NCBI RefSeq assembly: GCF_005435165.1
Contig: NZ_SGUC01000013.1
Coordinates: forward strand, 1-64,000
Reading direction: 5' to 3'
From: Halorubrum sp. GN11_10-6_MGM
GTDB lineage: Archaea > Halobacteriota > Halobacteria > Halobacteriales > Haloferacaceae
Length of the DNA stretch: 64,000 nt
Under the pieces are notes generated by a model. It was not told the origin of the DNA. It was given only the letters and a program-made list of their open reading frames with translations, and ran no database searches. Shown here one piece after another: positions 1-64,000 of this stretch (its first letter is position 1; each line of letters opens with the position of its first letter). A program made the translations under genes and the position numbers.

Positions 1-126
1 CCCCGCACGGCCCCGCACCTCACGCCTCCCCAGCCTCGTCGGCGGCTCCCGTCGGTCGCCGCCGACTCCCTCGCGTGGTGCTGACTCGCGGCCGCCCGGG
101 GCGGCCGCTCGCAGGCACGCGCCACC
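1..126 (-). repeat. Structured 3'-end repeat, copy A (truncated by window edge)
   Basis: This is the gene-proximal part of a non-coding element seen again at 45268-45536 and 51574-51844. Read on the minus strand it begins GGTGGCGCGTGCCTGCGAG and forms a first hairpin with stem GCGGCCGCC/GGCGGCCGC and a second with stem GTCGGCGGC/GCCGCCGAC, followed by the block shared by all copies, CGAGGCTGGGGAGGCGTGAG. The third hairpin seen in the full copies would lie left of the window. The element starts about 14 nt past the stop codon of the minus-strand PUA gene, after a T-tract. I see no coding capacity in it. Confidence 0.8.
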
Positions 127-130
127 GCAG

Positions 131-140
131 GAAAAATTCG
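131..140 (-). terminator. T-rich tract after the PUA gene
   Basis: On the minus strand the stop codon at 141-143 is followed by CGAATTTTTC. T-rich tracts are the usual archaeal intrinsic terminators. The structured repeat begins directly after it, the same order (stop, T-tract, repeat) seen at copies B and C. Confidence 0.4.
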
Positions 141-650
141 TTAGTCGTCGTTCGCGGGGTTGCCGTCGCGCGTCTTCACGGCGACGCCGGAGCCGAGCTG
201 CTCGGCCTCCGCGCCGGAGAGTTCGGCCCGCCCGACCCCGAATATTGCGTCGCTCTCGTCGACGACGAGCACCTCGTCGCCCGGCCGGATCCCGTCGTCG
301 GCCGCGGTGACGAACTTCGCGAACGCGTTGCGCCCCTCGCGGACGAACGGCTCGCTCTCCTCGCCGACGACCATCCGGTGTCGCGGGGCGGCGAAGGCGT
401 CGTGGAGGCGCTTTCCCCCCGCGATCCCGAGCGTGAACCGGCCGTCGGTGCCGTACGAGACGAGGCGGTCGCCCTCGCTGCTGCCGGGGGTGTCGTCGAC
501 GTCGCCGTCGATCACCTGTCGCGGGCGGCCGCCGCTCGACCGGCGCACCGTGAGCGGGTCGTCCGGCGGGAACAGGGCCTCGCCCGCGCCCGCCCCGAAC
601 TGGTAGTCGGCGGCGGTCCGCAGGTCCGCGAGCGTGTCGGCGTCGGTCAT
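141..650 (-). CDS. PUA domain protein (RNA-binding, function unknown)
   Basis: This 169-residue protein has a C-terminal PUA domain at about residues 91-162, with the typical blocks VREGRNAFAKFV and RPGDEVLVVDE and a GVGRAELS strand. PUA domains bind structured RNA and are found in archaeal tRNA-guanine transglycosylase and in pseudouridine synthases. The N-terminal 75 residues resemble the part that precedes PUA in stand-alone archaeal relatives (YQFGAGAGEALFPPD, GRFTLGIAGG). No catalytic domain is present, so it is probably an RNA-binding accessory protein in tRNA or rRNA modification; that role is inferred. A short acidic insert lies at residues 48-62. It is monocistronic on the minus strand, with a structured repeat just past its stop. 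Confidence 0.75.
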   Translation of the reverse strand: MTDADTLADLRTAADYQFGAGAGEALFPPDDPLTVRRSSGGRPRQVIDGDVDDTPGSSEGDRLVSYGTDGRFTLGIAGGKRLHDAFAAPRHRMVVGEESEPFVREGRNAFAKFVTAADDGIRPGDEVLVVDESDAIFGVGRAELSGAEAEQLGSGVAVKTRDGNPANDD

Positions 651-771
651 GCCCGCGATACCGACCGCGCGCCCAAAGCGATTGCGACACCGACCGGCCG
701 CGCCGCCTCGGCCGCGACGCGAGCCAGTGACGCCTCCGCGGCCCGACTCCGGACGGTCCGGACGGCCCCCG

Positions 772-1686
772 CTACAGTTCGATCCGGTCGACGATCGAGC
801 CGTTCCCGTCCTGTCCGTCGCTGTGGGTGTTGATCGCGACGGTCCGGATCTGGTCTTCGAGCAGCGAGCCGTCGATCTTCGCCTTCAAAAGCGAGTCGAC
901 CTGATAGACGCCCGCGGCGTTGTTCATCCGTATCACGACTTGGACCGGGGTCTCGTCGCCCTCGCGGAGCGAGACGCGCTCGATCGCCTGCGAGGAGACG
1001 GTGTTGATCCCGCGGCCGCCCTCCTCGTAGGGGACGCGCGAGCGCCCGCGCTCCATGTCGAGGCCGTCGGCGATCCGGACGACGCCGGCCTCCAGCGTGA
1101 GCGGCTGCTCCTCGGTGTGGTGGCACAAGATCGCGTGGAGCACCTCCGCCTTCACGCGAACGCGGTCCGCCGCGCCGTAGAAGGTGGGCAACAGATCGTC
1201 CAGCAGGTCCGCGGCCAGCGGGATCGAGTAGTACGGGTGGTCGTCGCGGTGGACGACGTGGCCGATGTCGTGGAGCGTCGCCGCCAGCGCGACGACCACC
1301 GGCTCGTCGGCCTCGTCGAGCCCCTGCTGGCGGGCGCCGTTGAACTCGACGCCGCCGGACTTGAGGAGGTCGTACAGCCGGAGCGCGCGGTCGCGGACGA
1401 TCTCTACGTGTTTGGACCCGTGGTCGTTGTACCCTTTCCGGGCGACCGGGTTGACGTTCTGCGCCTCTAGGTAGGCGACGACCTCCTCGTCCGATTCGAG
1501 GTGCGCGAGGACTTCGTTGAGCCGCTCGTCCGGGAACGCGTGTTCGGCGTCCGGATCGTACTCGTGGCGGTCGGCGTCGGTGTCGGCGTCGATCTCGTCG
1601 CGCGGGTCGGGCGCGCCGTCCGCGGTCGGGTCCGGGACGTCGTCGCCGTCGGTCGGGTCGGGGGCGTCGTCGGCAGGGTCGTTCAT
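772..1686 (-). CDS. HD-superfamily metal-dependent phosphohydrolase
   Basis: The protein has 304 residues from the ATG at 1686; the open frame runs further upstream but that part is low-complexity and reads through the promoter. After an acidic N-terminus (1-50) comes an HD hydrolase domain with candidate metal ligands H93, H139-D140 (LHDIGHVVHRDDH), H189-H190 and D207. HD enzymes hydrolyse phosphate esters, often of nucleotides or nucleotide second messengers; the substrate here cannot be told. The C-terminal 75 residues (VQVVIRMNNAAGVYQVDSLL) look like a small alpha/beta accessory domain. It is divergent from the HAD gene at 1817. On the minus strand a TATA-like ATTTATC lies about 25-30 bp upstream of the start. 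Confidence 0.75.
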   Translation of the reverse strand: MNDPADDAPDPTDGDDVPDPTADGAPDPRDEIDADTDADRHEYDPDAEHAFPDERLNEVLAHLESDEEVVAYLEAQNVNPVARKGYNDHGSKHVEIVRDRALRLYDLLKSGGVEFNGARQQGLDEADEPVVVALAATLHDIGHVVHRDDHPYYSIPLAADLLDDLLPTFYGAADRVRVKAEVLHAILCHHTEEQPLTLEAGVVRIADGLDMERGRSRVPYEEGGRGINTVSSQAIERVSLREGDETPVQVVIRMNNAAGVYQVDSLLKAKIDGSLLEDQIRTVAINTHSDGQDGNGSIVDRIEL

Positions 1687-1816
1687 GCGTCTCCCAGAGT
1701 CGCCCGCCGGGGATAAATGTGCGAGGCACGCGATTCCAACGGAGCCCGCCGGTCGATCCCGACGGAGCCCGCCGGCGTCCCGACCGCTTATCCGGCGGCC
1801 GACTGTGGCCTCGCGT

Positions 1817-2500
1817 ATGGCGTTCGACCCCGACCGCGTCTCGACGGTGACGTTCGACTCGTACAGCACGCTCGTGGACGTGGAGGCCGCCGAGGCGGCG
1901 CTCGCGGACCGCGTCGCCGACCCCGAGCCGGTGTCGCGGCTGTGGCGGTCGCGGTCGCTGGCGTACACGTTCGTCGCGAACGCCGTCGACGCCTACCAGC
2001 CATTCTACGAGATGAACCGCGACGCGCTGACGTACGCGCTGGCGGCGCACGGCGTCGACCTCCCCGACGCGGAGCGCGACGAGATCCTCGCGGTGTACCA
2101 CGAGCTTGAGGTGTTCGACGACGTGCGCGACGCGATCGGCCGCCTGCGCGACGCGGGCTACGACTGTTACGTCCTCTCGAACGGCGACCCGGAGATGCTC
2201 GCCTCGATGGTCGAGCACGCCGACATCGGAGACCTGATCGCGGACGCGATCAGCGCCGACGAGGTGGAGACGTTCAAGCCGGCCGCCGGGCTCTACCGCC
2301 ACTGCGCCGCCCGGACCGGGACGCCGGTCGACGAGGTGGTCCACGCCACCGCCGGGTGGTTCGACGTGCTTGGCGCGCGCCACGCCGGGATGCAGGCGGC
2401 GTGGGTCGACCGGAAGTCGAGCCCGTGGGAGCCGTTCGGCGGCGACCCGGACGTCACCGTCGAGACGCTCCACGAGCTGGCGGACCTGCTCGGGGCCTGA
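1817..2500 (+). CDS. HAD-superfamily hydrolase, haloacid dehalogenase type II-like
   Basis: This 227-residue protein carries the four HAD motifs: motif I FDSYSTLVD (nucleophile D14), motif II VLSNGD, motif III FKPAAGLY, and motif IV region GWFDVLGARHAGMQAAWVDR. The spacing and the small helical cap (about 20-95) match L-2-haloacid dehalogenase type II relatives. In that family motif I is usually DxYGT; here it is DSYST, so dehalogenase activity is not certain and a phosphatase role is possible. The ATG at 1817 is preferred to the longer open frame because a TATA-like CGCTTATCC at 1787-1795 sits about 26 bp before it, which fits a leaderless mRNA. Confidence 0.75.
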   Translation: MAFDPDRVSTVTFDSYSTLVDVEAAEAALADRVADPEPVSRLWRSRSLAYTFVANAVDAYQPFYEMNRDALTYALAAHGVDLPDAERDEILAVYHELEVFDDVRDAIGRLRDAGYDCYVLSNGDPEMLASMVEHADIGDLIADAISADEVETFKPAAGLYRHCAARTGTPVDEVVHATAGWFDVLGARHAGMQAAWVDRKSSPWEPFGGDPDVTVETLHELADLLGA

Positions 2501-2506
2501 CGCGCA

Positions 2507-2938
2507 GTGCGGCTCCCGACGCGCCCCCGCGGTCGGCCGCTCGCGACGTGGCTCCTGATCGCCGTGGCCGGGCAGCTCTCGGTCCGCGGGCTCGTCGGCG
2601 GCGCGGCCCTCGTCGCCGCGCCCTCGGGCCGGCTGGTCGGGGCGTCGACGGCCCCGCTCGACGGGCTCCCGGTCGGCGACTTCCTGCTTTCGGGAGTCGC
2701 GCTGTTCGTCGCCTTCGGGGTCGCGCCCGGGGTCGTCGCCGCCGCGCTGTACGGCCGCCGTGGGTGGGCGCCGCCCGCCGCGGCCGCCGTCGGCGCCGCG
2801 CTGCTGGGGTGGCTGTCGGTCGAGCTCCTCGCCGGGTTCGACCGACCGACGGCGTGGCTGAACCTCGCGACCGCCCTCGCGCTGCTCGCGCTCGCCGGCC
2901 GCCGATCCCTCCGGGCCGAGGCGCGAACGCCCGGGTGA
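2507..2938 (+). CDS. Small four-helix membrane protein, function unknown
   Basis: A 143-residue protein starting with GTG, 6 bp after the HAD gene and so probably co-transcribed with it. It has four hydrophobic stretches (about 14-36, 54-78, 86-108, 116-130), each rich in Ala, Leu, Val and Gly, and an arginine-rich N-terminus (RLPTRPRGRP) consistent with the positive-inside rule. I recognise no family. Codon use and GC content match its neighbours, and the dense hydrophobic pattern argues that it is a real gene and not a chance frame. Confidence 0.55.
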   Translation: MRLPTRPRGRPLATWLLIAVAGQLSVRGLVGGAALVAAPSGRLVGASTAPLDGLPVGDFLLSGVALFVAFGVAPGVVAAALYGRRGWAPPAAAAVGAALLGWLSVELLAGFDRPTAWLNLATALALLALAGRRSLRAEARTPG

Positions 2939-2975
2939 CGGCGCGGCCCCGCGGCAGTTTCGACCAGAGGCACAA

Positions 2976-2983
2976 TCTATAAG
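2976..2983 (+). promoter_or_regulatory. TATA box of the dap operon
   Basis: TCTATAAG is a good archaeal TATA element. It predicts a transcription start near 3005, giving dapA an unusually long leader of about 210 nt, in contrast to the leaderless pattern of most genes in the window. Confidence 0.5.
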
Positions 2984-3004
2984 CGCGCGACCGATCCATA
3001 TGTC

Positions 3005-3217
3005 GGTGTGACCCGACCCGCGTCCGCACGCGGTCAGCCGTCGACGCCAGCGGCGCGGCTCTTCTCGAAAAAACGCGCGTGAACCGTCCGTCGGCGGGAG
3101 TGGCGACCCCGTCCCGGACGACCCCCGGCCCGCGCGCATCAGTCCGCTGACCGACCCGGACTCACCGCTACCCGACCCGAACTCACCGCTACCCGACCCA
3201 AACCCACCCCAACACCC
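3005..3217 (+). promoter_or_regulatory. dapA leader with hairpin and 21-bp tandem repeats
   Basis: No gene is visible between 2939 and 3217. The predicted leader contains a perfect hairpin at 3018-3033 (CCGCGT, loop CCGC, ACGCGG), an A-run (GAAAAAAC) near 3066-3073, and a 21-bp unit CCCGACCCGAACTCACCGCTA repeated with starts at about 3150, 3171 and 3192 (last copy partial). The repeats are C-rich and almost free of G, so that stretch of RNA would be unstructured. A role in controlling lysine synthesis is inferred only from its position. Confidence 0.4.
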
Positions 3218-4219
3218 ATGACGGACACCACCACCACGACACCCTACGCGACGCACGAGGAGACGGACCGAGACACCACCGACGCGCCCTTCGAGGGCGT
3301 CTACCCGGCGATGACCACGCCGTTCACCGAGGACGACGCGGTCGATCACGAACAGCTCGCCGACAACGCCCGCTACCTCGAACGCGCCGGCGTCGACGGG
3401 GTCGTCCCCGTCGGCTCGACCGGCGAGTCGGCGACGATGAGCCACGACGAACACGTCGCGGTGATAGAGACGGTCCGCGACGCCCTCGACGACATCCCCG
3501 TGATCGCGGGCACCGGCTCGAACAACACCGCGGAGGCGCTCTCGCTGTCGCGGCGCGCGGCCGACGCGGGCGCCGACGGCCTGCTGCTCATCTCGCCGTA
3601 CTACAACAAGCCGGAGCCGCAGGGGTTTTTGAACCACTACCGGACGATCGCGGACAAGGTCGACCTCCCGCAGATAGTCTACAACGTCCCGAGCCGGACG
3701 GGGCAGTCGATCCCCGCCGACGTCACCGTCGAACTTGCCGAACACCCGAACATCCAGGGGTACAAGGCGGCCTCGGGCGACCTGAACCTAATCAGCGAGG
3801 TGATAGAGCGCACGCGCGACGCGGACTTCGCGGTGCTGTCGGGCGACGACGGGCTCACGCTGCCGGTCCTCTCCGTCGGCGGTACGGGGACGATCAGCGT
3901 GGTCGCCAACGTCGAACCCGAGCGGACCTGCGCGATGGTCGGCGCCGCGCTCTCGGGTGACTACGACCGCGCGCGGACGCTCCACCACGAGCTGTCGCCG
4001 CTCGTCCGCGAGCTGTTCGCCGAGACGAACCCGATCCCGGTGAAGGAGGCGATGTACATCCGCGGCCGCGGCGGCCCCCGCGTCCGGTCGCCGCTCTCGC
4101 GGCTCTCGGAGGGGCGGCGCGACGCGCTCCGCGAGCTGCTGGCCGCGTACGAGGACGGCGAGCCGGGGGCGGTCGACCCGGCGGCCGTCGCGTCCGCCGC
4201 GACGGAGGGCGCCGAATGA
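3218..4219 (+). CDS. dapA: 4-hydroxy-tetrahydrodipicolinate synthase
   Basis: DapA condenses pyruvate with aspartate semialdehyde, the first step committed to diaminopimelate and lysine. Its 333 residues form a TIM barrel with GSTGES (66-71), the catalytic tyrosine in YNVPSRTG (Y155) and the Schiff-base lysine in GYKAASGD (K183). About 25 extra threonine- and acid-rich residues precede the usual start FEGVYPAMTTPF; an internal start cannot be excluded, but no other ATG lies there. First gene of the lysine operon; its stop overlaps the dapB start (ATGA at 4216). Confidence 0.95.
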   Translation: MTDTTTTTPYATHEETDRDTTDAPFEGVYPAMTTPFTEDDAVDHEQLADNARYLERAGVDGVVPVGSTGESATMSHDEHVAVIETVRDALDDIPVIAGTGSNNTAEALSLSRRAADAGADGLLLISPYYNKPEPQGFLNHYRTIADKVDLPQIVYNVPSRTGQSIPADVTVELAEHPNIQGYKAASGDLNLISEVIERTRDADFAVLSGDDGLTLPVLSVGGTGTISVVANVEPERTCAMVGAALSGDYDRARTLHHELSPLVRELFAETNPIPVKEAMYIRGRGGPRVRSPLSRLSEGRRDALRELLAAYEDGEPGAVDPAAVASAATEGAE

Positions 4220-5040
4220 GCGGCGCGAGCGACTCGGCCGCCGCGGGGAGTGACGGGGACGACGACCTCCGGATCGCCGTCACCGGCGCGGGCGGTCGCA
4301 TGGGACGCGAGGTGATCGAGGCCGCCGTCGGCCGCGAGGGCGTCGCGGTCGCGACCGCGGTCAACCGCACCGAGACGGGTCCGGTCGCGGGCGTCGCGGT
4401 CGCGGACGCCGACCGACTCGGCGACCTGCTCGCGAGCGAGGAGCCCGACGTCGTCGTCGACTTCACCGGCCCGGCGTCGGCGGTCGCGTACGCCGAGGCC
4501 TGCGCGGACGCCGGCGTCCCGCTCGTGACGGGGACGACTGGGTTCACGGAGTCGCAGCTCGACTCCCTGCGAGCCGCGAGCGAGGCGGTTCCCGTGCTCA
4601 AGGCGTCGAACTTCGCGCGCGGCGTGGCCGCGCTCCGCCGCGCGGTCCGCGAGGCCGCCGCGGCGCTGCCCGGCTACGACGTCGAACTGACCGAGACGCA
4701 CCACAACGCGAAGCGCGACGCCCCCTCAGGCACCGCGAAGTCGATCCTCGACGATGTCGAGGGCGTGCGCGACGACCTCGACGAACGCGTCCACGGCCGC
4801 GAGGGAGACGCACCGCGGAGCGCCGGCGAGATCGGCGTCCACGCCCGCCGCGCGGGCGACGTGACCGGCGAACACGAGGTCCTGCTCGCGGGGAACCGCG
4901 AGACGCTCGAACTCACCCACCGCGCCGGCGACCGCGGCGTCTTCGCCGAGGGCGCGCTCGACGCCGCCGACTGGCTCGCCGGCCGCGACCCGGACTGGTA
5001 CGGGTTCGGTGACGTGTTGGACGCGGACGACGCGGAATAA
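4216..5040 (+). CDS. dapB: 4-hydroxy-tetrahydrodipicolinate reductase
   Basis: DapB reduces the DapA product to tetrahydrodipicolinate with NAD(P)H. Its 274 residues show the Rossmann motif GAGGRMG (24-30), the family signature ETHHNAKRDAPSGTAK with the catalytic His and Lys, and a C-terminal substrate domain (GEHEVLLAGNRETLELTHRA). An acidic linker of about 18 residues precedes the Rossmann fold, as is common in halophiles. The start overlaps the dapA stop by four bases, indicating translational coupling. Confidence 0.95.
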   Translation: MSGASDSAAAGSDGDDDLRIAVTGAGGRMGREVIEAAVGREGVAVATAVNRTETGPVAGVAVADADRLGDLLASEEPDVVVDFTGPASAVAYAEACADAGVPLVTGTTGFTESQLDSLRAASEAVPVLKASNFARGVAALRRAVREAAAALPGYDVELTETHHNAKRDAPSGTAKSILDDVEGVRDDLDERVHGREGDAPRSAGEIGVHARRAGDVTGEHEVLLAGNRETLELTHRAGDRGVFAEGALDAADWLAGRDPDWYGFGDVLDADDAE

Positions 5041-5062
5041 TCACTGGACATAGTCACATCGA

Positions 5063-5071
5063 CATATAAAT
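5063..5071 (+). promoter_or_regulatory. TATA box before dapD
   Basis: CATATAAAT lies 27-35 bp before the dapD ATG at 5098, so the operon has an internal promoter that would give a nearly leaderless dapD-lysA-dapF-dapE mRNA. The 57-bp dapB-dapD gap is the only real gap in the operon and is clearly AT-richer than its surroundings. Confidence 0.65.
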
Positions 5072-5097
5072 ACCGCCACTCATCCATACACCATTCA

Positions 5098-5937
5098 ATG
5101 AGTCTCGAAGCCGACGTAACCGACCTGTGGAACCGCTATCAAGACGGGCTGACCGCCGCCGACGCGACGTCCGACGACGCCGACGTCATCGACGAGTTCC
5201 TCGCCGCGCTGGAGGCCGGCGAGGTCCGCGCCGCCGAGAAGACCGGCGACGACGTGACCTCGTGGGAGGCGAACGAGTGGGTCAAGCGGGGGATCCTGCT
5301 CAACTTCGGCCTGCGAGAGACGGAGCCGCGGGAGTACGGCGGCGTCACCTACCACGACGTGCTCCCGCTCCGGGACACGGACGACCTCGCGGAGCGCGGC
5401 ACCCGGAACACGCCGGACGGGACCGCGATCCGCCGCGGGGCCTACCTCGGGAGCGACTGTATCATGATGAGCCCCTCGTTCGTCAACATGGGCGCGTACG
5501 TCGGCGACGGCACGCTCGTCGACTCCTGTGACACCGTCGGCTCCTGCGCGCAGCTGGGCGAGAACGTCAAGCTCGGCGCGAACACCCTGATCGGCGGGGT
5601 CCTCGAACCGGTCGAGGACGCCCCGGTGATTATCGAGGACGGCGTCTCGCTGGGCGCGGGCTGCCGGGTCACTTCGGGATTCCGCGTCGGCGAGAACTCG
5701 ATCGTCGGCGAGAACACCCTCCTCACGCCGCGCATCCCCGTCTACGACCTCGTCGAGGAGGAGATCGTCTACGGCCACCTCCCGGCCGACCGCCGCGCGT
5801 TCACTCGGATGGTGGCGTCGTCGGTCGGCGACCACGAGCTGTTCGAGGGCGGCGCGTACAAGCCCGCGGTCGTCGCGACGCACGTCGAGGAGGAGACGCT
5901 GGAGGCGACCCGGCGGGAGGACGCCCTCCGCGAATGA
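5098..5937 (+). CDS. dapD: 2,3,4,5-tetrahydropyridine-2,6-dicarboxylate N-succinyltransferase
   Basis: DapD succinylates tetrahydrodipicolinate using succinyl-CoA, which defines the succinylase branch of the pathway. The 279 residues have a helical N-terminal domain (1-100) and a left-handed beta-helix of hexapeptide repeats at about 115-225 (for example GAYLGSDCIMMSPSFVNMGA and VSLGAGCRVTSG). Length and order match bacterial DapD. It is the first gene after the internal promoter and overlaps lysA by four bases. Confidence 0.95.
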   Translation: MSLEADVTDLWNRYQDGLTAADATSDDADVIDEFLAALEAGEVRAAEKTGDDVTSWEANEWVKRGILLNFGLRETEPREYGGVTYHDVLPLRDTDDLAERGTRNTPDGTAIRRGAYLGSDCIMMSPSFVNMGAYVGDGTLVDSCDTVGSCAQLGENVKLGANTLIGGVLEPVEDAPVIIEDGVSLGAGCRVTSGFRVGENSIVGENTLLTPRIPVYDLVEEEIVYGHLPADRRAFTRMVASSVGDHELFEGGAYKPAVVATHVEEETLEATRREDALRE

Positions 5938-7355
5938 GCGACCGCGACGTCGGCGCCGCGGAGGCGACGACCGGCTCCGTCGACGACGACAACCCCCCGG
6001 TCCGCCGCGTGAGCGACTGGGACGCCGACCGGCTCGCCGCCCTCGCGGCCGACCACGAGACGCCCCTGTACGTTCAGGACCTCGACCGCGTCCGCGAGAA
6101 CTGCGAGCGCCTGCTCGCGGCGTTCCCCGACGCGGACGTGAGATACGCGGTCAAGGCGCACACCGGCCGCGCCGTCTTGGAGGCGGTCCGCGACGCCGGC
6201 CTCGACGCCGAGTGCGCCTCCGCGGGCGAGGTCGACCGCGCGCTCGCCGCCGGCTTCGACGGCTCGCGGCTCCACTACACCGCGGTGAATCCGCCCGCCC
6301 GCGACCTCGACTACGTCGCCGACGTCGCTGAGGCGGAGCCGGAGCTGACCGTCACCGCCGGGGCGGTCGACACCCTCGACCGCCTCGCCGAGCGGGGCTA
6401 CGACGGCCGGGTCTGCGTCCGCGTGAACCCCGGCGTCGGCGCGGGCCACCACGAGAAGGTCACCACCGGCGGCGCCGCGAAGTTCGGGATTCCCTACGAC
6501 CGCGCCGCGGCGGCGGTCCGGGCGGCGACCGAGCGCTTCGACGTGGTCGGGATCCACGCCCACGCCGGCTCCGGGATCGACCCGGACCAGCTCGACAGCC
6601 ACCGCGAGCTCGTCGCGCGGATGGGAGAGCTGGCGCGGGAGCTGATCGACCCGAGCGGCGATACCGATCCGAGCGACAACGACCCGAGCGGCGACGGGGC
6701 CGACGCCGACCCCGTCGATCTCGAGTACGTCGACGTCGGCGGCGGGTTCGGCGTCCCGTACGAGGAGGACGCGCCGCCGCTCGACCTGCCGGCGGTCGCG
6801 GCGGCGACGCGGGAGGCGGTCGCCCCGCTTCCCGAGGGCGTCGACCTCGCGATCGAACCCGGGCGCTACGTCGTCGCCGACGCGGGCGTCCTCCTGACGA
6901 GGGTGAACACCGTGAAGCCGACGCCGGACGAGACGGTCGTCGGCGTCGACGCGGGGATGACGGACCTGTTGCGTCCGGCGATGTACGACGCCTACCACCC
7001 GATACGAAACCTCGGAGGCGGACGGGAACCCGACGGGGGCGACGCTCCTCCCGTCGCCGAGCGGGAGGCAACCCCTGTCACCGTCGCCGGACCTATCTGT
7101 GAGACCGGCGATACGCTGGGTACGAACCGAGCGCTCGCCGACCCGAACCGCGGGGACCTCCTCGCGGTCGGCGTCGCGGGCGCGTACGGATACGAGATGG
7201 CGAGCCAATACAACTCACGGCCGCGGCCCGCGGAGGTCGCGCTCGACGACGGAACCGCGACGATCGCTCGACGCCGAGAGGACCTCTCCGACCTGACCGT
7301 CGCCGAACGACACCCGGAACCCGACGGCGGCGACCGACCGGAGGCGGAGCGATGA
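5934..7355 (+). CDS. lysA: Diaminopimelate decarboxylase
   Basis: LysA is a PLP enzyme that decarboxylates meso-diaminopimelate to lysine, the last step. Its 473 residues include the PLP lysine in RYAVKAHTG (K74), the HAHAGSGI motif, the phosphate-binding VGGGFGVPY, and the substrate-binding Cys in GPICETGDTLG. At about 415-420 residues the bacterial enzyme is shorter. The excess is an acidic loop at about 237-262 with three DPSGD/DPSDN repeats, a 20-residue N-terminal extension and an acidic C-terminal tail, all likely halophilic surface additions. It overlaps dapD and dapF by ATGA. Confidence 0.95.
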   Translation: MSDRDVGAAEATTGSVDDDNPPVRRVSDWDADRLAALAADHETPLYVQDLDRVRENCERLLAAFPDADVRYAVKAHTGRAVLEAVRDAGLDAECASAGEVDRALAAGFDGSRLHYTAVNPPARDLDYVADVAEAEPELTVTAGAVDTLDRLAERGYDGRVCVRVNPGVGAGHHEKVTTGGAAKFGIPYDRAAAAVRAATERFDVVGIHAHAGSGIDPDQLDSHRELVARMGELARELIDPSGDTDPSDNDPSGDGADADPVDLEYVDVGGGFGVPYEEDAPPLDLPAVAAATREAVAPLPEGVDLAIEPGRYVVADAGVLLTRVNTVKPTPDETVVGVDAGMTDLLRPAMYDAYHPIRNLGGGREPDGGDAPPVAEREATPVTVAGPICETGDTLGTNRALADPNRGDLLAVGVAGAYGYEMASQYNSRPRPAEVALDDGTATIARRREDLSDLTVAERHPEPDGGDRPEAER

Positions 7356-8329
7356 GCACCCACGCCGTTCCGGTCGAGAAGTACCACGGCACCGGGAACG
7401 ACTTCCTCGTCGTCGACGCGGCCGCCGAGAACGTCGGCGACCGCGCGGCGTTCGCGCGGGCCCACTGCGACCGCGAGACGGGCGTCGACGGGCGGGATTT
7501 CGGCGCTGACGCCGGAGGCGACGCCGACGGGATCGGTGGGGACGGAAGCGGCGAGACAGCCGGCCGACGAGGCGCCGACGGCGTCCTCTTTTTGAGCGTC
7601 GAAGAACGGTTCAACCCGACCCGCGTCGTGATGACGCTCGTACAGCCCGACGGCTCCACGGCGTCGATGTGCGGCAACGGCGCGCGAGTCGTCGCGCTGT
7701 GGGCGCACGAACAGACCGGCGAGCACGAGTTCATGATCGACACGCAGGCCGGCACCCGCCGGGCCACGGTGAACGCGGACGCGACCGCGGCCACCATCGA
7801 GATGGGCGAGCCGACGTTCGACCCGCGTCGCGTCCCGGTCGCTCGCGAGGGTTCCCTCGCGGACGAGCCGCTGGTCGACGAACCGGTCGAGGGGCTGACG
7901 GTCACCGCCGTCAACACCGGCGTTCCGCACGCGGTCGCGTTCGTCGACGGCGGCCGCGAGGACCCCGACGGGATCGACGCGGTCGACCTCGACGCGGTCG
8001 CGCCGCCGGTCCGCCACGCCGAGGTCTTCCCGGAGGGGGCGAACGTGAACCTCGCGGCGGTCGTCGACGACGGGTCCGGCGACGGCCCCGCGGTCCTCGA
8101 CCAGCGCACCTTCGAGCGCGGCGTCGAGGGCGAGACGCGCTCCTGTGGCACCGGCGCGGTCGCGGTCGTCGCGGCCGCCCGCCGGCTGGGCCTGATCGAG
8201 GGCGAGTCGGCCGTGAGCCGCCCGCCGGGCGGCGAGCTGGAGATAACGGTTCCCGACCGCGGCCACGCGACCCTCTCCGGCCCGGTCGCCCACGAGTTCT
8301 CGGGGACGCTCCCCGCCGACCCGCGATGA
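7352..8329 (+). CDS. dapF: Diaminopimelate epimerase
   Basis: DapF converts LL- to meso-diaminopimelate with a two-cysteine racemase mechanism. Both cysteines are present: C107 in MCGNGAR and C265 in RSCGTGAVAV. The N-terminal signature KYHGTGNDFLVVD is intact. A glycine/aspartate-rich insert of about 25 residues (50-74, with GGDADGIGGDG) sits where bacterial enzymes have a short loop. Overlaps both neighbours by four bases. Confidence 0.95.
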   Translation: MSTHAVPVEKYHGTGNDFLVVDAAAENVGDRAAFARAHCDRETGVDGRDFGADAGGDADGIGGDGSGETAGRRGADGVLFLSVEERFNPTRVVMTLVQPDGSTASMCGNGARVVALWAHEQTGEHEFMIDTQAGTRRATVNADATAATIEMGEPTFDPRRVPVAREGSLADEPLVDEPVEGLTVTAVNTGVPHAVAFVDGGREDPDGIDAVDLDAVAPPVRHAEVFPEGANVNLAAVVDDGSGDGPAVLDQRTFERGVEGETRSCGTGAVAVVAAARRLGLIEGESAVSRPPGGELEITVPDRGHATLSGPVAHEFSGTLPADPR

Positions 8330-9594
8330 GCGAGGAGTCCGGGCGCGACGCGGACTCGGTGCGCTCCGCCGACTCGGAGCGCGCCGCCGACTTCGACCCC
8401 GTCTCGTTCCTCGAAGAAGCGGTTCGAATCCCCTCCCACGAGTCGGCCGACGAGATGCGCGAGTTCGCTGTCGAGACGCTCGCGGCCAACGGGGCGGACC
8501 CCGCGGTCGTCGCGGACGGCTGCGTCCTCGCCGAGAAGCGCTCCCCGGAGCCCGACGCGGGCCCGCACCTCGTGTTGAACACCCACCTCGACACGGTGAC
8601 GCCGGGCGTCCCCTTCGAACGGGGAGAGGCGACCGAGGACGAGCGGGGCGGCACCGCCCCGGCCGTAGACGGACCGGACGAGGTGATCCGCGGGCGCGGC
8701 GCCTGCGACGCGAAGGGGCCGCTCGCGGCGCTCCTCGGCGCCTTCCTCGCCGCCGACCCCGCCCGCGGCCGGCTCACCCTCGCGCTCACGCCCGACGAGG
8801 AGGCGCTGTCGCTCGGGGCGGCGGCGCTGACGGGGCGGCTTCCGGGGACCGAGGACCGGCTCGACGCCGACCTCTACGTGGTCGGAGAGCCGACCGGGCT
8901 CGACGCGTGTACCGCCGCGAAGGGCCGTTTTCAGGCGACGGTCGAGCTGTCGGGAACGGCCGCGCACGCCGCCGAGTTCGCGGGCGCGAACGCGGTCGCG
9001 GCGGCCGAGGACGCGCTCGCCGCGATCCGGACGTTCGACGCGGGCGCGGAGCCGCACCCGCAGTTGGGTCCCCCGAAGCTCACTCCCACGGTCATCGAGG
9101 GCGGCGAGGCCACGAACCAGGTGCCGGCCGACTGCGCGATCACGGTCGACCGGCGGAGCGTCCCGCCGGAGACGGCCGAGGAGTTCCGGTCGTCGCTGGC
9201 CGAGGCGGTGCGGGGGTCGCTCGCCGACGTGGCGGGCGGCGACGACCGCGGCGACGTCGACGCCGCGGTCGCGCTCACCGACCGCGAGTCGCCGTTTCTG
9301 GAGGCGTTCGCCACGGACCCGGACCACGAACTCGTCCGGGCGGTCGCGGCCGCGGCGCGCGAGGCGGGCGACGCGGTCGGCCTCCCGAGCGAGCGCGGCG
9401 GCGACGTGCGCCCCTTCGGCGCCGCGACGGAGGCGTCGTACTTCGCGCCCGCGCCGACGGTCGTGTTCGGCCCGGGTGACCTCGCGGACGAGACGGGCGC
9501 CGTCGCGCACGCCGAGCGGGAGTACGTGCGGGTGCGCGAGGTCGAGGCGGCCGCGGCGGCCGTCGCGGACGCGGTCGCTGCGCTGCTCGGGTAG
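8326..9594 (+). CDS. dapE: Succinyl-diaminopimelate desuccinylase-like M20 peptidase
   Basis: This 422-residue M20 metallopeptidase has a co-catalytic zinc site: H87 in LNTHLDTVTPG, D128 in RGACDAKGPLA, and the catalytic and ligand acids in TPDEEALSLG (E158/E159). The dimerisation domain begins near KGRFQATVELSG. M20 enzymes also include acetylornithine deacetylases, but its place at the end of the dap operon, overlapping dapF by ATGA, points to removal of succinate from succinyl-diaminopimelate. The start at 8326 is chosen for that overlap. It is the last gene of the operon; the next gene is convergent. The aminotransferase step (DapC) has no gene in this operon. Confidence 0.88.
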   Translation: MSEESGRDADSVRSADSERAADFDPVSFLEEAVRIPSHESADEMREFAVETLAANGADPAVVADGCVLAEKRSPEPDAGPHLVLNTHLDTVTPGVPFERGEATEDERGGTAPAVDGPDEVIRGRGACDAKGPLAALLGAFLAADPARGRLTLALTPDEEALSLGAAALTGRLPGTEDRLDADLYVVGEPTGLDACTAAKGRFQATVELSGTAAHAAEFAGANAVAAAEDALAAIRTFDAGAEPHPQLGPPKLTPTVIEGGEATNQVPADCAITVDRRSVPPETAEEFRSSLAEAVRGSLADVAGGDDRGDVDAAVALTDRESPFLEAFATDPDHELVRAVAAAAREAGDAVGLPSERGGDVRPFGAATEASYFAPAPTVVFGPGDLADETGAVAHAEREYVRVREVEAAAAAVADAVAALLG

Positions 9595-9628
9595 CCGCCC
9601 GCCTCGGCGCTCGTTGCCGGCGCCGTAG

Positions 9629-10126
9629 TTACAGGAGGAACTGCTCCTCGTCGTCCGCGAGGTCGACGAAGTCGTCGGCCGCCTCGATCAGCTCGTCGGC
9701 GGCGGAGTTGCCGAACCCCATCGCCTCCACGCGGACGCCCTCGTGGCGGAGGTGCGAGCAGAGCCGCGCGAAGTCGCCGTCGCCGGTACAGAGGACAACG
9801 GTGTCGACGTGGCTCGCGAGCGAGACGGCGTCGAGGCTCATCCCGAGGTCCCAGTCGGCCTTCTTCGAGCCGTCGGCGAACGTCTTGATCTCCTTGATCT
9901 TCGTCTCGAAGCCGATGTCGCGGAGCGCCTCGAAGAAGCTCTCCTCCTCCGGGGAGTCGGCGCGGATCACGTACGCGATGGCGCGCACGAGCGACCGGTC
10001 CGCGACGGCGCCGTCGAGGAGTCCGGAGTAGTCGATGTTCCGCGAGTAGACGCTCTGTGCCGAGTGATACAGGTTCTGCGAGTCCGCCAGCACCGCCACG
10101 CGCTGGTCCGGGTGAATGTCGGTCAT
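9629..10126 (-). CDS. NYN/LabA-family PIN-like nuclease domain protein
   Basis: The 165 residues form a single NYN domain: strand and acidic motif VAVLADSQNLYHS (D15, N18), then KKADWDLGMSLD and LCTGDGDFARLCSHLR, the three places where PIN/NYN nucleases keep metal-binding acids. The end is an acidic tail. Such proteins are predicted single-strand RNA endonucleases. It is monocistronic, convergent with dapE, and divergent from the permease at 10244. Confidence 0.75.
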   Translation of the reverse strand: MTDIHPDQRVAVLADSQNLYHSAQSVYSRNIDYSGLLDGAVADRSLVRAIAYVIRADSPEEESFFEALRDIGFETKIKEIKTFADGSKKADWDLGMSLDAVSLASHVDTVVLCTGDGDFARLCSHLRHEGVRVEAMGFGNSAADELIEAADDFVDLADDEEQFLL

Positions 10127-10243
10127 AGGTCACTCTTCACCCCCCGTCGTTAGGGGCTTTGGGATCGGCGCGGCCGCGGTTCCGGGGTCGTCGCGGTCGC
10201 AACGACCACCATGGTTTATGTCAGGCGCTGGCGACCGTGGCCC

Positions 10244-11347
10244 ATGGACGAAAAGCGGTTCGTCGTCGCCCTCTTCGGCCTCGCGGTCGCGCTCGTCGCC
10301 GGCTACGTGGCCTATCGGTTCGTCGCCCCGCTCACCGTCGCGGTCTTCCTCTACTACTCGACGCGGCGGTTCTACCACCGGCTCGAACGGTTCCGGCTCC
10401 CGGCCCGAGTGCGCGCGGTGGTGTCGCTCTCGGTCATCGGCGTCCCGCTCATCGGTCTGGTGAGCTACACGCTGGTCCTGCTGATCTTGGAGGCGCGGCG
10501 GTTCATCGAGACGTACCCGGTGGCCGACACGATCGGCGCGGAGAACTCGGTGATCGGCGATCTCGCGGCGCTGTCGAACCCGACCGCGGACGAACTGCTC
10601 GCGGCCTACCGCTCCGGGCAGTTCGACCCCCTCATCGAGCTCGTCTCCGAGCAGGCGTCGCTGCTCGCCAGCACGGTATCCGGACTCGCCTTGAACCTCC
10701 TCATCACCGTGGTCGTCACCTACTACCTGCTGATCGACGGCTCCAAGTTCCACGACTGGCTGCTCTCCTTCGACGACGACGCGATCGTCCGCGAGTACCT
10801 CGAGACCGCCGACGACGAGCTGGAGGCGGTGCTGTACGGCAACCTGCTCAACGTCATCGCCATCTCGATCATCGCGGTCGTCACCTACCTCGGGTACAAC
10901 ACGGTCGCCCCCGCCGCGGTGGAGATTCCGTATCCGACGCTTGCGGGCGCGCTCACCGGCGTCGCCAGCCTGATTCCGGTGATCGGGATGAAGATCGTCT
11001 ACATCCCGATCGCGGCGGCGATGTCGATCCCGATCGCGCTCGACGGCGAGATAGCGCTGCTCGCGTACGTCGCCGGATTCCTCGCCGTCGTGGTCGTGGT
11101 CGTCGACACCATCCCCGACATCGTCCTCCGGCCGTACTTCAGCGGCAAGACGACGCACGTCGGGCTGCTCATGCTCGCGTACATCTTCGGCCCGGTCGTG
11201 TTCGGCTTCCACGGGCTGTTCCTCGCGCCGATCATCCTCGTGTTGGTGCTGACGTTCGCGGACACCGCGCTGTTGCGCCTGCTCGGCGTCGAGCCGAATC
11301 CGGGGCCCGAGATCCCCGAGGGGCAGCAGCGGCTCGACGAGTTCTGA
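10244..11347 (+). CDS. AI-2E family transporter (UPF0118)
   Basis: This 367-residue multi-spanning membrane protein has helices near 7-45, 55-90, then after a soluble loop (95-140) a block of five or so helices (145-345). Family-typical segments include TVVVTYYLLIDG, the PYPTLAGALTGVASLIPVIG loop and VVDTIPDIVLRPYFSGK. The family exports small molecules or ions; the substrate is unknown here. The ATG at 10244 is preferred to the one at 10211 because the TATA-like GGTTTATG (10213-10220) lies within the longer version and about 28 bp before 10244. Confidence 0.8.
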   Translation: MDEKRFVVALFGLAVALVAGYVAYRFVAPLTVAVFLYYSTRRFYHRLERFRLPARVRAVVSLSVIGVPLIGLVSYTLVLLILEARRFIETYPVADTIGAENSVIGDLAALSNPTADELLAAYRSGQFDPLIELVSEQASLLASTVSGLALNLLITVVVTYYLLIDGSKFHDWLLSFDDDAIVREYLETADDELEAVLYGNLLNVIAISIIAVVTYLGYNTVAPAAVEIPYPTLAGALTGVASLIPVIGMKIVYIPIAAAMSIPIALDGEIALLAYVAGFLAVVVVVVDTIPDIVLRPYFSGKTTHVGLLMLAYIFGPVVFGFHGLFLAPIILVLVLTFADTALLRLLGVEPNPGPEIPEGQQRLDEF

Positions 11348-11428
11348 GGCGTCGCGAGTGCGCGAGGATTCGGCCGGGGTTCGCGGCGAGCCGAAGTCAT
11401 ATATCCCCGCTCGACGACCGGGGCACGT

Positions 11429-12580
11429 ATGCGACTACACGTTATCGGCCTCGGCGGGGCCGGGGGCCGGATCGCCGACAGGCTCGCCGCCGCCCACGAC
11501 GGCGATCCGTTCCTCGCGGGCGTTCACGCCTTCGACACGGACATCGACGCGCTCGGAGCGCTGGACGCGCTCGGCGACGAGCGCCGGTACCGGTTCGGCG
11601 ACGCCGCGGGCGGGGACGGGCTCGGCGGTGACCTCCACGCCGGGCGTCGCCTCGGCGACGCGCACGCGAGCGAACTCGGCCGCGCGATGGACGACCAACA
11701 GCCGTCGCTCGCGGAGGCGTTCCTGCTCGTCGTCGGCCTCGGCGGCGCGGCCGGCGCGGGCGCGGCGCCCGCCCTCGCCGAGGAACTCTCGCGACTCTAC
11801 GACGCTCCCGTCTACGCGCTCGGGCTCCTCCCGACTCCCGACGAGACCGAGGACCCCGACGAGGGCGGTCCGGCGGGAGCGGGATCGAGCGCCGACCCGG
11901 CGCCGTCGGCCCCGCACCGCCCGCTCGCCGAGCGGAACGCCGCGAGGACGCTCGACGCGCTCTCGGACCGCTGCGCGGCGGTCTTCCCGTTCGACAACGC
12001 GGCGTGGCTCCGTCCGAGCGAGACGCTCGGCGGGGCTCGCGACCGGCTCAACGAGGTCGCCGCCGAGCGGGTCGCGGCGCTGTTCGGCGCCGGCGAGACG
12101 CCCGAGGGAACGGAGACGCCCCAACAGGTGCTCGACGCGAGCGACGTCGCCCGCGCGGTGGGAAGCGACGGCGAGATCGCGGTGATCGGCCACGCGACGC
12201 AGGCCGTGGACCCCCCCGAGTCGGGCTCCCGGTTCGGGCTCGGGCTGTTCGGCTCCTCGGAGCCGGCCGAGGTCGACACGAGCGCGGCCGTGTCGGCGAT
12301 CGAGACGGTCATCCGGAAGGCGGCCCGCGGGAAGAACACGGTCGAGGTCCCCGAGGGACGCGCCGACCGGACCCTGCTCGTGGTCGGCGGTCCGCCGGCG
12401 TGGCTCAACCGGGAGGCGATCGCCGACGGGCGGCGCTGGCTCGCCGAGGAGACCGGCTCGGACGCGATACTGAGCGGCGACGCCCCGGTTCACGACGGGG
12501 ACGAGGTGTTCGCGGTCGTGGTCCGGTCGGGGACCGACGAGTCGGACCGAATCCGGGAGCTCCGGGAGACGATCGAGTGA
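11429..12580 (+). CDS. Divergent tubulin/FtsZ superfamily GTPase (CetZ/FtsZ-like)
   Basis: This 383-residue protein starts with the FtsZ/CetZ nucleotide-binding strand MRLHVIGLGGAGGRIADRL. The phosphate-binding signature, normally GGTGSG-like, reads GLGGAAGAGAAP. The catalytic T7 loop, normally N-x-D-x-x-D, reads QVLDASDV, keeping both aspartates but not the asparagine. The C-terminus (LLVVGGPPAWLNREAI, then GRRWLAEETGSDAILSG) matches haloarchaeal CetZ-like proteins. FtsZ proteins drive division and CetZ proteins cell shape; this one departs from both in active-site residues, so a regulatory or weakly hydrolysing role is possible. Acidic inserts lie at about 133-160. The next gene follows by 67 bp and may be functionally linked. 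Confidence 0.7.
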   Translation: MRLHVIGLGGAGGRIADRLAAAHDGDPFLAGVHAFDTDIDALGALDALGDERRYRFGDAAGGDGLGGDLHAGRRLGDAHASELGRAMDDQQPSLAEAFLLVVGLGGAAGAGAAPALAEELSRLYDAPVYALGLLPTPDETEDPDEGGPAGAGSSADPAPSAPHRPLAERNAARTLDALSDRCAAVFPFDNAAWLRPSETLGGARDRLNEVAAERVAALFGAGETPEGTETPQQVLDASDVARAVGSDGEIAVIGHATQAVDPPESGSRFGLGLFGSSEPAEVDTSAAVSAIETVIRKAARGKNTVEVPEGRADRTLLVVGGPPAWLNREAIADGRRWLAEETGSDAILSGDAPVHDGDEVFAVVVRSGTDESDRIRELRETIE

Positions 12581-12647
12581 GCCGATCCGAACGGAGTAGC
12601 GTGGACCGACCCGAACGGATTAACCGCGTGGCGCGCCCAGTCCTCTC

Positions 12648-13382
12648 GTGACGACGAAGCCCGACCTCGGTATCGACCTCGACGTGCGCGACGCCGCGGC
12701 CGTCGCGGAGCGCCGCGACGAGCTCGTCGCCACCGTACGCGACCACGCAGGGGAGATCGCCTACCAGCTCGCGCGGCTTCAGGGAGGCGACTACGGCCGC
12801 GAGACGCTGTCGACGCCCGGCGGCGAGTGGACGGTGAAACACGAGGCGGGCGAGCTGGAGTTCCTGCTGTTCTCGCCGACCTCCGGCTCGGACACGTACG
12901 TGATCTCGACGAAACAGCCCCCCAAGCCGGCGGCGCTGGCGACCGCGCTCGACGACTACGCGGCGTTCGTGGCGGCGTGGAACGAGCACGTCGACTCGCT
13001 GTCTGGCGTCCTCGACGACGTGCGCGCGGAGTTCCCCGACCCGGCGACGACCGACGGCGTGGTGGCCGAACGCGACCGCGTCCTCGACGGGATCCGCGAC
13101 ACGTGCGCCGTCATGGCCGGAGAGATCCACCGGTACGAGAGCGACGACTACGGCACGTTCACAGCCCGCGTCGAGGGCGACCGCTGGGAGCTGAAGTACG
13201 ACGAGGGGGCCGTCTCGTACCTCCGGATCGGCGGCTCGGGCGGGCTCTACCTCCTCTCGCAGTACGGCGCGCCCTCCGCGGCCGACGTCCGGGAGTACGC
13301 GGACCGGTTCCGCGGGTTCGTCGAGGCGTACAACGAGTTCGTCGACGAACTCGAAGCCGACCTCGAACGGATCTCCGTCTGA
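12648..13382 (+). CDS. Two-repeat haloarchaeal protein of unknown function
   Basis: This 244-residue protein starts with GTG. It is an internal duplication: about residues 15-120 and 135-240 share the pattern ERDxLVxxIRDxxxxxAxxI, DYGxxT, GxxWxxKxxxG, then Y(V/L)IS or YLLSQ and a closing helix FVAAWNEHVDSL versus FVEAYNEFVDEL. Each unit is helix, then about four strands, then helix. I recognise no named family. It follows the divergent FtsZ-like gene, and a possible partnership is inferred from position alone. A TATA-like GGATTAACC lies at 12617-12625. Confidence 0.6.
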   Translation: MTTKPDLGIDLDVRDAAAVAERRDELVATVRDHAGEIAYQLARLQGGDYGRETLSTPGGEWTVKHEAGELEFLLFSPTSGSDTYVISTKQPPKPAALATALDDYAAFVAAWNEHVDSLSGVLDDVRAEFPDPATTDGVVAERDRVLDGIRDTCAVMAGEIHRYESDDYGTFTARVEGDRWELKYDEGAVSYLRIGGSGGLYLLSQYGAPSAADVREYADRFRGFVEAYNEFVDELEADLERISV

Positions 13383-13446
13383 GGGGCCGGTGCCGTCCGC
13401 CGCCACAGATCGATCCGTGTTCGTGCGTATTCGGCGGTTGATTTGG

Positions 13447-13456
13447 TAATACTTAT
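13447..13456 (+). promoter_or_regulatory. TATA box of purK
   Basis: TAATACTTAT is centred about 32 bp before the purK ATG at 13484 in an AT-rich patch, so the transcript would be nearly leaderless. Confidence 0.6.
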
Positions 13457-13483
13457 TCACTTCTGTTCAGTACCGCACCGTAC

Positions 13484-14668
13484 ATGTCGATCACCCTTCC
13501 GGGGCCGACGCTCGGCGTCGTGGGCGGCGGGCAGCTGGGCCGGATGTTGGCCGAGGCCGCCGCGCCGCTCGGCGTCGACCTCGTCGTGTTGGACCCGACG
13601 CCCGACTGTCCGGCGGCGCCCGTCGCGGCCGACCAGATCGTCGCCGACTTCGACGACGCGGACGCGATCGACGAGCTCGCCGCCCGCGTCGACGCCCTGA
13701 CCTTCGAGATTGAGCTCGCGGACCCGGCGGTCCTCGCGGCCGCGAGCGAGGAGCACGGCGTGCCGGTCCACCCCGACCCGGCCACGCTGGAGACGATCCA
13801 GGACAAGCTGGTCCAGAAGGAGGCCCTCGCCGACGCCGGGATCCCCGTCCCCGAGTTCGTCGCGGTCGCGACCGCCGAGGGGCTCGAACGCGTCGTCGAG
13901 GAGTTCGGCGGCGTGATGCTGAAGGCCCGCGAGGGCGGTTACGACGGCCGCGGGAACGTCCCCGTCGAGACGCCCGACGAGGCCGCCGCCGCGCTCGACC
14001 AGATCGGCGGCGCCGCGATGGCCGAGGAGTTCCTCGACTTCGAGCGCGAGATCGCGGTGATGGGCCTGAAGGGCGCCGATGGCGAGACGCGGACCTACCC
14101 CGTCACGGAGACGATTCACCGCGAGGAGATCCTGCGCGAGAGCGTCAGTCCGGCGCGCGCCGACGACGCGGTCGTCGCGGAGGCGGAGTCCGTCGCCCGC
14201 GACGTGCTCGACGTCCTCGACGGCCGCGGCGTCTTCGGGATCGAGCTGTTCGAGACCCGCGAGGGCGAGGTGCTGGTCAACGAGATCGCGCCGCGCCCGC
14301 ACAACTCCGGGCACTGGACGATCGAGGGCGCGCGCACCTCGCAGTTCGAGAACCACGTCCGCGCCGTCCTCGGCTGGCCGCTCGGCCCGACCGACCTCGT
14401 CGCGCCCGCCGTCACCGCGAACGTGCTCGGCGACGTGGACGACCGCGAGGCGGCGACGCTTCGGAACGTCGAGACCGTCCTCGACGCGGACGACGCCGAC
14501 CCCCACTGGTACGGCAAAGACGACGTGTACCCGCTCCGGAAGATGGGGCACCTGACGGTGACGGCGCACGAGGACGCGGTCTCGCCGGGCGACGGCGAGA
14601 CCGACCGCGACGCGCTCCTCTCGCGGGCCCGAGAGCTCCGCGACGGACTGACGTTCCGGGACGCGTAG
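13484..14668 (+). CDS. purK: 5-(carboxyamino)imidazole ribonucleotide synthase
   Basis: PurK is an ATP-grasp enzyme that carboxylates aminoimidazole ribonucleotide with bicarbonate and ATP in purine synthesis. The 394 residues begin with GVVGGGQLGRMLAEAAAPLG, contain the ATP-grasp block MLKAREGGYDGRGN and the metal-binding ELFETREGEVLVNEIAPRPH. Length is usual. Its partner purE lies 650 bp downstream on the same strand, separated by the opposite-strand hicBA pair. Confidence 0.95.
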   Translation: MSITLPGPTLGVVGGGQLGRMLAEAAAPLGVDLVVLDPTPDCPAAPVAADQIVADFDDADAIDELAARVDALTFEIELADPAVLAAASEEHGVPVHPDPATLETIQDKLVQKEALADAGIPVPEFVAVATAEGLERVVEEFGGVMLKAREGGYDGRGNVPVETPDEAAAALDQIGGAAMAEEFLDFEREIAVMGLKGADGETRTYPVTETIHREEILRESVSPARADDAVVAEAESVARDVLDVLDGRGVFGIELFETREGEVLVNEIAPRPHNSGHWTIEGARTSQFENHVRAVLGWPLGPTDLVAPAVTANVLGDVDDREAATLRNVETVLDADDADPHWYGKDDVYPLRKMGHLTVTAHEDAVSPGDGETDRDALLSRARELRDGLTFRDA

Positions 14669-14686
14669 CCACGGCTCGGTCGGGCC

Positions 14687-14938
14687 TCACGAGTCGCGGT
14701 CGATCCACGCGCAGAAGGCGTCGAACTCGTTCGCACCCGCCCCGTCCGCGATATCCCTGAGCGTCCCTTCTCGAAGTTCGTCGTGTAGCGGGACCGTGAC
14801 GTGCCTTTTGTCCGTCTCGTTTGTCGGGTGTTCGTAGTAGAGCTGTGCGTGATCTCCGGTAGTCCGTCGCCACTCGAAGCCGCCGAAGTTGACGAGTACC
14901 TTCACGACTTCTCGTCCGGAGAACGTTCGCCTCGCCAC
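14687..14938 (-). CDS. hicA: HicA-type mRNA interferase toxin
   Basis: This 83-residue protein has the HicA double-stranded-RNA-binding-like fold: SGREVVKVLVNFGGFEW, the catalytic histidine region TTGDHAQLYY (H30), then KRHVTVPLHDELREGTLRDI. HicA cleaves mRNA ribosome-independently. It starts at GTG 14938, one base after the hicB stop. Antitoxin first, toxin second is a common order for this family. The pair sits between purK and purE on the opposite strand. Confidence 0.85.
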   Translation of the reverse strand: MARRTFSGREVVKVLVNFGGFEWRRTTGDHAQLYYEHPTNETDKRHVTVPLHDELREGTLRDIADGAGANEFDAFCAWIDRDS

Positions 14939-14939
14939 G

Positions 14940-15209
14940 CTACTCGAGGATGTCGGGCGGGGCCTCGGTCCCGGTCGCGTTCTCCTCGGGATCGATCCCG
15001 AGTTCGCGGAGCTCCTCGTCGGTCGGTTCGCGACCGATCTCTCCCCGATGGAGCGCGACGGCCTCGTCGAGGTTCTCCAGCGCGTCGGACCGGGACTCAC
15101 CCTGCGTCGCGACGCCTGTTCCGACGTCTCGGGCGATCCACCATCCATCCTCGCGCCAGAGTCGGATCTCGCTATCGCGATCCGATCTATCATCCGTCGT
15201 GCTCGCCAT
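14940..15209 (-). CDS. hicB: HicB-type antitoxin
   Basis: The 89-residue protein has the HicB partial RNase H-like fold: RLWREDGWWIARDVGTGVAT, then QGESRSDALENLDEAVALH. The C-terminal third (EPTDEELRELGIDPEENATG) is an acidic tail and shows no clear DNA-binding domain. HicB neutralises HicA by direct binding. It is upstream of hicA, with which it is coupled. The 112-bp region between hicB and purE must hold two divergent promoters; TTATCAGTT on the minus strand at about 15232-15240 could serve hicB. Confidence 0.85.
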   Translation of the reverse strand: MASTTDDRSDRDSEIRLWREDGWWIARDVGTGVATQGESRSDALENLDEAVALHRGEIGREPTDEELRELGIDPEENATGTEAPPDILE

Positions 15210-15321
15210 CGTCGTACCGTTCGTCGATTCAACTGATAAGGGTTGGGCAGGGCCCTTACGCCGACCGAGACGGGAGATCGCATCCGGCACTTCCTTACCG
15301 ACCTCCGCCGAACTCCCGTCC

Positions 15322-15930
15322 ATGACCACGGTTGACGACCTGATCGAGCGGCTCGAAGCGGAGGCGGCGGCCGACGCCGACCCGGCGACCACCCCGGACG
15401 TGGGGATCATCATGGGCTCCGACTCGGACCTCCCGACGATGGAGGGTGCCTACGAGGCGCTCGACGAGCTCGGTTTCGCGGAGCAGACCGACTTCGGCGA
15501 CGCCCCCGACGCGCGGTTCACCTACGAGAGCTACGTCGTCTCCGCGCACCGGACGCCGGAGCTGATGTACGCGTACGGCGAGACGGCGACCGAGCGCGGG
15601 GTCGACGTGATCGTCGCGGGCGCCGGCGGGAAATCCGCGGACCTGCCCAACATGACCGCCTCGATCGCGTACCCGGTACCGGTGATCGGGGTGCCGGTTC
15701 AGGAGAAGTCGGTCGACTCCGTTATCGGGATGCCGACCGGGGCACCGATCGTCGCCGTCGACGCCGGGAAGTCGTACAACGCCGCCCTCTCGGCCGCGCA
15801 GGTGCTCGCGCGCGAACACGACGATATCGAGGAGCGACTGGTCGAGTTCCACGACGATCAGAAGGCGGGCGTCGCGGACGTCTCCGCCGACCTCCACGAC
15901 CTGGGTCTCGACGGGTTCCGCGATCGGTAG
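15322..15930 (+). CDS. purE: N5-carboxyaminoimidazole ribonucleotide mutase
   Basis: PurE moves the carboxyl group of the PurK product to give CAIR. The 202 residues contain the class I signatures IIMGSDSDLPTME, VVSAHRTPELMY and VAGAGGKSADLPNMTAS. An extra N-terminal helix of about 30 residues precedes the catalytic core. The ATG at 15322 is chosen because the longer frame runs back through the hicB promoter. Confidence 0.93.
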   Translation: MTTVDDLIERLEAEAAADADPATTPDVGIIMGSDSDLPTMEGAYEALDELGFAEQTDFGDAPDARFTYESYVVSAHRTPELMYAYGETATERGVDVIVAGAGGKSADLPNMTASIAYPVPVIGVPVQEKSVDSVIGMPTGAPIVAVDAGKSYNAALSAAQVLAREHDDIEERLVEFHDDQKAGVADVSADLHDLGLDGFRDR

Positions 15931-16082
15931 CGAGACCGCGTCGAAGTCGGCCGCCCCGCCGTCCGGACGCACGTCATTTTTCGTCGCGTGACGGAGCCGT
16001 TCGACGGCTCTCGGTGAGTTTCCCGGCGCTCCGACCGCAAACGGCCGCGACCGGGCCGCACGCCCGCGGGCGCACAAGACTC

Positions 16083-16091
16083 AACGCTTAT
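16083..16091 (+). promoter_or_regulatory. TATA-like element of the nuo operon
   Basis: AACGCTTATG lies about 45 bp before the nuoA start, implying a short leader of about 15-20 nt. The 200-bp gap after purE contains nothing else I recognise except an ATTTTTCG tract at about 15976-15983 that could end purE transcription. Confidence 0.45.
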
Positions 16092-16131
16092 GAGGGGGCG
16101 GTCCAAACGCCAGCACGTTACGGAGACCTAT

Positions 16132-16548
16132 ATGAGCGATTGGATAGCTATTGGCGCCTTGGCGGTCGTCGGCCTGCTCATCCCGATAGCGATGATGACA
16201 GTGTCGGCGCTGCTCCGTCCGAGCGTGCCTGAGACCGGTAAAAGTACCACCTACGAGTCCGGCGAGACCCCGACGGGCGGAACGCGGATCCGGTTCAACA
16301 TCCAGTACTACATGGTCGCGTTGTTGTTCGTCGTGTTCGACATCGAGACCGTGTTGCTGTTCCCGTGGGCGGTCATCTATCGCCCGGCCGTTCAGGCCGG
16401 CGTGCCGATGGCCGACCTGCTGTGGCCGATGTTGGCCTTCGTCGGGATCCTCGCGGTCGGACTCGTCTGGGCGTGGCGGTCGGGGGCGATCAGCTGGGCC
16501 CGCAGCCCCCGCGCGACCAGCAGAAAGACGACGGAGGACATCAACTAA
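16132..16548 (+). CDS. nuoA: Complex I subunit A (NuoA/NdhC)
   Basis: NuoA is a small membrane subunit at the junction of the hydrophilic and membrane arms. The 138 residues have three membrane helices (about 5-27, 60-85, 93-118) and the conserved acidic loop SGETPTGG, IQYYMVALLFVVFDIETVLLF. The start ATGAGCGATTGG is chosen over the ORF start 42 bp upstream, because that extension covers the promoter. It is the first gene of an 11-gene operon; its stop shares one base with the nuoB start. Confidence 0.93.
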   Translation: MSDWIAIGALAVVGLLIPIAMMTVSALLRPSVPETGKSTTYESGETPTGGTRIRFNIQYYMVALLFVVFDIETVLLFPWAVIYRPAVQAGVPMADLLWPMLAFVGILAVGLVWAWRSGAISWARSPRATSRKTTEDIN

Positions 16549-17246
16549 TGAGCAGCGATCAACCGTTTATCACCGACGATTCGCAAGTCGTAACCGAGAC
16601 CCGAGACGCCCGGATGACCGGGCAGGGGGACCGATTCAACTCCCGCCTGCGCGAGGCGTTCGGCTCCTCGCCGTTCATCCTCACCAAGTTCGACAAGTTC
16701 CTGAACTGGTGTCGGGGCTCCTCGATGTTCATGCTACAGTTCGGCATCGCCTGCTGTAGCATCGAGATGATGCACACCTACGCGGTGAAACACGACCTCG
16801 ACCGCTTCGGGTCGGGCGTCCCCCGCGCCTCGCCGCGGCAGGCCGACGTGATGATCGTCCCCGGGACGATCGTCTCGAAGTTCGCCCCGCGGATGAAGCG
16901 CGTCTACGACCAGATGCCCGAGCCGAAGTTCGTCGTCGGCATGGGTTCCTGTACCATCTCCGGCGGCCCGTTCCAGGAGGGGTACAACGTGATCAAGGGC
17001 GCCGAGGAGGTCATCCCGATCGACATCCACGTCCCCGGCTGCCCGCCCCGCCCCGAGGCGCTCGTCTACGGCGTCGTGAAGCTGCAGGAGCGCGTCGCCA
17101 ACGGCGAGGCCGCGCCCGTCACGGTCAAGCCGTACGAGCTGGAGGAGTTCTCGGACCTCGAACGCGACGAACTCGTCGACAAGCTGGCCGACCAGATCGA
17201 CGACGACGAGCTCGTCATGCGGTACAACTTCGCTGATTCGCCATGA
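16548..17246 (+). CDS. nuoB: Complex I subunit B (NuoB)
   Basis: NuoB holds the N2 [4Fe-4S] cluster, the last in the chain before quinone. All four ligands are visible: C69 and C70 ([11 protein letters not shown]), C135 ([10 protein letters not shown]) and C165 ([10 protein letters not shown]). 232 residues; there is a 45-residue N-terminal extension before the conserved core and an acidic C-terminal tail. Overlaps the next gene by ATGA. Confidence 0.95.
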
Positions 17247-18907
17247 GCCTCGAACGACCAGACACCGTCGACGACGGCGCCGTTGAGCAGACCCCCGACG
17301 AGCTGGAGGCGCTGCTCGGCGACCTCGTCGTCGACCGCGACGACCACCTGAACGCTCCCGGCTTCGTCATCCGCCCGGACACCGTTCAGGAGACGCTTCG
17401 GACCCTGAAACAGCAGGCGGGGTACGACCACCTCTCCGTCGTCTCCGCACAGGAGTACGAGAACCGCTACGAGTCGATCTACCACCTGAAGAAGTACGAC
17501 GACCCGACCCAGGAGGTCAGCGTCGTCGTCCCCGCGGACAAGGACGACCCAGTCTCCGAGTCGGGCGAGCCCGTCTTCCGCACGGCGGACTGGCACGAGC
17601 GGGAGGCGTACGACCTCATCGGGATCGAGTACGACGACCACCCCGACCTGCGTCGGATTCTGCTGCCGGAGACCTGGCAGGGCCACCCCCTGTCGATGGA
17701 CTACGACAAGGACCGGCCGCAGATCGCGACGCTGCCGGAGCACGCGAACCCGCTCGAGGACCACCACAAGGACGCCGAGTCCGACACGATGTTCCTCAAC
17801 ATCGGGCCGCACCACCCGGCGACGCACGGCGTCCTCCACCTGAAGACGGTCCTCGACGGCGAGCAGGTCGCCGACGTCGAACCCGACATCGGCTACCTCC
17901 ACCGCAGCGAGGAGCAGATGGCGCAGTCCGGGACGTACCGCCACCAGATCATGCCGTACCCGGACCGCTGGGACTACATCTCGGCGGGGCTGCTCAACGA
18001 GTGGGCGTACGCCCGCGCGGCCGAGGACCTCGCGGACATCGAGGTGCCCGAGTACGCGCAGGTGATCCGCACGATGGGCGCGGAGATGTGCCGCATCGCC
18101 GCGCACATGCTCGCGCTGGCGACGTTCGCGCTCGACATCAACGGGGACTTCACGGCGACGTTCATGTACGCCATCAACGACCGCGAGCGCGTCCAGAACC
18201 TCCTTGAGGATCTGACGGGCCAGCGGCTGATGTTCAACTACTTCCGGCTCGGCGGGGTCGTCTGGGACCTCCCCGAACCCCGCGAGGAGTTCTTCTCGAA
18301 GACCCGCGACTTCCTCGACCAGCTCCCGGAGTCCGTCGAGGAGTACCACAACCTGATCACCTCGAACGAGGTGTTCCAGATGCGGACGATCGACACCGGC
18401 ATCCTCCCGCCGGAGGTCGCGAAGAACTACGGCGCAACCGGGCCCGTCGCTCGCGGCTCGGGCGTCGACTACGACCTGCGCCGCGACGACCCGTACGGCT
18501 ACTACGACGAGCTCGACTGGGACGTCGTGACCGAGGACGGCTGCGACAACTTCAGCCGCCTCCTCGTCCGGATGCGCGAGGTCGAGGAGTCCGCGAAGAT
18601 CATCGAGCAGTGCGTCGACCTGCTCGAAGACTGGCCGGAAGACGAGCGGAACATTCAGGCGAACGTACCGCGCACGCTGCGCCCGGACGACGACACGGAG
18701 ATCTACCGCGCCGTCGAAGGCGCCAAGGGCGAGCTCGGCATCTACATCCGCGCCGACGGGACGGACAAGCCCGCCCGATTCAAGATCCGGTCGCCGTGCT
18801 TCTCGAACCTCCAGACGCTCCCCGAGATGGCGAACGGGGAGTACATCCCCGACGTCATCGCCGCGCTCGGTAGCCTCGACGTCGTCCTCGGGGAGGTGGA
18901 CCGCTGA
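17243..18907 (+). CDS. nuoCD: Complex I fused subunit CD (NuoCD)
   Basis: A 554-residue fusion. Residues about 1-165 are NuoC (30-kDa subunit; TADWHEREAYDLIGIEYDDH, RRILLPETW). From about 185 comes NuoD (49-kDa subunit) with GPHHPATHGVLHLKT, which lines the quinone pocket, then PDIGYLHRSEEQMAQ and a C-terminal end of the NiFe-hydrogenase-like fold (FKIRSPCFSNLQTLPEM). Fused CD is known in several bacteria and in haloarchaea. Its stop shares a base with the nuoH start. Confidence 0.93.
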   Translation: MSLERPDTVDDGAVEQTPDELEALLGDLVVDRDDHLNAPGFVIRPDTVQETLRTLKQQAGYDHLSVVSAQEYENRYESIYHLKKYDDPTQEVSVVVPADKDDPVSESGEPVFRTADWHEREAYDLIGIEYDDHPDLRRILLPETWQGHPLSMDYDKDRPQIATLPEHANPLEDHHKDAESDTMFLNIGPHHPATHGVLHLKTVLDGEQVADVEPDIGYLHRSEEQMAQSGTYRHQIMPYPDRWDYISAGLLNEWAYARAAEDLADIEVPEYAQVIRTMGAEMCRIAAHMLALATFALDINGDFTATFMYAINDRERVQNLLEDLTGQRLMFNYFRLGGVVWDLPEPREEFFSKTRDFLDQLPESVEEYHNLITSNEVFQMRTIDTGILPPEVAKNYGATGPVARGSGVDYDLRRDDPYGYYDELDWDVVTEDGCDNFSRLLVRMREVEESAKIIEQCVDLLEDWPEDERNIQANVPRTLRPDDDTEIYRAVEGAKGELGIYIRADGTDKPARFKIRSPCFSNLQTLPEMANGEYIPDVIAALGSLDVVLGEVDR

Positions 18908-19980
18908 TGGGTACGGCGCCCGCGCAGCTGTTCCCCGAGTTCATCGTCGACACGCTCGGCCTCGACAGCGTCATCGGCGAGGTCGCGGCCTCGCTCGTCG
19001 CCGCGTTCGTCGTCGGGAACATCATCCTCGCGTTCACGGGCGTCGCGGGTCCGTGGGCGAAACGGAAGATCACGGCCGCGTTCACCGACCGGATCGCGGT
19101 CGACCGGATCGGACCGTTCGGCCTGCTCATCATCCCGGCGGCGGCGGTCCAGCTCCTCGCGAAGGAGCTGATCATCCCGGAGGGCGTCGACCGTCCCTCG
19201 TGGGACATCGCGCCGATCCTCCTGCCGTCGTCTGCGCTTCTGGGCTTCTCAGTCATCCCGATGGGGCAGCTCGGACCGATCAACCTCCACCTCGCGGACC
19301 CCGAAGTCGGGTTCGCGCTGGTGTTCGCGTTCGCCTCCATCGCCTCGGTGTCGCTGGTGATGGCCGGCTACGCGTCGAACAACAAGTACTCGCTGCTGGG
19401 CGGGCTGCGCGCGGTCGCGCAGAACCTCGCGTACGAGATCCCGCTCATCGTCACCGCGATGTCGGTGGTGATCTTCTCGGGGACGCTCCAGATGAGCGGC
19501 GTCGTCGGCGCGCAGACCGAGACGCTCGTCACCATCGGCGGGATCGCGATCCCGTCGTGGTACGCGTTCGTGAACCCGTTCGCGTTCGTGCTGTTCCTCA
19601 CCGCGAACATGGCCGAGATCGGTCGGAACCCGTTCGACATCCCCGAGGCGCCGACGGAGATCGTCGCGGGGTACCAGACGGAGTACTCCTCGGCGTACTT
19701 CGTCCTCTTCTACCTCGGGGAGTTCGTCCATATCTTCCTCGGGGGTGCGATCCTCGCCGTGACGTTCCTCGGCGGGGCGTCCGGCCCCGGCCCGGAGAGC
19801 ATCGGCTTCATCTGGTTCGTGGTGAAGATCTGGGGCTTCTTCCTGTTCACGCAGTGGGCCCGCGCGGCGCTGCCGCGCGTCCGTATCGACCAGCTGATCG
19901 AGATCGGCTGGAAGGGAATGCTGGTGCTGTCGTTCGCGAACTTGGTGCTCACGGCCGTAATCGTGGGGGTGATCGCCTGA
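18907..19980 (+). CDS. nuoH: Complex I subunit H (NuoH)
   Basis: NuoH anchors the hydrophilic arm and forms the entrance to the quinone channel. 357 residues with about eight membrane helices and the signatures EIGRNPFDIPEAPTEIVAGY and YSSAYFVLFYLGEF. A serine/isoleucine-rich N-terminal amphipathic section replaces the usual first loop. It ends 1 bp before nuoI. Confidence 0.93.
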   Translation: MGTAPAQLFPEFIVDTLGLDSVIGEVAASLVAAFVVGNIILAFTGVAGPWAKRKITAAFTDRIAVDRIGPFGLLIIPAAAVQLLAKELIIPEGVDRPSWDIAPILLPSSALLGFSVIPMGQLGPINLHLADPEVGFALVFAFASIASVSLVMAGYASNNKYSLLGGLRAVAQNLAYEIPLIVTAMSVVIFSGTLQMSGVVGAQTETLVTIGGIAIPSWYAFVNPFAFVLFLTANMAEIGRNPFDIPEAPTEIVAGYQTEYSSAYFVLFYLGEFVHIFLGGAILAVTFLGGASGPGPESIGFIWFVVKIWGFFLFTQWARAALPRVRIDQLIEIGWKGMLVLSFANLVLTAVIVGVIA

Positions 19981-19981
19981 T

Positions 19982-20443
19982 ATGATCGGACTCATGAAAT
20001 CCATGGCGACGACGATGAAACACGCGCTGGACGGGACGACGTTCACGGTGGAATACCCGGAGGACGCGCCCGAAGTGAGTCCCCGGTTCCGCGGGGTCCA
20101 CAAGTTCAGCCAAGAGCGGTGTATCTGGTGTCGGCAGTGCGAGAACGTCTGTCCGAACGACACGATCCAGATCGTTCAGGACGACCAGCGCAACGGGGAG
20201 CAGTACAACCTCCACATCGGGCAGTGTATCTACTGCCGGCTCTGCGAGGAGGTCTGCCCCGTCGACGCCATCCTGCTGACGCAGAACTTCGAGTTCACCG
20301 CCGACACGAAAGACGACTTCGTGTTCAACAAAGAACAGCTCAAGAACGTCCCGTGGTACAAGGGAATCGACCCGCTGGAGTCCCGGAACCCCGATCGCGG
20401 CGCGTGGATCGGGGAGGGAGACGGCGAGGTCGACTACCAGTAA
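19982..20443 (+). CDS. nuoI: Complex I subunit I, 2x[4Fe-4S] ferredoxin-like (NuoI)
   Basis: NuoI carries clusters N6a and N6b. Two CxxCxxCxxxCP motifs are present, C47-C50-C53-C57 and C82-C85-C88-C92. 153 residues. Without NuoEFG in this operon, NuoI is the outermost known redox subunit and so the probable docking point for an external donor such as reduced ferredoxin (inferred). The 49-bp gap to nuoJ holds a purine-rich GGAG about 10 nt before the next ATG, a possible ribosome-binding site. Confidence 0.93.
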   Translation: MIGLMKSMATTMKHALDGTTFTVEYPEDAPEVSPRFRGVHKFSQERCIWCRQCENVCPNDTIQIVQDDQRNGEQYNLHIGQCIYCRLCEEVCPVDAILLTQNFEFTADTKDDFVFNKEQLKNVPWYKGIDPLESRNPDRGAWIGEGDGEVDYQ

Positions 20444-20492
20444 CGGGCACGTCTCGAAATCTTCAAAGGGGTTCTCATAGGAGACAAACACA

Positions 20493-20759
20493 ATGGTTTA
20501 TGCTACCATCGCGTTCGGGCTGTTCGCCGCGGTCACGCTGGCGTTCGCCCTCGGGGTCGTCCTGGCGCGCGACGTGTTCCACGCCGCGCTGCTTCTGGGC
20601 GGAGCCCTCACGAGCGTCGCGGTGCACTACGTGATGCTGCGGGCGGAGTTCATCGCCGCCATGCAGATCCTCGTCTACGTGGGCGGGGTCCTCATCCTAG
20701 TCACGTTCGCCGTGATGCTCACGCGATCGGATTCCGAAGCGGAGGTGAGTAGCGCGTGA
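20493..20759 (+). CDS. nuoJ1: Complex I subunit J, N-terminal half (NuoJ1)
   Basis: This 88-residue protein matches only the first half of NuoJ: three membrane helices with the conserved VLARDVFHAALLLGGALTS and MQILVYVGGVLILVTFAVML (the segment with the helix break). It ends just after the third helix and the next gene supplies the rest. The two overlap by GTGA, so the split is by stop/restart and not by decay. Confidence 0.88.
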   Translation: MVYATIAFGLFAAVTLAFALGVVLARDVFHAALLLGGALTSVAVHYVMLRAEFIAAMQILVYVGGVLILVTFAVMLTRSDSEAEVSSA

Positions 20760-21115
20760 GCAACGACGAGAGCCGCGGGTCGCGTATCGCACCCGCGATC
20801 GCCGTGGGCGCACTGTTCGCGGTGTTGGCTGCGACGGTCAACGCGGCGACGTTCGGCTTCGGGGAGGTCGGCTTCCCGGCGGACGCCTCGGTCGTCCACA
20901 ACATCGGGTACGCCCTGTTCGATCTGGGCGCGTACGACGTCGCGACCGTCCCCGCGGAGGGGTTCCTCGCGGCCTTCCTGATCGCCGCGGTCGCGCTCGA
21001 CGTCGCCGTCGACGGCGCCGTCTACCTGGCCAAGCGCGAGGAGGGCGACTCGATCGTCTCCGCGCTCGGGCAGGCGTTCACCGACGGCGGACGGGACGGA
21101 GGTGACCGGCGATGA
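20756..21115 (+). CDS. nuoJ2: Complex I subunit J, C-terminal half (NuoJ2)
   Basis: A 119-residue membrane protein starting with GTG, overlapping nuoJ1 and nuoK by four bases each. It has two helices (about 12-32, 65-88) separated by a soluble loop (NIGYALFDLGAYDVATVPAE) that resembles the C-terminal part of NuoJ with its last two helices. Split nuoJ is known in haloarchaeal nuo operons. The tail is acidic. Confidence 0.82.
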   Translation: MSNDESRGSRIAPAIAVGALFAVLAATVNAATFGFGEVGFPADASVVHNIGYALFDLGAYDVATVPAEGFLAAFLIAAVALDVAVDGAVYLAKREEGDSIVSALGQAFTDGGRDGGDRR

Positions 21116-21432
21116 CCGCCGTCGCCGCCTCGATCCCGCCGTCGTGGTACCTGCTGCTGGCGTCGGCCGTGTTCTGCGTCGGGCTGTTCGGCGTGTTGAC
21201 GCGGCGGAGCGCGCTGTACTTCCTCATGAGCGTCGAGCTCATGATGAACGCGGCCAACATCAACTTCGTCGCGTTCGCGCTGTACTACGGCGACCTCACG
21301 GGGCAGGTGTTCGCGCTGTTCGTCATCGCGCTCGCCGCCGCCGAGGTCGCTATCGGCATCGGCATCATACTCGTGTTATACCGTAACTTCGGCACGACAG
21401 ACGTGACTGTTCCCGCGGAGATGAGGTGGTAA
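21112..21432 (+). CDS. nuoK: Complex I subunit K (NuoK)
   Basis: NuoK is a three-helix, MrpC-like proton-channel subunit. 106 residues with SVELMMNAANINFVAFAL, including the essential membrane glutamate in helix 2, and a second acid in AAAEVAIGIGIIL of helix 3. Starts within the nuoJ2 stop and ends 1 bp before nuoL. Confidence 0.92.
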   Translation: MTAVAASIPPSWYLLLASAVFCVGLFGVLTRRSALYFLMSVELMMNAANINFVAFALYYGDLTGQVFALFVIALAAAEVAIGIGIILVLYRNFGTTDVTVPAEMRW

Positions 21433-21433
21433 G

Positions 21434-23482
21434 ATGGTGGACGCATTCGCATACGTTCCGGCGATCGTACTCTTACCGTTCTTCTCGTTCCTGATCGCGC
21501 TCGGCGCCGGCCGGTACCTTCCGAAGGGCGGCGCCTTCGGCGGCATCGCGGCGACGGCGGGGTCGTTCCTGCTGTCGATCTGGGTCGCCGCGACCGTCGC
21601 GGGCGGGCGGGCGTACGACGAGACGCTGTACTACTGGGCGAGCGAGGGCGGCGCGCGGATCGGCCCGACGGATATCGAACTGTCCTTCGGCGTGCTGATC
21701 GACCCGCTGTCGGCGCTCATGCTCGTCATCGTGACGCTCGTGGCCCTGCTCGTTCACGTGTTCTCGCTCGGCTACATGAACGACGAGGGCGAGACCGGAC
21801 TGCCGCGCTACTACGCCGGTCTCGGCCTGTTCACGGCGTCGATGCTCGGCTTCGTCGTCGCCGACAACCTGCTGATGGCGTTCATGTTCTTCGAGCTGGT
21901 CGGGCTCTGCTCGTACCTGCTCATCGGCTTCCACTTCCGGGAGCCCGGTCCGCCGTCGGCCGCGAAGAAGGCGTTCCTCGTCACCCGTTTCGGCGACTAC
22001 TTCTTCCTCGTCGGCGTGGTCGCGGTGTTCGCCACGTTCGGCACGGCGCAGTTCGCCGGCCCCGAGTCGTTCCCGGCGCTCGCCGACGCGGCGCTCAACG
22101 GCTCCGGGTCCGTCGCGTGGACGCCCGGCGGCCTCGACGTCATGACGTGGTTCACGGTCGTCGGCCTGCTCGTGCTGGGCGGCGTCGTCGGCAAGTCCGC
22201 GCAGTTCCCGCTCCACACGTGGCTCCCCGACGCGATGGAGGGTCCGACGCCCGTCTCCGCGCTCATCCACGCCGCGACGATGGTCGCGGCCGGCGTCTAC
22301 CTCGTCGCGCGGATGTACGGCTTCTACGTGCTGACGCCGACGACGATGGCGGTTATCGCCTTCGTCGGCGGCTTCACGGCGCTGTTCGCGGCGACGATGG
22401 GGCTCGTGAAAGACGAGCTGAAGCAGGTGCTCGCGTACTCCACCATCTCGCAGTACGGCTACATGATGCTCGCGCTCGGCGCGGGCGGGTACGTGGCCGC
22501 GGTCTTCCATCTCACCACCCACGCGTTCTTCAAGGCGCTGCTGTTCCTCGGCGCCGGCTCGGTCATCATCGCGATGCACCACAACGAGGACATGTGGGAC
22601 ATGGGCGGGCTCAAATCGAAGCTGCCAGTCACCTACTACACGTTCCTCGCCGGGTCGCTGGCGCTCGCAGGAATCTTCCCGTTCGCCGGCTTCTGGTCGA
22701 AAGACGAGATTCTCTACGAGGCGCTCGTCCACGGGCTCAACGACCCGCTGCTGCTCGGCGGCTACCTGATGGGGCTGCTCGCGGTGCCCGTCACCGCGTT
22801 CTACACCTTCCGGATGGTGTTCCTGACCTTCCACGGCGAGCCGCGGAGCGACACCGCGCGTGACCCCGAATCCGTTCGCTGGAACGTGAAGGGGCCGCTG
22901 GCGGTTCTCGGCTCGCTCGCCGTCGTCACCGGCTTCATCAACATGGTGCCGGTCCAGAAGGTCCTCGGACTGGAGGGGATCGACCTCCTCCACCGGTGGC
23001 TCGACAACGAGTGGGGCGGCATCGAGGGGCTCTCGTCGCACCACTACGCCGACCTGAGCCCGTACAGCAGCGGGTACCTCGTCGGCGGTGAGGCCGGGAC
23101 CGTCCTCGTCGGTGCGGCCGTCTCGCTCGGCCTCGCGCTGCTCGGTCTCGGACTCGCCTGGCGGCTCTACAACGTGCCGTCGCCGACGGAACACACCGCC
23201 AAACTCGGCGGGATCAAAGACGTGCTGTACAACAACTACTACCTCGACGAACTGCAGGTCTGGCTCGCGTATCGGACGGAAGACGTGGCGGGCGGCGCGA
23301 ACGTCTTCGATCAGGGAATCATCGACGGCGTCGTCAACGGCGTCTCCTCCGTGAGTCTGACCGGCGGCGACCGGATCCGGAAGCTCCAGTCGGGCGTCGT
23401 CTCGCAGTACGCCGCGCTGCTCACCTTCGGACTCGTCGCGCTGCTGCTCGTGCTCGGCGCGACCGGGGGGTGGTTCCTGTGA
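21434..23482 (+). CDS. nuoL: Complex I subunit L (NuoL), antiporter-like
   Basis: NuoL is the distal proton-pumping subunit with a long lateral helix. Its 682 residues include MFFELVGLCSYLLIGF (pumping Glu), FPLHTWLPDAMEGPTPVSAL and the central lysine helix LKQVLAYSTISQYGYM. The C-terminal part (about 560-680) provides the lateral helix and final anchor. Length is somewhat above the bacterial 610-residue form. Overlaps nuoM by GTGA. Confidence 0.94.
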   Translation: MVDAFAYVPAIVLLPFFSFLIALGAGRYLPKGGAFGGIAATAGSFLLSIWVAATVAGGRAYDETLYYWASEGGARIGPTDIELSFGVLIDPLSALMLVIVTLVALLVHVFSLGYMNDEGETGLPRYYAGLGLFTASMLGFVVADNLLMAFMFFELVGLCSYLLIGFHFREPGPPSAAKKAFLVTRFGDYFFLVGVVAVFATFGTAQFAGPESFPALADAALNGSGSVAWTPGGLDVMTWFTVVGLLVLGGVVGKSAQFPLHTWLPDAMEGPTPVSALIHAATMVAAGVYLVARMYGFYVLTPTTMAVIAFVGGFTALFAATMGLVKDELKQVLAYSTISQYGYMMLALGAGGYVAAVFHLTTHAFFKALLFLGAGSVIIAMHHNEDMWDMGGLKSKLPVTYYTFLAGSLALAGIFPFAGFWSKDEILYEALVHGLNDPLLLGGYLMGLLAVPVTAFYTFRMVFLTFHGEPRSDTARDPESVRWNVKGPLAVLGSLAVVTGFINMVPVQKVLGLEGIDLLHRWLDNEWGGIEGLSSHHYADLSPYSSGYLVGGEAGTVLVGAAVSLGLALLGLGLAWRLYNVPSPTEHTAKLGGIKDVLYNNYYLDELQVWLAYRTEDVAGGANVFDQGIIDGVVNGVSSVSLTGGDRIRKLQSGVVSQYAALLTFGLVALLLVLGATGGWFL

Positions 23483-25011
23483 TACTCGAAGCGCTCATGG
23501 CGGCCGCCTTCGTCGGCGCGCTGACGGTGTTCCTCGCGCCCGACGAGTGGGCCGGTCGGCTGGCGTTCGCGATCAGCCTGGTCCCGTTCGTCGGGAGCCT
23601 CTACCTCTGGTCCGGCTTCGAGGCCGGCGGCAACGCGCTGCTCGGCGGCGAGATCGCGTACGCGACGCAGATCGAGTGGCTCGAAGTGGGCGGCCGGAGC
23701 GTCTCGTGGTTCGTCGGGCTCGACGGGATCAGCCTCCCGCTGTTCGTGCTCACCACGTTCCTCGTGCCGCTGGCGATCCTCAGCGCGTGGACGCCGGTCG
23801 ACGCGAGAAAGAGCCAGTTCTACGGGCTCATGCTGTTCATGGAGGCGAACCTGCTCGGCGTATTCGCTGCGCTCGACTTCTTCGTCTGGTTCGTTTTCTG
23901 GGAGGCGGTGCTGGTCCCGATGTACTTCCTCATCGGGATCTGGGGCGGTCCGCGCCGCAAGTACGCCGCGATCAAGTTCTTCGTCTACACGAACGCGGCG
24001 TCGCTGCTGATGTTCATCGGGTTCATGAGCCTCGTGTTCGCGCTCGGCGACTCGGTGTCGTCGTTCGCCCTCCCGGAGATCGCACAGGCGATCGCGGCGG
24101 GTGACCTGGGGACGTGGTTCGGCATCCCGCCGGACCGGATCGCGATGGTCGCGTTCCTCGCGATGTTCCTCGGGTTCGCGGTGAAGGTCCCGATCGTGCC
24201 CTTCCACACGTGGCTGCCGGACGCCCACGTTCAGGCGCCGACGCCCGCGTCGGTGCTGCTGGCCGGCGTCCTCCTGAAGATGGGGACGTACGCGCTGCTC
24301 CGGTTCAACTTCACGATGTTGCCCGAGCAGGCGTCGATGCTCGCGGTCCCGATAGCCGCCATCGCCGTCATCAGCGTCATCTACGGCGCCATGTTGGCGC
24401 TGGCACAGAAGGACCTCAAGCGGATCGTCGCGTACTCGTCCGTCTCGTCAATGGGCTACGTCATCCTCGGGCTCATCGTCTTCACCGAGTACGGGGTCGG
24501 CGGCGCGACGTTCCAGATGGTCGCGCACGGCCTCATCTCGGGGCTGATGTTCATGGCGGTCGGCGTCATCTACAACACCACCCACACCCGGATGGTCGGC
24601 GACATGGCCGGGATGGCCGACCGGATGCCGATCACGGTCGGCATCCTCGTCGCCGGCGCCTTCGGCTACATGGGGCTGCCGCTGATGGCCGGCTTCGCGG
24701 GCGAGTTCTTCATCTTCGTCGGCTCGCTGTCCGCGCCGGCGCTCCCGTACGCGCCGCTGTTCACGGCGGCCGCGATGTTCGGTATCGTCATCGTCGCCGG
24801 CTACCTGCTGTCGGCGATGCAGAGCACTCTGTTCGGGCCGTTCGAACTGGAGACCGACTACGAGGTCGGCCCCGCGGCGTTCCACGACGTCGCCCCGCTC
24901 GCGGTGCTGCTCGTGGCGATCATCGTGCTCGGCGTCGCGCCCGACATCTTCTTCGAGATGATCCGTGACGCTGCCCTTCCCGTGGTCGAGGGGGTGACGA
25001 TCGATGGTTAA
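23479..25011 (+). CDS. nuoM: Complex I subunit M (NuoM), antiporter-like
   Basis: A proton-pumping subunit of 510 residues, with FHTWLPDAHVQAPTPASVLL and the lysine helix LKRIVAYSSVSSMGYV. I use the GTG at 23479, which overlaps the nuoL stop as GTGA, not the GTG three codons upstream, since four-base overlaps recur in this operon. Overlaps nuoN by 8 bp. Confidence 0.93.
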   Translation: MILEALMAAAFVGALTVFLAPDEWAGRLAFAISLVPFVGSLYLWSGFEAGGNALLGGEIAYATQIEWLEVGGRSVSWFVGLDGISLPLFVLTTFLVPLAILSAWTPVDARKSQFYGLMLFMEANLLGVFAALDFFVWFVFWEAVLVPMYFLIGIWGGPRRKYAAIKFFVYTNAASLLMFIGFMSLVFALGDSVSSFALPEIAQAIAAGDLGTWFGIPPDRIAMVAFLAMFLGFAVKVPIVPFHTWLPDAHVQAPTPASVLLAGVLLKMGTYALLRFNFTMLPEQASMLAVPIAAIAVISVIYGAMLALAQKDLKRIVAYSSVSSMGYVILGLIVFTEYGVGGATFQMVAHGLISGLMFMAVGVIYNTTHTRMVGDMAGMADRMPITVGILVAGAFGYMGLPLMAGFAGEFFIFVGSLSAPALPYAPLFTAAAMFGIVIVAGYLLSAMQSTLFGPFELETDYEVGPAAFHDVAPLAVLLVAIIVLGVAPDIFFEMIRDAALPVVEGVTIDG

Positions 25012-26506
25012 CGGTCTGCCGGGCGTGACGGCGCTGCTGCCCGCGCTGTTGCTGGCGGCCACCGGACTCGCGCTGCTGCTGGTCGACACCGTTCGGCCGG
25101 AGGCGCGCTCGAACACGTCGATGGCGGTCGTCGGCGCGTTGGGCTCGCTCGCGGCGCTGGCGGCCACCGTCTGGCTCACCGCGAGCGGCGGCGTGAGCCC
25201 CGACGGCGGCGCGGTGCTGCTGTTCGCGGACGCGATCAAGGTGGACACGATGGCGCTGTTCTTCACCGCCATCTTCGCGTCGGTGACGGCGCTGGTGTTG
25301 GTCGCCGCGCACGATTACTTCCACGACCACGCCAACCCGGCGGCGTTCTACTCGCTGGTGACGTTCGCCGCGACCGGGATGGCGCTGCTCGCGGTCGCGA
25401 ACTCGCTCGCGGTCGTGTTCGTCGCTCTGGAGATGGTGTCGCTGCCGTCGTACGTGCTCGTCGCGTACCTCAAGCACGACCGCGGGAGTGTCGAGGCGGG
25501 GCTGAAGTACTTCCTCGTCGGCGCGCTCTCGTCGGCGATCTTCCTGTTCGGCATCTCGCTCGTGTACGCCGCGACCGGGTCGCTAATCTTAGCCGACATC
25601 GCGTCGGCCTCGATCGAGGGACTCGCCGGCGTCCTCGGCGTCGGCGTCGTGATGATGATCGGCGGCGTCGCGTTCAAGACGGCCTCCGTTCCGTTCCACT
25701 TCTGGGCGCCGGAGGCGTACGAGGGCGCGCCCGCACCGGTGAGCGCGTTCCTCTCGTCGGCCTCGAAGGCCGCCGGATTCGTCGTCGCCTTCCGCGTGTT
25801 CACCGAGGCGTTCCCGCTGGAGATGGCGGTGTCGGCGAACGTCGACTGGATGTTCGCCTTCGCGGTCCTCGCGGCCGTCACGATGACGCTCGGTAACTTC
25901 GCGGCCGCGGTCCAGGAGGAGGTCAAGCGGATGCTCGCGTACTCCTCGATCGGCCACGCGGGGTACGCGCTCATCGGCGTCGCAGCGCTCACGGTCGACG
26001 GACCGGCGAACGGAACCGTCATGGGCGCCGCGATGGCGCACCTGCTCGTCTACGGGTTCATGAACACCGGCGCGTTCCTCTTCGTCGCGATGGCGGAGCG
26101 GTGGGGCGTCGGTCGAACCTTCTCGGACTACGCGGGGCTCTGGCGGCGCGCGCCGGTCGCCTCCGTCGCGATGGCCGTGTTCATGTTCTCGCTCGCGGGG
26201 CTCCCGCCGTTCGCCGGGTTCTTCTCGAAGTACTTCCTGTTCCAGGCGGCCATCGACAACGGCTTCCTGTGGCTCGCGGGGCTCGGCGCTGTCAACAGCG
26301 TCGTCTCGCTGTACTACTACAGTCGGGTCGTGAAGGCGCTGTTCTTAGACGACCCCGCCTCGCCGAGCGCGCTCGACGCGATCGACGTGCGCCCGACGGC
26401 GCTGTACGCCGCGGTCGTCTTCGCGGCGGTCGCGACGGTGCTGCTCCTGCCCGGCTTCGGTCCCGTCATCGAGACGGCCGAGGCGGCGGCGTCCGCGCTG
26501 TTCTAG
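25004..26506 (+). CDS. nuoN: Complex I subunit N (NuoN), antiporter-like
   Basis: The third antiporter-like subunit, 500 residues, about 14 membrane helices, with LEMVSLPSYVLVAYLKHD, PFHFWAPEAYEGAPAPVSAF and VKRMLAYSSIGHAGYAL. It is the last gene of the operon; a T-rich tract follows about 20 bp after the stop. No nuoE, nuoF or nuoG is found before, within or after the operon. Confidence 0.93.
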   Translation: MVNGLPGVTALLPALLLAATGLALLLVDTVRPEARSNTSMAVVGALGSLAALAATVWLTASGGVSPDGGAVLLFADAIKVDTMALFFTAIFASVTALVLVAAHDYFHDHANPAAFYSLVTFAATGMALLAVANSLAVVFVALEMVSLPSYVLVAYLKHDRGSVEAGLKYFLVGALSSAIFLFGISLVYAATGSLILADIASASIEGLAGVLGVGVVMMIGGVAFKTASVPFHFWAPEAYEGAPAPVSAFLSSASKAAGFVVAFRVFTEAFPLEMAVSANVDWMFAFAVLAAVTMTLGNFAAAVQEEVKRMLAYSSIGHAGYALIGVAALTVDGPANGTVMGAAMAHLLVYGFMNTGAFLFVAMAERWGVGRTFSDYAGLWRRAPVASVAMAVFMFSLAGLPPFAGFFSKYFLFQAAIDNGFLWLAGLGAVNSVVSLYYYSRVVKALFLDDPASPSALDAIDVRPTALYAAVVFAAVATVLLLPGFGPVIETAEAAASALF

Positions 26507-26526
26507 GCGGCTCTCACCGTCTTCGG

Positions 26527-26541
26527 TCTCTTTTCTTCTTC
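26527..26541 (+). terminator. T-rich terminator of the nuo operon
   Basis: CTCTTTTCTTCTTCG, on the transcript strand about 20 bp after the nuoN stop, fits the T-rich archaeal intrinsic terminators. No stem-loop precedes it. Confidence 0.5.
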
Positions 26542-26647
26542 GACGTTTCGACGCCCGCAGCGACCGATCCGGACCCGTCGAGTTTCGATCGGCGAGCCGT
26601 CCGCCGCCGCCCACAGATACTCGTTCGTTCGGTCCGTTAGCGTACGC

Positions 26648-26956
26648 ATGTCCCGGACTCGCACCTACCGGTGTCTGAACTGCCTCGACGAGGTCGTCAC
26701 TCGATCGTTCGACACTTCCCACCTCTCGATGACGTGTCCGAACTGCGAGTCGTTCGAACGGTTCGCGAACGAGACGGTGATCCAGCGGTTCGAGTCGCTG
26801 GAGGCGTCGCCGCCGACCGAGTTCGACTGGGATCGACTGGAGCGACGAGAGAAGCTGTTGGTCGCCGAACGGCTCGCTCGCACGGACAAGGAGATCGGGG
26901 ACTTCGACGTGGTCGCCGACGGCCCCGACGAGTCGGACCCCGGCGCCGAGGCGTAG
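26648..26956 (+). CDS. Small zinc-ribbon protein, function unknown
   Basis: A 102-residue protein with one zinc ribbon: two CxxC pairs, YRCLNCLDEV (C9, C12) and MTCPNCESF (C29, C32 by my count). A helical segment follows (DWDRLERREKLLVAERLART) and then an acidic tail. Single zinc-ribbon proteins of this size are frequent in haloarchaea, mostly uncharacterised; RNA- or protein-binding is only a guess. It is transcribed toward gar1 on the opposite strand with a 15-bp gap. Confidence 0.65.
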   Translation: MSRTRTYRCLNCLDEVVTRSFDTSHLSMTCPNCESFERFANETVIQRFESLEASPPTEFDWDRLERREKLLVAERLARTDKEIGDFDVVADGPDESDPGAEA

Positions 26957-26971
26957 CGCCGCCGTGCGGTG

Positions 26972-27202
26972 CTAGCGCGCGTACAGCTTGCCGCCGACGA
27001 GGTCCGGGAGTCCGACGCCGTCGCCGGGCGTGACGGCCACGTAGGGCTGTCCCACCGGGCCGAACACGTCGACGACGCGCCCGACGGCCGAGAGGGACTC
27101 GTCGACGACGCTCGCGCCGATTCTGGGCGGATCGGCGCCGGGGTCGCCCCGGGCGATCGCGAGTCCGCCGGCCGTGCGGACGACGGTACCGACGCGCCGC
27201 AC
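26972..27202 (-). CDS. gar1: H/ACA ribonucleoprotein subunit Gar1
   Basis: Gar1 is one of the four proteins of the archaeal H/ACA RNP, which makes pseudouridine in rRNA guided by small RNAs; it binds the Cbf5 catalytic domain and helps turnover. The 76 residues form a six-stranded barrel (RRVGTVVRTAGGLAIARG, then VGRVVDVFGPVGQPYVAVTP). It lacks the glycine-arginine tails of eukaryotic Gar1, as usual for archaea. It starts 2 bp after the SRP19 stop, forming a two-gene operon. Confidence 0.88.
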   Translation of the reverse strand: MRRVGTVVRTAGGLAIARGDPGADPPRIGASVVDESLSAVGRVVDVFGPVGQPYVAVTPGDGVGLPDLVGGKLYAR

Positions 27203-27204
27203 GA

Positions 27205-27483
27205 TTACTCCCGAAGCACGCCGAGGTACGCGGCGATCGCCTGGACGAGGTCGTTTTTCGCGGTGTCCTCGGTGCCCTTGACCACGACGGAGCCGCGGGC
27301 CTCGAACTCTCGGGAGTACGTTGCGTCGCGCTCGACGACGGCGTCGTAACCGACCTGCTGGACCGCCTTCGCTATCTCGTCGACGGTCGGCGCTTCGACC
27401 GCCAGATCCGCCGGGACGCGGCGCCCCTCCGAGCGCGACAGTTCGGCGTCGAAGTAGGCGGGGTAGACGACGTTCTCGACCAT
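27205..27483 (-). CDS. srp19: Signal recognition particle 19-kDa protein
   Basis: SRP19 binds the tips of helices 6 and 8 of SRP RNA and shapes it for SRP54 binding. The 92 residues start with the family's typical [20 protein letters not shown], then [19 protein letters not shown] and the last strand [10 protein letters not shown]. The ATG at 27483 fits the conserved N-terminus; the longer frame runs into the kinase gene. It is the first gene of the srp19-gar1 pair. Its RNA partner is encoded in this same window at about 44783. Confidence 0.9.
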
Positions 27484-27532
27484 ACCGGAAGAGCCGAGCG
27501 CGCGGCGTAAGGTCGTTTCGGACCGGTTCCGG

Positions 27533-29413
27533 TCAGGAAGTGCGGAACTCGAACCGGGCGCCGCCGTCCCCGCCGGCGAGCGCGTGGACGGTCCAGCCGT
27601 GGGCCTCGGCGATTCGCTTCGTGATGGCGAGTCCGAGTCCCGTTCCGGAGTCGTCGGTCGTGAAGCCGCTCTCGAACACGCGGTCGACGTCCGCCTCCGG
27701 GAGCCCCGTGCCGTCGTCCTCGACGTAAAACCCCGCGTCCCCGTCCTCCTCGTCGAGCGTTCCGACACTGACGGAGAGGTCGTCCGCCGGCGACTCCCGG
27801 CCGTGTTCGACGCTGTTTCGGAAGACGTTCTCGAACAGCTCGCGGAGCCGCGTCCGGTTCGCCTCCACGACCGCCTCCGACTCGACGGCGAACGTCGCCG
27901 TCCCGGTTTCGACGCTGCTCCACGCCTCGCGTGCGACCGCCGTGAGCGAGACGGACTCCGTCTCGCCGACCGCCCGACCCTGCCTAGCCAGCGACAGGAG
28001 GTCGGCGACGAGTTCGTCCATCCGGTCGATCGCCTCCGCGGCCGCGTCGAGGCGGTCGACCTCCCCCGTCTCGCGGACGAGGTCGACGTACCCCTCCGCG
28101 ACCGACAGCGGATTGCGGAGGTCGTGCGAGACGATCGAGGCGAACTCGTCGAGCCGCTCGTTCTGTCTCCGGAGGGTCTCCTCGCGCTCGCGCCGGTCGG
28201 TGACGTCGGTGTAGATGGCGTAGCCGGCCGCGTTCGAAGCGTCGAGGTGGATCGGGATGACGTGGAGGATGAAGTGGCGCGGTCCGTCCGCGGTGGTTCG
28301 CGTCACCTCCCGGCGGACGTTCTCGCCGCGACGTAACCGCTCGTTGAGGTCGCCGGCCTCCGGCTCGGCGTCGGGAGGGACGATGTAGTCGTCGACGGAT
28401 TCGCCGAGAACGGTCTCGGCGTCGTAGCCGAACGTCTCCTCGAACGCGTCGTTCACCTGTCGGACGATCGGCTCGTCGTCGACGTAGTCGTAGGCGATGG
28501 CGGGGTCGGGGACGTTGGTGAACAGCGCGAGCAATCTGTCTCGTTCGGTCCGAAGCGTCTCCGTGACCGAGATCCGGTCGAGCGTCTCCTCTAAGTGCGA
28601 CGCGAGCAGCTCCGCCAGTCGGCGGTCGGCGTCGTCGAACTCGGCGTCGCCGTGAGTCTCGTCAGTCGCGAGCTGGAAGACGACGTCGTCGCCGACCGGG
28701 ACGGTGAGCAGCGTTCCGAACCGGCTCTCGGGGTTCGGGTTCGGCGCGACGGACACGTCGCCGGTCTGGACGGTCCTGCCGGCCACGCCGGCGCCGACAC
28801 GGACTCGGTTACAGTCCTCGACCGGCGTCCCGCTGGAGGCGACCACGGGCTCGATCCACGCTCCGTCCCGGACGGCGACCACGGCCTGATACGTCGGAAA
28901 CACCTGGTCGGCGACCGCGATGGCGGCCCGGTACGCCTCGTCGACCGATCTGACGGCGGCGATCTCCGTCATCCCGGCGTTGAGCTGTTCGATCCGCGAG
29001 GGGGTCCGGGTCGGTTCCGACCGGACGACGGACCGTCGATCCCGGGCGAGCAGCCACGAGACCGTCTCCGAGAGCGCCGCCGGAGACCCCGCGACCGCGT
29101 CCACGTGCGGGTCCGTCGCCGTCGGGTCCGCGGGATCGTCGACGTAGGCGATCACGGGGCCGACGCGGTCGGCCGAGCGGATTCGGTCGAGTCCCGCCTC
29201 GTCGGTGACGACCGCCACGTCGGCGTCGGCGAGGCGCTCGTCGTCGACTTCCTCGGGAGCCGCCGCGTGCGTCTCGACTGCGATCGGCCCGTCGTCGGCG
29301 TCGCGGTGCTCGGCGCCGATCCGCGACTCGCCTTCGTCGGTGAGATCGAAGTCGTCTGCGAGTACGAGAACGGACGCCCGCTCACCCAACGCGGAAGTCA
29401 CAATTGTACCCAT
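27533..29413 (-). CDS. GAF-PAS sensor histidine kinase
   Basis: This 626-residue soluble kinase has: residues 1-125, a receiver-like alpha/beta domain ([23 protein letters not shown]) whose phospho-acceptor site is not clear; 145-290 GAF; 300-410 PAS, ending [16 protein letters not shown]; HisKA with the phosphorylated H430 ([14 protein letters not shown]); and HATPase with N-box N533, G1 DDGTGL (566-571) and G2 GTGLGL (590-595). No membrane helices are present, so the signal is probably intracellular, perhaps redox or light via GAF/PAS. No response regulator is adjacent. The minus-strand TATA-like GGTTTATACTC at 29428-29438 lies about 20 bp before the start. Confidence 0.88.
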
Positions 29414-29548
29414 AGGTACGCGCCGAGAGTATAAACCTTCTTACTGATCGCCGTCGTCGGGCGATTCCGATCCCTCCGGCGGGGGCGCCTCTCGGCCTGA
29501 CGACGGACCCCGGAACCCTTTTGGAGCAACACGGGCCACGTTCGTGTA

Positions 29549-32329
29549 ATGAGCGATCTCGAAGCGGAGTACCGTCTCGACTACTTCGAGGAGGAGGGGT
29601 TCGAGCGCAAGGAGTGTCTCTCCTGTGGCGCGCACTTCTGGACCCGCGACGCCGACCGCGAACTGTGCGGCGAGCCGCCCTGCGAGGACTACAGCTTCAT
29701 CGACGATCCGGGGTTCCCGGAGGCCCACTCGCTGTCGGAGATGCGCGAGGCGTTCCTCTCCTTCTTCGAAGAACACGGCCACGAGCGGATCGACCCGTAT
29801 CCGGTCGCCGCGAACCGCTGGCGCGACGACGTCCTCCTGACGCAGGCGTCGATCTACGACTTCCAGCCGCTCGTCACCTCCGGGCAGACGCCGCCGCCGG
29901 CGAACCCGCTGACGATCTCACAGCCCTGTATCCGGATGCAGGACATCGACAACGTGGGCAAGACCGGGCGACACACGATGGCGTTCGAGATGATGGCCCA
30001 CCACGCGTTCAACACGCGCGAGGAGGTCGACGAGGACGAGTACGCCTACCACGGCGAGGTGTACTGGAAAGACGAGACGGTCCAGTACTGCGACGAGCTG
30101 TTCGAGTCCCTCGGCGCCGACCTAGAGGAGATCACCTACATCGAAGACCCGTGGGTCGGCGGCGGCAACGCCGGCCCCGCCATCGAGGTCATCTACAAGG
30201 GCGCCGAGCTGGCGACGCTCGTCTTCATGTGTATGGAGCAGGACCCGGACGGCGACTACGAGATGAAAGACGGGAACACGTACTCGTTCATGGACACGTA
30301 CATCGTCGACACGGGCTACGGGCTCGAACGGTGGACGTGGATGAGCCAGGGGACGGCGACGGTGTACGAGGCGGTCTACCCCGACGCGATCGACTTCTTG
30401 AAGGACAACGCCGGCATCGAACACACCGAGGCGGAACGGGAACTCGTCCACCGCGCCGCGAAGCTCTCCGGCCGGCTCGACATCGACGACGTGGACGACG
30501 TGGAGGCCGCCCGCGGCGAGATCGCCGACCGGCTCGACGTCGACGTCGACCGGCTCCGCGAGCTGGTCGAGCCGCTGGAGTCCATCTACGCCATTGCCGA
30601 CCACTCCCGCACGCTCGCGTACATGTTCGGCGACGAGATCGTCCCCTCGAACGTCGGGACGGGCTACCTCGCGCGCATGGTGTTGCGCCGGATGAAGCGG
30701 CTCGTCGACGAGGTGGGCGTCGACGCCCCCCTCGATGAACTCGTCGACATGCAGGCCGAGCGGCTCGGCTACGAGAACCGCGACACGATCCGCGAGATCG
30801 TCCGCAGCGAGGAGCGGAAGTACGAGCGGACGTTGGAGCGCGGCGCCCGCAAGGTCGAGCAGCTCGCCGACGAGTACGCCGGCACCGGCGAGCCGATCCC
30901 GACAGAGGAGCTGCTGGAGCTGTACGACTCCCACGGGATCCAGCCCGACATGGTCGCCGACATCGCCGACGAGCGCGGCGCGGCCGTCGACGTGCCCGAC
31001 GACTTCTACGCGCTCGTCGCCGACCGACACGAGGAGGGCGACGCCGCGGCGGCGGCCGACGAGCGCGACCAGCGGCTCGCCGACCTCCCCGAGACGGAGA
31101 AGCTGTTCTACGACGACCAGGGGCGCACCGAGTTCGAGGCGGTCGTCCTCGACGTGGTCGACGCCGAGGAGGGGTACGACGTCGTGTTGGACCAGACGAT
31201 GTTCTACCCCGAGGGCGGCGGCCAGCCGGCGGACCGAGGGCAGCTCACGGTCGGCGAGACCACCGTCGACGTCACCGACGTTCAGGAGGTCGACGGCGTC
31301 GTGCTCCACCGAGCGGACGCGGACCCCGGCAAAGGCGAGTTCGTCACGGGGCAGGTCGACGGCGACCGTCGCGACCGGCTCCGCGCGCACCACACCGCGA
31401 CCCACCTGATCGGGCACGCCGCCCGCGAGGTGCTCGGCGACCACGTCCGACAGGCGGGCGCCCAGAAGGGGACCGACTCCGCCCGGCTCGACGTGCGCCA
31501 CTTCGAGCGCATCACCCGCGAGGACGTCAAAGAGATCGAACGCGTCGCCAACGAGCTCGTCCGCGACGACGTCCCCGTCCGTCAGGAGTGGCCCGACCGC
31601 AACGAGGCGGAGGCGGAACACGGCTTCGACCTGTATCAGGGCGGCGTCCCGCCGGGAACGAACGTCCGCCTCATCCACGTCGGCGACGCCGACGTCCAGG
31701 CCTGCGCCGGCACCCACGTCGGCCGGACCGGCGAGATCGGCGCGGTGAAGGTGTTGAAGACGGAGCCGGTTCAGGACGGCGTCGAACGCATCGCCTTCGC
31801 GGCCGGAGCCGCCGCGATCGAGGCGACGCAGCGCACGGAGGACGCGCTGTACGACGCGGCCGACGTCTTGGACGTCGACCCGCTCGACGTGCCCGAGACG
31901 GCAGAGCGCTTCTTCGAGGAGTGGAAGGCGCGAGGCAAGGAGATCGAGTCGCTGAAAGAGGAGCTCGCGGCCGCGCGCGCCTCCGGCGGCGCCGACGCCG
32001 AGGAGGTCGAGGTCGTCGGGACGATCGCGGTGATCCAGCGCCTCGACGGCGACGCCGACGAGCTGCGCGCGACCGCCAACGCCCACGTCGACGACGGGAA
32101 GGTCGCGGTGATCGGCAGCGGCGCGGACGGCTCCGCGAGCTTCGTCGTCGGCGTCCCCGACGGCGTCGACGTGAACGCCGGGCAGGTCGTCTCGGAGCTC
32201 GCCGGGCTGGTCGGCGGCGGCGGGGGCGGACCGCCGGACTTCGCACAGGGCGGCGGCCCCGACGCCGAGGCGCTCGACGACGCGCTCGCGGCGGCGCCGG
32301 ACGTCCTCCGCAACCTTCAGGAGGCGTAA
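29549..32329 (+). CDS. alaS: Alanyl-tRNA synthetase
   Basis: AlaS charges tRNA-Ala. The 926-residue archaeal-type protein has an N-terminal zinc-like segment ([11 protein letters not shown] pair also at CGEPPC), the class II core ([39 protein letters not shown]), the editing domain with [17 protein letters not shown] and [13 protein letters not shown], and a C-terminal oligomerisation domain ending in glycine-rich [20 protein letters not shown]-like CCCTTTTGG at 29516-29524 lies about 28 bp upstream, consistent with a leaderless mRNA. Confidence 0.95.
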
Positions 32330-32347
32330 CGGCTCACTCGACCCGCC

Positions 32348-33157
32348 ATGCCCTACGCGACCAACGCCGGCACCGAGATCCGGTACGAGGTGGACGCCCC
32401 CGACGCCGGCTCGGACGACGAGGCGGTCGTCTTCTGCGGCGACGTCGGCCTCGGCGCCTGGCAGTTCGGCTGGCAACACGCCGCGCTGGCGGGTCCGCAC
32501 ACGGTTATCACGCCCGAGACGCGCGGCGTCGGCCGATCGGACGCGCCCCCCGGCCCGTACGGGGTCGAGACCCTCGCGGCCGACGTGGACGCAGTCTGTG
32601 CGGCCGAGGGGATCCGGAACGCCCACCTCGTCGGCTACGGCCTCGGCGGGATGGTGGCGCTGGCGGCCGCGTTGGGCTCCTCTCGCCCGGCCAGCGTCGC
32701 GTTGGTGGGGACGCCGCCCGCGGGCGACGCGTACAACCCCGCCGGCGTCTGGGCCGACCCGAGCGACCCGGCCGCGGTGAAGGGGTCACTGAACGGGCTG
32801 CTCTCCGCGGAGTTTCGTGAGACACGCCCGGACGCGCTCTCGCGGATCGCGGAGTGGCGCCTCGCGGAGGACGCGGACCGCGAGACGTACGAGGCGCATC
32901 GCGCCGCGGTCGAAGGGTTCGACCTCGCCGAGGCGCTCTTCGAGATAACGACGCCCGCGCTCGTCGTCCACGGCGCGGACGACACCGTCTGTCCGGTCAC
33001 GGCCGGCGAGACGCTCGCCGAGGGGCTCCCTCGCGGCGAGTTCCACGCGGTCGAGGGCGCCCGGCACCTCGTCGGTGTCGAGGCGTCGGCCGCCGTCAAC
33101 GACCTGCTCGTCGGATGGCTCGCGGAACACGGGAGCGACCGGTTCGCGTACCGGTAG
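32348..33157 (+). CDS. Alpha/beta-hydrolase fold protein lacking the nucleophile serine
   Basis: The 269-residue protein resembles 3-oxoadipate enol-lactonase/haloperoxidase-like hydrolases (ETRGVGRSDAPPGPY; TTPALVVHGADDTVCPV; EGARHLVG). The acid (about D211-D212) and histidine (about H240) of the catalytic triad are in place. The nucleophile elbow, normally GxSxGG, reads LVGYGLGGM, with Gly98 where Ser should be. The oxyanion HG motif is also altered (FCGDVGLGAW). Either it is non-catalytic or another residue serves. It starts 19 bp after alaS and may be co-transcribed. The codon is GGC, one that single-base errors could produce from serine AGC. Confidence 0.75.
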   Translation: MPYATNAGTEIRYEVDAPDAGSDDEAVVFCGDVGLGAWQFGWQHAALAGPHTVITPETRGVGRSDAPPGPYGVETLAADVDAVCAAEGIRNAHLVGYGLGGMVALAAALGSSRPASVALVGTPPAGDAYNPAGVWADPSDPAAVKGSLNGLLSAEFRETRPDALSRIAEWRLAEDADRETYEAHRAAVEGFDLAEALFEITTPALVVHGADDTVCPVTAGETLAEGLPRGEFHAVEGARHLVGVEASAAVNDLLVGWLAEHGSDRFAYR

Positions 33158-33244
33158 ACGTTCCCCGAAGCGTCGCGTCAGCGTCGTCGGCCGAGGCGTC
33201 CGGCGCCGCAACCGTTTTGTGACTCTCGCCTCTCCGTTCGGTCG

Positions 33245-33958
33245 ATGACTCGCCTCCGGTTCGCCCTGTTGAACGCCGCCCACGACGGCGCGAACACCCG
33301 TCGGAACTTCCGCCGCGAACTCGACGCAGACCTCGTCGAGTTCGACGCGGTCGCCGGGGACCTCCCCGACCACACCGAGTTCGACGGCGTCGTGGTGACG
33401 GGGTCTCGCTCCTCGGTCTACTGGGACGAGGAGTGGATCCCGCCGCTCGTCGACTACGTCGCCGAGGCCGCCGAGGCCGACGTTCCGGTGCTCGGCGTCT
33501 GTTACGGCCACCAAGTGCTCGCGGAGGCCCTCGGCGGCCGCGTCGCGGGGATGGACGGCTTCGAGATCGGCTACAACGAGATCCGGCAGGTGCGCGATGA
33601 CCCGCTGTTCGAGGGGATCGACGAGCGGTTCACCGCCTTCACCACCCACGGCGACGAGGTCGTCGAACTCCCGCCGTCCGCGACGCTGCTCGCGGAGAAC
33701 GACCGCGGGGTCCACGCCTTCCGAGACGGGCACTGCTGGGGCGTCCAGTTCCACCCGGAGTACGACGCCGAGACCGCTCGCGAGGTTGCCGACGGGAAGC
33801 GCGACCAGATCGGCGACGCCCGCGTGGACGGCGTCCTCGAATCGATCACCCCGGCGGCGTACGACGCCGCCTGCGAGGCGAAGGCGCTGTTCGAGAACTT
33901 CACGGCCTACGCCGCGGCGGTGGCCGCCGATCGGGACGCGGTCGCCGCCGACGACTGA
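33245..33958 (+). CDS. Class I glutamine amidotransferase-like protein
   Basis: A 237-residue stand-alone GATase1 domain with the full triad: nucleophile C86 in GVCYGHQ, H170 and E172 in GVQFHPE. The N-terminal strand and VVVTGSRSSVYWDEEW match the GMP synthase-glutaminase type, not the PfpI type. No synthetase partner is next to it, so its acceptor reaction is unknown. A 45-residue C-terminal extension is helical and Ala-rich. TATA-like CCGTTTTG lies at 33213-33220, about 29 bp before the ATG. Confidence 0.8.
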   Translation: MTRLRFALLNAAHDGANTRRNFRRELDADLVEFDAVAGDLPDHTEFDGVVVTGSRSSVYWDEEWIPPLVDYVAEAAEADVPVLGVCYGHQVLAEALGGRVAGMDGFEIGYNEIRQVRDDPLFEGIDERFTAFTTHGDEVVELPPSATLLAENDRGVHAFRDGHCWGVQFHPEYDAETAREVADGKRDQIGDARVDGVLESITPAAYDAACEAKALFENFTAYAAAVAADRDAVAADD

Positions 33959-34077
33959 TCGGGCCGGTCGTCGCGGACGACTGATCGGGTCGACCGCATC
34001 GGCTCGCGTTCGCCGGTGGCGACCCGTCCGCGCCACCGGTCGAACACCCTTATACGCCTGCCGGACCGATCCGCTGT

Positions 34078-35967
34078 ATGAACGTAGTACCGGACACGAG
34101 CGCGGTCGTCGACGGCCGCGTGTCCGAACGCGTCGCGGACGGGACCTACGAGTCGGTCACCGTGTTCGTCCCGGAGGCGGTCGTCGGCGAGCTGGAGTCG
34201 CAGGCGAACGACGGGCTCGAATCCGGCTGGGACGGGCTGAGCGAGCTCAAGCGGCTCGCCGATCTCGCCGACGACGGAACGATCGAGCTGCGGTACGTCG
34301 GCGAGCGCGCGAGCGGCGACGCCCGCTCGAACGCCCACGAGGGCGACGTGGACGCGCTGATCCGCGATCTGGCCGCCGACCACGACGCGACGCTCCTGTC
34401 CAGCGACGTGGTCCAGGCCGAGGTCGCCCGCGCGAAGGGGCTCGACGTCGAGTACGTCGAGCCCGTCGCCCGCGGCGTCGTCGACGAGCTGCCGATTCAG
34501 GACTTCTTCACCGACGAGACGATGTCCGTCCACCTCAAGACGGGAACCGTCCCGAAGGCGAAACGCGGGGCGCTCGGCGAGATGCGCTACGTCGAGATCG
34601 ACGACGAGCCCACCGAGGAGGAACAGATGCGCGAGTGGGCCAACTCGATCGTCGATCTGGCGCGCCAGTCGACCGAGGGGTTCATCGAGCTCTCCGGCGA
34701 CGGGATGGACATCGTCCAGTTCCGGAACTACCGGATCGCGGTGGCGCGGCCGCCGTTCGCCGACGGGATCGAGATCACCGCGGTCCGCCCCATCGCGAAG
34801 ACGACGCTCGACGACTACGAGTTCGCCGACGAACTGCGCGAGCGCTTCCTCGAACAGAAGCGGGGCGTGCTCATCTCCGGGTCGCCCGGCGCCGGGAAGT
34901 CGACGTTCGCGCAGGCGGTCGCGGAGTTCCTGAACGACAGCGACTACGCGGTGAAGACGATGGAGAAGCCCCGGGACCTCCAGGTCGGCCCGGAGATCAC
35001 CCAGTACGGCGCGCTCGGCGGCGAGATGGAGAACACCGCCGACTCGCTGCTCCTCGTTCGCCCCGACTACACCATCTACGACGAGGTCCGAAAGACGAAC
35101 GACTTCGAGGTGTTCTCCGACATGCGGATGGCGGGCGTCGGGATGGTCGGCGTCGTCCACGCCTCCCGCGCCATCGACGCGCTCCAGCGGCTCGTCGGCC
35201 GCGTGGAGCTCGGGATGATCCCCCAGATCGTCGACACCGTCGTCTACATCGAGGCCGGCGAGGTCCACACCGTCTACGACGTGACGACGGAAGTGAAGGT
35301 CCCGGCGGGGCTCACGGCCGAGGACCTCGCGCGCCCGGTCATCCAGGTGTCGAACTTCGAGACCGGTCGCCCCGAGTACGAGATCTACACGTTCAACCGG
35401 CAGGTCGTCACCGTCCCGCTGAACGAGGACGGCGACGGCGCCGAAAGCGAGACCGGCGTCGGTCGAATCGCGAAAAAGGAGATCGAACGCGAGATCAAGT
35501 CGGTCGCCCACGGTCACGTCGACGTGGAGCTCAACGGCGACGACGAGGCTGTCGTCTACGTCACCGAGGGGGACATCGGCACCGTGATCGGGAAGGGTGG
35601 CGGTCGGATCGCCGACATCGAGAACCGGCTCGGGATAGATATCGACGTCCGCACGCACGACGAGAAGCCCGGCGGGTCGGGGACGAGCGCCTCCGGCGGC
35701 GCCGCGGGGGGCGGCCGCGGCGACGGACAGGTGGGCGCGGAGCGCGGGACGGTGGTGGCGCCGGAGATCACCTCCCGCCACGTCGTCATCGACGTCGACG
35801 ACGAGGTCGGCGAGACGGTCGAAGTGCGCGCCGACGGCGAGTACCTCTTCACCGCCACCGTCGGCCGCGGCGGCGAGGTCCAGGTCTCCCGCGGCTCCGC
35901 CATCGCCGAGGAACTGGAGGACGCGATCGACCGGAACCGGACGGTGACGGTCGTGCCGGCGCGCTGA
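34078..35967 (+). CDS. PINA: PIN-domain, VirB11-like ATPase, KH-domain protein
   Basis: The 629 residues carry a PIN domain (1-130; VVPDTSAVVDGRV, EGDVDALIRDLAADHDATLL), a central type II/IV secretion-like ATPase with P-loop GSPGAGKST (about 266-275) and Walker B/DEVRK region (IYDEVRKTNDFEVFSDMRMA), a KH-like motif near 500 (GTVIGKGGGRIADIENRLG), then a C-terminal domain ending VTVVPAR. The Sulfolobus homologue PINA is a hexameric ATPase that promotes Holliday-junction branch migration. A glycine-rich linker separates KH from the end. A TATA-like CCCTTATAC at 34047-34055 fits leaderless transcription. Confidence 0.85.
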   Translation: MNVVPDTSAVVDGRVSERVADGTYESVTVFVPEAVVGELESQANDGLESGWDGLSELKRLADLADDGTIELRYVGERASGDARSNAHEGDVDALIRDLAADHDATLLSSDVVQAEVARAKGLDVEYVEPVARGVVDELPIQDFFTDETMSVHLKTGTVPKAKRGALGEMRYVEIDDEPTEEEQMREWANSIVDLARQSTEGFIELSGDGMDIVQFRNYRIAVARPPFADGIEITAVRPIAKTTLDDYEFADELRERFLEQKRGVLISGSPGAGKSTFAQAVAEFLNDSDYAVKTMEKPRDLQVGPEITQYGALGGEMENTADSLLLVRPDYTIYDEVRKTNDFEVFSDMRMAGVGMVGVVHASRAIDALQRLVGRVELGMIPQIVDTVVYIEAGEVHTVYDVTTEVKVPAGLTAEDLARPVIQVSNFETGRPEYEIYTFNRQVVTVPLNEDGDGAESETGVGRIAKKEIEREIKSVAHGHVDVELNGDDEAVVYVTEGDIGTVIGKGGGRIADIENRLGIDIDVRTHDEKPGGSGTSASGGAAGGGRGDGQVGAERGTVVAPEITSRHVVIDVDDEVGETVEVRADGEYLFTATVGRGGEVQVSRGSAIAEELEDAIDRNRTVTVVPAR

Positions 35968-36146
35968 GACGTTCCCGGACCGACTCCGGCTGCCGAGACG
36001 GCGCCGGTTCCGCGCTCTCGCGACAGGCGCACAGACGTTTCCGAACACTGTCACGTCGTCGTACGACGCGGTGACGTACCACGATCGACGTACCGTATTC
36101 CTCCTGAAAGATAACGCTTTTTTGCCGTTGGTCGGAACGACGTAGT

Positions 36147-37292
36147 ATGGCCGATGAGTTAAAGCGCGGGCTCGAGGGCGTCCTCGTCGCGGAGTCGGAT
36201 CTGAGCTACGTCGACGGCGAGGTCGGGAAGCTCGTGTATCGCGGGTACGACATCGAGGACCTCGCGCGCGGCGCGAGCTACGAGGAGGTGCTGTACCTCC
36301 TGTGGCACGGTTCCCTGCCGACCGCCGCGGAGCTCGACGCGTTCGCCGCCGACCTCGCGGCGGAGCGCGAGGTGGACGACGACGTCATCGAGACGATCCG
36401 CGCGCTCGCCGACGCCGGCGAGCGACCGATGGCCGCGCTCCGGACCGCGACGTCGATGCTGTCCGCGTACGATTCCGACGGCGAGAGCGACGACGACGGA
36501 GAGGCCACCCTCCGTCAGGGCCGACGGATCACGGCGAAGATCCCGACGATCCTCGCCGCGTTCGAGCGCGTTCGACAGGGCGAGGAGCCGGTCGCGCCGG
36601 ACCCCGACCTCTCGCACGCCGGCAACTTCCTCTACATGCTCACCGGGACCGAGCCGGACGACGTGAGCGAGGAGACGTTCGACATGGCGCTGACGCTCCA
36701 CGCCGACCACGGGCTCAACGCCTCCACGTTCACCGCGATGGTGATCGGCTCGACGATGGCCGACGTCTACTCCGGCGTCACCGGCGGGATCGGCGCGCTC
36801 TCCGGCCCCCTCCACGGCGGCGCCAACCAGGACGTGATGGAAGTGCTCCACGAGGTCGACGCCTCCTCGAAGGACCCCGTCGAGTGGGTGAAAGACGCCC
36901 GTGACGACGGGCGGCGCATCCCCGGCTTCGGCCACCGCGTCTACAAGGTGAAAGACCCCCGCGCGAAGATCTTAGAGGAGAAGCTTCGCGACCTCGCCGA
37001 GTCGTCCGGCGACACCAAGTGGCTCGATTACACCACCGCTATCGAGGAGTACCTCACCGACCAGGGGCTCGTCGAGAAGGGGATCGCTCCGAACGTCGAC
37101 TTCTACTCCGGCTCCGTCTACGACTCGCTCGGCATCCCCGTCGACATGTACACGCCCATCTTCGCGATGAGCCGCGTCGGCGGCTGGATCGCTCACGTCG
37201 CCGAGTACCAGGAGGACAACCGGCTCATCCGCCCGCGCGCCCGCTACACCGGTCCCGAGGACTCCGAGTTCGTTCCGATCGACGAGCGGTAG
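36147..37292 (+). CDS. citZ: Citrate synthase
   Basis: Citrate synthase joins acetyl-CoA and oxaloacetate at the entry to the citric acid cycle. The 381 residues have the signatures GYDIEDLARGASYEEVLYLL, SGPLHGGANQDVMEVL (catalytic His) and PGFGHRVYKVKDPRAK (second His and Arg). Length and order match the short archaeal/Gram-positive form. An acidic insert (SDGESDDDGEA) lies at about 110-120. TATA-like AACGCTTTTTTGCC at 36113-36126 precedes the ATG by about 25 bp. A 2-oxoacid oxidoreductase pair lies 1.5 kb downstream on the other strand. A 2-methylcitrate synthase is closely related and cannot be excluded. Confidence 0.9.
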   Translation: MADELKRGLEGVLVAESDLSYVDGEVGKLVYRGYDIEDLARGASYEEVLYLLWHGSLPTAAELDAFAADLAAEREVDDDVIETIRALADAGERPMAALRTATSMLSAYDSDGESDDDGEATLRQGRRITAKIPTILAAFERVRQGEEPVAPDPDLSHAGNFLYMLTGTEPDDVSEETFDMALTLHADHGLNASTFTAMVIGSTMADVYSGVTGGIGALSGPLHGGANQDVMEVLHEVDASSKDPVEWVKDARDDGRRIPGFGHRVYKVKDPRAKILEEKLRDLAESSGDTKWLDYTTAIEEYLTDQGLVEKGIAPNVDFYSGSVYDSLGIPVDMYTPIFAMSRVGGWIAHVAEYQEDNRLIRPRARYTGPEDSEFVPIDER

Positions 37293-37305
37293 CGGACCCC
37301 GACCG

Positions 37306-37319
37306 TCCCTTTTCGTCCC
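37306..37319 (+). terminator. T-rich tract after citrate synthase
   Basis: TCCCTTTTCGTCCC lies about 15 bp after the citrate synthase stop, on the transcript strand. No hairpin precedes it. Confidence 0.35.
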
Positions 37320-37403
37320 GTTCTCGCCCGGCTCCGCCGTCCGAACGTCGCGATTTCCGTTAGTCCCGCGTCGAACACCGGCGGCCAGCCGTCGGTCCGC
37401 TCT

Positions 37404-38639
37404 TCAGACCCCGAACCGCTCGCGGGCGTACTTCGCGAGCAGCGGGACGTCGTCGAGGTGGAGCAGCCGCGCCATCCCCGCCTTCTCGCCGCGGTTCGCC
37501 TTCGCGAGGACGTCGTCGTCGGTCTCTTGGAGATCCCTCAGGAGCCGGTCGTACCGCTCGTTGGGCGCGAGATACAGCAGCTCTGTGAGCGCCAACCGCG
37601 ACTCTGCGCGCGGCGCCACGTCGCGGTGCCACAGCGTCTCGTACACCGCGAGACTCTCCGCGTCGAGGCGCCGCTCCGAGTCGGTGAGACAGCGGTCGAC
37701 GGTCGCCGCGGCGGCGCGGGCGGACTTCATTCCCTTATGAATCCCCTCGCCCCACAGCGGGTCGATGCTCGGCACGGTGTCGCCGATCGCGAGGAAGCTG
37801 TCCGTGTGCATCTGTCCCGGCCGCTGGATGTGCGCGGAGCCGCGGTGGACCTTCTCGTCGATCCGCTCGGCGTCGGCGAACCGGGGGTCGCGGCCGATCC
37901 AATCGTCGAGGTACCCGTCGACCGTCTTGCCGGCCTCGGCGAACTCGCGGTGGCGGTCGTTCTGGATGTAACAGAGGCCGACCTTCGCGGTGTCCTCGCC
38001 GGTCGCGAAGATCCACGAGTAGCCGCCGGGCGCGATGTTGTGGTCGAGACGGAGCATCATCGCGCGTCGGAGGTCGGCGTATCCGGGGTGGTTCGTCTCG
38101 ACGCCTTCCATCTCGTACTCGATGCCGATCGCCTGATTCTCGCGTTCGAGGTCGACGACGTCCAGCGCGCTCGCGAGCGGCGCGGCCGGCCCGGTGGCGT
38201 CAATCACGACGTCGGCGTACAGCTCCTCGTCGCCGTTGTATCGAACCCCTTCGATGACGCCGTCGTCGTCGAGGATCGGCCGCGAGACTCGCGCGTCGAA
38301 GCGATACTCCGCGCCGTTCTCGCGGCCGTCGGCGACGAGGAACCGCTTGAACTCCGCGAACTCCAGTACCGCCCCCGGCTGGTAGCTCTCGTAGTACTCG
38401 TTGGGGGACTCCAACACGACGTCGTCGGTGTACGACATCACGACGTCGTCGGGAATCCCGAAGGAGGACATCATCGACGGGAACGTGCCGGCCGTCGATT
38501 TGTTGCTCTGTCGCGGGAACTCGTCTTCGGACTCCGTCTCTAAGACGACGACGTCGTAGTCGCGCGTCGCCAGGTCGCGGGCGCACTGCGCGCCCGCCGG
38601 ACCGGCACCGGCGATAGCGACGTCGTAGCGATCAACCAT
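37404..38639 (-). CDS. Geranylgeranyl reductase family flavoprotein
   Basis: This 411-residue FAD enzyme begins with the dinucleotide-binding motif AIAGAGPAGAQCARDLA (about 9-25). The middle has NENQAI-like and PGGYSWIFATGEDTAKVGLCY, the substrate-pocket signature of geranylgeranyl reductases, and DTVPSIDPLWGEGIHKGM binds FAD near the C-terminus. Family members saturate the isoprenoid chains of archaeal membrane lipids; some act on menaquinone or chlorophyll precursors. Which one this is cannot be settled from sequence alone. It is monocistronic on the minus strand. Confidence 0.82.
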   Translation of the reverse strand: MVDRYDVAIAGAGPAGAQCARDLATRDYDVVVLETESEDEFPRQSNKSTAGTFPSMMSSFGIPDDVVMSYTDDVVLESPNEYYESYQPGAVLEFAEFKRFLVADGRENGAEYRFDARVSRPILDDDGVIEGVRYNGDEELYADVVIDATGPAAPLASALDVVDLERENQAIGIEYEMEGVETNHPGYADLRRAMMLRLDHNIAPGGYSWIFATGEDTAKVGLCYIQNDRHREFAEAGKTVDGYLDDWIGRDPRFADAERIDEKVHRGSAHIQRPGQMHTDSFLAIGDTVPSIDPLWGEGIHKGMKSARAAAATVDRCLTDSERRLDAESLAVYETLWHRDVAPRAESRLALTELLYLAPNERYDRLLRDLQETDDDVLAKANRGEKAGMARLLHLDDVPLLAKYARERFGV

Positions 38640-38814
38640 ATACTCGTGAATACGGACCCACGTAATTAGGCTTGCTGAAACCCGACGAAAAATCAGCCTG
38701 ACCCCGCTCTTTCGCCCGGTTTTGGCGGTCGCGAAAGGTCGGAATACGCTGGCGTTACGCGGGGAACTGAACCGCCGTCGACGGCGGTCCGGTCCGACAG
38801 TCCCGGCGACCGGG

Positions 38815-39681
38815 TCAGTAGAACTCGCGGACGAGGTCGGTCGCGCTCTCGGGGGCGCCGTCCGGGATGACGGACATGTCTTCGTCGACGCCGTGCTGCT
38901 CGTGGTACGGCACCGACGACTCGTCCTTGTAGATGACGCCCTGGTGTTCCTTCTCGTTGTCGAGGATGACGTCCTTCGCCGCCTCGCGGTCGGTCGGATC
39001 GTACCCTTCCTCCTCCTTCAGGTCGACCAGCGAGTCGCGGAAGTAGTCGTACGTGTCGACGTCGTTGAACGTGACACAGGGCGAGTAGACGTTCACGAAG
39101 CCGAACCCGTCGTGCTCGATCGCCTCTTGGATGATCTCCTGGTGGCGGAGCGCGTCGGAGGAGAACGACTGCGCGATGAACGTCGCGCCCGAGGCGAGCG
39201 CCAGCGCGTGCGGGTTCACCGGGGGCTGTTTCGGTCCCTCGGGGCTCGTCGACGTCTCGAAGTCCTCGCGGGAGGTCGGGGAGGCCTGCCCCTTCGTCAG
39301 TCCGTAGATCCGGTTGTCCATCACGACGTACGTCATGTCGACGTTGCGCCGGACCGCGTGGACGAAGTGGCCCGCGCCGATGGAGTAGCCGTCGCCGTCG
39401 CCGCCGGCGACCATCACTTCGATGTCGGGCCGGGCCATCTTGACGCCGGTGCCGACGGGGAGCGCGCGCCCGTGAACGCCGTGGAGCGCGTAGCTGTGCA
39501 TGTACGTGCCGATCTTACCGGAGCAGCCGATGCCGGCGACGACGAAGGTGTTGTCGGGGTCGTTCCCCGTCTCCGCCAGCGCCTTCATCATCCCGTTCAT
39601 CGTGCCGAAGTCGCCGCACCCCGGGCACCACGTCGGCTGCTTGTCGGACTTGAAGTCGGTGAATCGAATGTCTGAGCTCAT
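38815..39681 (-). CDS. korB: 2-oxoacid:ferredoxin oxidoreductase, beta subunit
   Basis: This 288-residue subunit binds thiamine pyrophosphate and a [4Fe-4S] cluster. It shows CPGCGDFG (two ligands), GIGCSGKIGTYMHSY, and the TPP/Mg motif AGGDGDGYSIGAGH with VVMDNRIYGLTKGQ; a further Cys lies in SPCVTF. Substrate (pyruvate or 2-oxoglutarate) is not readable with certainty; the short form of both subunits and the nearby citrate synthase favour 2-oxoglutarate. It follows the alpha gene by 3 bp in one operon. Confidence 0.85.
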   Translation of the reverse strand: MSSDIRFTDFKSDKQPTWCPGCGDFGTMNGMMKALAETGNDPDNTFVVAGIGCSGKIGTYMHSYALHGVHGRALPVGTGVKMARPDIEVMVAGGDGDGYSIGAGHFVHAVRRNVDMTYVVMDNRIYGLTKGQASPTSREDFETSTSPEGPKQPPVNPHALALASGATFIAQSFSSDALRHQEIIQEAIEHDGFGFVNVYSPCVTFNDVDTYDYFRDSLVDLKEEEGYDPTDREAAKDVILDNEKEHQGVIYKDESSVPYHEQHGVDEDMSVIPDGAPESATDLVREFY

Positions 39682-39684
39682 TGG

Positions 39685-41445
39685 TTACGCCTCCACCCCC
39701 GCTTCGAGGGTCGACTTGATCTCCGCTGCGAGTTCGTCGGCCTTGTATCGCACGCCGTTGTACTTGTTCACGCGGTCGACCCGTTCGAGCACGTCGTGCT
39801 CCACGAGGTCCGCGAACTGCCCCTGCTCGTTACACTCGACGACGACCGTCGTCTCCGCGGCCGCGACGTCCTCGGAGAGGTCCGGTCGCGGGAAGATGTA
39901 CGGGACCGAGAGGACCCGCACGTTCTGCCCCTCGTCGTCGAGAATCTCGACCGCCTCGGCGAGCGCGCCCTCGTTCGACCCCCACGTGATCACGAGGTCG
40001 TCGGCGTCCGCGTCGCCGAACTCGCGCGGGCTCCAGTCCTCGCGCTCGCGGGCCGTCTCGACCTTCCGGTTGCGCTTGTCGACCTGCTCGACGCGCATCT
40101 CCGTGTCCTCTGTCCGGCGGCCCTGCTCGTCGTGTTCGAGGCCGGTAGACATGTGCGCGCCGTCGGCAGTGCCGGGGAACGCCCGCGGCGAGATCCCGTC
40201 GTCGGTGATCTCGTGGGGCTGGAAGCCGCCCGACTCGCTCATGTGGTCGTCGATCGTCGCCTCGTCGACGACCTTGCCGCGGTCGATCTCCACTTCGTCC
40301 ATGTCGAAGGTGTCGGGGGAGAACGTCTGCTCGGTGACCGCCATCGAGAGGTCGGCGGTGAGGTAGACGGGGAGCTGGTACTTCTCGGCGAGGTTGAACG
40401 CCTCGACCGTCTTCCAGAAACACTCGTCGATGGTGGTCGGCGCGAGGACGAACCGCGGCACCTCGCCGTGACCGCCGTACAGCATCTGGTTCAGGTCGCC
40501 CTGCTCCTGTTTCGTCGGCATCCCGGTCGAGGGCCCCGAGCGCATCACGTTACAGATGACGAGCGGCGTCTCCGAGGTGGCGATGAGGCCGAACGTCTCG
40601 GTCATCAGGTCGATCCCCGGGCCGGAGGTCGCCGTCATCGCGCGGGCGCCGCCGCGGGCCGCGCCGAGCGCCATGTTGATCGCGGACAGCTCGTCTTCCG
40701 CCTGGACGACGTGGCCGCCGTAGCGCTCGATGCGTCCGGTGAGATACGTCATCACGTCCGTCGCGGGCGTGATCGGGTAGCCGGCGTAGAAGCGACAGCC
40801 CGCCGCGATGGCGCCCATGCCGATCGCCTCGTCGCCGTTGAGGAGGACGTAGTCCTCGTCGGTGGTCTCCAGGTCGTAGTCGAACTCGCGGTCCGCGTAC
40901 TCGTCGGCGACGTAGTCGCGGCCGGCGCGGGCCGCCTCCTTGTTGTTGTCGACGAGCTTCTGTCCCTTGTCCTTGAACCGCTTTTCGAGCGCCGAGTCGA
41001 GGTTCTCGATGGGGAACTCGGCGACCTCGCAGGCCGCGCCGAGCGCGACGACGTTCCGCATGATCGCCCCGCCCGCGTCCTCGGCGAGGCTCTTGAGCGG
41101 CACGTCGAGCCCGATCATCCCCTCGGGTATCTCGACGTCCTGCATCGTGGTCCGCTCGCCGTCGTAGATGATCACCGACCCCTCGTGGAGCTCGTCGAGG
41201 TTCTCCTCGATCGTCCGGGGGGTAAGGGCGATGAGCACGTCGAGCCGGTCAACGACGCTCTGTACCTTGTCGACGGACGTTCGCACCTTGTAGGCGGTGT
41301 AGCCGCCTCGGATCCGCGATGCGAAGTCCTTCGACGTGAACACGTGTCGACCCGCGCGGGAAAGCGCCTGTGCGAAGATCTTTCCCGTCGAGTCGATGCC
41401 GTCGCCGGCCTCTCCGCCGACAGCCCAGTTGAAATCCGCGGCCAT
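39685..41445 (-). CDS. korA: 2-oxoacid:ferredoxin oxidoreductase, fused gamma-alpha subunit
   Basis: The 586 residues are a fusion: gamma domain (1-185; VGGEAGDGIDSTGKIFAQAL, FASRIRGGYTAYKVRT) and alpha domain (195-586; CRFYAGYPITPATDVM, VQAEDELSAINMALGAARGG, ATSGPGIDLMTETFGL). With KorB it oxidatively decarboxylates a 2-oxoacid to acyl-CoA, reducing ferredoxin, in place of a dehydrogenase complex. No delta ferredoxin subunit is encoded, as usual in haloarchaea. An acidic, helical region at 405-440 is an insert. Reduced ferredoxin from this enzyme could feed the Nuo complex that lacks an NADH module (inferred). Confidence 0.85.
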   Translation of the reverse strand: MAADFNWAVGGEAGDGIDSTGKIFAQALSRAGRHVFTSKDFASRIRGGYTAYKVRTSVDKVQSVVDRLDVLIALTPRTIEENLDELHEGSVIIYDGERTTMQDVEIPEGMIGLDVPLKSLAEDAGGAIMRNVVALGAACEVAEFPIENLDSALEKRFKDKGQKLVDNNKEAARAGRDYVADEYADREFDYDLETTDEDYVLLNGDEAIGMGAIAAGCRFYAGYPITPATDVMTYLTGRIERYGGHVVQAEDELSAINMALGAARGGARAMTATSGPGIDLMTETFGLIATSETPLVICNVMRSGPSTGMPTKQEQGDLNQMLYGGHGEVPRFVLAPTTIDECFWKTVEAFNLAEKYQLPVYLTADLSMAVTEQTFSPDTFDMDEVEIDRGKVVDEATIDDHMSESGGFQPHEITDDGISPRAFPGTADGAHMSTGLEHDEQGRRTEDTEMRVEQVDKRNRKVETAREREDWSPREFGDADADDLVITWGSNEGALAEAVEILDDEGQNVRVLSVPYIFPRPDLSEDVAAAETTVVVECNEQGQFADLVEHDVLERVDRVNKYNGVRYKADELAAEIKSTLEAGVEA

Positions 41446-41821
41446 GTGCTATGCGCTAGGTTCCGGCGGACTCATCAAAAGGCTTCTGGAAGGAGCCACC
41501 GAGGCATTTCTGGACGAACGCGTTCAATCTCGCGAATATTGTCGCTCTAGACGGCGCAGTCGGACACAAATAAGAGAAAATTGAACGTTCGTCCACCACA
41601 TTCCTCACGATCGACCCCACGTGTCGGACCGGTTTTCGACGATCATCGAACGCCTCGGGTCGCAGTGGGCCTCCCCGGCGCGCGTCGTCGGAGTCGAGAG
41701 CCGGTACCGGCGCGTCGGCGAGGGCCGTGTTCCGTCTCCGGGGCGCCCCGCGGCCAGTTTCGACACGGGCAGGACCGACGCCGACAGGAAGGCGTTTGTG
41801 TCTCCCTCGCCGATCCGGCGT
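41446..41821. other. Intergenic region between divergent korA and flavoprotein
   Basis: I see no gene in these 376 bp. The left part must hold the minus-strand korA promoter; a TATA-like CCTTTTGATG on that strand lies at about 41473-41482. A patch at 41563-41583 (ACACAAATAAGAGAAAATTGA) is far AT-richer than the rest and could be a second promoter or binding site. Near 41791-41799, GCGTTTGTG may be the TATA element of the flavoprotein. The two open frames here are chance GC-rich frames. Confidence 0.4.
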
Positions 41822-42466
41822 ATGGACACGACAGCGACGGTCGAGTCGGTCGAGCAGGTCGGCCCCGACACGTACGCCCTCAGCTTTCGCGCGCCCGAGG
41901 GCTTCGCGGCCGAACCCGGACAGTTCGTGAAGCTCGGCACCGAGATCGACGGCGAGTCGGTCGCGCGCTTTTACACGCTCTCCTCGCCGCGCGTCGGCGA
42001 GACGTTCGAGGTCACGGTCGGCATCGACCCCGACGACGGCGGCGAGTTCTCGGCGTTCCTCGCCGGCGCCGAGGCGGGCACCGAGATGACGCTCTCCGGC
42101 CCCTTCGGCGACCAGCACTACGACGGCGAGCCCCGCGCGGTCGTGATCGCGGGCGGCCCCGGGGTCGGCCCCGCCGTCGCCATCGCGGAGCGCACCCTCG
42201 ACGAGGGCGCCGAGGCCGCGGTCGTCTACCGCGACGACGACGTCGCCCACGCCGACCGGATCGACGCCCTCCGCGAGCGGGGCGCCGTGGTCCGCCTCCT
42301 CGACGCGGACGATCCCCTGACAGACGCCGTCGCGGACGTCCTCACCGACGTGGACGGCGAGACCGTGTTCGTCTACGGGTTCGCGGACCTCGTCGCCGAC
42401 GCCGAGGCCGCGGTCGACGCCGCGGGCGGCGACGCGGACGCCGCGAAGGTCGAGAACTTCGGGTAG
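41822..42466 (+). CDS. Ferredoxin-NADP reductase-like FAD/NAD(P)-binding oxidoreductase
   Basis: The 214-residue protein has an FAD-binding barrel (VGPDTYALSFRAPEGF, PGQFVKL, flavin motif RFYTLSSP) and a nucleotide-binding domain (VIAGGPGVGPAVAIAERTL, ETVFVYGF). It is shorter than flavodoxin reductases (about 240-260) and lacks a [2Fe-2S] domain. Possible roles are NAD(P)H-dependent reduction of ferredoxin or a hydroxylase reductase component. The ATG at 41822 starts at the first conserved strand; the upstream frame is not conserved in style. Confidence 0.8.
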   Translation: MDTTATVESVEQVGPDTYALSFRAPEGFAAEPGQFVKLGTEIDGESVARFYTLSSPRVGETFEVTVGIDPDDGGEFSAFLAGAEAGTEMTLSGPFGDQHYDGEPRAVVIAGGPGVGPAVAIAERTLDEGAEAAVVYRDDDVAHADRIDALRERGAVVRLLDADDPLTDAVADVLTDVDGETVFVYGFADLVADAEAAVDAAGGDADAAKVENFG

Positions 42467-42589
42467 GCGCGGTCGCCGGACGGGTCCCTCCTCGTCGCGG
42501 CTTCGCTCGCCTGCGAGCGCCGCGCCGTCTCCGCGGCCTCCTCCGCCGGTGCCGCCACGCTTTAGCTACCCCGCCCGAGAGGGTCGGGT

Positions 42590-43615
42590 ATGGACTATCG
42601 ACGACTCGGGAACACGGGACTCAGCGTCTCGGAGCTCTGCTTCGGGACGTGGCGGTTCGGGCGCGAGACGAACGGCGTGGTAGAGACGGGCCGCGAGGAG
42701 TCGCACGAGCTCCTCGACGCGGCCGCGGACCGCGGGATCAACTTCATCGACACGGCCAACGTGTACGGCACGCCGAACGGCAAGAGCGAGACGTACATCG
42801 GCGAGTGGCTCGCGGACCGCGACCGCGAGGACTACGTCATCGCCTCGAAGGTGTACTTCCCGTTCGACGGGCGCGGCGAGCCCGGGCCGAACGATTCGGG
42901 GCTCGGCCGGAAACACATCCGCGCGCAGATCGAGGGGACCCTCGACCGGCTCGACACCGACTACCTCGACGTGTACTACATCCACCGCTGGGACGAGGAG
43001 ACCCCGATCGAGGAGACGATGCGCGCGCTCGACGAGCTCGTCTCGGAGGGGAAGGTCCACCACCTCGGCGCGTCGACGATGGCGGCGTGGCAGCTGACGA
43101 AGGCGCAGTGGACCGCCGACGTCAACGACTACGCGAGCTTCGACGTCGTCCAGCCACTCCACCACGCGGGCTACTACGAGGACGTGAGCGAGTACCTCGA
43201 CGTCTGTATCGATCAGGACCTCGCGGTCTGCCCGTACTCCCCGCTCGCGGGCGGGTTCCTCACCGGGAAGTACGAGCGCGCCGACCCGAACGACCCGGAG
43301 AAGGTGATCGCGCCCGACGGCTCCCGCGCGAGCTTCGACGACCGGTTCGAGCGCTTCTACCTCTCCGAGCGCGGCTGGAAGGTGCTCGACGCGGTCCGCG
43401 ACGTGGCGGACGAGCTCGACGCGACGCCGGCGCAGGTCGCGCTCGCGTGGCTCACGGAGTGGGACGAGTTCACCTGCGTCCCCATCGTCGGCGCGCGGAC
43501 GGTCGACCAGCTCGACGAGAACGTCGCGGCGACCGACCTCGACCTCTCCGACGAGCAGTGGGACCGGATCATGGACGCGCGCTACGACCCCGACGGGAAC
43601 CTCTGGGGACACTAA
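42590..43615 (+). CDS. Aldo/keto reductase
   Basis: This 341-residue TIM-barrel oxidoreductase has the catalytic tetrad: D54 and Y59 (FIDTANVYGTPNG), K87 (IASKVYF) and His in YYIHRWDEETP. It resembles the AKR11/AKR13 type, voltage-gated K+ channel beta-like reductases that use NADPH, and the YLDVYYIHRWD segment is typical. Substrate unknown. A TATA-like CGCTTTAGC at 42558-42566 lies about 27 bp upstream of the start. Confidence 0.88.
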   Translation: MDYRRLGNTGLSVSELCFGTWRFGRETNGVVETGREESHELLDAAADRGINFIDTANVYGTPNGKSETYIGEWLADRDREDYVIASKVYFPFDGRGEPGPNDSGLGRKHIRAQIEGTLDRLDTDYLDVYYIHRWDEETPIEETMRALDELVSEGKVHHLGASTMAAWQLTKAQWTADVNDYASFDVVQPLHHAGYYEDVSEYLDVCIDQDLAVCPYSPLAGGFLTGKYERADPNDPEKVIAPDGSRASFDDRFERFYLSERGWKVLDAVRDVADELDATPAQVALAWLTEWDEFTCVPIVGARTVDQLDENVAATDLDLSDEQWDRIMDARYDPDGNLWGH

Positions 43616-43703
43616 AGCGGCTGGCGGTGGGTCCGCGTCGGCGTCGGCGGCGGCGTCGGGGTCGAACTGGCGGTCGTCGCGCTCGCGTCGCTTCCGCCGT
43701 CCG

Positions 43704-44162
43704 TTACGTCTCGAAGTCGGGGAGGTCGTCCGGCGCGTCGAACTCTGCCTCCCAGTCGATGTACTCCTCTTTGAGCGTTTCGCAGACGATCTGACCGAGC
43801 TCGGTGAGCCCCGCGTTGATCGCGGAGACCGTGCCCCACGAGTCGAGGTCCGGGTGGAGGTCGCGCTCCTTCCAGTCCTCCGGCAGCCCCGGCGCGTGGT
43901 AGCCGACGCGGTCGGCGAAGTCGTCCCAGAAGAAGTCGAACCGGGAGACCAAGCCGAGGTCGACGGCGATCGCCCAGTCGTCCTCGTCCATGTCGCTGCC
44001 GGCCGCCCACTCCGCGAACGCCTCATCCCACGCGCCCTCGCGGAGGAAGGTCTCCAGTTCGTCGCGGCGGTACTCGCCGCCGGAGACCTCGGCGTCCTCG
44101 TACTCGTTGGGGTCGACGGCGGCGAGTTCGGGGGGCTCCGGCGGATCGACGTCGAGTGGCAT
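43704..44162 (-). CDS. Haloarchaeal hypothetical protein
   Basis: A 152-residue acidic protein with a proline-rich start (PLDVDPPEPPEL) followed by mostly helical sequence rich in Trp and Asp (GAWDEAFAEWAAGSDMDEDDW, FDFFWDDFADRVGYH). I recognise no domain; no signal peptide or membrane segment is present. The ATG at 44162 is chosen over one 9 codons upstream because that extension is arginine/proline low complexity. It is convergent with the aldo/keto reductase gene. Confidence 0.6.
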   Translation of the reverse strand: MPLDVDPPEPPELAAVDPNEYEDAEVSGGEYRRDELETFLREGAWDEAFAEWAAGSDMDEDDWAIAVDLGLVSRFDFFWDDFADRVGYHAPGLPEDWKERDLHPDLDSWGTVSAINAGLTELGQIVCETLKEEYIDWEAEFDAPDDLPDFET

Positions 44163-44293
44163 GGTCGGAGGTGGGCGCCCACGGGGCAAAACGCTACGGG
44201 AACGCGGTCGTTCGGCGCGTCCGACTCACCCGTCCGGTCTGCCTGCCGCGTCCGATCCGGTCCTTTTACCGCGGTTCCGCTCCGAGTGCGAGT

Positions 44294-44707
44294 ATGGACC
44301 TCCGCGCCGTCTCGCGCCGGGTCGGGATCGCCGCCGCCGTCGTCACCGTCGTCGCGCTCGTCGCGCCGTACGCGGTCATCACGGGGCCGGAGTACGCCTC
44401 GCAGCTGGCGACCTACTACGCCTCCGGGATCGTCGGCTGGACCGGGATCGCGCTGTTCGCGCTGCTCTCCGCGGTCGTCATCGCTTCCGTCGAGCGGGGC
44501 AACGTCGACCCGGGGACGCTCGCCGGGGTGGCGGTCGTCCTCGGTGTCGCGACGACCGCGAGCGCGGCGACGTGGGCGCTGGCGGTCGAGCCGAGTCCGG
44601 TGTTCCGCGATTACCTCTGGCTCGTGTGGCACTCGCGCGCCGTCGTCGCGCTGTCGCTCCCCGTGCCGCTCGCCGCCGCGGTGTACGCCCGCTCGCTGCT
44701 GTCGTAG
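44294..44707 (+). CDS. Small four-helix membrane protein, function unknown
   Basis: This 137-residue protein has four hydrophobic helices (about 9-30, 42-65, 75-98, 112-133), a short N-terminal positive patch (RAVSRRVG) and conserved-looking loops TGPEYASQLATYYASG and DYLWLVWHSR. It resembles uncharacterised haloarchaeal membrane proteins of this size. A TATA-like CCTTTTACC at 44261-44269 lies about 28 bp before the ATG. Its neighbour downstream is the SRP RNA. Confidence 0.6.
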   Translation: MDLRAVSRRVGIAAAVVTVVALVAPYAVITGPEYASQLATYYASGIVGWTGIALFALLSAVVIASVERGNVDPGTLAGVAVVLGVATTASAATWALAVEPSPVFRDYLWLVWHSRAVVALSLPVPLAAAVYARSLLS

Positions 44708-44753
44708 TCGCGGAACGCGGTCCGCGTTCCCCTCCGTCCCGCCGAACGAAAGG

Positions 44754-44760
44754 CCCTTAA
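44754..44760 (+). promoter_or_regulatory. TATA-like element of the SRP RNA gene
   Basis: CCCTTAAG lies about 25-27 bp before the predicted 5' end of the 7S RNA at about 44783. Confidence 0.5.
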
Positions 44761-44782
44761 GTTGGTGTCGTGTACCCGGAAG

Positions 44783-45091
44783 TGGACTAGGTCGGGCGGT
44801 TAGGCCCCGCTCGTCACCCGTGAGGCAGTCTTCAGCGGGGACCGAACAGCGGGCACGTCCGGTCAGACCGGCACGGGCCCCGAGAGCCAACGTAGAAACC
44901 TCGTCCGCCGGGGACAGCGGTCCGTGGCGCCCGCTCGCAGGAGCGGTCCGTCGCGGTTCGTCGACGACACCGGGTCAGGCGCGGAAGCGAGCAGCCCACC
45001 GTCGAACGCCCGTCGCTCGTCGGGTCGCGGGGTGGAGGAGGCAATCGGGATACCCCGTGACGGAACGCCGGGCTACCCCGCCTGTCCGCCA
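44783..45091 (+). ncRNA. ffs: Signal recognition particle (7S) RNA
   Basis: The apical S-domain signature is clear at about 44971-45000: GGGTCAGGCGCGGAAGCGAG, with the GGAA tetraloop of helix 8 and the asymmetric loop where SRP54 binds. The 5' part, GTCGGGCGGTTAGGCCCCGC, then GCAGTCTTCAGCGGGG, matches helices 2-4 of archaeal SRP RNA. GGGCGG near the 5' end can pair with CCGCCT near the 3' end (helix 1). The length, about 309 nt, fits the roughly 300 nt of haloarchaeal 7S RNA. Ends are approximate. The SRP19 gene for its protein partner is at 27205. Confidence 0.88.
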
Positions 45092-45162
45092 TTCATACCG
45101 ATTCCCGTTCGCCGAGTGGTGACGCCGTGACGTTGCGGTCGGCGACGTGAGCGTCGACATCG

Positions 45163-45260
45163 CAAACGTTTGTTTATAAATGGATACCGTCTGCTCGGCG
45201 ACTTGTTTATAAACAACCGACACCGCCGCCGAAGCCCCAGTCGCTCGTTTATGAGCGCCT
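45163..45260. repeat. Palindromes and partial repeat-end duplications downstream of SRP RNA
   Basis: In this AT-rich patch lie CAAACGTTTG (45163-45172), a perfect 14-bp palindrome TTGTTTATAAACAA (45203-45216) and a relative TCGTTTATGAGCG (45246-45258). Also GAAGCCCCAG occurs at 45231-45240 and again at 45288-45297 inside the structured repeat, each preceded by a TTTATA/TTTATG motif 20-45 bp upstream, so the repeat's outer end seems partly duplicated here. No gene seen. Confidence 0.5.
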
Positions 45261-45267
45261 CCTGCCG

Positions 45268-45536
45268 GATCGACGGCGAACAGCTCCGAAGCCCCAGCCG
45301 CGAGGACGGCGCACGCTCGTTGTGCTCCTCACTCGGTCGCTCACTCCGTTCGCTCCCTCGCTCCGGTGCTTACGTCGCCCGCGCCGTCCTCGCGACTGCC
45401 CCTTCGATTCCCGCCCGACCGCACAGCGACCGCGCCCCACGCCTCCCCAGCCTCGTCGGCGGCTCCCGACGGTCGCCGCCGACTCCCTCGCGCGGTGCTC
45501 CTCGGCCGCAGTGCGGCCTCGGAGGCACGCGCCACC
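45268..45536 (-). repeat. Structured 3'-end repeat, copy B (full)
   Basis: A 269-bp non-coding element, matching copy C (51574-51844) along its whole length on the opposite strand. Read on the minus strand: GGTGGCGCGTGCC, hairpin 1 (GGCCGC/GCGGCC, loop ACT), GCGAGGGAGTC, hairpin 2 (GTCGGCGGC/GCCGCCGAC), CGAGGCTGGGGAGGCGTG, then a long hairpin 3 whose stem CAGTCGCGAGGACGGCGC pairs with GCGCCGTCCTCGCGGCTG (one T-G pair), then GGGGCTTCGG and TTCGCCGTCGATC. Hairpin 3 encloses purine-rich GAGCGAACGGAGTGAGCGA. It begins 27 nt past the GNAT gene stop, after a GCTTTTCCC tract. Confidence 0.85.
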
Positions 45537-45563
45537 GCGACAGGGAAAAGCCGTTCTCGCTTC

Positions 45564-46148
45564 TCAGCGACCGGTGTCGTACTTATACGTCGCCGAGTCC
45601 GGGTCGATCCCGAAGTCCTCCGCGGACTCCTCCGGCTCGTCCTCGCCGGTCGGCTCGGCGTCTTTGAACGCCTTCCGGAGGCGACTCGGCATCTCGAACG
45701 CGTCGACGGCGAGTGCGAGGCCGACGACGCCGCCGCCGAGGAACTCCCGCTTTTCGGAGAGTCGGTCGGAGAGCGCGGGCGGGAGGTCGTCGGTGTCGAC
45801 GCGTTCGAAGCCGAACTGCGTCAGGTAGTCGGGCTGGTCGGTGAGCACGTACACCGTCTCGAACCCGTCCGCGGCCGCGGTGTCGACGAGGCGCTCGACG
45901 ACGTGCGCCCCGACTCCGCGGTCGCGCCACTCGGGGAGCACGCCGATGCCGGTGAGCTCGATCCGGTTCGCCTCGTCCTCGTCGCCGCGGTGGAGGCGAA
46001 GCCGGCCGAACCCCGCCCGGTCGCCGGACTCCTCGTCGACCGCGATCACGTAGTCCCGCGACCGGAAGGCGACGTCGTCGAGCCCCAGCTGCTCGATCGC
46101 GTCCAACAACCACGCCTCGTCACGGTTTTTGGCGTCGCGGACGTACAT
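45564..46148 (-). CDS. GNAT-family N-acetyltransferase
   Basis: The 194 residues begin with a GNAT domain (about 1-130). The acetyl-CoA motif is IGVLPEWRDRGVGAHVVERL, with R/QxxGxG as RDRGVG, and the fold continues into VYVLTDQPDYLTQFGFERVD, as in the ArgA-like group. The C-terminal 60 residues (SRLRKAFKDAEPTGEDEPEE) are an acidic tail with no known domain. Substrate unknown. The gene ends at the structured repeat, which follows in its sense direction. Confidence 0.8.
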   Translation of the reverse strand: MYVRDAKNRDEAWLLDAIEQLGLDDVAFRSRDYVIAVDEESGDRAGFGRLRLHRGDEDEANRIELTGIGVLPEWRDRGVGAHVVERLVDTAAADGFETVYVLTDQPDYLTQFGFERVDTDDLPPALSDRLSEKREFLGGGVVGLALAVDAFEMPSRLRKAFKDAEPTGEDEPEESAEDFGIDPDSATYKYDTGR

Positions 46149-46259
46149 AATCAGAGGTACGCCGGCGGGGGTAAAAAGGCGTTCCCCGCCGGGTCGTCAT
46201 CCCCCGCCGCGCGCGACGCATCGGGTCGCTTTTGCCCGCCGCCCGCCGACCGGACGCCT

Positions 46260-48155
46260 ATGGAATTCGGTGCGCTGGCGGACCGGGCGGAACGGGTGGC
46301 CGCGAACGACGGCGATATCGAGACGACGCTCGCGGTCGCCGCCCTCCTCGCGGACGCCGGCGCCGCCGACGGTCCCGGAGACGACGCCGAGGGAGACGAC
46401 GCTGAGGGGGACGGGACGACCGACGATCTCCCGGTCGTTGTCCGCTTCCTCCTCGGGCGCGTCTTCCCCGCCCACGACACCCGAACCCTCGACGTCGGCC
46501 CCGCGCTCTGCCGCGAGGCGATCGCCCGCGCCGCGGGTCAGAACGTCTCCGCCGCCGACGTGGAGGACCGCCTCGCGGAGCGCGGCGAGATCGGCGCCGT
46601 CGCGGCCGCGTACGACTTCGGCGGGCAGCGGGGACTCGCCGCGTTCGGCGGCGGACGCGACGCGCTCACGGTCGCCGCGGTCGACGAGGCGCTTCGCGGT
46701 CTGGCGGCCGAGACCGGCGAGGGGAGCGAGTTGCGCAAGCGGGACGCGCTGTTCGGGCTGTTCACCCGGTGTTCGCCGAGCGAGGCGGCGTTCCTCGCCC
46801 GCCTCGTCCTCGGCGAGATGCGGCTCGGCGTCGGCGAGGGGACGGTCCGTGACGCGACGGCGGATGCGTTCCTCGCGCCCCACTCGGAGTCCGACGGCGA
46901 CGACGCGTCCGACGAGGCCGCGCTCCGGGCGACCGACGAGGCGGTCGCGGCCGTCGAGCGCGCCCTTCAGGTGACGAACGACTACGGTCGGGTCGCGGTC
47001 CGCGCCCGCGACGAGGGGATCGAAGGGCTGCGGGGCGAGTCGCTGCGCGTCGGCCGGCCGGTCCAGGCGATGCTCGCGCAGGCGGGCACCGCGACCGACG
47101 CCGTCGACTCGTTCGGCGAGGTCGCCGTCGAGACGAAGTTCGACGGGGCCCGCGTTCAGGTTCACTACGCACTGGGCGGAGACGCGGCTGCCGGCGGCGA
47201 CTCGGCGGCTGACACCGAGCGGGACGCGGGCGAGTCGCTCGGTCCCCGACTCTACTCGCGGAACATGGACGACGTGACCGAGGCGCTCCCCGAGATCGTC
47301 GAGTTCGTCGCCGAGCGCGTCGACGTCCCGGTCATCCTCGATGGCGAGGTGGTCGCGGTCGATGACGACGGCGACCCGCTCCCGTTCCAAGAAGTGCTGC
47401 GGCGGTTCCGGCGGAAACACGACGTCGACCGCATGCGAGAGGCGATCTCGTTGCGGCTCCACGCGTTCGACTGCCTCCACGCCGACGGCGACGACCTGCT
47501 CGACGCGCCTCTCCGTGACCGGCACGCGCGCCTTCGGGAGGTCCTCCCCGACGCGGCCGCGGACCTCACGCTCGCGGAAGACACCGAGGCGATCGCCGCC
47601 GAGGAACGGGCCGCGCTCGACGCCGGCCACGAGGGCGTCATGCTGAAGAACCCCGAGGCGGCGTACACCCCCGGCGACCGCGGGCGCGACTGGCTGAAAC
47701 GCAAGCCCGACGTGGAGACGCTCGACGCGGTCGTCGTCGGCGCCGAGTGGGGCGAGGGGCGCCGCGCGGAACTGTTCGGGACGTTCCTGCTGGCCGTCCG
47801 CACGGAAGACACCGACCGCGACGCCGCCGACGTCGACCGCAACGCCGCCGACGCCGACGACCCCGCGCCCGCGGGGTACGCCACGGTCGGCAAGGTGGCG
47901 ACGGGGATCACCGACGAGGCGCTGGCGGACCTCACGGACCGGCTGGAACCGCACGTCGTCGACGAGACGGGGACGACGGTCGCGTTCGACCCCGAGCTGG
48001 TGGTCGAGGTCGGCTACGAGGAGATCCAGACCTCGCCGACGTACTCCGCCGGCTACGCCCTCCGATTCCCGCGGTTCGTCGGCGTCCGCGAGGACAAGGA
48101 CGTCGGCGACGCCGACTCGCTCGCCCGCGTCCGTCGGCTCGCCGGCGACGACTGA
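46260..48155 (+). CDS. lig: ATP-dependent DNA ligase
   Basis: This 631-residue ligase has an N-terminal DNA-binding domain (1-270), a nucleotidyltransferase domain with adenylated lysine in ETKFDGARVQVHY (about K293), motif III LYSRNMDDVTEAL, IV ILDGEVVAVDDDG, V EGVMLKNPEAAYTPGDRG and the OB-fold end. Acidic inserts occur at about 40-58 (GDDAEGDDAEGDG), about 315-328 and about 520-538 (DTDRDAADVDRNAADADD). It seals nicks in Okazaki-fragment joining and repair. TATA-like CGCTTTTGC at 46226-46234 lies about 28 bp upstream of the start. Confidence 0.93.
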   Translation: MEFGALADRAERVAANDGDIETTLAVAALLADAGAADGPGDDAEGDDAEGDGTTDDLPVVVRFLLGRVFPAHDTRTLDVGPALCREAIARAAGQNVSAADVEDRLAERGEIGAVAAAYDFGGQRGLAAFGGGRDALTVAAVDEALRGLAAETGEGSELRKRDALFGLFTRCSPSEAAFLARLVLGEMRLGVGEGTVRDATADAFLAPHSESDGDDASDEAALRATDEAVAAVERALQVTNDYGRVAVRARDEGIEGLRGESLRVGRPVQAMLAQAGTATDAVDSFGEVAVETKFDGARVQVHYALGGDAAAGGDSAADTERDAGESLGPRLYSRNMDDVTEALPEIVEFVAERVDVPVILDGEVVAVDDDGDPLPFQEVLRRFRRKHDVDRMREAISLRLHAFDCLHADGDDLLDAPLRDRHARLREVLPDAAADLTLAEDTEAIAAEERAALDAGHEGVMLKNPEAAYTPGDRGRDWLKRKPDVETLDAVVVGAEWGEGRRAELFGTFLLAVRTEDTDRDAADVDRNAADADDPAPAGYATVGKVATGITDEALADLTDRLEPHVVDETGTTVAFDPELVVEVGYEEIQTSPTYSAGYALRFPRFVGVREDKDVGDADSLARVRRLAGDD

Positions 48156-48242
48156 ACGGGGGAGAGGAGACGACTGTCGCCCCGACCGCCGCGACGTTCC
48201 GCCACGCGAAACCCCTTCACGGTCCGGGCCGTAGGAGATCGC

Positions 48243-49100
48243 ATGCCAGGCCCGCTCGGCGACGCGACACGGTGCGACCTCACCGACGCGGCCGTCGCGC
48301 GGCTCGCGGCCGACGGGTTCGAGGTCGTTCGCCCGGAGAGCGCCGCCGAGCCGCCGGCGGTCGCGACCCGCGGCGACGACCGCGTGTCGGTGGAGCCGCT
48401 CGCGGCCGACGACGCCACCCCGACCGTGATCGTCTCGCGGCTCGGCCACGCGCTCGCCCGCGATCGCCGAGCGCTCTTCGTCACCCGCGACGACGCCACC
48501 GCGACCGCCGTGCGCGACCTCCTCGCCGACCCGCCCCTCCTCGCCGACCGCCGCGACGGCCGCCGGACGTTCCACCTCGGGCCGGACCGGATTCCCGTCG
48601 CGGGCGGCGGCTACGCCTGCGTCCGCGCCGACGGCCTCGGCGACCCGACGTTCGCGTGGCGCGAGACGGACACGCCGGCCGGGCCGATCGGGGCCGACTC
48701 AGACTCCGGCGCCGACGCCGCCGCGGTCGGCGACGACGGCCGCCCGGCCGTCCCGCGGCTCGTCTGCGAGGTCGACGGGACGCCCGTCGCGGTCCTCGCC
48801 GGCGTCGACGGCCTCCGAACGCCGCCGGACGAGGCGTTCCCGTTCGCGTACCGACGCGATCCGACCGACAAGCGGTTCCGCGTCCGCCGGGGCGACGACG
48901 GGGCGGTCGTCGAGACGATCGGCGGGTTCGCCGCGCTGCGCGACGCCGGGTACGTCCCGGTCCCAATGCCGCTCGTCCCGGAACACGCCCTCGGGCGCGA
49001 CGTCGACGACGAGGCGCTCGCGGCGGCGTGGGACCTGTCCGTGATCGGTGGCGCCGACGCCGAGTCCGACCCCGACGGCGATCCCGAGCCCGACCGATAG
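48243..49100 (+). CDS. Haloarchaeal hypothetical protein
   Basis: The 285-residue protein has no motif I recognise. The first 100 residues look like an alpha/beta domain that could bind a nucleotide or be a non-enzymatic relative (TPTVIVSRLGHALARDRRALFVTRDDATATAVRDLL); the middle (HLGPDRIPVAGGGYACVRAD) is beta-rich; the end is acidic (DAESDPDGDPEPDR). It starts 87 bp after the ligase, on the same strand, and may be co-transcribed with it; a role with the ligase is a guess. Confidence 0.55.
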   Translation: MPGPLGDATRCDLTDAAVARLAADGFEVVRPESAAEPPAVATRGDDRVSVEPLAADDATPTVIVSRLGHALARDRRALFVTRDDATATAVRDLLADPPLLADRRDGRRTFHLGPDRIPVAGGGYACVRADGLGDPTFAWRETDTPAGPIGADSDSGADAAAVGDDGRPAVPRLVCEVDGTPVAVLAGVDGLRTPPDEAFPFAYRRDPTDKRFRVRRGDDGAVVETIGGFAALRDAGYVPVPMPLVPEHALGRDVDDEALAAAWDLSVIGGADAESDPDGDPEPDR

Positions 49101-49135
49101 CCACCCTCAAGGCGCCCGCGGCCGGACGCGGTGAC

Positions 49136-49870
49136 ATGACGGTCCGCTACGAGGAATTCGCGGTGGAGTGGCTCGGCTACGCGACGGCGCGGCTGGAGAC
49201 GGACGGCGGCCCGGTCGCCTACACCGACCCCGGTCGCTACGGCGTCCTCGACGACTACTGGGCGCGGGACGGCGACCTCGTCGTCGTCACCCACGACCAC
49301 CACTACGACTCCGACGGGATTCGGTCGGTGGCGAACGAGGACGCGACGCTGGTCATCTACGAGGCGGTCGACCCCGCCGGGATCGACCGCGACGTCGAGC
49401 CGATCGACGCGCTCGCGGCCGACTACGAGGTCGTCCACGTCGGCGAGGAGGACCGCGTCGACGTCGAAACGCCGGCCGGCGAGGTCCGGGTGTGGTCCGT
49501 TCCCGCCCACAACGACCCGGAGGGGCCGAACGCCGACGCGGACGGCTCCGTGGCCCATCCGCCCGGGTTCGGCTGCGGCTTCCTCCTGTCGCTCGGCGGC
49601 CGGACCGTCTTCTGGCCGGGAGACTCCGACGCGCTCGACGGGTTCGCCGAGCTCGACGTCTCCGTGTTCCTCGCCAACATCGGCGGGGGCGGCATCGTCT
49701 CGGACCGTCACGAGGCGGCCGAGCTGGCCGAGGCGATGGGTCCGGACCTCGTCGTCCCGATCCACTACGACACCTTCGACCAGCTCGAAGCGGACGGCGA
49801 GGCGTTCGCGGGCGACGTCGCCAGCCGGTCGATCCCCGTCGCGCTCGACGCGCGCTCGGCGAACCAGTAG
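49136..49870 (+). CDS. Metallo-beta-lactamase fold hydrolase (UlaG/YtnP-like)
   Basis: The 244-residue protein has the MBL metal motif VVVTHDHHYDSDGI (HxHxxD type), a later strand VWSVPAHNDPEG, the metal-bridging acid FWPGDSDAL, and a final histidine in VVPIHYDTFDQLEADGEAF, the signature of the L-ascorbate-6-phosphate lactonase-like MBL group. The first strand AVEWLGYATARLETDGGPVAYTDPG also matches this group. Substrate unknown. It starts 35 bp after the preceding gene. Confidence 0.82.
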   Translation: MTVRYEEFAVEWLGYATARLETDGGPVAYTDPGRYGVLDDYWARDGDLVVVTHDHHYDSDGIRSVANEDATLVIYEAVDPAGIDRDVEPIDALAADYEVVHVGEEDRVDVETPAGEVRVWSVPAHNDPEGPNADADGSVAHPPGFGCGFLLSLGGRTVFWPGDSDALDGFAELDVSVFLANIGGGGIVSDRHEAAELAEAMGPDLVVPIHYDTFDQLEADGEAFAGDVASRSIPVALDARSANQ

Positions 49871-49941
49871 TCGGGTCGGGCGGCGCGGAGATATCTCGCG
49901 GCCGGTGGCCTTTTTAACCCGCCGCGTCCTTGCTCGGTCGC

Positions 49942-51537
49942 ATGACCACCGAGTCCGCGCTCGCCGACGGGGTTCGAGAGGCGCTTTCGGTCGACGCCGA
50001 GGCGTTCGCCGAGCGCGCGGCCGAGGAGGCCGAGATCGTCAAACAGGAGCTGCGAGACGGCTCCTTCGACAACCACCAGTCGATCGTCGGCTTCGAGTAC
50101 GAGTTCTACGCGGTCGGCGACGGGCGGTGGAGCGAAGAGTCGCGAGCGGGCGAGTACGCGCTGATGCGCGTGCCGCGCCGGATGCTGGAGCTGATGGGCT
50201 TCGAGAAGGAGCTTGGACTCCACAACGCCGAGATGTCCACGAGCCCGCAGCCCCTCTCCGACCACGGGCTCCGCGCGCAGCTCGCCGAGGTCCGCGCGCG
50301 GCTGGAGGCCGCCGAGAACACCGCCGGCGTCGAGGGGATGCGGCTGGTCTCCGACGGCCTCTGGACCATCCCACCGGCGGGCGAGACCGCCCGCGAGTAC
50401 CTCACCGACAGCGTCGAGGTCGACGGGGTGGTCGTCGCGGTCAACATGAGCGACGCGGTCCGCTACCACGCGATGGCCAACGCGGACCCCGACGGGACGG
50501 ACTGGGACGGAAGAGACGACGCGCGGTCGGCGGACGCCCGGGTCGAGCTCTCCGCGCCGGGCGTGTCGCTTTCGGCGGAGACGGTGATGCCGGAGAGTCT
50601 CATCACGTCGATCCAGCCCCACTACCAGGTGGCCCACGCCGAGACGCTGCCGCGACACTTCCGGTACGCGCTCCGGATCGCCGGGCCGCTCCTGGCGCTC
50701 GGCGTCAACTCTCCCTTCTTCCCCCCGGAGCTGTACGACGACGACTGGGACGGCGAGCGCGTCCTCGCCGAGGGGGCGATCGAGAACCGCGTCCACGTGT
50801 TCGAGTCCGTCCTCAACGCTCGGACCGACGCCGACAAGGTCAGGTTCCCGCGCGAGTTCCACGACGTCGAGACCGCGGTCGACCGCATCGCGGGCGACGA
50901 GACGCTGATCCCGATGCCCGACCCCGGCGGCAGCGACCGCTTCGACGACGCGTTCGCGACGTTCCGGACGAAACACGGCAGCTACTGGCGGTGGGTCCGC
51001 CCCGTCTTCGAGGGGGCGAGCCGCTCGGCCGCGAACGCCCGGATCGAGTTCCGCCCGATCCCCGGCCAGCCGACGGTCCGCGACTCCATCGCTTTTCAGG
51101 GAGCGTTCGCGGGGTTGATGCAGGCGCTCGCCCAGCGCGAACACCCCGTCATCGGCCTCGACTGGGAGACCGCTCGCGACAACTTCTACGCCGCGGTCGC
51201 CGACGGCCTCGACGCCGAGATGGTGTGGGTCGGGCGCGACGGAGAGCGGACGACCGACACGGACGCGCTGTACGGCGACCTCCTCGACCACGCGGAGGCA
51301 GGGCTCCGGACCGCCGGCTGCGCCGACGACGAGGCCGCCGAGTGGATCGCCCCGCTCCGCTGGCGCGTCGCGAACCGGACGACCCCGGCGAGCTGGAAGC
51401 GCGACCGGGTCCGCGACCGGCTCGACGGCGGCGACGACTTCGAGACGGCGGTCCACGACACCCAGCGCGAGTACATCCGCAAACAGGCGGAGACACTCGT
51501 CGACGGCGGCTTCTCGGCGTGGACGAACGGCGTCTGA
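49942..51537 (+). CDS. Glutamate-cysteine ligase-like (GCS2 superfamily) protein
   Basis: This 531-residue protein contains a glutamine synthetase/GCS2-like core: the ATP/glutamate motif SIVGFEYEFYAV, then HNAEMSTSPQPLSDHG, an active-site region FRPIPGQPTVRDSIAFQGAF and NARIEFRPIP. Haloarchaea make gamma-glutamylcysteine as their main thiol with a shorter GshA (about 360 residues); this longer form may be a paralogue using another amine. TATA-like CTTTTTAAC at 49910-49918 lies about 26 bp before the ATG. The ATG is preferred to a TTG four codons upstream. The structured repeat follows the gene. Confidence 0.6.
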   Translation: MTTESALADGVREALSVDAEAFAERAAEEAEIVKQELRDGSFDNHQSIVGFEYEFYAVGDGRWSEESRAGEYALMRVPRRMLELMGFEKELGLHNAEMSTSPQPLSDHGLRAQLAEVRARLEAAENTAGVEGMRLVSDGLWTIPPAGETAREYLTDSVEVDGVVVAVNMSDAVRYHAMANADPDGTDWDGRDDARSADARVELSAPGVSLSAETVMPESLITSIQPHYQVAHAETLPRHFRYALRIAGPLLALGVNSPFFPPELYDDDWDGERVLAEGAIENRVHVFESVLNARTDADKVRFPREFHDVETAVDRIAGDETLIPMPDPGGSDRFDDAFATFRTKHGSYWRWVRPVFEGASRSAANARIEFRPIPGQPTVRDSIAFQGAFAGLMQALAQREHPVIGLDWETARDNFYAAVADGLDAEMVWVGRDGERTTDTDALYGDLLDHAEAGLRTAGCADDEAAEWIAPLRWRVANRTTPASWKRDRVRDRLDGGDDFETAVHDTQREYIRKQAETLVDGGFSAWTNGV

Positions 51538-51573
51538 GGCGAGAGCTGCGGCGCTTTTGACTAGCTGGTGCGC

Positions 51574-51844
51574 GGTGGCGCGTGCCTGTGAGCGGTCGCC
51601 GCAGGCGACCGCGAACAGCACCGCGCGAGGGAGTCGCTGGCTCCCGGAGCGAAGCGGAGGGTGCCAGCGACGAGGCTGGGGAGGCGTGAGGTGTGGTGTT
51701 GCGCGGTGCGGGGCGGGGCTCGAAGGGGCAGCCGCGAGGGCGAAGCACGCCGCAGCAAGCACCGCAGCGAGCGAAGCGAGCGAGGAGCACAGCAAGGCGC
51801 GCGAGTCCTCGCGGCTGGGGCTTCGGTGGTGTTCGCCGTCGATC
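51574..51844 (+). repeat. Structured 3'-end repeat, copy C (full)
   Basis: A 271-bp element starting 36 nt after the stop of the GCS2-like gene and after the tract GCGCTTTTGAC. Order as in copy B, now on the plus strand: GGTGGCGCGTGCC, hairpin 1 (GCGGTCGCC/GGCGACCGC, loop GCA), GCGAGGGAGTCG, hairpin 2 (GTCGCTGGC/GCCAGCGAC), CGAGGCTGGGGAGGCGTGAG, hairpin 3 (CAGCCGCGAGG/CCTCGCGGCTG) around purine-rich sequence, then GGGGCTTCGG and GTTCGCCGTCGATC. Hairpins 1 and 2 differ from copies A and B at paired positions with both partners changed. The remaining bases to 52007 hold a further GC hairpin near 51870-51890 and the cdd promoter. Confidence 0.85.
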
Positions 51845-52007
51845 TGCGCTTATTCATTCATATACGAGGGGCTAGGCCTTCGGAGGCCTCGTCGGGGGCG
51901 CTCCGAGCCGCCGTGTGGACGCTCACCTCTTGGCCCGTCCACCGTCACCGCAGATTCACCGATCGACGACACCGTACAGTTATCGGTCCGCCGCGCCACC
52001 CGCCCGT

Positions 52008-52457
52008 ATGGACGAGCTGATCGCCGCCGCGCGTGACGCCCTCGAAGCCGCCCACGTCCCGTACTCCGAGTACCGCGTCGGCGCCGCGCTACGGACCGCC
52101 GACGGAACCGTCTACACCGGCTGTAACATCGAGAACGCGAACTACTCCAGCAGCCTCCACGCCGAGGAGGTCGCGCTCGCGGAGGCGGTGAAGAACGGTC
52201 ACCGCGAGTTCGACCGGATCGCGGTCTCGTCGGGCGTCCGCGACGGCGTCACTCCCTGCGGAATGTGCCGACAGAGCCTCGCCGAGTTCGCGGCCGACGA
52301 CCTCGTCGTCGCCTGCGACGAGGGCGGCGACGCCGTGACGGAGTACACCCTCGGCGAACTGCTGCCGAACACCATAAGCGAGGGAACGCTCGACGACGCA
52401 AAAGCGAGCGCGAGCGACGCTGCCGGCGCGTCCGGCGGCGACGCCGACTCGAACTGA
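52008..52457 (+). CDS. cdd: Cytidine deaminase
   Basis: Cdd deaminates cytidine and deoxycytidine to uridines in pyrimidine salvage. The 149 residues contain the zinc site: H51 and E53 in LHAEEVAL, C84 and C87 in TPCGMCRQ. CNIENANYSS binds substrate. The core ends at about 125; an Ala/Asp/Gly tail (SASDAAGASGGDADSN) is extra. A uridine phosphorylase gene lies 4.8 kb downstream. A TATA-like CAGTTATCG at 51977-51985 lies about 25 bp upstream of the start. Confidence 0.92.
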   Translation: MDELIAAARDALEAAHVPYSEYRVGAALRTADGTVYTGCNIENANYSSSLHAEEVALAEAVKNGHREFDRIAVSSGVRDGVTPCGMCRQSLAEFAADDLVVACDEGGDAVTEYTLGELLPNTISEGTLDDAKASASDAAGASGGDADSN

Positions 52458-52474
52458 CCCGGCCGCCGGTCCCG

Positions 52475-53605
52475 TCACTCCGAGACCGACACCGCGTCCG
52501 GCTCCGGCGGTCCGTCACTCGCTTCCCGGCGCTCGTCGTCCTCTCCGTCCCACTCGCCGACGCGCTCGGCGACCCGTCGCCGGTTCACCTCGCCGACGCG
52601 GTCCGCGACGGAGTCGACCATCTCGAAGAGGTCCTCGCGGACGGGGCTGTCGGGGTCCCGAACCGAGGGCCCGTCCGAGCCCGCCGAGTCGAAGTCCGGG
52701 TGGACGGGGAGCCGCGAGAGGACGGGCACGCCGTAGTCGTCCCGGATTTCGTCGCCGCCGCCCTCGCCGAAGACGGCGTGGGTGTCGCCGCACTCGGGGC
52801 ACCGGAACGCGCTCATGTTCTCGACGACGCCGAGGACCGGCGCGTCGTGCTCGTCGAACAGGCGGAGCCCCTTGCGAGCGTCGGCGACGGCCATCTCCTG
52901 GGGCGTCGTGACGATGACGACGCCGGCGACGGGGAGCGACTGGAGCAGGTTCAGCGAGGCGTCGCCGGTGCCCGGCGGGAGGTCGACGACGAGGTAGTCG
53001 AGCCGCCCCCACTCGACCTCGTTGACGAACTTCATCATCACGTTGTTCACCATCGGCCCGCGCAGCACCGCCGGCTGGTCGCCGTCGGGCATGAGGTGGT
53101 CGGTGCTCATCACGCGGACCCCGTCGGCGGCCGGGGGAACGATCTCCTCGTTCGGCGTGACACCCGGTTCGTTCTCCGTCGGCAGCAGCCGGGGTACGTT
53201 CGGCCCGTGGACGTCGGCGTCGAGGATGCCGACGCGAGCACCCCGCTCGCGGAGCCCCGCGGCGAGGTTCGCGGCCACGGTCGTCTTGCCGACGCCCCCC
53301 TTGCCGGAGGCGACGGCGATCACGTTGCGGACGCCGGGGAGGACGTCGGTCTTGTGGCCGTGTTCCTCGCGGAACTCGGCGCGGAGGTCGGGTTCGAGTC
53401 CGGCCTCCTCGATCACCTCGCGGACCGCGTCGCCGATCGCCATCTCCGCCGGCGCGTGCGGGGCGTTGAACGCGAGCGACACCTCCGCGGTGCCGTCGCT
53501 GATCGTTACGTCGTCGACGAGGCCCATCGAGACGATGTCGTCGCCGTTTTCGGGGTCGTCGACGGCGGCGAGTCGGTCGGTCAGTTCGGCTTCGGTGAGT
53601 GTCAT
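52475..53605 (-). CDS. Mrp/NBP35-family Fe-S carrier ATPase
   Basis: A 376-residue protein with an N-terminal MIP18/DUF59 domain (1-80) and a P-loop ATPase with deviant Walker A SGKGGVGKTTVAANLA (about 100-115). A CxxC (FRCPECGDTHAVFG) in the C-terminal half would bind the bridging [4Fe-4S] cluster. Family members deliver Fe-S clusters to apoproteins. It lies downstream of a ferredoxin/NrfD module and may serve it (inferred). Two 24-bp direct repeats lie just before the start. Confidence 0.9.
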   Translation of the reverse strand: MTLTEAELTDRLAAVDDPENGDDIVSMGLVDDVTISDGTAEVSLAFNAPHAPAEMAIGDAVREVIEEAGLEPDLRAEFREEHGHKTDVLPGVRNVIAVASGKGGVGKTTVAANLAAGLRERGARVGILDADVHGPNVPRLLPTENEPGVTPNEEIVPPAADGVRVMSTDHLMPDGDQPAVLRGPMVNNVMMKFVNEVEWGRLDYLVVDLPPGTGDASLNLLQSLPVAGVVIVTTPQEMAVADARKGLRLFDEHDAPVLGVVENMSAFRCPECGDTHAVFGEGGGDEIRDDYGVPVLSRLPVHPDFDSAGSDGPSVRDPDSPVREDLFEMVDSVADRVGEVNRRRVAERVGEWDGEDDERREASDGPPEPDAVSVSE

Positions 53606-53619
53606 TGGGTTGGGTTGGC

Positions 53620-53672
53620 GGCGGGTCGGTCTGCGAGCGGTACGCGACGGCGGGTCGGTCTGCGAGCGATAC
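53620..53672 (-). repeat. Direct repeat upstream of the Mrp gene
   Basis: GGCGGGTCGGTCTGCGAGCG plus (G/A)TAC occurs twice, at 53620-53643 and 53649-53672, with a period of 29 bp. Both lie within the first 67 bp upstream of the minus-strand Mrp start, so on that strand they read ACCGCTCGCAGACCGACCCG. Two near-identical sites at about three helical turns could be an operator. Confidence 0.5.
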
Positions 53673-53686
53673 TCTGGGGGACTCCG

Positions 53687-53995
53687 TCAGAAGAACACGG
53701 CCCCGATGATCAGCGTCGCCACGAAGAGGCTCCCCCACAGCACGGTGGTGAGGCCGGCGAGGTAGCCGACGCCGAGCAGGCCCGCGAACCGGTCGCTCGG
53801 GTCGCCGAGGAACCACGCCGCGACCATCGCGTACACCGGCGCGAGGACGATCCCGAAGATGAGGTACGTCCCCGGGCCGACGAACGGGAGCGTGTACTCC
53901 GCGGACAGCGGGACCGCCGCGGGCGACGCGGCGACCGTCGGGACCGACGCGGCGACCGCGGCGATGAGAGCCGTCAGGGGTGCGAGCGCAGTCAT
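53687..53995 (-). CDS. Small membrane subunit of the NrfD module
   Basis: A 102-residue protein with three hydrophobic segments (about 5-28, 38-62, 72-102) and an Ala/Val-rich start that could be a signal anchor. It overlaps the NrfD gene (ATGA) and is the last gene of the ferredoxin-NrfD-this operon, so it is probably a third subunit of the complex. I recognise no family. Confidence 0.65.
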   Translation of the reverse strand: MTALAPLTALIAAVAASVPTVAASPAAVPLSAEYTLPFVGPGTYLIFGIVLAPVYAMVAAWFLGDPSDRFAGLLGVGYLAGLTTVLWGSLFVATLIIGAVFF

Positions 53996-55323
53996 GCGTC
54001 CACCTCCTCGTGGTCTTCGATCGCGTGGAGTTCGACCACCGGGATCACCTTCGAGACGACGAGGAAGAACAGCACGACGACGCCGATGGTCCCGAGGACG
54101 GCCGAGATCTCGACCGCCGAGGGGACGTACTGCCCGGGCACCCCGTCGTACAGGGCGAAGTGCGCGTGCTGGAGCCCCTCGACGACGAACAGTACCTTCT
54201 CCGTGAGCGTGCCGAAGAGCACGCCGACGGAGATCCCCACGAGCGCCCGCAGGTCGAACAGGTCGGGGCGCAGCGCGGTCGCGAAGGCGTACAGCATCGC
54301 GAGGACGACGAGGCCGATCGCGACCCAGTACAGCGGGGTCGAGATCTTCACCTCGGTCGCGTGCTGGAGCGTGGTCGGGGCCGCGAAGATCCCCGTGATC
54401 ACCTGCTGGAGCTGGAGCCACAGGAAGATGAGGCTGAAGAAGCCGAGCCACTTGGCGAGCCCTTGGAAGACGGCCCGCGGGATGAGCTCCTCCCAGCCGT
54501 ACGCGTACCGGAACGCGGCCGCGACGATGATGATCCCCGCGACCGCCGAGGTCAGCGCGATGGAGAGGAACGACGGCCCCTGAACGCCGCCGGCCCAGCC
54601 CGCCATCGACGGGAGCAGCGAGAACAGCCACGGGATCACCCCGCCGTGGAGCAACAGCGGCGCCATGATGATGATCGCGAACGCGATCCACCAGACCATC
54701 CGCTCGACGACCTCGTCCTCTCGCTCGGTGTACCCGACGGTCAGCGCCGAGTACAGGGGTTCGAGCCGGTCCGGAAGCCGGTCGCGGAGGCGGGTGACGT
54801 CGTAGCGGATCGTCAGGGCGAGGTACGTCGCCGTCAGCACGAAGTAGGCCGTGATGACGGTTACGTCCCACATCAGCGGCGACCACTGGACGCGCGTCGG
54901 CCACGCCGGCAGCACGCTGGTCACCAGCCGGTCCGGCCGGCCGACGTGGATGAGGATGAAGATGCCGGCGCAGGTGAGCGCGGCGATCGTGAGCAGTTCC
55001 GCCAGCCGCGCGACGGGCTGGTAGGTGTCCATCCCGAGCAGGCGCACCGCGGCCGAGAGGATGATCCCGCCGTGGGCGATGCCGACCCACCAGATGAACG
55101 CGCCGATGTAGAGCCCCCACGGCACGCCGCCGCCGGAGCCCCAGTCGGCGAGGTTGGTGACGATCAGCCCGTGCCGGAGCTGCCGGCTGTAGAAGAACAG
55201 CCAGACCCCGATCAGCCCGAGCGCGACCGCCAGCGCCGCGATGTACCGCGTCGAGAACGACCGGATCGGGCGAGTCAGCGTGTCGCGGTCGACGCCCGTC
55301 ACGTCGACGCCGTCGACGCTCAC
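53992..55323 (-). CDS. NrfD/PsrC-family membrane quinone-interacting subunit
   Basis: This 443-residue protein has about ten membrane helices, beginning FSTRYIAALAVALGLIGVWL, with VQWSPLMWDVTVITAYFVLT and the later LVVLAMLYAFATALRPDL. NrfD/PsrC subunits pass electrons between a peripheral Fe-S protein and quinone. It uses a GTG start overlapping the ferredoxin stop (GTGA). A negative loop (YTEREDEVVERMV) and an acidic C-terminus fit the halophilic cytoplasm. No molybdenum catalytic subunit is encoded in the window. Confidence 0.85.
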   Translation of the reverse strand: MSVDGVDVTGVDRDTLTRPIRSFSTRYIAALAVALGLIGVWLFFYSRQLRHGLIVTNLADWGSGGGVPWGLYIGAFIWWVGIAHGGIILSAAVRLLGMDTYQPVARLAELLTIAALTCAGIFILIHVGRPDRLVTSVLPAWPTRVQWSPLMWDVTVITAYFVLTATYLALTIRYDVTRLRDRLPDRLEPLYSALTVGYTEREDEVVERMVWWIAFAIIIMAPLLLHGGVIPWLFSLLPSMAGWAGGVQGPSFLSIALTSAVAGIIIVAAAFRYAYGWEELIPRAVFQGLAKWLGFFSLIFLWLQLQQVITGIFAAPTTLQHATEVKISTPLYWVAIGLVVLAMLYAFATALRPDLFDLRALVGISVGVLFGTLTEKVLFVVEGLQHAHFALYDGVPGQYVPSAVEISAVLGTIGVVVLFFLVVSKVIPVVELHAIEDHEEVDA

Positions 55324-56597
55324 GCCTCTTCACCCCCGTTCGCGGCGGCGCCCCGGTCGAGTACTTCCTTGCGATCGTCGACGAGGCCGACATCCTCGTA
55401 CGCGACCGGCCCCTCGACCTGTTCGGCGTGCGGCGACGGTTCGTTGCCGACGAACCGGACGTTCGGCTCGGTGCCGCGCTCCTCCATCAGCTTGAACGTC
55501 GACACGGTGTGCCCCTTCCGGTTCGGGTAGTCGGAGCGGTCGTTCTCCTGTCCGTCGCGGTACTCGCGGAGGTGCCGGTTCGGGTCGCTCTCCGGGTCGT
55601 TCAGGTCGCCGAAGTGGATCGCGTCCATCGCACACGCCTCCTGACAGGCCGTGGTGCCGACCTTCTCTTCGCCCATCTGTCCGTCCTGCCGGTCGACGCA
55701 GAACGTACACTTGCCCATCACGCCCTCCGGCGGACGAGAGCCGACCCAGCGTCCGCGGTCGTCGATCTGGTGGTCGTCGTCGACCTCGGACTCGGGCACG
55801 TCGGGCTCGCCCCACTGGAAGTAGTTGACCCCGTACGGGCACGACACCTCGCAGTAGCGGCAGCCGATACAGATGTCGTAGTCGGTCAAGACGAGGCCGT
55901 CCTCCTCGCGGGTGTGGCGCGCGCCGACCGGGCACACCTTCGTACACGGCGAGTCGGTACAGTGCTGGCAGGTCCGCGGGAGGAAGTTCGTCTCCTCGCC
56001 CTGCCCCTCGTCCTCGAACGCGAAGACGTACATCCAGTTGGCGCCCCGCGAGAGGTTGTGCTCCTGATTACACGCGACCATACAGGCGAGACACCCGTCG
56101 CAGTTGTTGAGGTTGATCGTCATCCCCCAGCGGGTGCCGTCGCCCTCGGCTCCGCCGCCGGCGCCTCCGGCGGCGCCGTCTCCCTCGCCGCCGGTTGTCG
56201 CGCCCGCGGAACCGAGCCCGCCGAGCCCGAGCGCGGCGGCCGCGGCGCCCTTCTTCATCACCGACCGGCGCGACTCCGCGTCCTCACCGCCGACGTTCCG
56301 CAAGGCCTCCCCGAGGCCGCCGAACGCCTCCTCGACGCGGTCGACGGCGTTCACGTCGTCCGCGTCGACCTCGTCGGGATCTGGGATCTCGACCTCCCGG
56401 TCGTCGACGTCGAACTCCGCGAGGAGCCGGTCGTGGTACCGGCGGTAGAACTCGACCTCGGAGAGCTCGTCCGCGGCCACCCGCTGGGCGTCGCGGGCCA
56501 TCTCCGCGCCGAGGTCGGCGTCGAACTCGGTCTCCTCGAGGAGTCGCCTGTCCGCCTCGTCCACCGTCGTGTACATCGATCCGTCGTCTGTGCTCAT
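55320..56597 (-). CDS. Four-cluster ferredoxin-like Fe-S protein with internal Tat-type motif
   Basis: This 425-residue protein resembles the iron-sulphur subunits of DMSO reductase and related complexes. Sixteen cysteines can bind four [4Fe-4S] clusters: NCDGCLACMVACNQE, CQHCTDSPCTKVCPVG, CIGCRYCEVSCPYG and CTFCVDRQ with TACQEACAMD. Residues 1-109 are an acidic helical domain; then comes SRRSVMKKGAAAAALGLGG (about 109-127), a twin-arginine-type motif and hydrophobic core in the middle of the protein. The start ATGAGCACAGAC at 56597 is chosen since the longer frame is arginine/serine low complexity. Confidence 0.82.
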   Translation of the reverse strand: MSTDDGSMYTTVDEADRRLLEETEFDADLGAEMARDAQRVAADELSEVEFYRRYHDRLLAEFDVDDREVEIPDPDEVDADDVNAVDRVEEAFGGLGEALRNVGGEDAESRRSVMKKGAAAAALGLGGLGSAGATTGGEGDGAAGGAGGGAEGDGTRWGMTINLNNCDGCLACMVACNQEHNLSRGANWMYVFAFEDEGQGEETNFLPRTCQHCTDSPCTKVCPVGARHTREEDGLVLTDYDICIGCRYCEVSCPYGVNYFQWGEPDVPESEVDDDHQIDDRGRWVGSRPPEGVMGKCTFCVDRQDGQMGEEKVGTTACQEACAMDAIHFGDLNDPESDPNRHLREYRDGQENDRSDYPNRKGHTVSTFKLMEERGTEPNVRFVGNEPSPHAEQVEGPVAYEDVGLVDDRKEVLDRGAAANGGEEA

Positions 56598-56707
56598 GGT
56601 GGGTGTGGGGTCGTCTCCCGCCGACCGTACGCGATCCGGGGGGTCAATCGTGACTCCGGTTCCAACGCCGCGGCAAGGGCGCGAAGATGTTCGAACCGAC
56701 GGATAAA

Positions 56708-56784
56708 GAACCGGACCCGCAGCGATCGAACTGGTCGACACCGAACCGGACCCGCAGCGATCGAACCGGCCGACACCGAACCGG
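56708..56784. repeat. 35-bp tandem repeat, 2.2 copies
   Basis: The unit begins GAACCGGACCCGCAGCGATC and runs 35 bp; starts are 56708, 56743 and a partial at 56778. The two full units differ at two positions (AACTGGTCG versus AACCGGCCG). It lies in the 238-bp region between the divergent Fe-S gene and uridine phosphorylase, so it could influence either promoter. Nothing else is recognised there. Confidence 0.6.
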
Positions 56785-56835
56785 GGTCGCCGCGAGCCGG
56801 AACTGGTTTGAGACGGCTCCCCCAACCGCGGGGAC

Positions 56836-57717
56836 ATGACCGACGAGATCGACGCCGACGGCCCCGACTCACGCTCCGGCGGCACCGACGCTCCCGCCGC
56901 GGACGCAGAGAGCGAGGACCCCAACGACGAGGCCGGCTACCACGTCGAGGTCGCGCCCGAGGACGTCGCGGACGCGGTCCTGCTCCCCGGGAACCCCGAG
57001 CGCGTCGACAAGATCACGGCGCTGTGGGACGGCCACGAGGAGGTCGCGCGCCACCGCGAGTACCGCACCGCGACCGGAACGTACGACGGCGCACCGATCT
57101 CGGTCACCTCCACCGGTATCGGCTCGCCGTCGGCCGCCATCGCCGTCGAGGAGCTCGCGCGCGTCGGGGTGGACACGTTCATCCGAGTCGGCTCCTGCGG
57201 CGCGATCCAGCCGGAGATGGACGTCGGCGATCTCGTCATCACCACTGGGGCCGTCCGGCAGGAGGGGACGAGCGACGAGTACGTCCGCGAGGACTACCCC
57301 GCGACCGCCGACGGCGAGGTCGTCTCCGCGCTGGTCGCCGCCGCCGAGCGGCTCGGCCACGACTACCACACCGGCGTCACGATGAGCGCCGACTCCTTCT
57401 ACGCCGGGCAGGGACGGCCCGGGTTCGAGGGGTTCGAGGCCGCCGGCTCCGACGAGCTCGTCGCCGAACTCCGGGACGCGAACGTGAAGAACATCGAGAT
57501 GGAGGCGTCGGCGATCCTCACGATAGCGAGCGTGTACGGGCTCCGCGCGGGCGCGGTCTGCTCCGTCTACGCCAACCGCGTGACCGGCGAGTTCCGGACG
57601 GAGGGCGAGTCGCGCGCGGCCGAGACCGCGAGCCTCGCCGTGAAGCTCCTCGCGCGAATGGACGAGGTGAAACGCGAGGCCGGCGCCGACCGCTGGCACG
57701 CCGGCCTCTCGCTGTAG
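56836..57717 (+). CDS. udp: Uridine phosphorylase-type nucleoside phosphorylase
   Basis: The 293-residue protein belongs to the PNP/UDP family: VLLPGNPERVDKI (phosphate-binding), STGIGSPSAAIAVEEL, RVGSCGAIQPEMDVGDLVI and, near the C-terminus, NIEMEASAILTIASVYG, where the Glu-Met-Glu binds ribose. The segment EREYRTATG-like (HREYRTATGTYDG) and TSDEYVREDYPA fit uridine more than purine substrates, but base choice is inferred. A 35-residue acidic N-terminal extension is halophile-like. Confidence 0.82.
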   Translation: MTDEIDADGPDSRSGGTDAPAADAESEDPNDEAGYHVEVAPEDVADAVLLPGNPERVDKITALWDGHEEVARHREYRTATGTYDGAPISVTSTGIGSPSAAIAVEELARVGVDTFIRVGSCGAIQPEMDVGDLVITTGAVRQEGTSDEYVREDYPATADGEVVSALVAAAERLGHDYHTGVTMSADSFYAGQGRPGFEGFEAAGSDELVAELRDANVKNIEMEASAILTIASVYGLRAGAVCSVYANRVTGEFRTEGESRAAETASLAVKLLARMDEVKREAGADRWHAGLSL

Positions 57718-57857
57718 CTCGCTTCCGCCTCTCACCGTCGCGCGCCGCCGCCACTTCCGGGCCGTCACCGCCGCGATCGCGCGCCTCCGCCGCCGCCGAG
57801 ACGCGACCTCCGAGGCGTTCCAAAGCGACTTTACCCGCGGGCCGCGGAGCGACACGC

Positions 57858-59039
57858 ATGAGCACACAGGTCGTGGTCGTCGGTTCCGGGTACGCCGGCG
57901 CAGGGGCGGTGAAGGCGTTCGAAGACGAGGTCGGCGAGGGCGAGGCCGAGCTCACGTGGATCTCGGAACACGACTACCACCTCGTTCTCCACGAGGTCCA
58001 CCGCGCGATCCGCAACCCCGCGGTCGAGGACAAGATCACGATCCCCGTCGACGAGATCAAGTCGCCCGAATCCGACTTCATCCAGGGCCGGGTCGTCGAC
58101 GTCGACACCGACGAGCGCGTCGTCGAGACCGACGACGGGACGACCGTCGACTACGACTACCTCCTCCTCGGGATCGGCTCCACGACCGCCTTCTTCGGCA
58201 TCGAGGGGCTGAAGGAGCACGCCCACCAGCTGAAAGGGCTCGACGACGCGAAGGCGATCCACGAGGACGTCCGCGAGGCGGCCGCGGACGCGACCCGCTC
58301 GGACCCGGCGCAGGTGATCGTCGGCGGCGCCGGCCTCTCGGGTATCCAGACGGCCGGCGAGATCGCCGAGTACCGCGATAAACACCGCGCGCCGCTCGAC
58401 ATCACGCTGGTCGAGGGGCTCGACGAGGTGTTCCCCGGAAACGACCCGCAGCTTCAGGGCGCGCTCCGCCAGCGGCTCGAAGACGCGGACGTCGAGATCC
58501 TCACCGGCGACTTCATCTCCGAGGCCGACGCGGACGCGGTGTACCTCGGCGGCGGGGAAGACGAGGAGCCCGAGGAGCTCGCACACGACGTGCTGATCTG
58601 GACCGGCGGCATCACGGGCCAGCCCGAGCTGGAGAACGTCGAGGTCGAGAAGGACGAGCGGTCGAACCGCGTCCACGCCGGCGCCGACTTCGCCACCAGC
58701 GACGACCGCGTGTTCGCCATCGGCGACACCGCGCTCGTCGAGCAGGGCGACGACGACGTCGCGCCGCCGACCGCGCAGGCCGCGTGGCAGGCCGCCGAGG
58801 TCGCGGGCGAGAACCTCGCCCGCGCCGCCCGCGGCGCGCCGCTCCGCTCGTGGACCCACGAGGACAAGGGGACAGTCATCTCCGTCGGCGAGGACGCCGT
58901 CGCCCACGACGTGATGGGGATGCCGATCAAGACGTTCGGCGGCAAGCCGGCGAAGCTGCTGAAGAAGGCCATCGCCACGCGCTGGATCGCCAAGGTTTCC
59001 TCCGCGGGCCGCGGCGTCAGCGCGTTCGGCGACATGTAA
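57858..59039 (+). CDS. ndh: Type II NADH dehydrogenase (FAD-dependent NADH:quinone oxidoreductase)
   Basis: The 393-residue protein has two dinucleotide-binding folds: VVVVGSGYAGAGAVKAFED (FAD) and VIVGGAGLSGIQTAGEIAEY (NADH), with DRVFAIGDTALVEQ (FAD) and PPTAQAAWQAAEVAGENLA. The C-terminal amphipathic region (TFGGKPAKLLKKAIATRWI) would attach to the membrane. Ndh-2 transfers electrons from NADH to quinone without pumping. It supplies the NADH route absent from the Nuo operon in this window. Sulfide:quinone reductases share the fold; their paired active-site cysteines are not seen here. Confidence 0.82.
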   Translation: MSTQVVVVGSGYAGAGAVKAFEDEVGEGEAELTWISEHDYHLVLHEVHRAIRNPAVEDKITIPVDEIKSPESDFIQGRVVDVDTDERVVETDDGTTVDYDYLLLGIGSTTAFFGIEGLKEHAHQLKGLDDAKAIHEDVREAAADATRSDPAQVIVGGAGLSGIQTAGEIAEYRDKHRAPLDITLVEGLDEVFPGNDPQLQGALRQRLEDADVEILTGDFISEADADAVYLGGGEDEEPEELAHDVLIWTGGITGQPELENVEVEKDERSNRVHAGADFATSDDRVFAIGDTALVEQGDDDVAPPTAQAAWQAAEVAGENLARAARGAPLRSWTHEDKGTVISVGEDAVAHDVMGMPIKTFGGKPAKLLKKAIATRWIAKVSSAGRGVSAFGDM

Positions 59040-59159
59040 CTGCCGGCGACTCGCCGGCGGCCCCGCTCGACGGATCTGTTTTCGGCCGTTTCGCCGGCTA
59101 CTGAACGGCTATCCCTCGTAGAATACCCCCGCGGCGGCTCGAAAGAACTACGTCCGCAG

Positions 59160-59693
59160 TCAGTGTTCGGCCGGCTCGTCGGGCGCCCGCATGTCGTCGA
59201 TCCGCAGGATGAGAACGTTCGCGGTGTCGTCTTTGCCGTCGACGGTGCCGTCGATGACGAGCTTCGAGAGCGGCGTCGGACCGACGGTGACGCCGTCGCC
59301 CTCGTGGAAGTCGCGGACCGAGCCCTGTACGTGGATCTCGGCGCGGCACAGCTCGGGATGGTGGACGCTGGAGAGGTCGATCCCGTCGACGTTGATCCCG
59401 CTGACCTGTTCGCCCTCGTGGTAGATCGGAACGTCCGCGGGCTCGTCCATGCGCTGGATGTCGAGCGCCTCGTAGGCGTTCGAGGTGGGCTTGTAGCCGC
59501 CCTTCGGACCGGGGACGCCCTCGACCAGCTGGAGGGCCTTGAGGCTCTGCATCTGGTTGCGGATCGTCCCCGGGTTGCGGTCGACCTCTTCGGCGATCGC
59601 TTCGCCTTTCACGGCGTCCTCCTGCTCCCCGTAGAGGTTGATGAGGGCCGTGAGGATGCTTTTCTGGCTCGACGTGAGCTCGATCGATGACAT
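59160..59693 (-). CDS. Winged-helix transcriptional regulator (Rrf2-like annotation type)
   Basis: The 177 residues start with a winged helix-turn-helix (about 5-70: SSQKSILTALINLYGEQE, GEAIAEEVDRNPGTIRNQMQ, GYKPT wing). The C-terminal half (80-177) is a beta-rich sensor domain with DLSSVHHPELCRAEIHVQG, VGPTPLSKLVIDGTVDGKDD. The Cys in PELCRA could bind a metal or sense redox (inferred). The family is widespread in haloarchaea and often labelled Rrf2. The TATA-like CATTTAAGC on the minus strand at about 59718-59726 lies about 27 bp upstream. Confidence 0.75.
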   Translation of the reverse strand: MSSIELTSSQKSILTALINLYGEQEDAVKGEAIAEEVDRNPGTIRNQMQSLKALQLVEGVPGPKGGYKPTSNAYEALDIQRMDEPADVPIYHEGEQVSGINVDGIDLSSVHHPELCRAEIHVQGSVRDFHEGDGVTVGPTPLSKLVIDGTVDGKDDTANVLILRIDDMRAPDEPAEH

Positions 59694-59801
59694 GGTGGCG
59701 AATACACGACGCCCCCGCTTAAATGCGATGGAATTCACTTATAAACGATCGTGTGGGATACCCCGGCGAACGGGGATTCCGTCGGCGCTGCGAACTCCGG
59801 C

Positions 59802-60020
59802 TCACTCCCCGCGCAGCCGCTTCATCCGCACGTACGCGAGCGGACTCGACAGCGCGACGACGACGCCGACGCCGATCAGCGCGACGCCGAAGTCGACGGC
59901 GACGAACGACACCGCGGCGCCGACGAGCCCGATCGCCGCGCCGGTGAACGCGACCGCGATCGTCGCGCCGATCGGCTCGATGTCGCTCGGATCGACCGAG
60001 TAGGAATCGGAGCTGCTCAT
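59802..60020 (-). CDS. Small two-helix membrane protein
   Basis: A 72-residue protein with a serine/acid-rich start and two strongly hydrophobic helices (about 18-39, 43-62), ending in a basic RMKRLRGE. The positive tail suggests a cytoplasmic C-terminus. No family recognised; similar short membrane proteins are common in haloarchaea. Confidence 0.55.
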   Translation of the reverse strand: MSSSDSYSVDPSDIEPIGATIAVAFTGAAIGLVGAAVSFVAVDFGVALIGVGVVVALSSPLAYVRMKRLRGE

Positions 60021-60218
60021 ACCCGCTCCGTGGGGGGCCGGGCGCAAAACGGTATCCGATCCGACCGGCCGAGAGTGTAGTGGCGCGAGGCCGTCGAGCG
60101 CGACGTGCGGGCGCTGACCCCCGCGACCGCCGATTCCCGCGACCATCGACCTCCGACCGCCGCTCCCCGCGACCGCCGAACCCCCACCATTGAAGCGCCG
60201 GCGCGCCGCGTAGTCGGT

Positions 60219-61124
60219 ATGACCACGGTCAGGATCATCGGTGCGCCGACCGACTACGGGGCGAACCGACGCGGGGTCGACATGGGACCGTCGGCGATCC
60301 GGTACGGCGGGCTCGCCGACCAGCTCACCGGCGCCGGCGTCGAGGCCGTCGACGCCGGCGACCTCCACGTCCCGCGAGCGGAGGAGCGCGACCCGGACGC
60401 GGACGCGCCCAACGAGGGGAAAGCGAAGTTCCTCCGCGAGACGGCGGACGTCTGCCGACGGCTCGGCGACGAGGTGGCGGCGACCCTCGCCGACGGCGAG
60501 GTGCCGCTGGCGCTCGGCGGCGACCACTCGATCGCCATCGGGAGCCTCTCCGGGTCCGCTCGGGACGCGGAGATCGGCGCCGTGTGGTTCGACGCGCACG
60601 CCGACCTCAACACGCCCGCGACGACGCCCTCGGGCAACGTCCACGGGATGCCGCTGGCGGCCGCCCTCGGGATCGACGAGTTCGCGGACACCGAGTGGGC
60701 GAACGCGCCGGGACTCTCGCCGGAGAACGTCGCCTTGGTCGGGCTCCGGTCCGTCGACGGGGCGGAGGCGGAGCTGATCAGGGAGCGCGACTTCGCCGCG
60801 TACACGATGTCGGACATCGACGAGCGGGGGATCACGGCGGTTACGGAGGAGGCGCTCGAAGTCGCCGCCGACGGCGTCGACGGGATCCACGTCAGCCTCG
60901 ATCTGGACTGGCTCGATCCCAACGCGGCGCCCGGCGTCGGCACGCCCGTCCGCGGCGGGGTCACCTACCGGGAGGCGCACAGCGCGATGGAGATCGTCGA
61001 CGAGACGGACGCGCTCCGGTCGATGGAGATCGTCGAGGTGAACCCGACGCTCGACCAGCACAACGAGACGGCCGAGCTGGCGACGGAGCTGGCGGCGAGC
61101 GCGTTCGGGAAGCGGGTCTTATAA
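60219..61124 (+). CDS. rocF: Arginase
   Basis: The 301-residue protein of the ureohydrolase family hydrolyses arginine to ornithine and urea. It carries the three metal signatures: LGGDHSIAIGS, WFDAHADLN and SLDLDWLDP. The segment NTPATTPSGNVHGMPLAAAL is the arginase form of the substrate loop (SGN and HGMP); agmatinases differ there. GPSAIRYGGL and GTPVRGGVTYRE are also typical. The ATG at 60219 begins at the first conserved strand. The 198-bp upstream region has direct CGACCGCCG-type repeats (60118-60180) and no gene. Confidence 0.9.
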   Translation: MTTVRIIGAPTDYGANRRGVDMGPSAIRYGGLADQLTGAGVEAVDAGDLHVPRAEERDPDADAPNEGKAKFLRETADVCRRLGDEVAATLADGEVPLALGGDHSIAIGSLSGSARDAEIGAVWFDAHADLNTPATTPSGNVHGMPLAAALGIDEFADTEWANAPGLSPENVALVGLRSVDGAEAELIRERDFAAYTMSDIDERGITAVTEEALEVAADGVDGIHVSLDLDWLDPNAAPGVGTPVRGGVTYREAHSAMEIVDETDALRSMEIVEVNPTLDQHNETAELATELAASAFGKRVL

Positions 61125-61194
61125 ATCGCTGTCGGAGATCGGTATCAGCAATCGGCGTCGGCGCGCGGTCAGACGTTTCGATGAAACGCCTCGG

Positions 61195-61494
61195 TCAGAC
61201 GCCTCGGTCGAGCTCCTCGACGACCTGCTGGAGGTCCGCTTCGGACTCGATATCGCCTTTGATCTCTTCGCGGCGGCGGACCGCGGCCGAGTCGGCGTCG
61301 TACGCGCGGACGAACTCGGCGCGGGTGTGCTCGTCGAACGCGTGGCGGATCGCGAAGTAGCCGTCGGGGACGATCGTGCCGCACACCTTACACTCGTGGC
61401 GCTGGTGTTCGTTCGTCTGGTGGACGATCGCCGCCTCCACGTCGTCGAAGCCGGCGTCGCAGTCGCCGATGCCGCACGTCCAGCGAGGGGCCAT
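61195..61494 (-). CDS. Two-finger C2H2-type zinc-finger protein
   Basis: This 99-residue protein has two zinc-finger-like units: C7-x4-C12 with H25 and H30 (CGIGDCDAGF; IVHQTNEH) and C36-x2-C39 with H51 and H56 (CKVCGTIV; AIRHAFDEH). A helical C-terminal section (RREEIKGDIESEADLQQVVE) follows. C2H2-like fingers of this kind occur in small haloarchaeal proteins of unknown role. It is divergent from the PHP gene at 61663. Confidence 0.7.
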   Translation of the reverse strand: MAPRWTCGIGDCDAGFDDVEAAIVHQTNEHQRHECKVCGTIVPDGYFAIRHAFDEHTRAEFVRAYDADSAAVRRREEIKGDIESEADLQQVVEELDRGV

Positions 61495-61662
61495 ACCCCG
61501 AATTCTCGCCCGATGGGGGTTAACCGTTTCCCAAACCGATCGGGTCCGCGGCGGCGTCGGCGGGCTCGCCCCGGGCGTCCCGTCCGCGGTCTCCCGTCCC
61601 CGGTCGCGGCACCGTCGTCGTCGAACGATACGCATTTGCGCGGGCGCGACGACCGTGGGACC

Positions 61663-62427
61663 GTGACCCGACCGCAAACGCGCGTCGACGCCCACGTGAA
61701 GGTGCTCGACGACGAGGTCGTCGCCCGCGCGAAGGCCCGCGGGATCGACGCGCTCGTGTACGCTCCCCACTTCACGCGCCTCCCGACGATCCGCGAGCGC
61801 GCGGCCCGGTACTCCGACGACGAGCTGACCGTCGTCCCCGCCCGCGAGGTGTTCACCGGCGACTGGGGGAACCGGCGTCACCTCCTCGTCGTCGGGCTCT
61901 CCGACCCCGTCCCCGACTACATCACCTTCGAGGGCGCGATGGCGGAGTTCGAACGGCAGGACGCGGCCGTCCTCGTCCCCCATCCCGGGTTCGCCACCAT
62001 CTCGCTCACGCGGCCCGAGGTCGACGCGCACGCCGCCCGGATCGACGCCGTCGAGACGTACAACACGAAGCTCCTCCCCCACCAGAACGCCCGGGCACGC
62101 CGAACCGCCGAGGAGACCGGCTGCGCGGGGTTCGGCTCGTCGTACGCGCACCTCCCCGGCACGGTCGGCGAGGCGTGGACCGCCTTCGAGGGCGACCTCG
62201 ACGACGAGGAGGCGATCGTCGACGCGTTCCGCGAGCCCCGCCCCCGAACCGTGATCCATCGCGGCGGAATCGGCCACCGGCTCCGCGGCCTCGTCGAGTT
62301 CGCGCACCTCGGCTACGAGAACACGTGGGTAAAACTCGACCGGATGTTCCTCTCCGGCAACGAGCCGACCCTCCCGTCGAACGTCGCCTACGAGGGGCGG
62401 TTCGACGACGTGAGCGTCTACGAGTGA
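61663..62427 (+). CDS. PHP-domain protein (possible phosphoesterase)
   Basis: A 254-residue protein starting with GTG. It begins with the PHP strand VDAHVKVLDDEVV (D9, H11), later YAPHFTRLPTIRERAARY, EVFTGDWGN, VLVPHPGFATISLTRPEV and GSSYAHLPGTVGEAWT. Classical PHP proteins have HxH in the first motif; here the second position is Val (HVK), so metal loading may be different. PHP proteins are phosphoesterases or polymerase-linked exonucleases. A degenerate relative of the structured repeat follows the stop. Confidence 0.72.
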   Translation: MTRPQTRVDAHVKVLDDEVVARAKARGIDALVYAPHFTRLPTIRERAARYSDDELTVVPAREVFTGDWGNRRHLLVVGLSDPVPDYITFEGAMAEFERQDAAVLVPHPGFATISLTRPEVDAHAARIDAVETYNTKLLPHQNARARRTAEETGCAGFGSSYAHLPGTVGEAWTAFEGDLDDEEAIVDAFREPRPRTVIHRGGIGHRLRGLVEFAHLGYENTWVKLDRMFLSGNEPTLPSNVAYEGRFDDVSVYE

Positions 62428-62436
62428 GGTCGGTGC

Positions 62437-62550
62437 GGCGGCGGGTGCCTGCGAGTGGTCGCCCTCGGCGACCGCGAAGTCGTCGGGCTTCGGCCGACTG
62501 TCAACGAATCTCGGATTCTCGCGTCCGGGGCTGAGCGTTCGCCGGGCACC
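62437..62550 (+). repeat. Structured 3'-end repeat, degenerate copy D
   Basis: Starting about 10 nt after the PHP gene stop, GGCGGGTGCCTGCGAG leads into hairpin 1 with stem GTGGTCGCC/GGCGACCGC (loop CTC, one T-G pair), like copies A and C. The next sections differ: AGTCG/CGACT, then GAATC-TCG-GATTC, then CCGGGGCTGAGCGTTCGCC, which recalls the CTGGGGCTTCGG...TTCGCC end of copies B and C. Hairpins 2 and 3 are lost. Same orientation to the upstream gene as the other copies. Confidence 0.5.
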
Positions 62551-62608
62551 CGGTAACGACTCGCCGGTGATCAGCGGAACAGTTCGAAGGCGATCTACGG
62601 CCGCCTAT

Positions 62609-63109
62609 TTATAAGCCCAATCCGGCAGCCGCCTCCGACGCCGCGGACAGGTCCAGATCGAGGCTCACGACGTAGGTGTGGATCGCCCAGAAGCCCGCCA
62701 GCTCGACGGCGGTGATGATCACGGTGACGAGGTCGGCGTACTTGCTGCTCGTCGTCACGCCCGTCGGCATCCCGAACTCCCGGTCCGAGAACGGATGGAA
62801 CAGCGCGATGCCCCGCTTGCTCCCGATCACGTCGAGAATGTAGTGTGTCAACACGCCAATCCACACGTACTGGAGGTTCCCGAAGACGATCGGGTACGCG
62901 AGGAACACCGCGAGCACGGGGAGGCTGTGGAGCGTCTTCCGGTGACGGCCGAAGGCGGTGTCGACGTCGGGGAACAGCGCCCCCAACACGACCGGAACGA
63001 TGATCTCGGCGACGGTCGTCGCGGTCGCGGCGTCGAGCCCCGGCTCCACGATGAAGCCGAGCCCGAGCGCGAGCAGTAGGCCGTTGAGGACGTGGCCGCG
63101 TTTGTTCAT
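62609..63109 (-). CDS. YdjM/DUF457-type membrane-bound metal-dependent hydrolase
   Basis: A 166-residue membrane protein with about four helices. Histidine and acid motifs of the family are MNKRGHVLNGLLLALG, FPDVDTAFGRHRKTLHSLP and THYILDVIGSKRGIALFHPF. E. coli YdjM is the best-known relative, and its action is unclear. The C-terminus (SLDLDLSAASEAAAGLGL) is soluble and acidic. It is convergent with the PHP gene and divergent from the aminotransferase. Confidence 0.78.
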   Translation of the reverse strand: MNKRGHVLNGLLLALGLGFIVEPGLDAATATTVAEIIVPVVLGALFPDVDTAFGRHRKTLHSLPVLAVFLAYPIVFGNLQYVWIGVLTHYILDVIGSKRGIALFHPFSDREFGMPTGVTTSSKYADLVTVIITAVELAGFWAIHTYVVSLDLDLSAASEAAAGLGL

Positions 63110-63228
63110 GACGTTCCGTGTGCGGGTCGGCAGGTCAAACCACCGGATCGCGGTGACGCCGGTAGGCCGAGCGTACCGCGTCCGGGGCCGGTCGAAAGAG
63201 CCACGGCGACCGCGTCCGACCGGACCGT

Positions 63229-64000
63229 ATGGAGTACGAGGAGCCGAAGTTCTTCCACGTGATGCAGTACGCCGCGGCCGCCGACGGCGACGTCATCGAC
63301 ATGGTGAGCGGCAACCCCGACTGGGAGCCGCCCGCCGCGCTCCGCGATGCGCTCCGCGAGTACGCGGACCTGCCGCCCGCCGACTTCCAGTACCCGCCGA
63401 GCGACGGGCTCCGCGAACTCCGGGAGGCGGTCGCCGAGCGGCGCGGCGTCGCCCCCGAGCGCGTGGTCGTCACCAACGGCACCGGCGAGGCGAACTACCT
63501 CGCGATGGCGCGCGCGCTCGACCGCGACGCCGGCGACGAGGCGCTGCTGATGGACCCCGTCTACCCGTACTACCCCGGGAAGACGTACCTGCTCGGCGGC
63601 GAGCCGACGCTCGTGCCCACCGCCCGCGACGGGAGCCTCGACGTGGACGCGGTCCGCGAGGCGGCGAGTTCGGACACCGCCCTCATCGTCTTAAACACGC
63701 CGAACAACCCGACGGGCGCCGTCTACGACCTCGACGCGATCCGCGAGGTCGTCGAGGTCGCATCGACCGTCGACGCCGTGGTCGTCGTCGACGAGGTGTA
63801 CGACCGGTTCGATCTGGCCGGCGCCTTCGAGTCGGCGCTGACGCTCGACTCGGACCGCGTGATCGTCACGAGCGGCTTCTCGAAGTCGATGGCGATCACG
63901 GGCTTTCGCGTCGGCTTCGGCGTGTTCCCCGAGGCGCACGTCGACGCCGCGAAGACCCGGCACATGCTCGTGAACGTCACCGGCGCGCGTCCCTCGCAGT
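63229..64000 (+). CDS. Class I/II PLP-dependent aminotransferase, 5' part
   Basis: The reading frame is open to the window end; 257 codons are visible. The family motifs present are DMVSGNPDWEPPAALRD, YPPSDGLRELREAVA, NGTGEANYLAMARAL, LNTPNNPTGAVYD, VVVDEVYDRF and the PLP lysine in SGFSKSMAITGFRVG (about K219). It matches aspartate/aromatic aminotransferase-like enzymes. It could be a candidate for the succinyl-diaminopimelate aminotransferase step missing from the dap operon, but nothing specific supports that. Confidence 0.85.
   Translation, partial: MEYEEPKFFHVMQYAAAADGDVIDMVSGNPDWEPPAALRDALREYADLPPADFQYPPSDGLRELREAVAERRGVAPERVVVTNGTGEANYLAMARALDRDAGDEALLMDPVYPYYPGKTYLLGGEPTLVPTARDGSLDVDAVREAASSDTALIVLNTPNNPTGAVYDLDAIREVVEVASTVDAVVVVDEVYDRFDLAGAFESALTLDSDRVIVTSGFSKSMAITGFRVGFGVFPEAHVDAAKTRHMLVNVTGARPSQ

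Follow-up and report, generated by a model that had tools for sequence, protein, structure and literature searches.

Intergenic repeats of about 270 bp in Halorubrum keep a common fold through compensatory base changes

Three similar stretches, copies A, B and C of one element, lie in the 64,000-nucleotide stretch of DNA from Halorubrum sp. GN11_10-6_MGM that was analysed here (contig NZ_SGUC01000013.1, positions 1 to 64,000; the window). Their hairpins differ by base changes on both arms, and this raises the question of whether a folded molecule is maintained by selection at these places, or whether gene conversion or mobile hairpins could give a similar pattern.

Copies in the window and the common fold

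The three copies had been placed correctly in a preliminary description of the window and their end-to-end alignment was reproduced, with the element starting two bases further 5' in each copy (Table 1). Copy A is truncated by the end of the assembly contig. The hairpin sequences quoted for copies A and C, and with them the double changes in hairpins 1 and 2, were confirmed. Hairpin 1 of copy B, which the description did not cover, has another sequence (GGCCGC..GCGGCC) and folds nonetheless. All three proposed hairpins were borne out, the third being a long helix tipped by a ladder of 2-bp steps with tandem G.A mismatches. Two covariance models, one for the 5' half (R1) and one for the 3' half (R2), were built from 40 copies. 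The site of copy B lies between a CDS (45564-46148) and an archaeal SRP RNA gene at 44780-45091 (+), which is convergent with copy B and was the sole Rfam match in the window.

Table 1. Copies of the element in the window and structural parts of copy C. R1 and R2 are the covariance models for the 5' and 3' halves.
Feature	Position	Strand	Basis
Copy C, full length	51572..51844	+	R1 match 51572-51694, R2 match 51713-51826; alignment
Copy C, helix P1: outer GCGCGTGC/GCACCGCGC, TGT/ACA, tandem GA/GA, hairpin GCGGTCGCC/GGCGACCGC	51578..51626	+	sequence, covariation
Copy C, helix P2: GTCGCTGGC/GCCAGCGAC, GA/GA on flanks	51633..51671	+	sequence, covariation
Copy C, conserved unpaired block GAGGCTGGGGAGGCGTGAGG	51672..51691	+	near-invariant columns
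Copy C, domain P3/P4: CGAAG-GGG-CAGCCGCGAGG/CCTCGCGGCTG-GGG-CTTCG, 2-bp steps with tandem GA forming a ladder at the tip	51720..51826	+	covariation
Copy B, full length	45268..45538	-	R1 and R2 matches; orthologous-site comparison
Short repeat after copy B: AT-rich box and second CGACTGGGGCTTCGG (3' unit, 57-bp period in many copies)	45229..45253	-	sequence; TTATAA peaks at +13 and +70
Copy A, 5' part	1..128	-	R1 match 15-128
Degenerate copy remnant, P1 hairpin only, 46 bases	62434..62479	+	fourth in the window; a relative has a 5' half at the site

In the family as a whole, P1 consists of an outer helix (GCGCGTGC/GCACGCGC), a 3-bp step that occurs as TGC/GCA, TCC/GGA or TGT/ACA, a tandem GA/GA and then a hairpin whose alleles are unrelated to one another (CGGCCGCC..GGCGGCCG or GGCCGC..GCGGCC). 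Many alleles occur at the P2 hairpin, after which comes a nearly invariant, G-rich unpaired block (GAGGCTGGGGAGGCGTGAGG), in which the change rate was 0.044 compared with 0.112 for the full set of columns not in the checked pairs. P3 pairs CGAAG-GGG-CAGTCGCGAGG with CCTCGCGACTG-GGG-CTTCG, and at its tip 2-bp steps alternate with tandem G.A.

The conserved block (e.g. window 51672-51691) contains GGAGGYG, a complement of the 16S rRNA 3' end in haloarchaea, and has no reading frame attached. A switch in which this block pairs with P1 or P4 was hinted at by the sequence and by single folds but received no support from covariation, and identity with a Kink-turn was ruled out as the G.A steps come without a 3-nt bulge. 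Two kinds of rearranged copies were also observed. In one copy of the same genome (C119:7739-7988) the stem of P3 has been inverted in situ, between the GGGG blocks, with pairing kept. A separate module of about 45 bp with two hairpins (GCCGGC..GCCGGCTGCCAGAGAATCTNCGATTCTCGCTG) interrupts several other copies at varying points (L011, L107, L122, C127:16996) and also occurs outside copies of the element.

Distribution and covariation

A DNA search of the genome from which the window was taken (G000), with copy C and with copy B as queries, found about 50 further places. The covariance-model search that the preliminary description had proposed revealed members of the family throughout the genome as well as in related genera: R1 gave 121 and R2 104 matches in G000, which were joined into about 134 copies, 85 of them with both halves and with a gap between the halves of mostly 9-25 bases. 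At least 150 copies were found in the complete genome of a relative (G022). The element was present in 50 of 52 Halorubrum genomes by DNA search and all 52 had matches to R1, which also detected related forms in 84 of the 170 genomes searched across the taxonomic family, representing 14 of 28 genera; nearly all matches of a sequence-pattern scan were in Halorubrum, with one in Halobellus. When six other genera were sampled the 5' domain recurred with alleles of its own, and the P3 domain with a GGG/GGG loop was present in most of the copies shown from two of them (G072 and G095) and was not seen in the remaining four. Adjacent copies arranged head to head were noted in other genera (L440/L446 in G131, and G166:C1:3651920-3652139).

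The 5' half contained 107 double-change cells compared with a shuffled mean of 38, and the 3' half 176 compared with 52; in neither half did any of 500 shuffles reach the observed value. Covariation, which the preliminary description had set as a test, far exceeded both shuffles and slid structures. Among 225 distinct full-length copies the strongest covarying columns were mainly in the P1, P2 and P3/P4 helices. When each copy was compared with its nearest-neighbour copy, 1224 of the 9061 pairs counted had changed: in 735 both sides had changed and pairing was kept, where about 109 double changes would be expected if changes were independent, in 301 one side had changed and pairing was kept, and in 188 pairing was broken. 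These double changes are not all independent compensations, since exchange of whole hairpins between copies contributes to them. In 119 of the 225 copies none of the 43 checked pairs was broken, and nearest neighbours were on average 88.6% identical. An isolated pair also covaried (columns 174-209; C-G in 179 and G-C in 36 copies), and at one G.A step the covariation was non-canonical (A.G to C.A, columns 167-216). Nearly every copy keeps an RNA-like fold by compensatory change while its letters change. The fold is kept in most copies even though no copy is a recent duplicate, and this speaks for selection acting on each of them; frequent conversion could partly mimic such selection on each copy.

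Could the double changes be a mutational artefact, in which the two arms of a stem correct each other by template switching and conversion swaps whole hairpins, with no selection on structure? P2 alleles are shared by copies and are swapped whole between them, and the in-place stem inversion on C119 and the inserted hairpins would fit such processes. Correction between arms should however remove G.A mismatches as well, yet these persist between 2-bp steps that covary, and it accounts neither for the covariation of isolated pairs (columns 174-209) nor for the near-invariance of the unpaired block or the excess of G-T pairs in the helices (see below). We regard this explanation as highly improbable.

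The folded strand and its surroundings

Within the helices 309 G-T and 81 A-C combinations were counted (four P1 rows were off by one column, which added no pairs), and helix P2 by itself showed no G-T excess (10 G-T and 16 A-C). The sense strand had a lower MFE than the antisense strand in all of the 225 copies, and the MFE z-scores were -3.0 for copy C and -4.6 for copy B. The G-T excess and the better folding of the sense strand indicate that the strand as read here is the folded one, most likely as RNA. This strand asymmetry, together with the conserved ladders of tandem G.A, makes a double-stranded palindrome less likely than a single strand that folds.

Strand asymmetry alone does not separate RNA from single-stranded DNA, as it suits any single strand, and G-T mismatches and hairpins with GNA caps and G.A steps are likewise stable in DNA. 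The fold might thus form in single-stranded replication or transfer intermediates and be recognised by an HUH/Y1-type enzyme, as REP is by RAYT. Three domains, long conserved unpaired blocks and the A.G to C.A covariation resemble RNA tertiary structure more, and because of the G.A ladders and the non-canonical covariation we consider RNA the more likely, and the DNA alternative improbable. Covariation beyond background and strand asymmetry, which together characterise structured RNA families, were both found. The suggestion made from the window that selection acts on a single-stranded structure, most naturally an RNA, was thus supported by the reach of the covariance models, the covariation and the lack of an Rfam match.

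The copies were intergenic, and their orientation relative to neighbouring genes (as called with a home-made gene caller) was mixed, with few copies between divergent genes: the strands of the upstream and downstream genes relative to the element were -/- in 37 cases, +/- in 27, +/+ in 24 and -/+ in 11. TTATAA occurred between -28 and -5 in 42% of 318 upstream regions compared with 1.6% in a control further upstream, and this AT-rich box sits about 14 bp before the element. Downstream, TTATAA peaked at +13 and +70, with a unit of 57 bp repeating the 3' end. The AT box was considered as part of a promoter of the element's own and rejected, as it is nearer to the start than the usual archaeal TATA-to-start distance; a promoter was not evident since the box is too close for a transcript that would include the 5' strand of P1. 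The boxes near -14 and +13 are themselves palindromic, and a role as inverted terminal repeats seems less likely since the flanking bases fit direct repeats better.

Two further observations concern the surroundings of the copies. Within or against copies at three places in G000 (C60:74072, C70:72573 and C129:77) lies a stretch that resembles an insertion sequence and has an ORF starting MPGPSKDHLEHLSEEELDEAID; the element may be a target of this stretch. Many contigs of the same genome end inside or beside copies, which suggests that the element breaks assemblies, and it matters for genome assembly because copies coincide with many contig breaks.

Positions, homogenisation and related systems

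At the site of copy B a copy was present in at least 16 species, with differing helix sequences and with some copies shortened. Several species also carry a copy at the site of copy C, where in at least six others no more than 20-40 bp is present. Of 30 copies of G022, 23 had an orthologous site in G000 that carried the element in the same orientation, the 30 being the best-scoring copies and therefore a biased sample and some of the 23 sites being matched by one flank only. Mean identity was 86.4% between orthologous elements and 86.3% between paralogues. One P2 allele was found in 18 of 29 copies of G022 and in 7 of 69 in G000, and the alleles of P1, P3 and P4 occurred in all combinations. 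We read this as stable positions combined with concerted evolution, which may proceed by gene conversion or replacement. The reservations first voiced about gene conversion and mobile hairpins were apt, given the mosaic copies, the concerted evolution and some inserted hairpins. As several orthologous sites are empty or decayed, single copies are dispensable.

These data also bear on the possibility that the repeats are a non-autonomous mobile element, MITE- or SINE-like, whose fold is recognised in trans by a transposase, a reverse transcriptase or similar, so that selection acts on mobility and not on a service to the host. Compatible with it are the high copy number, the mixed orientation to genes with few copies between divergent ones, the conserved ends with AT-rich boxes near both and the 57-bp 3' units, as well as the differences in presence between species and the genus-specific subfamilies. 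However, no pair of copies in G000 was more than 91.6% identical, so that no recent transposition is visible, and the 23 of 30 sites in common with G022 likewise count against such an element. The empty sites (the window compared with G042 and G045, and the site of copy C) differed by more than the element and gave no clean target duplication, and no match to the element was found in phage records and viral contigs. A search of G000 for an autonomous copy with an internal gene found no halves split around a gene on the same strand with a gap of 160-2500 bp. Truncation at the 5' end as in retroelements was rejected since 36 copies had the 5' half alone and 13 the 3' half alone, with many of either kind lying at contig ends. 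Overall, this explanation is possible but on balance unlikely.

A folded RNA under selection copy by copy is the best reading of these results. Put more fully, we hold with about even confidence that the element is an ancient, BIME-like interspersed mosaic repeat, found in the haloarchaeal family to which Halorubrum belongs, in which the selected object is a folded single strand of about 270 nt, most likely RNA. The copies would date from a distant phase of non-autonomous mobility and would now exchange sequence mainly by gene conversion. They may be transcribed by read-through, from genes whose ends lie about 40 bp upstream, or from other promoters. The folded RNA would act at the place of its synthesis, probably bound by protein at the ends of transcripts, with a putative role in stability, 3'-end formation or insulation of neighbours. 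A more far-reaching interpretation, which we put forward tentatively, is an undescribed class of archaeal RNA with well over 100 loci per genome, each selected for one elaborate fold and evolving in concert at stable positions. Together these would make up an architectural or regulatory system based on RNA and spanning the genome. Should the fold act as RNA, the same RNA module would be present in many intergenic regions across an archaeal genus, and this would affect the view of 3' ends, read-through and intergenic annotation in haloarchaea. With its stable positions and homogenised sequence, the family also lends itself unusually well to measuring archaeal gene conversion.

Like the structured RNAs of Rfam the element has covarying helices and conserved loops. 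The comparison with Rfam (4227 families) that had been called for gave no catalogued family in either gathering or E-value mode: no family reached the gathering threshold for the element, sub-threshold matches were weak and only SRP RNA and tRNAs were found nearby. No description of the element was found in text searches of open-access papers, and its novelty is provisional because the searches span open-access papers only. The element shares with MITEs that it is short, non-coding and dispersed and differs from them in its conserved single-strand fold and the lack of recent copies, and no clear terminal inverted repeat or target duplication was seen. The term MITE occurs in a genome paper on Haloquadratum walsbyi (PMC3119063). 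Halovirus HF2, a virus of Halorubrum hosts, carries class I intergenic repeats of 56-58 bp with an AT-rich box, which are promoters with other conserved motifs (CTTTAAGT) (PMC8707807). These repeats are comparable in size to the 57-bp 3' unit of the element, and no phage record matches the element itself. The REP/BIME sequences of enterobacteria occur in more than 100 intergenic copies as mosaics of hairpins, often near gene ends and at positions common to relatives. On the basis of general knowledge of those repeats, the element agrees with them in copy number, mosaic structure, tendency towards gene ends and common positions, and many intergenic hairpin repeats in mosaic arrangement were indeed found here. 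It differs from REP/BIME in being about 270 bp long and archaeal, and in its three-domain fold with long conserved unpaired blocks.
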